A DNA stretch of 14,643 nucleotides from Chloroflexota bacterium (GTDB taxonomy: Bacteria > Chloroflexota > Anaerolineae > Aggregatilineales > Phototrophicaceae). The stretch spans positions 5,881-20,523 of the forward strand of contig JAPOYU010000036.1 in the NCBI GenBank assembly GCA_026706395.1, read 5' to 3'. The notes under the pieces are model-generated. The model did not search any database, was not told the DNA's origin, and saw only the letters and a program-made list of their open reading frames with translations. Each line of letters opens with the position of its first letter. Positions within the stretch are counted from its first letter, which is position 1. Below are positions 1-14,643 of the stretch, in pieces. The translations under genes were made by a program, and so were the position numbers.

Positions 1-1
1 C

Positions 2-424
2 ACGGGGAAGATGACCGTCGACATCCATTGTGTCACCCGCTGGAGCAAGTTCGACACGGCTTGGGAAGGCGTCATGTTCCGCGATTTCCTGCGCCAGATC
101 GAGCTGACGGACGAGGCGCGCTTCGTCATCGCCCACTGCGAATTCGGTTACACAGCCAACCTGCCGCTCGCGGTCATGGACGATGACGACGTCATGCTCG
201 CCTACAAATATGAAGGACGCTACCTGCACGAGCCCGAGCTGATGGAGCATGGCGGTCCGCTGCGCACGGTCGTGCCCAAGCGCTACTTCTGGAAGAGCGC
301 CAAGTTCCTGCGCGCCCTTGAATTCAGCCCGGTGGACAAGCCCGGCTTCTGGGAGCAGGGCGGCTATCACAACGAGGGCGACTTCTGGAAAGAAGAGCGC
401 TTCCAGCGGCGGGGCTTCTTCTAG
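2..424 (+). CDS. Sulfite-oxidase-like molybdopterin oxidoreductase (YuiH type), 3' part
   Basis: The reading frame is open from the first complete codon of the window to TAG at 422-424, so the true start lies outside; about 140 codons are visible. The fragment begins with [20 protein letters not shown], the signature of the sulfite-oxidase/YedY molybdopterin domain; its Cys (residue 10 of the fragment) is the expected molybdenum ligand. It ends in a [18 protein letters not shown] tail typical of the short (about 200 residue) 'sulfite oxidase-like oxidoreductase' proteins. By family these bind Mo-molybdopterin and reduce or oxidise small sulfur or oxidised-amino-acid substrates; the real substrate is unknown. 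No haem or dimerisation domain is visible. The N-terminal third is missing, so an export signal cannot be judged. A strong terminator follows, separating it from the next operon. Family call confident, function open. Confidence 0.85.
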
Positions 425-458
425 CGCCGCCACTGGCCGCCGTCAAAGATTGCTGTAA

Positions 459-486
459 GGGCGAGCTGGTGGCTCGCCCTTTTTTT
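459..486 (+). terminator. Rho-independent terminator built from a hairpin-repeat copy
   Basis: GGGCGAGC (459-466) pairs perfectly with GCTCGCCC (472-479) around a 5-nt loop, followed by seven T residues (480-486). It starts 34 nt after the molybdoenzyme stop. With its 5' flank TGTA (454-457) it matches the hairpin-repeat family found at 1507, 8269, 8314, 9475 and 9517, so a dispersed repeat seems to have become the terminator here. Confidence 0.9.
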
Positions 487-487
487 G

Positions 488-514
488 AACACAGAGAACA
501 CAGAGGGCACAGAG
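488..514 (+). repeat. Three 9-nt CACAGAG tandem units
   Basis: Two AACACAGAG units (488-496, 497-505) and one GGCACAGAG unit (506-514) lie directly behind the terminator T-run. The motif resembles CACAGAG-type intergenic repeats scattered in many environmental genomes (general recollection, not checked). No coding role; antisense translation gives a spurious Leu-Cys-Val run. Confidence 0.75.
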
Positions 515-554
515 AATCGCAGTGGCGGGCGTCCCCGGACCGACTTCAGGAATT

Positions 555-583
555 TTGACGCCTGGCGCCGTTTGCGCTACAGT
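555..583 (+). promoter_or_regulatory. Sigma-70-like promoter for the PhyH gene
   Basis: TTGACG (555-560) and TACAGT (578-583) are separated by exactly 17 nt, and transcription would start near 590, about 33 nt before the ATG at 623. The TTGAC and GCTACA parts recur in the promoter at 4915-4944, which supports both. It lies after the terminator at 459-486, as expected for a new transcription unit. Confidence 0.65.
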
Positions 584-622
584 TAAACGATATTGATTTC
601 TTGCTTCTATAGGGACAGTCTT

Positions 623-1498
623 ATGCCCAAAATACTGACTGACGAGCAAATCGTCTTTTACAATGAGAGGGGTTGGGTCAAAGTCGAAAATGTCCTGCCG
701 CCGCGCAGCATCGAGCTGGGGCGCAAAGTCTGCGCCGACTGGGTCGACCGCACCGTACAAGGCTGGGTGGACGACGGCTTGCTCGAAGACGGGCTGGAGC
801 ATCTCGACCTCGAGCACCGGCTGACGATCGCCTGGAACGAGGCGGGCAAACCGATGTATCAGCGCAGCCCGCGCCGCCAGATCGTAAGCCCCGAGCTCTT
901 CCAATTCATGTCCGAGCCCAAGGTCATTGATATCGCCGAAGATCTGCTGGGCACGCCGGAAGTCTTCATGCACGGCGTCTTCAATCTCCGACCCAAGCTG
1001 CCCGATCAGCGCTGGACGCGCACGCCATGGCATCAGGACTCGCAGTATTATCCCTCGATCGCCCAGGTGCATACGCTTTCGATTTGGATGCCGCTGATGC
1101 GCGTCACCACCGAGAACAGCTGCCTGCAAGTCGCTGAAGGTTATCATCGCGGCGATATGTACGCTATCACTGAAGACGAAGAGACCGGCTTCCTCGGCAT
1201 TTCCAAAGAAGAGCGGGCTTCGCTGCCGGGCATCCCAATAGAGATGGAGGCGGGCGACGCCCTTTGCTTCACACAGTTGACGCCGCACGCCGCCCTGCCC
1301 AACAAGTCCGATGCCGTCCGCTGGTCCATCGACCTGCGTTACCAGTCGATCGCCGATGCCATGGTTGATGAATACAATGTCGAAATCGGCGGCCGCGACA
1401 AAGGCTTCATCGCCCGCAGCGAAGCCGATCCCTCGTCCGTGGCCACCTGGGAAAGCTGGGCACGCCAGTGGGAAGGAGACCCCTATAGCGCCTACTAA
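623..1498 (+). CDS. Phytanoyl-CoA dioxygenase (PhyH)-family Fe(II)/2-oxoglutarate oxygenase
   Basis: A 291-residue protein. The facial triad is visible: H137-x-D139 in TPWHQDSQYY and a distal H222 in LTPHAALPN, followed 11 residues later by R233 (VRWS), the expected 2-oxoglutarate-binding arginine. Length and the SxWMPL...ENSCLQVAEGYHRG strand region fit the PhyH/ectoine-hydroxylase-like superfamily, which hydroxylates small organic molecules with Fe(II), O2 and 2-oxoglutarate in the cytoplasm. ATG 623 is chosen because AGGGA (611-615) sits 7 nt upstream; an in-frame TTG at 593 would overlap the promoter start region. It is first in line with a sugar-importer operon, suggesting it modifies the imported compound or a related metabolite; the substrate cannot be read from sequence. 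No signal peptide. Confidence 0.88.
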   Translation: MPKILTDEQIVFYNERGWVKVENVLPPRSIELGRKVCADWVDRTVQGWVDDGLLEDGLEHLDLEHRLTIAWNEAGKPMYQRSPRRQIVSPELFQFMSEPKVIDIAEDLLGTPEVFMHGVFNLRPKLPDQRWTRTPWHQDSQYYPSIAQVHTLSIWMPLMRVTTENSCLQVAEGYHRGDMYAITEDEETGFLGISKEERASLPGIPIEMEAGDALCFTQLTPHAALPNKSDAVRWSIDLRYQSIADAMVDEYNVEIGGRDKGFIARSEADPSSVATWESWARQWEGDPYSAY

Positions 1499-1506
1499 GC
1501 AAAGAA

Positions 1507-1600
1507 TGTATGGGCGATTTACCAAGTTGCCCGCCGCAACAAACGGGAAGACTGTAGGGACGACTGACGGTTAGTGTCTACGCTGCCCTGTGAATCGCCC
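1507..1600 (+). repeat. Hairpin-repeat copy plus a degenerate second copy
   Basis: TGTATGGGCGA (1507-1517) pairs through GGGCGA (1512-1517) with TTGCCC (1527-1532, one G-T wobble), and is followed by a CGCAACAAACGGG box like the flank of the copies at 8314 and 9517. A second, worn copy starts with TGTAGGGACGAC (1553-1564) and ends near TCGCCCGCC (1595-1603). This 138-nt gap between PhyH and the binding protein otherwise holds only the ribosome-binding site at 1626-1630. Confidence 0.55.
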
Positions 1601-1636
1601 GCCGGACTATCTAAAGAGACTCTTTGGAGGAACAAA

Positions 1637-2896
1637 ATGAAACGCAATTTCAGTAGTCTGTTCGCGATACTGCTCATGTTGAGCATGCTCATCGGCGCCG
1701 GGGCAGCCGCGGCGCAAGACGACGTGACGCTGACGATTTGGACCTTCGGCTCTTTCTTCACCGACTTTTACGAAGGCATCGAAGCCGACTATAAGGAAAT
1801 CGCGCCCCATGTCAGCATCGTGGTGGAAGAGATCCAAGGCGGTCAACTCTGGGATAACTTGCAGGGCGCCTTTGTCGCCGGCGTTGGCGCGCCCGATATC
1901 GCCGATATTGAGCAAGGCGCCATCAGCCGCTTCCTCAAAGGCGTGCCGGGTCTCGTGCCGCTGAACGACCTGATCGCGCCGTATGAAGACGATTACATCA
2001 TGGCGAAGACGGGCTTGTACGCGCATCAAGGCGCCATCTACGGCATTGACCACTGCCTCTGCCCGGTCGTCTTGTATTATCGGCACGACATCTTCGCCGA
2101 CGCCGGAATCGAGATGCCAGTCGCGACTTGGGATGAATTTGTCGAGGCGTCCGCCGCGCTAAACGAACAGGGCATCGCGGCGCTCGTCCTTTCCGACCGC
2201 AGTTGGGGGGATTATTACATTCTGCTGCTGCAGTCGGGCAGTCCGGGTTTTTTTGACGCCGACGGCAACGTCATCATCGATTCGCCCGAGAATATCGCGG
2301 TGCTCGAGTGGTACCTTGGCTTGCTGGAAAGCGGTGTGGCTCTCGCCACCGAGAGCTCGCAAACCACCTACGGATTGATGGCCGAGGGCAAGATCGCCGC
2401 GGCCATCGGCGCCGACTGGTATGGCGGCTTTATCAAGAACAATGTGGCTGATACCGCCGGTCTTTGGCGCGCCGCGCCGCTACCCGCCTTCGCAGCAGGT
2501 GGCGCGCGCACCAGCACACATGGCGGCACCGCCTATACCATCACCACGCAGAGCGAGCATCCGGAAGAAGCCTGGGCTTTCATCGAATTCGCGCTCTTCA
2601 ATGAAGCCAACAAGATCTTCGAATGGGAAGTCAACAATCTGATCCCGCCAGTGCTTTCACATCTCGACAACGAGCAGCTGCTGCAGCCCGATCCCTTCTT
2701 CAATGATCAATCGCTGGGCGAGCTCTACCTTGAACTGGCGCCGGAAGTGCCCTTCCAGGCCCGCGGTCCTTGGTTCAACGAAGCCAGCACTCTGGTTGCC
2801 AACGCCGTGTTTGAAGCCGCCGACGGCCAGAAATCGGCCGAGCAAGCCTTGAAAGACGCGGCCGAAGAACTGCGGCGGCAGATCGATTTCGGTTAG
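1637..2896 (+). CDS. Extracellular solute-binding protein, family 1 (sugar ABC importer 1)
   Basis: A 419-residue exported binding protein of the MalE/UgpB-type cluster, which captures a sugar or other carbohydrate outside the membrane and hands it to the permeases downstream. Residues 1-26 form a signal peptide (Lys-Arg, hydrophobic core, AGAAAA before Q27). The mature start VTLTIWTFGSFF and later GLMAEGKIAAAIGADWYGG and EHPEEAWAFIEF segments are typical of SBP_bac_1. ATG 1637 is chosen over an in-frame ATG at 1574 because GGAGG (1626-1630) lies 6 nt upstream and the signal peptide starts there. An unusual C140-x-C142 pair occurs in DHCLCPVVLYYR, a segment that normally lines the ligand cleft. 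There is no lipobox Cys after the signal, so anchoring would need another route. Substrate unknown. Confidence 0.9.
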   Translation: MKRNFSSLFAILLMLSMLIGAGAAAAQDDVTLTIWTFGSFFTDFYEGIEADYKEIAPHVSIVVEEIQGGQLWDNLQGAFVAGVGAPDIADIEQGAISRFLKGVPGLVPLNDLIAPYEDDYIMAKTGLYAHQGAIYGIDHCLCPVVLYYRHDIFADAGIEMPVATWDEFVEASAALNEQGIAALVLSDRSWGDYYILLLQSGSPGFFDADGNVIIDSPENIAVLEWYLGLLESGVALATESSQTTYGLMAEGKIAAAIGADWYGGFIKNNVADTAGLWRAAPLPAFAAGGARTSTHGGTAYTITTQSEHPEEAWAFIEFALFNEANKIFEWEVNNLIPPVLSHLDNEQLLQPDPFFNDQSLGELYLELAPEVPFQARGPWFNEASTLVANAVFEAADGQKSAEQALKDAAEELRRQIDFG

Positions 2897-2913
2897 GGAT
2901 TAACGTGGCTTTG

Positions 2914-3092
2914 CCCCCATCCCCCCAGCCCCTTCCCCCAAAATGAGGGAAGGGGAGCTTGGATTACGCGAGCACGCTAAAGTCGACTAAAGCCCCTCCC
3001 TCTTTATGGGGTCGCGTAGGGTCGCGTAGACACTGACCCGCCGACACTGACCCGCCGACACTGACCCGCCGGGGAGGGGTTTGGCTGGGGGT
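2914..3092 (+). repeat. Composite G/C-run intergenic repeat with tandem units
   Basis: The 218-nt gap between binding protein 1 and its permease is filled by repeats. CCCCTTCCC (2929-2937) pairs with GGGAAGGGG (2947-2955). CCCCTCCC (2993-3000) pairs with GGGAGGGG (3072-3079). Inside the second inverted pair lie two direct GGTCGCGTAG copies (3010-3029) and three 14-nt CACTGACCCGCCG(A/G) units (3031-3044, 3045-3058, 3059-3072). The outer arms (CCCCCAGCCCC near 2922-2932; GGCTGGGGG at 3083-3091) are also roughly inverted. It looks like a non-coding MITE-like element and could stabilise the 3' end of the binding-protein message. No terminator T-run is seen. Confidence 0.7.
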
Positions 3093-3114
3093 AGAAGCAA
3101 GGAGCCGATCTAAA

Positions 3115-4053
3115 GTGGCGTCCCTGCCCGCGCATGGTAAAACCAGGAATACTGACGAAGACCGCGGCCTGCGCGCCTGGTGGAGTCGCTCTGAGCGCAA
3201 GGTCGTGCCCTACATCTTCATCTCGCCCTTCTACATCCTCTTCATCGTCTTCTCGGTGGGTCCGCTGATCTACGCGCTCTACCTCAGCCTGCACCGCTGG
3301 CCCGGCAGCGGTCCGATGCGGCAGGTCGGCTTCGGCAACTACAGCTACCTGGCGGGCGATCCGGTCTTCCTCAAATCCCTGGGAAACACCGTGTACTACG
3401 CCATCGGCGCCTTTCTATTCATCTTGCCGCTGGCGCTCGTCTTAGCGCTGCTGATCAATTCGACGCTGATCCGCCTGAAGAGCCTCTTCCGCATCGGCTA
3501 TTTTCTGCCCATCCTCACCAGCACGGTCGCCGCCACCATCATGTTCCTGCTCATCTTCAACAATCAGTTCGGCTTGATCAACCAAGGCTTGGCGCTGCTG
3601 GGCATCCCGGCGCTCAAATGGCTCGACGAGGAACTGGTCAAAGTCTCGGTGCTGGCAGTGGCGACCTGGCGCTACACCGGCATCAACGTCTTGTATTTCC
3701 TCACTGGCTTGCAAAGCATCCCGCCCGAACTTTACGAAGCGGCGCAAGTGGACGGCGCCGGCGCCTGGGCGCAATTCCGCTACATCACCATCCCGCAGCT
3801 GCGGCCAATCGCGCTTTTCGTTGGCGTGGTGACGATGATCGGCTCCTTCCAGCTATTCGCTGAGCCGCTGCTGCTGGCCAACGGCGGACCCAATGACGCC
3901 AGCCTGACCCTCGCCAATTACCTGTACCGCATGGGCTTCACCAACGCCAAGCTCGGCTACGGCTCCGCCATCGGCTGGGTGCTGGCGCTGATCATCTTCG
4001 GCTTGTCTTTCATCCAGTTGTATCTCTTCGGCGCCTTCAGGAAGGAAGACTAA
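3115..4053 (+). CDS. ABC sugar permease, MalF/UgpA type (importer 1)
   Basis: A 312-residue inner-membrane permease of the BPD_transp_1 family. The cytoplasmic N-terminus is followed by a first membrane helix at about 31-57 (YIFISPFYILFIVFSVGPLIY) and further hydrophobic segments through the protein. The EAA loop that contacts the ATPase is clear: E208-A-A-x-x-x-G214 in YEAAQVDGAGAW, ending at IPQLRP. The start is GTG (3115-3117) with AAGGAG (3099-3104) 10 nt upstream. Only 4 nt separate its stop from the next gene, so the two permeases are surely co-transcribed and form a heterodimer. The repeat-filled gap to the binding protein suggests lower permease than binding-protein output. Confidence 0.92.
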   Translation: MASLPAHGKTRNTDEDRGLRAWWSRSERKVVPYIFISPFYILFIVFSVGPLIYALYLSLHRWPGSGPMRQVGFGNYSYLAGDPVFLKSLGNTVYYAIGAFLFILPLALVLALLINSTLIRLKSLFRIGYFLPILTSTVAATIMFLLIFNNQFGLINQGLALLGIPALKWLDEELVKVSVLAVATWRYTGINVLYFLTGLQSIPPELYEAAQVDGAGAWAQFRYITIPQLRPIALFVGVVTMIGSFQLFAEPLLLANGGPNDASLTLANYLYRMGFTNAKLGYGSAIGWVLALIIFGLSFIQLYLFGAFRKED

Positions 4054-4057
4054 GGCG

Positions 4058-4891
4058 ATGGACGCTACGCTCACACGCCGCGCCCAAAGAACGATCGCCT
4101 ATGGCTTTCTATTCTTCATTTTGATCTCCATGGCGACGCCCTTCGTCTGGATGATCTCCAACACCTTCAAGGAACAGTCGGAGATATTTCAGCTGCAGCC
4201 GACGCTGATCCCGGAAGAGCCGCATCTGCGAAATTACATCAGCCTCTTCGTCGACTTCGACTTCGCGCGCCACTTCCTCAACAGCGCCTTCATCGCTGTG
4301 GTGCATACTGCGAGTCATCTCTTTCTGGCATCGCTGGCTGGTTTCGCCTTCGCCAAGTACAACTTTCCATTGAAGAACTTGCTCTTCCTGGTGCTGCTCG
4401 GCTCGATGATGGTGCCGCTCTACACCATCTTCATCCCGCTTTTCGTGCTTGTCATCCGGCTGGGCTTGGTCAACAGCTACGCCGGCGTCATCCTTCCGGG
4501 CGTGGCTGGCGCCTTCGGCATCTTCTTTATGAAGCAGAGCATGGAGGCGGTCCCGGGCGAGCTGCTCGATTCCGCCCGCATCGATGGCGCTTCCGAGTTC
4601 CGCATTTATTGGCAGATCGCGCTGCCGCTCGTCCGCCCGGCGCTGGCGGTGCTGGCGGTGCTGGCTTTCATGAACTCCTGGAACGATTTCGTCTGGCCGC
4701 TGGTGGTGCTGCGCAGCCAGGAATTGCAGACCCTGCCGGTGGTGATGGCCGGCATGGTGAATATGTACCGCATGGAATACGGCGTCGTGATGGCGGCTTC
4801 GCTGCTGTCGACCATGCCGATTCTGCTGCTTTTCCTGGCTTTGCAGAAGCAGTTCCTAGCCGGGCTGACGGTGGGCGCGGTGAAATCTTGA
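4058..4891 (+). CDS. ABC sugar permease, MalG/UgpE type (importer 1)
   Basis: A 277-residue partner permease. It has a first membrane helix at about 11-33 and a TPFVWMISNTFK segment characteristic of the MalG/UgpE side. The EAA loop variant is D171-S-A-x-x-x-G177 (LLDSARIDGASEF) followed by ALPLVRP. ATG 4058 lies 4 nt after the upstream stop; the GGAAG near the end of the upstream gene (4042-4047) can act as ribosome-binding site, implying translational coupling. It closes importer 1; no nucleotide-binding ATPase gene follows, and the next gene is a second binding protein under its own promoter. Confidence 0.92.
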   Translation: MDATLTRRAQRTIAYGFLFFILISMATPFVWMISNTFKEQSEIFQLQPTLIPEEPHLRNYISLFVDFDFARHFLNSAFIAVVHTASHLFLASLAGFAFAKYNFPLKNLLFLVLLGSMMVPLYTIFIPLFVLVIRLGLVNSYAGVILPGVAGAFGIFFMKQSMEAVPGELLDSARIDGASEFRIYWQIALPLVRPALAVLAVLAFMNSWNDFVWPLVVLRSQELQTLPVVMAGMVNMYRMEYGVVMAASLLSTMPILLLFLALQKQFLAGLTVGAVKS

Positions 4892-4914
4892 CGCGCCTGC
4901 TTGCCGGCGGAGAT

Positions 4915-4944
4915 TTGACCTTGACGTGGCGCATTCGCTACAAT
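4915..4944 (+). promoter_or_regulatory. Sigma-70-like promoter for importer 2
   Basis: TTGACC (4915-4920) and TACAAT (4939-4944) are 18 nt apart, each matching five of six consensus bases. Transcription would start near 4951, giving a leader of about 88 nt before ATG 5039. An imperfect 16-nt palindrome (4965-4980, CCAGGAGGCGCCTTGG) lies just downstream of the start and could be an operator. Together they fill most of the 147-nt gap. Confidence 0.65.
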
Positions 4945-5038
4945 TTCATTCAAATACGAAGATTCCAGGAGGCGCCTTGGCAGAGACATCGTCAGTCTAT
5001 CGTTTTCGCTTTTTCAGTTTTCTTGGAGAGGTTGAACC

Positions 5039-6313
5039 ATGCTTGTTCGCAAATTGCTTAGGCTTATAGTTCTTGCTTTTTTCGTTTCCTTGTTGGCGGG
5101 GATTCCAGCGCTCGGTCAAGACACGGTCGAGCTGAGTTGGATCACCGACTTGCCCGGCGCGGAAGAAGTCGCCTCCCGCTTCACCGAATACAACCCGAAC
5201 GTCACCGTTCGCGTCGACAAGGTCTCCTTCCGCGAAGTCTTCCAGCAGAATCAGATCCGGCTCGGCTCGGGCTCGCCCGAACCCGATATCGTCAGCGTGG
5301 ACGCGCCGGTAGTCGCTTCCTACGGCTTCCGCGGCTGGCTGCTGCCGCTGGACGACGCCTTCTCGCAGGAGCAGATCGATGGCTGGATCGACGCGCTGTA
5401 TACGTCCAGCATGTACGATGGGCAGTTGCTGGCGCCGCCGATCTGGAATTCGGCGCAAGTGCTGTACTACAACGCCGATCTGCTGGAAGCGGCCGGCATC
5501 ACGCCACCGGCGCCCGATGAACGCTGGACCTGGGAACAGGTCACCGAGGCGGCGCAAGCCTTGGCCAGCGACGCCGACGGCGATGGCGTCAACGATGTCT
5601 GGGGCTTGCAATTCGGCCAGTACAATCGCATCTATCAACTGCAGCCGATCCCTGAGAGCTTGCCGACGGCGGTTCTCGGCGAGGACGCGCTGACGGTCGA
5701 GGGCATCATCGATTCCGAGGATTGGGTCAAAGCCTTCACCTGGTTCGGCGACCTGCACAATGCCCTCGGCGTATCGCCACAGGGCGGGATCAGCTCGGGC
5801 GAGCTCTTCCGCAACAGCCAGCTGGGCATCTATGTCGACGGCGGCTGGATGATCAACCAGTTCATCAACAATCCGGTTGACTTCGCCTGGGGCACGGCGC
5901 CTCATCCATACTGGGAGGGCGGCGAGATCACCGTGCCTGGCGATAGCTGGCATCTGGGCGTGAACGCCAATACCGAGCACCCGGAAGAAGCGACCGAGTT
6001 CGTGAAGTTCGCCAGTTCGGTCGAAGCCGGGCGCATCTGGTTCGATGTCTGGGGCGTCTGGCCCGCGCATGAAGCAATGCTCGAAGAGTTCATCAACGAC
6101 CCGAACAATGCCGAGTGGCCCAATCAGGCTTTTGTCGTAGCGGCGAATGAAGCGCCCTACGTCACGCCGCGGCCCCTGACGGTCGGCTACCTCGAATACG
6201 AAGAGATCCTCTCCGATGCCTTCGAGGATATCCGCAATGGCGCCGATGTCGCCGATACGCTGAGCCAAGCGGCTGGTCGCATCCAGCGCGAAATGGATAA
6301 GTACCGGCCCTAG
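5039..6313 (+). CDS. Extracellular solute-binding protein, family 1 (sugar ABC importer 2)
   Basis: A 424-residue exported binding protein, second of its kind in the window but clearly divergent from the first. Signal peptide at residues 1-26 (RKLLR, hydrophobic core, GIPALG before Q27). An EF-hand-like calcium loop is visible: D178-x-D180-x-D182-G-x-N-D186 (DADGDGVNDVWG), a feature seen in several sugar-binding proteins and likely structural. C-terminal EHPEEATEFVKFASS and ITVPGDSWHLGVN are typical of SBP_bac_1. GGAGAGG (5025-5031) lies 7 nt before ATG, and a promoter of its own lies upstream, so it starts a separate unit. It is followed by a stable hairpin and then its two permeases. Ligand probably a carbohydrate, not identifiable. 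Confidence 0.9.
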   Translation: MLVRKLLRLIVLAFFVSLLAGIPALGQDTVELSWITDLPGAEEVASRFTEYNPNVTVRVDKVSFREVFQQNQIRLGSGSPEPDIVSVDAPVVASYGFRGWLLPLDDAFSQEQIDGWIDALYTSSMYDGQLLAPPIWNSAQVLYYNADLLEAAGITPPAPDERWTWEQVTEAAQALASDADGDGVNDVWGLQFGQYNRIYQLQPIPESLPTAVLGEDALTVEGIIDSEDWVKAFTWFGDLHNALGVSPQGGISSGELFRNSQLGIYVDGGWMINQFINNPVDFAWGTAPHPYWEGGEITVPGDSWHLGVNANTEHPEEATEFVKFASSVEAGRIWFDVWGVWPAHEAMLEEFINDPNNAEWPNQAFVVAANEAPYVTPRPLTVGYLEYEEILSDAFEDIRNGADVADTLSQAAGRIQREMDKYRP

Positions 6314-6335
6314 CGCTCGCCATCCGCACATTGAC

Positions 6336-6361
6336 AGGTCGGGGCTTGCGCGCCCCGGCCT
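6336..6361 (+). promoter_or_regulatory. Intercistronic hairpin after binding protein 2
   Basis: AGGTCGGGGC (6336-6345) pairs with GCCCCGGCCT (6352-6361) over 10 bp with one wobble and a 6-nt loop. There is no T-run, so full termination is unlikely. Placement between a binding-protein gene and its permease is the classic site for a structure that protects the upstream message and lowers permease expression. That role is inferred. Confidence 0.6.
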
Positions 6362-6379
6362 GCTTCTCGGAGAGCATCC

Positions 6380-7255
6380 GTGCTCAAAAGCTTTAGCCTG
6401 GATCGCTGGACGCCGGTATTCTTCCTCGCCCCAGCCTTCATTCTCCTGCTTGTCTTCCGTTATGTCCCCATCGTCCTGGGCTTCGAAGAAGCGCTATACA
6501 CCAATTCGCTGAGCCAGGCGGGAGCGCGCAAATTCGTCGGCTTGGCGAATTTCATCGCCGTCTATGAAGATCCGGTCGTCTGGGGCTCCTTCAAGACGAC
6601 CTTGATATTCAGCCTGGTTGTCAATCCGCTGCAGGTGGGCTTGGCGCTGCTGCTGGCGGAGCTTGTGAATGCGCGCGTGCCGGGCATCGCCGTCTTCCGC
6701 GCCATCTACCTGATACCGATCGCCATTTCGGCGCCGGTAACGGCGATCGCCTGGGGCCTGGCTCTCGACCCCAACTATGGCTTGATAAACGGCATCTTCC
6801 GAACAGTCGGGCTGCCGCGACAGCCTTTTCTGCAGAGTCCCGATCAAGCGCTCTGGTCGATCATCGGCATCATCAGCTGGATCGGCGTGCCCTATTGGAG
6901 TCTGTTTTTCCTGGCTGGCTTGCAGGGCATCTCGAAAGATGTTCTGGAATCAGCCCATGTTGACGGCGCCAACAGCCTGCGCGTCTTCATCTCTATCAAG
7001 CTGCCGCTGTTGCGGCGCATCATCGCCTTCGTTCTTGTCTCCGATACGGTCGTGAACTTCACGCTGTTCGCGCCGGTATACCTGCTGACGCGCGGCGGAC
7101 CGCAGCTGTCGACGCATCTCGTCATGTACGAAGCCTACCGGCGCGGGCTGGTCTACGGCGACATCGGCATCGCCTCGGCGATCGTCTCCGTTCTGCTCAT
7201 CGTCGTTATCGTCGTCGTGGCGATTGAGTTCATCGTCCTTCGCCCGCAGCATTAG
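6380..7255 (+). CDS. ABC sugar permease, MalF/UgpA type (importer 2)
   Basis: A 291-residue inner-membrane permease. It has a first helix at about 11-36 (FFLAPAFILLLVFRYVP), a periplasmic stretch, and a VFRAIYLIPIAISAPVTAIAWG segment typical of MalF/UgpA-like proteins. The EAA loop variant is E190-S-A-x-x-x-G196 (LESAHVDGANSL) running into IKLPLLRR. Start GTG (6380-6382) has GGAGAG (6369-6374) 5 nt upstream. It follows the intercistronic hairpin and precedes the second permease by 57 nt. No ATP-binding subunit is encoded nearby, so the EAA loop must dock a shared ATPase. Confidence 0.92.
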   Translation: MLKSFSLDRWTPVFFLAPAFILLLVFRYVPIVLGFEEALYTNSLSQAGARKFVGLANFIAVYEDPVVWGSFKTTLIFSLVVNPLQVGLALLLAELVNARVPGIAVFRAIYLIPIAISAPVTAIAWGLALDPNYGLINGIFRTVGLPRQPFLQSPDQALWSIIGIISWIGVPYWSLFFLAGLQGISKDVLESAHVDGANSLRVFISIKLPLLRRIIAFVLVSDTVVNFTLFAPVYLLTRGGPQLSTHLVMYEAYRRGLVYGDIGIASAIVSVLLIVVIVVVAIEFIVLRPQH

Positions 7256-7312
7256 AAGGGAAATGGAGTATCTGTTGATAGCGAAAAGACGAAATCGGGG
7301 AAGCGGCGCGAA

Positions 7313-8179
7313 ATGAAATGGGATGCCGCCACACGCGCAAGGCTGCGCAAAGCACGCCGCTATATTCTGCTCTACGCCCTCCTAATTGGCTTGGCGATTG
7401 CGGTCATCCTGCCGATCTCCTGGATCATCGCCTCTTCATTCACGACGCGCGAAACAGTCTGGAAGAACGCCCTGCCCTTTAGCTGGCGCGCCTTCTTCCC
7501 CGAAGAATTCACCCTGGATGGCTATCACGCGATCTTCGAAAAGGACTTCGGGACGGCGCTGCTCAATACATTCTTTCTCGGCGCGGTCACCGTCGCGCTC
7601 GGAATCGCTGTCGGCGCCATGTCGGGCTTCGCCTTCGCCCGCCTGAAGTTCCGCTGGAAGAATTTTCTCTTCGCCCTGGTTGTATTCAGCTTCATGATCC
7701 CCGGCGACTTGACGATTATCCCATCGTTTGTGCTCGTGCGGGATCTGGGCTGGCTGAATACCTGGCAGGGGCTCATCGTGCCCGGCTTGGCCAACGGCAT
7801 CATCATCTTCTTATTCCGCCAATTCTTCGCCGAGATACCGCAGGATTTGATTGACGCGCCCCGCGTCGACGGCGCCACCTGGCTGCAAGTCTTCCTGCAT
7901 ATCATCCTGCCCGTCTCCAAACCGGCTTTGATCAGCGCCGGCGTCATATTGTTTTTGGGACAGTGGAACAACTTCTTCTGGCCGCTCTTGGTCGCGCCCG
8001 TGCCCGAGCTTCGTGTTGTCCAAGTGGCCGTGTCGATCATCGGCATCGAACAGCAGGTAAACCTCTGGGAGCAGATGTTCGCCAGCTCGACGCTCGCGAT
8101 GCTGGTCCCGGTGCTTTTGATCCTGCCCTTCCAGCGCTATTACGTCGGCGGCATCCTCGGCTCCGGGCTCAAAGGTTGA
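7313..8179 (+). CDS. ABC sugar permease, MalG/UgpE type (importer 2)
   Basis: A 288-residue partner permease. It has a first helix at about 17-41 (YILLYALLIGLAIAVILPISW) followed by the SSFTTRE loop of this subgroup. The EAA loop is D181-A-P-x-x-x-G187 (LIDAPRVDGATWL), with proline at the third position of the motif, ending in ILPVSKP. ATG 7313 has only a weak purine run (GGGGAAG, 7297-7303). A 17-codon open frame from ATG 7263 ends in a TGA that overlaps this ATG (ATGA, 7313-7316), so initiation may depend on coupling. The stop is 7 nt before the dehydrogenase relic at 8187. Confidence 0.91.
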   Translation: MKWDAATRARLRKARRYILLYALLIGLAIAVILPISWIIASSFTTRETVWKNALPFSWRAFFPEEFTLDGYHAIFEKDFGTALLNTFFLGAVTVALGIAVGAMSGFAFARLKFRWKNFLFALVVFSFMIPGDLTIIPSFVLVRDLGWLNTWQGLIVPGLANGIIIFLFRQFFAEIPQDLIDAPRVDGATWLQVFLHIILPVSKPALISAGVILFLGQWNNFFWPLLVAPVPELRVVQVAVSIIGIEQQVNLWEQMFASSTLAMLVPVLLILPFQRYYVGGILGSGLKG

Positions 8180-8186
8180 GGCCTTC

Positions 8187-8252
8187 ATGCTGCAGATGCA
8201 AGCCGCCAAGTTGTTGAGCGGAGAACTGGCGCGCGGTATCATTGTATTTTGA
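8187..8252 (+). pseudogene. In-frame internally deleted alcohol dehydrogenase relic (21 codons)
   Basis: The frame reads MLQMQAAKLLSGELARGIIVF and stops at TGA. Its first half matches the start of the two neighbouring dehydrogenases (MQMQAAVL, MQMQAAIL) and its second half their last residues (ANMLTGQVARGIIVF, ASMLTGDVARGVIVF). The simplest reading is an ancestral third copy that lost about 1 kb between codon 7 or so and the last 15 codons, leaving both ends in frame. GAGG (8178-8181) precedes the ATG by 5 nt, so a short peptide could still be made. It cannot be an active enzyme. Confidence 0.65.
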
Positions 8253-8268
8253 GCGTCACCAACGCAGA

Positions 8269-8351
8269 TGTAGGGCGAGCTATCAGGTCGCCCGCGCACT
8301 TAGCACAATAGATCGTAGGGGCGAGACGATGGCTCGCCCGCAACAAAAGGA
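8269..8351 (+). repeat. Pair of hairpin-repeat copies before dehydrogenase 1
   Basis: First copy: TGTA then GGGCGA (8273-8278) pairing with TCGCCC (8288-8293). Second copy: CGTA then GGGCGAG (8319-8325) pairing with CTCGCCC (8333-8339), followed by the box GCAACAAAAGGA (8340-8351). The AAAAGGA at the end of that box is the ribosome-binding site of the next gene. The arrangement repeats at 9475-9554. Confidence 0.75.
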
Positions 8352-8358
8352 CAACACC

Positions 8359-9459
8359 ATGCAAATGCAAGCGGCAGTCCTCAATGAATTCAACACGCCA
8401 TTTAGCATCGAAACGGTCGACCTGGCGCCGCCGCAAGCGGGCGAAGTGTTGGTCAAGGTGGCGGCGGCCGGCGTCTGCCACAGCGATTGGCACGTGGTCG
8501 AAGGGCATTCCTACTTTCCGCTGCCCATCATCTGCGGCCACGAAGGTTCGGGCCTAGTGGAGAGCGTCGGCGAGGGCGTAACCAGCGTCCGACCGGGCGA
8601 CCATGTCACCTTGAGTTTCCGCGCCAATTGCGGCGACTGCTTCTACTGCCAGCGCGACAAAGCCAACCTCTGCGAAGTCTTCTCGCCCGTGCTCCGTTCA
8701 GGCTTGATGCAGAATGGCACGAGCCGCATTACTCGCGATGGCGAGCCGGTGCACATCATGACGGGGCTGGGCTGCTTCGCTGAATACGTCGTCATTCCTG
8801 AGAGCGCAGCCGTCCCGATCCGCCAGGATGTTCCGCTGGAAGTGGCGGCGCTGGTGGGCTGCGCCGTTTCGACCGGCGTTGGCGCGGCGATCTACACCGC
8901 CGATGTCCGCCCGGGCGAGAGCGTCGCCGTGTATGGCGCGGGCGGCGTCGGGCTCAACATCATCATGGGCGCGGTGTTATGCGGCGCCGACCCGGTCATC
9001 GCTGTCGACACCAACAGCAGCAAGATGGAGATCGCGCGTGAATTCGGCGCCACCCATACGCTCTATTCGGACGACACGACGGTGGCGCAGATCCAGGACT
9101 TGACCGGCGGCCGCGGCGCTGATCACGTCTTTGAATCGGTGGGCTTGCAGCAGCTGCAGGAAGCGGGCTTGGACGCGACGCGCCCCGGCGGCACGCTGAC
9201 TCTGGTCGGCTTAACGCCTTTCGGCAGCGGCACCAACCTGCCCGGCGCGGTCATCACGCGCACGGAAAAAGTCATCCGCGGCAGCTTCTACGGCTCGGTC
9301 AACACCAAGCGCGATTTTCCCAAGTTCATCGAGCTCTATCGCGCCGGCAAGCTCAAGCTGGACGAGCTGGTGACGCGCCGCTACCAGCTGGACGAGATCA
9401 ACGAGGCCTACGCCAATATGCTCACCGGGCAGGTCGCGCGCGGCATCATCGTCTTCTAA
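8359..9459 (+). CDS. Zinc-dependent alcohol dehydrogenase, MDR family (copy 1)
   Basis: A 366-residue medium-chain dehydrogenase/reductase of the AdhC (class III-like) group, oxidising an alcohol to an aldehyde or ketone, or the reverse, with a nicotinamide cofactor. Catalytic zinc ligands C40 (GVCHSDW), H61-E62 (GHEGSG) and C168 (VGCAVSTGVGAA) are present. The structural zinc lobe has C91, C94, C97 and C105. The Rossmann GxGxxG is at 193-198 (GAGGVG), and D217 (AVDTNS) favours NAD over NADP. ATG 8359 is chosen because AAAAGGA (8345-8351) lies 7 nt upstream and the MQMQAA start is shared with copy 2; a longer in-frame reading from 8242 runs back through repeats. Same-length tandem neighbour: 68 of the first 100 residues are identical, without gaps. 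Substrate unknown. Confidence 0.93.
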   Translation: MQMQAAVLNEFNTPFSIETVDLAPPQAGEVLVKVAAAGVCHSDWHVVEGHSYFPLPIICGHEGSGLVESVGEGVTSVRPGDHVTLSFRANCGDCFYCQRDKANLCEVFSPVLRSGLMQNGTSRITRDGEPVHIMTGLGCFAEYVVIPESAAVPIRQDVPLEVAALVGCAVSTGVGAAIYTADVRPGESVAVYGAGGVGLNIIMGAVLCGADPVIAVDTNSSKMEIAREFGATHTLYSDDTTVAQIQDLTGGRGADHVFESVGLQQLQEAGLDATRPGGTLTLVGLTPFGSGTNLPGAVITRTEKVIRGSFYGSVNTKRDFPKFIELYRAGKLKLDELVTRRYQLDEINEAYANMLTGQVARGIIVF

Positions 9460-9474
9460 CCGCGATGGAATCGC

Positions 9475-9554
9475 AGGGGCGACCCTTGAGTCGCCCTCTC
9501 AAACCACCCCGTTACCTGTAGGGGCGACATACCATGTCGCCCGCAATAGAAAGG
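9475..9554 (+). repeat. Pair of hairpin-repeat copies before dehydrogenase 2
   Basis: First copy: GGGCGAC (9477-9483) pairs with GTCGCCC (9490-9496) around a 6-nt loop. Second copy: TGTA (9517-9520), then GGGCGACAT (9522-9530) pairing perfectly with ATGTCGCCC (9534-9542) around a 3-nt loop, then the box GCAATAGAAAGG ending at 9554. GAAAGG is the ribosome-binding site of the following gene. Neither hairpin has a T-run, so read-through from copy 1 to copy 2 is likely. Confidence 0.8.
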
Positions 9555-9563
9555 CGCAACCCA

Positions 9564-10664
9564 ATGCAAATGCAAGCAGCCATCCTCACCAAAGCCCACA
9601 GCCCTTTCAAAATCGAAACGGTAGAAATCGAGCCGCCCAAAGCGGGCGAAGTGCTCGTCAAAATGGCGGCGACCGGCATCTGCCACAGCGACTGGCATAT
9701 CGTGGCTGGCAAAGCCGAATTCGCCGCGCCCATGATCCTGGGCCACGAAGGCGCTGGCGTGGTTGAGGCGGTCGGCGCGGGCGTCACGCGGGTTCAGCCC
9801 GGCGATCACGTCACGCTGAGCTTCCGAGCCAGTTGCGGCGAATGCTTCTATTGCCAGAACGACCAAGCCTCCATCTGCGAAAATGACATGGACACGGTCG
9901 TCGCCGGCCTGCTGGGCGATGGCACGAGCCGCATATCCTGGCGCGGCGAGCCGGTCTATATCCTCGCTGGGCTCGGCACCTTCGCCGAATATATCGTCTG
10001 CCGCGAGGTCAGCGTCGTGCCGGTGCGTATGGATGTGCCGCTGGAGGTGGCGGCGCTGGTCGGCTGCGCAGTCTCGACTGGCGTGGGCGCGGCCATGTTC
10101 ACGGCTGAGGTGCGCGCCGGGCAGAGCGTGGCTGTCTTCGGCGCCGGCGGCGTGGGACTCAACATCATCCAGGGCGCGGCGTTATGCGGCGCCGATCCCA
10201 TCATCGCGGTCGATACCAACAGCAACAAAATGGAGATCGCGCGCGACTTCGGCGCGACCCACTGCCTGATGTCGGATGAAACTGTCGTCGCCGAGATTCA
10301 GAAGCTGAGCGAAGGGCGCGGCGCCGACCACTGCTTTGAATCCGTCGGCATCCCGGCTTTGCAGGAGACGGCGATTGCGGCCGTGCGGCCCGGCGGCATC
10401 GTGACGCTCGTGGGCTTGACGCCGCAAGACAGCGAGACCAAGTTCCTGGGCCAGGTGCTGACCATGACCGAGCGCAAGATCCGCGGCAGCCTCTACGGCT
10501 CGATCAATCCATCGCGGGATTTTCACTTGTTCCTGGATCTGTACATGGCGGGCAAGCTCAAGCTAGAGGAACTGGTGACGAATCGCTATCGGTTGGACCA
10601 GATCAACGAGGCCTACGCGAGCATGCTGACGGGCGATGTGGCCCGCGGCGTGATTGTGTTTTGA
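9564..10664 (+). CDS. Zinc-dependent alcohol dehydrogenase, MDR family (copy 2)
   Basis: A 366-residue paralogue of the preceding gene with every key residue at the same number: catalytic zinc C40, H61-E62 and C168; structural zinc C91, C94, C97 and C105; GAGGVG 193-198; D217. The pair arose by tandem duplication together with its leading hairpin repeats. Differences cluster around residues 51-60 (SYFPLPIICG against AEFAAPMILG), next to the active site, and at 106-115, so the two probably differ in substrate range. ATG 9564 follows GAAAGG (9549-9554) by 9 nt. Its last 44 nt including 4 nt past the stop (10625-10668) recur at 11351-11394 with two mismatches. No terminator is visible after it. 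Confidence 0.93.
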   Translation: MQMQAAILTKAHSPFKIETVEIEPPKAGEVLVKMAATGICHSDWHIVAGKAEFAAPMILGHEGAGVVEAVGAGVTRVQPGDHVTLSFRASCGECFYCQNDQASICENDMDTVVAGLLGDGTSRISWRGEPVYILAGLGTFAEYIVCREVSVVPVRMDVPLEVAALVGCAVSTGVGAAMFTAEVRAGQSVAVFGAGGVGLNIIQGAALCGADPIIAVDTNSNKMEIARDFGATHCLMSDETVVAEIQKLSEGRGADHCFESVGIPALQETAIAAVRPGGIVTLVGLTPQDSETKFLGQVLTMTERKIRGSLYGSINPSRDFHLFLDLYMAGKLKLEELVTNRYRLDQINEAYASMLTGDVARGVIVF

Positions 10665-10716
10665 TTGCCGAAGCCACGCAACTCAAAGCGGCCAGCAGGG
10701 AATCCACTTATCAATG

Positions 10717-10725
10717 TGATATACT
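10717..10725 (+). promoter_or_regulatory. Extended -10 promoter element for the Uma2 gene
   Basis: TGA directly before TATACT (10720-10725) forms an extended -10 element; no good -35 box is seen 17 nt upstream. Transcription would begin near 10732, about 30 nt before ATG 10761. It lies in the 96-nt gap after dehydrogenase 2. Confidence 0.5.
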
Positions 10726-10760
10726 GATTTTGGCTGAGAGGGAGTGAAAGCAAATCGGCG

Positions 10761-11333
10761 ATGGTTACCCGAGAGCGCGAATACACAATAGACGATGTTT
10801 GGCGGCTCGAGCGTCAGCCAATGAATTTGGCGGAGAAGTACTATCTCATTGATGGGGAGCTGTGCGTCAAGATGTCACCGAGTCATTCTCATGGGAGCAT
10901 TGCGAGCGAGATCGCGCGTCTCTTAGGCAATCATGTGGTCGAGCGCGGGTTAGGCAGAGTAACCATCGAAGTAGGCTATCACCCGTCGGGGGAGCGTCAC
11001 ACGGTGCTGCTGCCCGATGTCGCTTTCGAAAGCTGGGCGCGGGCAGCGCGAAAGCCGCTTAAGACTTATGCCCCCTATATGCCCGATCTGGCGGTGGAGG
11101 TGGTATCCCCTTCGCAGACGCTGGCGGAGACGCGCCGCAAAGCCGCTGTTTACCTGCGCCATGGCACGGATATGGTCTGGCTCATTGACCCGGAGCGTAA
11201 CAAAGCCGAGAGGTGGTCGGCCGCGGACGACGGCACAGCCAAAAGCGAGATCATTGAAATGGATGGTGAATTAAAGGGCGGCGCGCTCCTGCCCGGATTC
11301 ACGCTGCCGCTAAGACGCTTGTTTTCTCTATAA
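10761..11333 (+). CDS. Uma2-family (DUF820) restriction-endonuclease-like protein
   Basis: A 190-residue protein of the Uma2 family, which has a PD-(D/E)XK nuclease fold and is greatly expanded in cyanobacteria and Chloroflexota; its biological role is not settled. Visible core: YYLIDGELCVKMSPSHSHG at the N-terminus, D86 in LLPDVAF, D109 and E113 in PDLAVEVVSPSQT, then K127 in ETRRKAAVYLRHGTDMVWLIDP, all as expected for an intact catalytic set. Full family length. The purine run GAGAGGGAG (10736-10744) is about 16 nt before the ATG, too far for a normal ribosome-binding site, so initiation may be weak. The gene lies between two copies of the dehydrogenase 3' end, which suggests it was inserted there or is a survivor of local rearrangement. 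Confidence 0.87.
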   Translation: MVTREREYTIDDVWRLERQPMNLAEKYYLIDGELCVKMSPSHSHGSIASEIARLLGNHVVERGLGRVTIEVGYHPSGERHTVLLPDVAFESWARAARKPLKTYAPYMPDLAVEVVSPSQTLAETRRKAAVYLRHGTDMVWLIDPERNKAERWSAADDGTAKSEIIEMDGELKGGALLPGFTLPLRRLFSL

Positions 11334-11394
11334 TCGCTACATTCAACGAGGCTGACGGGCGATATGGCGCGCGGCGTGATTGTGTTTTGATTGC
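11334..11394 (+). pseudogene. Shrunken copy of the alcohol dehydrogenase 3' end
   Basis: Directly after the Uma2 stop, blocks of the dehydrogenase 2 end appear in order with the intervening bases lost: AATCGCTA (11332-11339; compare 10581-10588), TCAACGAGGC (11343-11352; compare 10603-10612), then 44 nt (11351-11394) that match 10625-10668 with two mismatches, reading GDMARGVIVF and stop TGA (11388-11390). Similarity runs 4 nt past the stop. The collinear blocks with deletions mark it as a degraded gene end rather than a chance motif. Confidence 0.7.
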
Positions 11395-11402
11395 TGCAAA
11401 TC

Positions 11403-11430
11403 TTGTAGCACGGCCATGGTATCATATAAA
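11403..11430 (+). promoter_or_regulatory. Possible promoter for the PLD nuclease gene
   Basis: TTGTAG (11403-11408) and TATAAA (11425-11430) are 16 nt apart. An overlapping TGGTATCAT (11417-11425) would also serve as an extended -10. Start near 11437, a short leader to ATG 11465. The base composition turns AT-rich here, which raises the chance of random matches. Confidence 0.35.
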
Positions 11431-11464
11431 CTGGGTTCAATCCAAAGACCGCCCATTATTTGCT

Positions 11465-12643
11465 ATGGCTAAACGCATACTACTTCAAGGAATAACTACA
11501 GAAAACCATCTTTCTGCAGTTAAACATATCTTACAAATCGATCACCCAACTCGTGCAATTGTGAGCGTGGCGTTCATGAATGCGCGTGGTCTCTATCTTC
11601 TCCGAGATCAAGTTAAGCAGATTGCTGGCATTACTACGGTGCTGGCAGGGATACGGAACGGAATTACGTCAGCGCAAGGACTGAGAACAATGCTAGAGCT
11701 AGGTTGTACAACCTACGCTGTTGACACTGGTTCACGCAGGCTTGTCTTCCATCCGAAAATATACATGTCACGCAATCCGAATCAGGCGCGTCTACTAGTT
11801 GGAAGCGCGAACCTCACAGTCGGCGGGCTAACCTCGAACATTGAAGCCAGTATCCTTCTGAATCTGGAACTTCGCAAACCGGACGACATAGCTTTCGTCG
11901 AAAGGCTGGAAAACCAGATTGACGGAATGATTGCAGAATTCTCTGAAAACGTGATCCATATTTCAGACTATGCAGCGATTAAAGACCTCTTGGCCTCCGG
12001 ACGTGTAATTGATGAAAGTACAGATCAAGGACCAACCATGTCAGGTTCGTCGAGAAGGCGTAATCTGGATACGGTTCCAAGGATGAATCTCAAGACACAC
12101 ACAATTGCAACGCCTCCGGCAGAACCATACCAAGACGTGTCAGAAGCAACCGCACCGCCTGCACTCTCAACTCCATTCGAACTTCTGAAACCTGTACGAG
12201 AGCGACTGGCCTTAGTGTGGAAGAGCAATCCACTGACGAGACGCGATCTTTGCATTCCGACCGGTACTAACACCAATCCTACCGGCTCCATGCTTTTCAA
12301 AAAGGGCGCTTTTGAGAGTATTGATCAGAGACATTACTTTCGCGATGAAGTATTTGCTGACCTCGATTGGCAATTTGATACTGCGAAACGGCGTGAGCAT
12401 TTTGAGCGCACAGAAGGCCGTTTCCAAATAATTGTTCGGGATGTGAACTTTGGCGTTTTTACTTTGAGGATCTCTCACAACACCCGAACAGACACCAAGG
12501 CGTACATTCAGAAAAACAGTATGACCCAGCTGCATTGGGGTACAGTGCGTGAACTTGTTGGTAAAGAAGATCTTCTTGAGCGAACTTTGTGGCTGTATCG
12601 AGACAATGTCTACGATGGGTTTTACGTCATAGAAATCGACTAG
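11465..12643 (+). CDS. PLD-fold restriction endonuclease, BfiI/NgoFVII-like layout
   Basis: A 392-residue protein. The N-terminal domain (about 1-170) has one phospholipase-D nuclease half-site: H96-P-K98 in VFHPKIY, then G113-S-A-N116-L-T and E127 (SNIEASI), so an active site would form at a dimer interface as in BfiI. Residues about 185-240 are a Ser/Thr/Pro-rich linker. The C-terminal part (about 241-392, with LTRRDLCIPTGTNTNPTGS and KAYIQKNSMTQLHWG) resembles the DNA-recognition domain of NgoFVII-type enzymes; this part is recalled, not searched. PLD nucleases cut without metal. ATG 11465 begins the conserved-looking part; an in-frame TTG at 11387 overlaps the dehydrogenase relic. No clear ribosome-binding site. 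Its stop overlaps that of the convergent methyltransferase, its likely protective partner. Confidence 0.78.
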   Translation: MAKRILLQGITTENHLSAVKHILQIDHPTRAIVSVAFMNARGLYLLRDQVKQIAGITTVLAGIRNGITSAQGLRTMLELGCTTYAVDTGSRRLVFHPKIYMSRNPNQARLLVGSANLTVGGLTSNIEASILLNLELRKPDDIAFVERLENQIDGMIAEFSENVIHISDYAAIKDLLASGRVIDESTDQGPTMSGSSRRRNLDTVPRMNLKTHTIATPPAEPYQDVSEATAPPALSTPFELLKPVRERLALVWKSNPLTRRDLCIPTGTNTNPTGSMLFKKGAFESIDQRHYFRDEVFADLDWQFDTAKRREHFERTEGRFQIIVRDVNFGVFTLRISHNTRTDTKAYIQKNSMTQLHWGTVRELVGKEDLLERTLWLYRDNVYDGFYVIEID

Positions 12644-14304
12644 AGCAAGCGTTTTTGTGCACATGGACTTTGGACTGTCTTTGATGTTACACGGTTGCGC
12701 CTATCGCGAAGTCTCTTCCAGCCCAACAGCAATTCGTCCTGTTCAGAAATTGAAAGCCCCAGAGGACTGAGTATGGTTCGTCCTTGTCGCTGCAAGACAT
12801 CATTAATTGACTCGAATCTTATCAACTTGTCAAGCAGGTTTATTTCGGTCTTTACATTTGCCGGGACTGGAATAAGAAGCTGTTCGATTTCCGACGGAAC
12901 CAGTTCCAGAACACCCCCGCCATAGTGCCGGCCCTCCAACTCTGCGCTCAGAGCAGTCAGAGGATTGACAAAACTATATACGAGTTCTCTTGCAGTTCCT
13001 TCTTTAACTGAAATTCGATATGCAGTATCCGTAGTATACGCATTCAACTCGTTGAGAATAAGGCGAGGCACATGATGCGCTCGCTTAAGCATCCCGATTC
13101 TGGTCGAATACACAGACGGCACCGAATACCATGGTTTGCGCACGCGACACTTGTACCGCTTGTTCAGATTACTTTGTTCTCCGTGTAGTATGTAGGCCTT
13201 GGCAGCTGGATTATTTTCAACCGTACGATCTTTGAACCATATGAAGTTCGTTGGATACCCTTTTTCGGCATTTGACTTATGTTGGGCTAGGTCATAGATA
13301 ACGCCGGGACAGTGCTGACTACGCCCAAACATTGGATGTGACCACCTATCAAGACCAAACCGTTGAACAGTTTCGTCCGATACTAAGAAAAACTTATTTG
13401 CTCCGGTGACAATCCCCACATCAACTCTGGCAATCTCAGCGAATCGACGTACAGACTTCAAAGCTGTCAGATCATCAAGTAATGACCGAGTTTTTGGTTC
13501 AAGCAGTGCCCTAGTCCACTTGCCTTCAACAGTTTTTCCATTTATTGGATGGGGGACATCAAATATAACATCCGGGTCTCCACTTACAAATTCCCGCCCA
13601 CGAACCGGATATATTCCTACGCCCTCAGCGCGTTCACATTTATCACGTCTCTTTTCTGCAAGTAAAAGTACTACGCCCTGCAACGTGTCAGAAAACCAGA
13701 GTTCTTCAGGGTCAATGATTATGATCTTTCGAGCATGATTGCCTATATATTCCCTAAGAGATCTGGCGTGCAAGACATGGATAATCTCTGCAGGCACAAC
13801 CATTGCGAGGCGCCCACCCGGGCGAAGCAATGCAAAGGATGCCAAGACAAACGGAACCCAGGCGTTAGTATGTTTAGTGAATTTGCAGTTCAGGTCGTTG
13901 AAGATTCTCTCGGCACGACTTTGAAAGACAGATGGCAGATACTGATAGCGAATGAATGGGGGGTTGCCTACAACTGCATCAAATCTAAAGCCGTCATTTT
14001 CTATCGCTTCAGCTGCCCAACCAAGGAAGTCATTCGCATACACTGTGATATCGGTTAGACCGACGGACTGAGCACGACATAGAGCTTTATTTGCCTCATC
14101 GTTATCAATTTCAAATCCGCAAACAGTTACATCATCTAAGTTCAACCCGATTTGTTCAAGAAATACTCCGTCGCCGCAACCGGGCTCCAAAATAGTCTTC
14201 GGTTTAATGGTGTCTACCCATCGTACAAGAAACTGCGCAAGATCATCGGACGTATAATATCCACCGCGCAACTTCTGTTCCGATTCGTTCTCTATAAAGT
14301 TCAT
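12640..14304 (-). CDS. N6-adenine DNA methyltransferase, gamma class (TaqI/Eco57I-like)
   Basis: A 554-residue methyltransferase on the minus strand that should methylate adenine N6 in the recognition site of the neighbouring PLD nuclease. Motif order X-I-IV is that of the gamma class: motif X GGYYTSDDLAQFL (14-26), motif I ILEPGCGDGVFL (38-49) for AdoMet binding, acidic E65 (GFEID), NDF at 91-93, and the catalytic NPPF at 114-117. The C-terminal half carries a target-recognition region, with VGIVTGANKFFLVSD typical of TaqI-like specificity domains. The ATG (14302-14304) is preceded by GGTGAG (complement of 14310-14315) 5 nt upstream. No ATPase or nuclease domain is fused. The gene ends inside the last codon region of the nuclease gene, so antisense overlap of the two transcripts is expected. 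Base composition is lower in GC than the metabolic genes. Confidence 0.9.
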   Translation of the reverse strand: MNFIENESEQKLRGGYYTSDDLAQFLVRWVDTIKPKTILEPGCGDGVFLEQIGLNLDDVTVCGFEIDNDEANKALCRAQSVGLTDITVYANDFLGWAAEAIENDGFRFDAVVGNPPFIRYQYLPSVFQSRAERIFNDLNCKFTKHTNAWVPFVLASFALLRPGGRLAMVVPAEIIHVLHARSLREYIGNHARKIIIIDPEELWFSDTLQGVVLLLAEKRRDKCERAEGVGIYPVRGREFVSGDPDVIFDVPHPINGKTVEGKWTRALLEPKTRSLLDDLTALKSVRRFAEIARVDVGIVTGANKFFLVSDETVQRFGLDRWSHPMFGRSQHCPGVIYDLAQHKSNAEKGYPTNFIWFKDRTVENNPAAKAYILHGEQSNLNKRYKCRVRKPWYSVPSVYSTRIGMLKRAHHVPRLILNELNAYTTDTAYRISVKEGTARELVYSFVNPLTALSAELEGRHYGGGVLELVPSEIEQLLIPVPANVKTEINLLDKLIRFESINDVLQRQGRTILSPLGLSISEQDELLLGWKRLRDRRNRVTSKTVQSPCAQKRLL

Positions 14305-14480
14305 GGTTGCTCACCAGAGTGGACTACCCAAATGAAAACTCATCATATGAAGTTTACACCAATTGAATCGTCGGCAGCAAATATTGCTTCAGTTGAGCAT
14401 CACATCCGATTCCCATAAGCCTGCCCCACCGCGCTGGCCTGCGAACTGGGCAAAAGCGGCAAGGCCGCTCCTGAATCGCC

Positions 14481-14510
14481 GATATGGTGCGGGGCATGAT
14501 TGTGTTCTGA
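14481..14510 (+). pseudogene. Diverged copy of the alcohol dehydrogenase 3' end
   Basis: Reads DMVRGMIVF then TGA, and matches 11361-11390 at 26 of 30 positions. The stop context TTCTGACCGCG (14504-14514) differs by one base from that of dehydrogenase 1 (TTCTAACCGCG, 9454-9464), so this fragment may descend from a different copy than the one after Uma2. The rest of the 257-nt gap (14305-14561) holds the methyltransferase leader and a small hairpin (14455-14469), and nothing else recognised. Confidence 0.5.
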
Positions 14511-14561
14511 CCGCGCCTCTCCGGCCGCCTCTCATTTGCAAGCCGGCACAGGGCCGCCGTC

Positions 14562-14643
14562 CTAGCCGTCCGCCTCGCGGATGAGCAGTTCCTGCCCGGG
14601 GTAAATCCAGCGTCCCATGTGCTCAAGCTGATTGACTCTGATG
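14562..14643 (-). CDS. C-terminal end of a LysM-domain-like protein (partial)
   Basis: On the minus strand the last 26 codons read IRVNQLEHMGRWIYPGQELL then IREADG, ending at TAG (14562-14564). The N-x-L ... IYPGQ-x-LLI pattern is the second half of a LysM repeat, a small peptidoglycan or chitin-binding module, and here it closes the protein. The rest lies beyond the window, so the attached enzyme or the number of repeats is unknown. It would be transcribed in the same direction as the methyltransferase, upstream of it, with 257 nt between them. High GC, like the core genes. Confidence 0.6.
   Translation of the reverse strand, partial: IRVNQLEHMGRWIYPGQELLIREADG

What the first reader, a model, noticed from the sequence alone, without database searches (positions are those of the whole stretch)
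10625..14510. Accessory genes bracketed by repeated copies of the alcohol dehydrogenase 3' end
The real end of dehydrogenase 2 (10625-10668) is repeated after Uma2 (11351-11394, 42 of 44 nt identical, continuing past the stop) and again after the restriction-modification genes (14481-14510, 26 of 30 nt against the second copy). The intervals thus hold one cargo each: Uma2, then the PLD nuclease plus methyltransferase. Two models fit. In the first, the gene end is a landing site and each insertion rebuilds it, as integrative elements do at tRNA 3' ends. In the second, an ancient tandem dehydrogenase array decayed and took in cargo. The collinear deletions at 11332-11352 favour decay for that copy; the cargo boundaries favour insertion.
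Basis: partly seen in the sequence, partly recalled or inferred. Interest (0 to 1): 0.7.

Follow-up and report, generated by a model that had tools for sequence, protein, structure and literature searches.

The report
Stacked gene cassettes with gene-end scars
In an uncultured bacterium, restriction-type and other accessory genes have piled up between two ordinary genes, and short leftovers of those neighbours' ends mark the joins, which suggests that alternative versions of one spot were stacked side by side rather than carried in by a dedicated mobile element.

Summary
The repeats are real: 42/44 nt (copy 2) and 26/30 nt (copy 3). They are not a dispersed repeat: in 17 related MAGs every clear match to the 66-nt dehydrogenase end lies at this locus. 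In 30 informative loci (29 relatives plus the window) the interval behind the last dehydrogenase (adh2) is a cargo hotspot, bounded on the far side by a convergent IMPDH-like gene (Z) where contigs reach it. Two relatives carry adh|PLD|methyltransferase|Z without repeats. I read it as a stack: adh2-Uma2 | adh end-PLD-MTase-Z end | adh end-LysM. A second stack (EcoRI-like pair, Z end, LysM) also has a repeat-free single-cargo counterpart. Scars occur in 12 of 17 multi-cargo loci and 1-2 of 13 others. A 261-nt tract identical to relative L007 starts about 20 nt before the adh2 end. Best explanation: recombinational stacking of alternative alleles. A landing site or a decayed third dehydrogenase is disfavoured. 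The exact recombination route is not shown. Closest published analogue found: Vibrio T6SS orphan-immunity arrays.

The parts
9534..10664 (+). adh2, zinc-type alcohol dehydrogenase; left border of the hotspot; its last 44 nt are copy 1
   Evidence: Pfam ADH_N and ADH_zinc_N; orthologue is the last full dehydrogenase in relatives
10644..10904 (.). 261-nt tract identical to relative L007, from inside the adh2 end into Uma2
   Evidence: the alignment is 86.7% identical overall
10761..11333 (+). Uma2-family cargo gene (190 aa)
   Evidence: Pfam PF05685 E 4e-29; same place in several relatives
11344..11390 (+). scar a2: remnant of an adh 3' end behind Uma2 (copy 2)
   Evidence: Uma2-scar alignment is collinear with L016 and L011
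11465..12643 (+). PLD-family putative restriction endonuclease (392 aa)
   Evidence: BfiI 2c1l E 3.6e-4 over residues 48-135; PLDc_2 below cut-off; 68-72% identical in L090 and L087
12640..14304 (-). Eco57I-type adenine-specific DNA methyltransferase (554 aa), overlapping the PLD gene's end by 4 nt
   Evidence: Pfam M_Eco57I_C 1.2e-88, PADLOC MTase_II 6.7e-188; 85% and 78% identical in G022 and G025
14305..14401 (.). spacer that matches the native methyltransferase-Z spacer of single-cargo relatives
   Evidence: 14305-14399: 74/93 with L090 and 75/87 with L087, scores 50.7 and 53.5 against shuffle maxima 14.0 and 15.2
14402..14448 (-). scar g: 47 nt of the 3' end of the IMPDH-like gene Z
14476..14510 (+). 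scar a3: second adh-end remnant (copy 3); a gapped alignment extends it back to 14444
   Evidence: shares GATATGG with a2 and with no adh end (0 of 32) or other scar (0 of 7)
14563..14643 (-). 3' end of the LysM protein gene, cut by the window end
   Evidence: in relatives L001, L002, L007 it abuts Uma2 directly; 84.6% identical to the end of L007's protein

Best explanation
The interval between the convergent genes adh2 and Z (an IMPDH-like gene beyond the window) is a hotspot with many alternative alleles, each of the form adh2-cargo-Z. DNA from another lineage's allele sometimes recombines so that its cargo is added beside the resident cargo instead of replacing it. The redundant stretch of Z and adh between two cargos is lost, and its edges, the last tens of nucleotides of Z and/or adh next to the cargos, survive as scars. 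In the window, an allele of the type adh-PLD-MTase-Z came to lie between Uma2 and LysM at an adh scar that was already there, leaving a2 before it and g plus a3 behind it. Shown: the scars, the native spacer, the single-cargo counterparts, the restriction to this locus, one recent exchange with an edge inside the adh end. Inferred: that stacking was by recombination between alleles, and the route. I favour one homologous and one illegitimate end (homology-facilitated illegitimate recombination); integration of a circle through the adh scar, or a full duplication later trimmed by deletion, are close alternatives that I cannot separate. The cargo genes look like a BfiI-like nuclease and its methyltransferase, so the presumed benefit is defence.
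For: Single-cargo alleles adh|PLD|MTase|Z in L087 and L090 without scars; the window keeps their MTase-Z spacer and 47 nt of Z. Independent second case: L084 (adh|EcoRI-like and MTase|Z) and L079 (same pair|Z end|LysM), spacer 120/160. Third: the L081 pair also stands next to Z in G001, G004 and G007, whose adh side holds Uma2 and LysM on other contigs. Scars in 12 of 17 multi-cargo loci and 2 of 13 others if the uncertain L009 is counted, Fisher p 0.004. Reversed, mid-gene and head pieces of adh reach the threshold in 0 of 31 intervals, the adh end in 8 of 31. Clear matches of the adh end only at this locus in 17 MAGs; MTase (2 of 34 genomes) and 275-aa family (10 of 34) only at this locus. 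Stacked 275-aa copies mostly group with single-copy alleles of other genomes. 261-nt identical tract with L007. MTase 83% window-L087 but 77% L087-L090, although adh of L087-L090 is 89%. GATATGG shared only by a2 and a3.
Against: Five stacked loci show no scar (L001, L002, L004, L007, L010). Modules were assigned after seeing the data and related loci are not independent. The adh-PLD spacer matches L087 only marginally (8.9 against a shuffle maximum of 7.6) and L090 not at all; six of seven 275-aa spacer comparisons do not exceed shuffles. L017's first two 275-aa copies fall in one clade (0.96), so an old duplication is possible there. PLD identities (76% window-L087, 75% L087-L090) show the incongruence more weakly; for the 275-aa family 0 of 9 pairs have cargo more similar than adh by 0.08. 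Z controls reached 29.5, so weak Z scars are unsafe. L082's adh remnant scores only 18, within background. No intermediate with a long Z-adh block between cargos was seen. Ku was not found in 34 of 34 genomes.
Confidence: 0.72

Rival explanations
1. Insertion with long target duplication: the restriction-modification pair moved in as a unit and doubled a target of some 30-50 nt, the adh scar behind Uma2.
For: PLD-MTase is bracketed by a2 and a3 (26/30), and the two share GATATGG, found in none of 32 adh ends and none of 7 other scars, so the target does look doubled. Four relatives (L001, L002, L004, L007) lack the block between about 11338 and 14564.
Against: The inserted block includes the native MTase-Z spacer and a piece of Z, which target duplication does not predict; the same pair elsewhere (L087, L090) sits without a duplication; Z-end scars occur beside cargos that do not look like restriction-modification genes.
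Confidence: 0.12
2. Decay of an ancient tandem dehydrogenase array: copies 2 and 3 are the last pieces of further dehydrogenases, with cargo taken in between.
For: Dehydrogenase arrays of two or three genes are common at this locus and decayed copies with internal deletions exist upstream in L007 and L014. Small collinear deletions are visible in copy 2.
Against: No full or long copy lies behind the cargo in the 30 informative loci; head and mid-gene pieces are at background there; the Z-end scars are not explained.
Confidence: 0.08
3. Landing site: a site-specific element integrates at the 3' end of adh2 and rebuilds the gene end each time, as at tRNA genes.
For: The inner edge of the adh scars is the stop codon, and repeats separate successive cargos.
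Against: No integrase among the 12 cargo proteins given to Pfam; single-cargo alleles lack the repeat; scar lengths vary, aligned 47-67 nt for adh and about 33-130 nt for Z; Z leaves scars too; five of 9 scars fit a foreign adh end better.
Confidence: 0.04
4. Tandem duplication of cargo plus gene end, followed by divergence or replacement of one copy.
For: Several loci hold two or three paralogues of the 275-aa family separated by Z ends; L017's first two copies share a clade.
Against: In the window, L079, L051, L080 and L016 the neighbouring cargos are unrelated families; most stacked 275-aa copies group with single-copy alleles of other genomes.
Confidence: 0.04

Closest known systems
Orphan immunity-gene arrays of Vibrio cholerae T6SS clusters (PMC5361080; passages seen)
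   Same: Successive acquisitions at one locus by horizontal transfer, older genes kept behind newer ones, remnants such as a shifted-back 3' end of an effector gene, and homology-facilitated illegitimate recombination proposed as route.
   Different: There one anchor and toxin-immunity modules; here two intact metabolic genes flank the interval, each can leave end scars, and the cargo is restriction-type and other genes.
Insertion of restriction-modification genes with long target duplication (discussed in PMC3031569; passages seen; the original papers were not seen)
   Same: Restriction-type genes bracketed by direct repeats of tens of nucleotides.
   Different: Here the block carries the spacer and end of a gene that natively follows the cargo, and the same pair occurs without duplication.
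Illegitimate recombination assisted by homology at variable segments of E. coli (PMC2884548; passages seen)
   Same: Replacement of one intergenic segment by another without a recognised mobile element.
   Different: That paper treats short dimorphic segments; stacking with gene-end scars is not in the passages seen.
Integrative elements at gene 3' ends (general knowledge, recalled)
   Same: Direct repeats of a gene end separate successive acquisitions.
   Different: No recombinase recognised, variable repeat length, no repeats in single-cargo alleles, scars from both flanking genes.

Membership tests
Allele stacking by homology-facilitated illegitimate recombination | one end joined through homology to the resident locus | tested here: inconclusive
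   261-nt identical tract with an edge in the adh end shows exchange, but not for the PLD-MTase block itself; the a2-PLD spacer test was marginal.
Allele stacking by homology-facilitated illegitimate recombination | other end joined without homology | tested here: inconclusive
   Similarity to the Z gene stops at 14448 and a different sequence follows; no parent molecule with that breakpoint was found.
Allele stacking by homology-facilitated illegitimate recombination | cargo exists elsewhere as an alternative allele at the same place | tested here: met
   L087 and L090 for PLD-MTase, L084 for the EcoRI-like pair, L081 for a further pair.
Integrative element at a gene 3' end | site-specific recombinase in the element | tested here: not met
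   None among 12 cargo proteins given to Pfam; a recombinase acting from elsewhere is not excluded.
Integrative element at a gene 3' end | each insertion leaves a copy of the target end | tested here: not met
   Single-cargo alleles lack it; L015 is the one exception and L009 is uncertain.
R-M insertion with long target duplication | repeats flank the R-M genes and the empty allele has one copy | tested here: inconclusive
   a2 and a3 flank the pair. L080 has Uma2, one scar, then LysM, but L001, L002, L004 and L007 have none.
Type II restriction-modification system | adjacent sequence-specific methyltransferase and nuclease | tested here: met
   By homology only: Eco57I-type MTase next to a PLD protein matching BfiI at E 3.6e-4.
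Type II restriction-modification system | matching recognition sites and enzyme activity | not testable with these tools
   Needs an assay.
Dispersed repeat | copies at unrelated places in the genome | tested here: not met
   In 17 MAGs all matches with E of 1e-6 or better lie at this locus; three weaker hits that I read are not scars. The window's own genome is not held.

The most novel reading that the evidence does not exclude
The two gene ends act as reusable docking ports: short adh-end and Z-end scars inside the stack offer extra homology for further cassettes, so the locus works as an integron-like but integrase-free cassette store, run by ordinary recombination and shared across a genus of uncultured Chloroflexota.
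Probability: 0.25. Interest if true: 0.75.

Novelty: new variant of a known kind. Interest (0 to 1): 0.5.

Why it matters
Hotspots without integrases are usually thought to swap genes through their flanks; how they add genes is less clear. Here scars of both flanking genes let one read the joins, and single-cargo counterparts of stacked cargo exist, so the steps can be tested on sequence alone. The same search (look for both flanking gene ends inside a variable interval) could be applied to any hotspot, and it may reveal stacking that gene-level comparison overlooks because the scars are only tens of nucleotides long.

Tried and rejected
Dispersed repeat: rejected. Three weaker off-locus hits (G006 C1, G016 C88, G004 C153) were read and are not scars; the other weak hits were not read. 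A Z-end match in L009 (score 26) is left uncertain because mid-Z controls reached 29.5 and a reversed control 26; I therefore raised the Z threshold from 25 to 30 after seeing the controls. L015's right border is uncertain: its Z stretch is 52% identical and a full Z lies on another contig. Left out before the counts: L005 and L085 (contig ends within about 340 nt), L088 and L092 (dehydrogenases in other surroundings), L093 and L097 (pieces with dehydrogenases only); the control table has 31 rows because it keeps L005 and L085 and omits L008, whose interval is 3 nt. L051 and L002 come from the same MAG. Six loci (L001, L002, L004, L007, L080, window) end before Z, so scars further on cannot be seen. 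Spacer tests: the a2-PLD test was marginal with L087 and negative with L090; of seven 275-aa-family comparisons with single alleles six did not exceed shuffles and one did, with very unequal lengths. Cargo against adh2 divergence is weak where a genome's single adh may not be the orthologue of adh2; cargo was more similar by 0.08 or more in 17 of 36 Uma2 pairs, 2 of 15 LysM pairs, 1 of 3 MTase pairs, 0 of 3 PLD pairs and 0 of 9 pairs of the 275-aa family. I lean only on the three-way MTase comparison. I first called Z 'Gfo' in notes and scripts; that was a guess and wrong.

Literature: eight searches listed nothing that names this locus; I saw listings, and passages of three papers. This covers only the open-licence library and those terms.
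Full report
WHAT WAS CHECKED. The three copies of the dehydrogenase end are present as described: 42/44 between copies 1 and 2, 26/30 between copies 2 and 3. Shuffled sequence gave at most 26/44 (100 shuffles) and 20/30 (500 shuffles). Between them lie a Uma2-family protein, a PLD-like protein that matches the BfiI restriction endonuclease (2c1l, E 3.6e-4) and an Eco57I-type methyltransferase.

WHERE IT COMES FROM. No genome is held for the window. Its adh2 protein is 89-92% identical over nearly its whole length to proteins in ten Chloroflexota MAGs. One of them, G007, belongs to a genus of which 34 genomes are held; 31 of these have a dehydrogenase match at E 1e-150 or better. Several isolate names suggest sponge samples; that is my reading of the names, not a tool result. 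I fetched the locus from further genomes. After leaving out pieces with too little sequence or other surroundings (listed under Tried and rejected), 29 relatives plus the window were informative.

A HOTSPOT BETWEEN TWO CONVERGENT GENES. In the informative loci whose contig reaches far enough, the interval behind the last dehydrogenase ends at the 3' end of a minus-strand gene Z. Z resembles IMP dehydrogenase (best E 9.3e-4). It was found at E 1e-100 or better in 31 of 98 family genomes, once in each except G006, where two partial matches lie on different contigs. The interval is 3 nt in L008 and 195 nt in L083. Elsewhere it holds one or several of these: Uma2; a LysM protein (LysM E 3.8e-4 in L014, just below Pfam's cut-off); PLD plus methyltransferase; an EcoRI-like endonuclease plus N6-methyltransferase; a 275-aa family without Pfam match; an SH3-domain protein; others.

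SINGLE-CARGO COUNTERPARTS. L087 and L090 read adh|PLD|methyltransferase|Z with no scar. The window's sequence next to the methyltransferase start (14305-14399) matches their methyltransferase-Z spacer, 75/87 and 74/93 aligned positions, scores 53.5 and 50.7 against shuffle maxima of 15.2 and 14.0. It runs on through 47 nt of the Z end (14402-14448) and then stops matching. So this Z end looks like what is left of a Z gene that once stood behind this cargo. The next recognisable piece is the third adh end, then LysM. L084 and L079 form an independent pair of the same kind: adh|EcoRI-like and methyltransferase|Z in L084; the same pair, a 36-nt Z end and LysM in L079, with 120/160 spacer positions identical. 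A third pair, the 178-aa and 114-aa proteins alone between adh and Z in L081, also stands next to Z in G001, G004 and G007, whose adh contigs hold Uma2 and LysM. In L082 a 102-nt Z end is followed by a short adh-like remnant that does not exceed background on its own (score 18), but the flank behind it matches the flank behind L011's adh scar, 37/43.

WHERE THE SCARS COME FROM. Of 9 adh scars, five (L003, L011, L078, L080, L015) fit an adh end of another genome clearly better than their own; L011 and L078 share one by descent. The window's a2 fits its own adh2 and those of L002 and L007 equally well. Alignment of Uma2 through the scar is collinear between the window, L016 and L011; similar junctions stand in L078 and L080, and L003 and L014 have what look by eye like Uma2 3' remnants followed by the scar. 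Behind this scar stand different cargos: PLD-methyltransferase in the window, a 166-aa protein in L016, the 275-aa family in L011 and L078, LysM in L080, L003 and L014. The simplest reading is that the scar is old and the cargo behind it has changed. a2 and a3 of the window share GATATGG, which none of 32 adh ends and none of the 7 other scars has, so the two window scars are probably copies of one another: the adh scar was doubled when the PLD block arrived.

NOT MAINLY TANDEM DUPLICATION, NOT A ROVING ELEMENT. In the tree of the 275-aa family most stacked copies group with single-copy alleles of other genomes: L078's third with L013 (support 1.0); the first copies of L082, L078 and L011 with L086 (1.0); L006's third with L009 (0.89), joined by L017's third (0.81). 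L017's first two copies fall in one clade (0.96), so an old duplication is possible there. All matches of this family in the 34 genus genomes (10 genomes, E 1e-5) and of the methyltransferase (2 genomes, E 1e-30) lie at this locus. Uma2 and LysM were not searched genome-wide.

TRACES OF EXCHANGE. The window and L007 are identical over 261 nt (10644-10904) in an alignment that is 86.7% identical overall; it is the longest exact tract among the 32 loci compared. By my arithmetic a run like that would have a chance near 1e-16 at a given start if sites were independent. Its left edge lies about 20 nt before the end of adh2, inside the repeated gene end. The methyltransferase is 83% identical between the window and L087 but 77% between L087 and L090, whose adh genes are 89% identical, so cargo and flank differ in history; for PLD the figures are 76% and 75%, a weaker signal. 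In PLD and methyltransferase comparisons third codon positions differ most, consistent with maintained function.

MECHANISM. Exchange through both flanking genes would swap cargos without scars, which fits most single-cargo loci. If one side joins by homology and the other does not, cargos are added and a piece of a flanking gene is caught between them. Deletions then erase redundant sequence, but not into genes under selection, which would explain why only the extreme 3' ends remain. This last point is inference. Ku was not found in 34 of 34 genomes. ComEC and DprA families are present in all 34 but also in E. coli, so uptake by transformation is possible, not shown. I cannot separate one-sided homology, circle integration through the scar, and full duplication with trimming.

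COMPARISON. The nearest published case I found is the orphan immunity arrays of Vibrio cholerae T6SS clusters, for which homology-facilitated illegitimate recombination is proposed (PMC5361080, passages). R-M insertion with long target duplication (discussed in PMC3031569, passages) and homology-assisted replacement at variable segments (PMC2884548, passages) are related. Nothing in the listings describes stacked restriction-type cargo with end scars of two intact metabolic genes. I class it as a new variant of a known kind.

Noticed in passing
L007:3975-4278 and L014:6270-6713: Upstream in the dehydrogenase array both loci hold a decayed dehydrogenase that keeps head and end but has lost the middle, so array decay does happen here, only not behind the cargo.
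   Followed up: partly
L002 and L051 (both COS3_bin_1): One MAG holds two versions of the locus on two contigs (Uma2|LysM, and a 546-aa protein|Z end|LysM|Z); mixed strains in the bin or a real duplication.
   Followed up: no
L084:2473-3802 and L079:2768-4101: An EcoRI-like endonuclease (Pfam E 2.9e-13 in L084) overlapping an N6-methyltransferase gene: a second restriction-modification pair in the same hotspot.
   Followed up: partly
L006, L009, L011-L013, L015, L017, L078, L082, L086: A roughly 275-aa protein family without Pfam match, present in 10 of 34 genus genomes and there found only at this locus, often two or three per stack. Function unknown.
   Followed up: partly
L081:3641-4532, L098:2263-3148, L099:2256-3144, L100:2566-3451: A 178-aa and a 114-aa protein side by side next to Z in four genomes; by eye the small one resembles RelE-type toxins, not tested.
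   Followed up: partly
window 9474-9545: Two short palindromic elements (GGGGCGAC...GTCGCCC) between the two dehydrogenases; the GGGGCGAC/G core also occurs in L003, L010, L015 and L080. Possibly a dispersed intergenic repeat.
   Followed up: no
L099, last 50 nt: The contig ends in a run of G, probably an assembly artefact.
   Followed up: no
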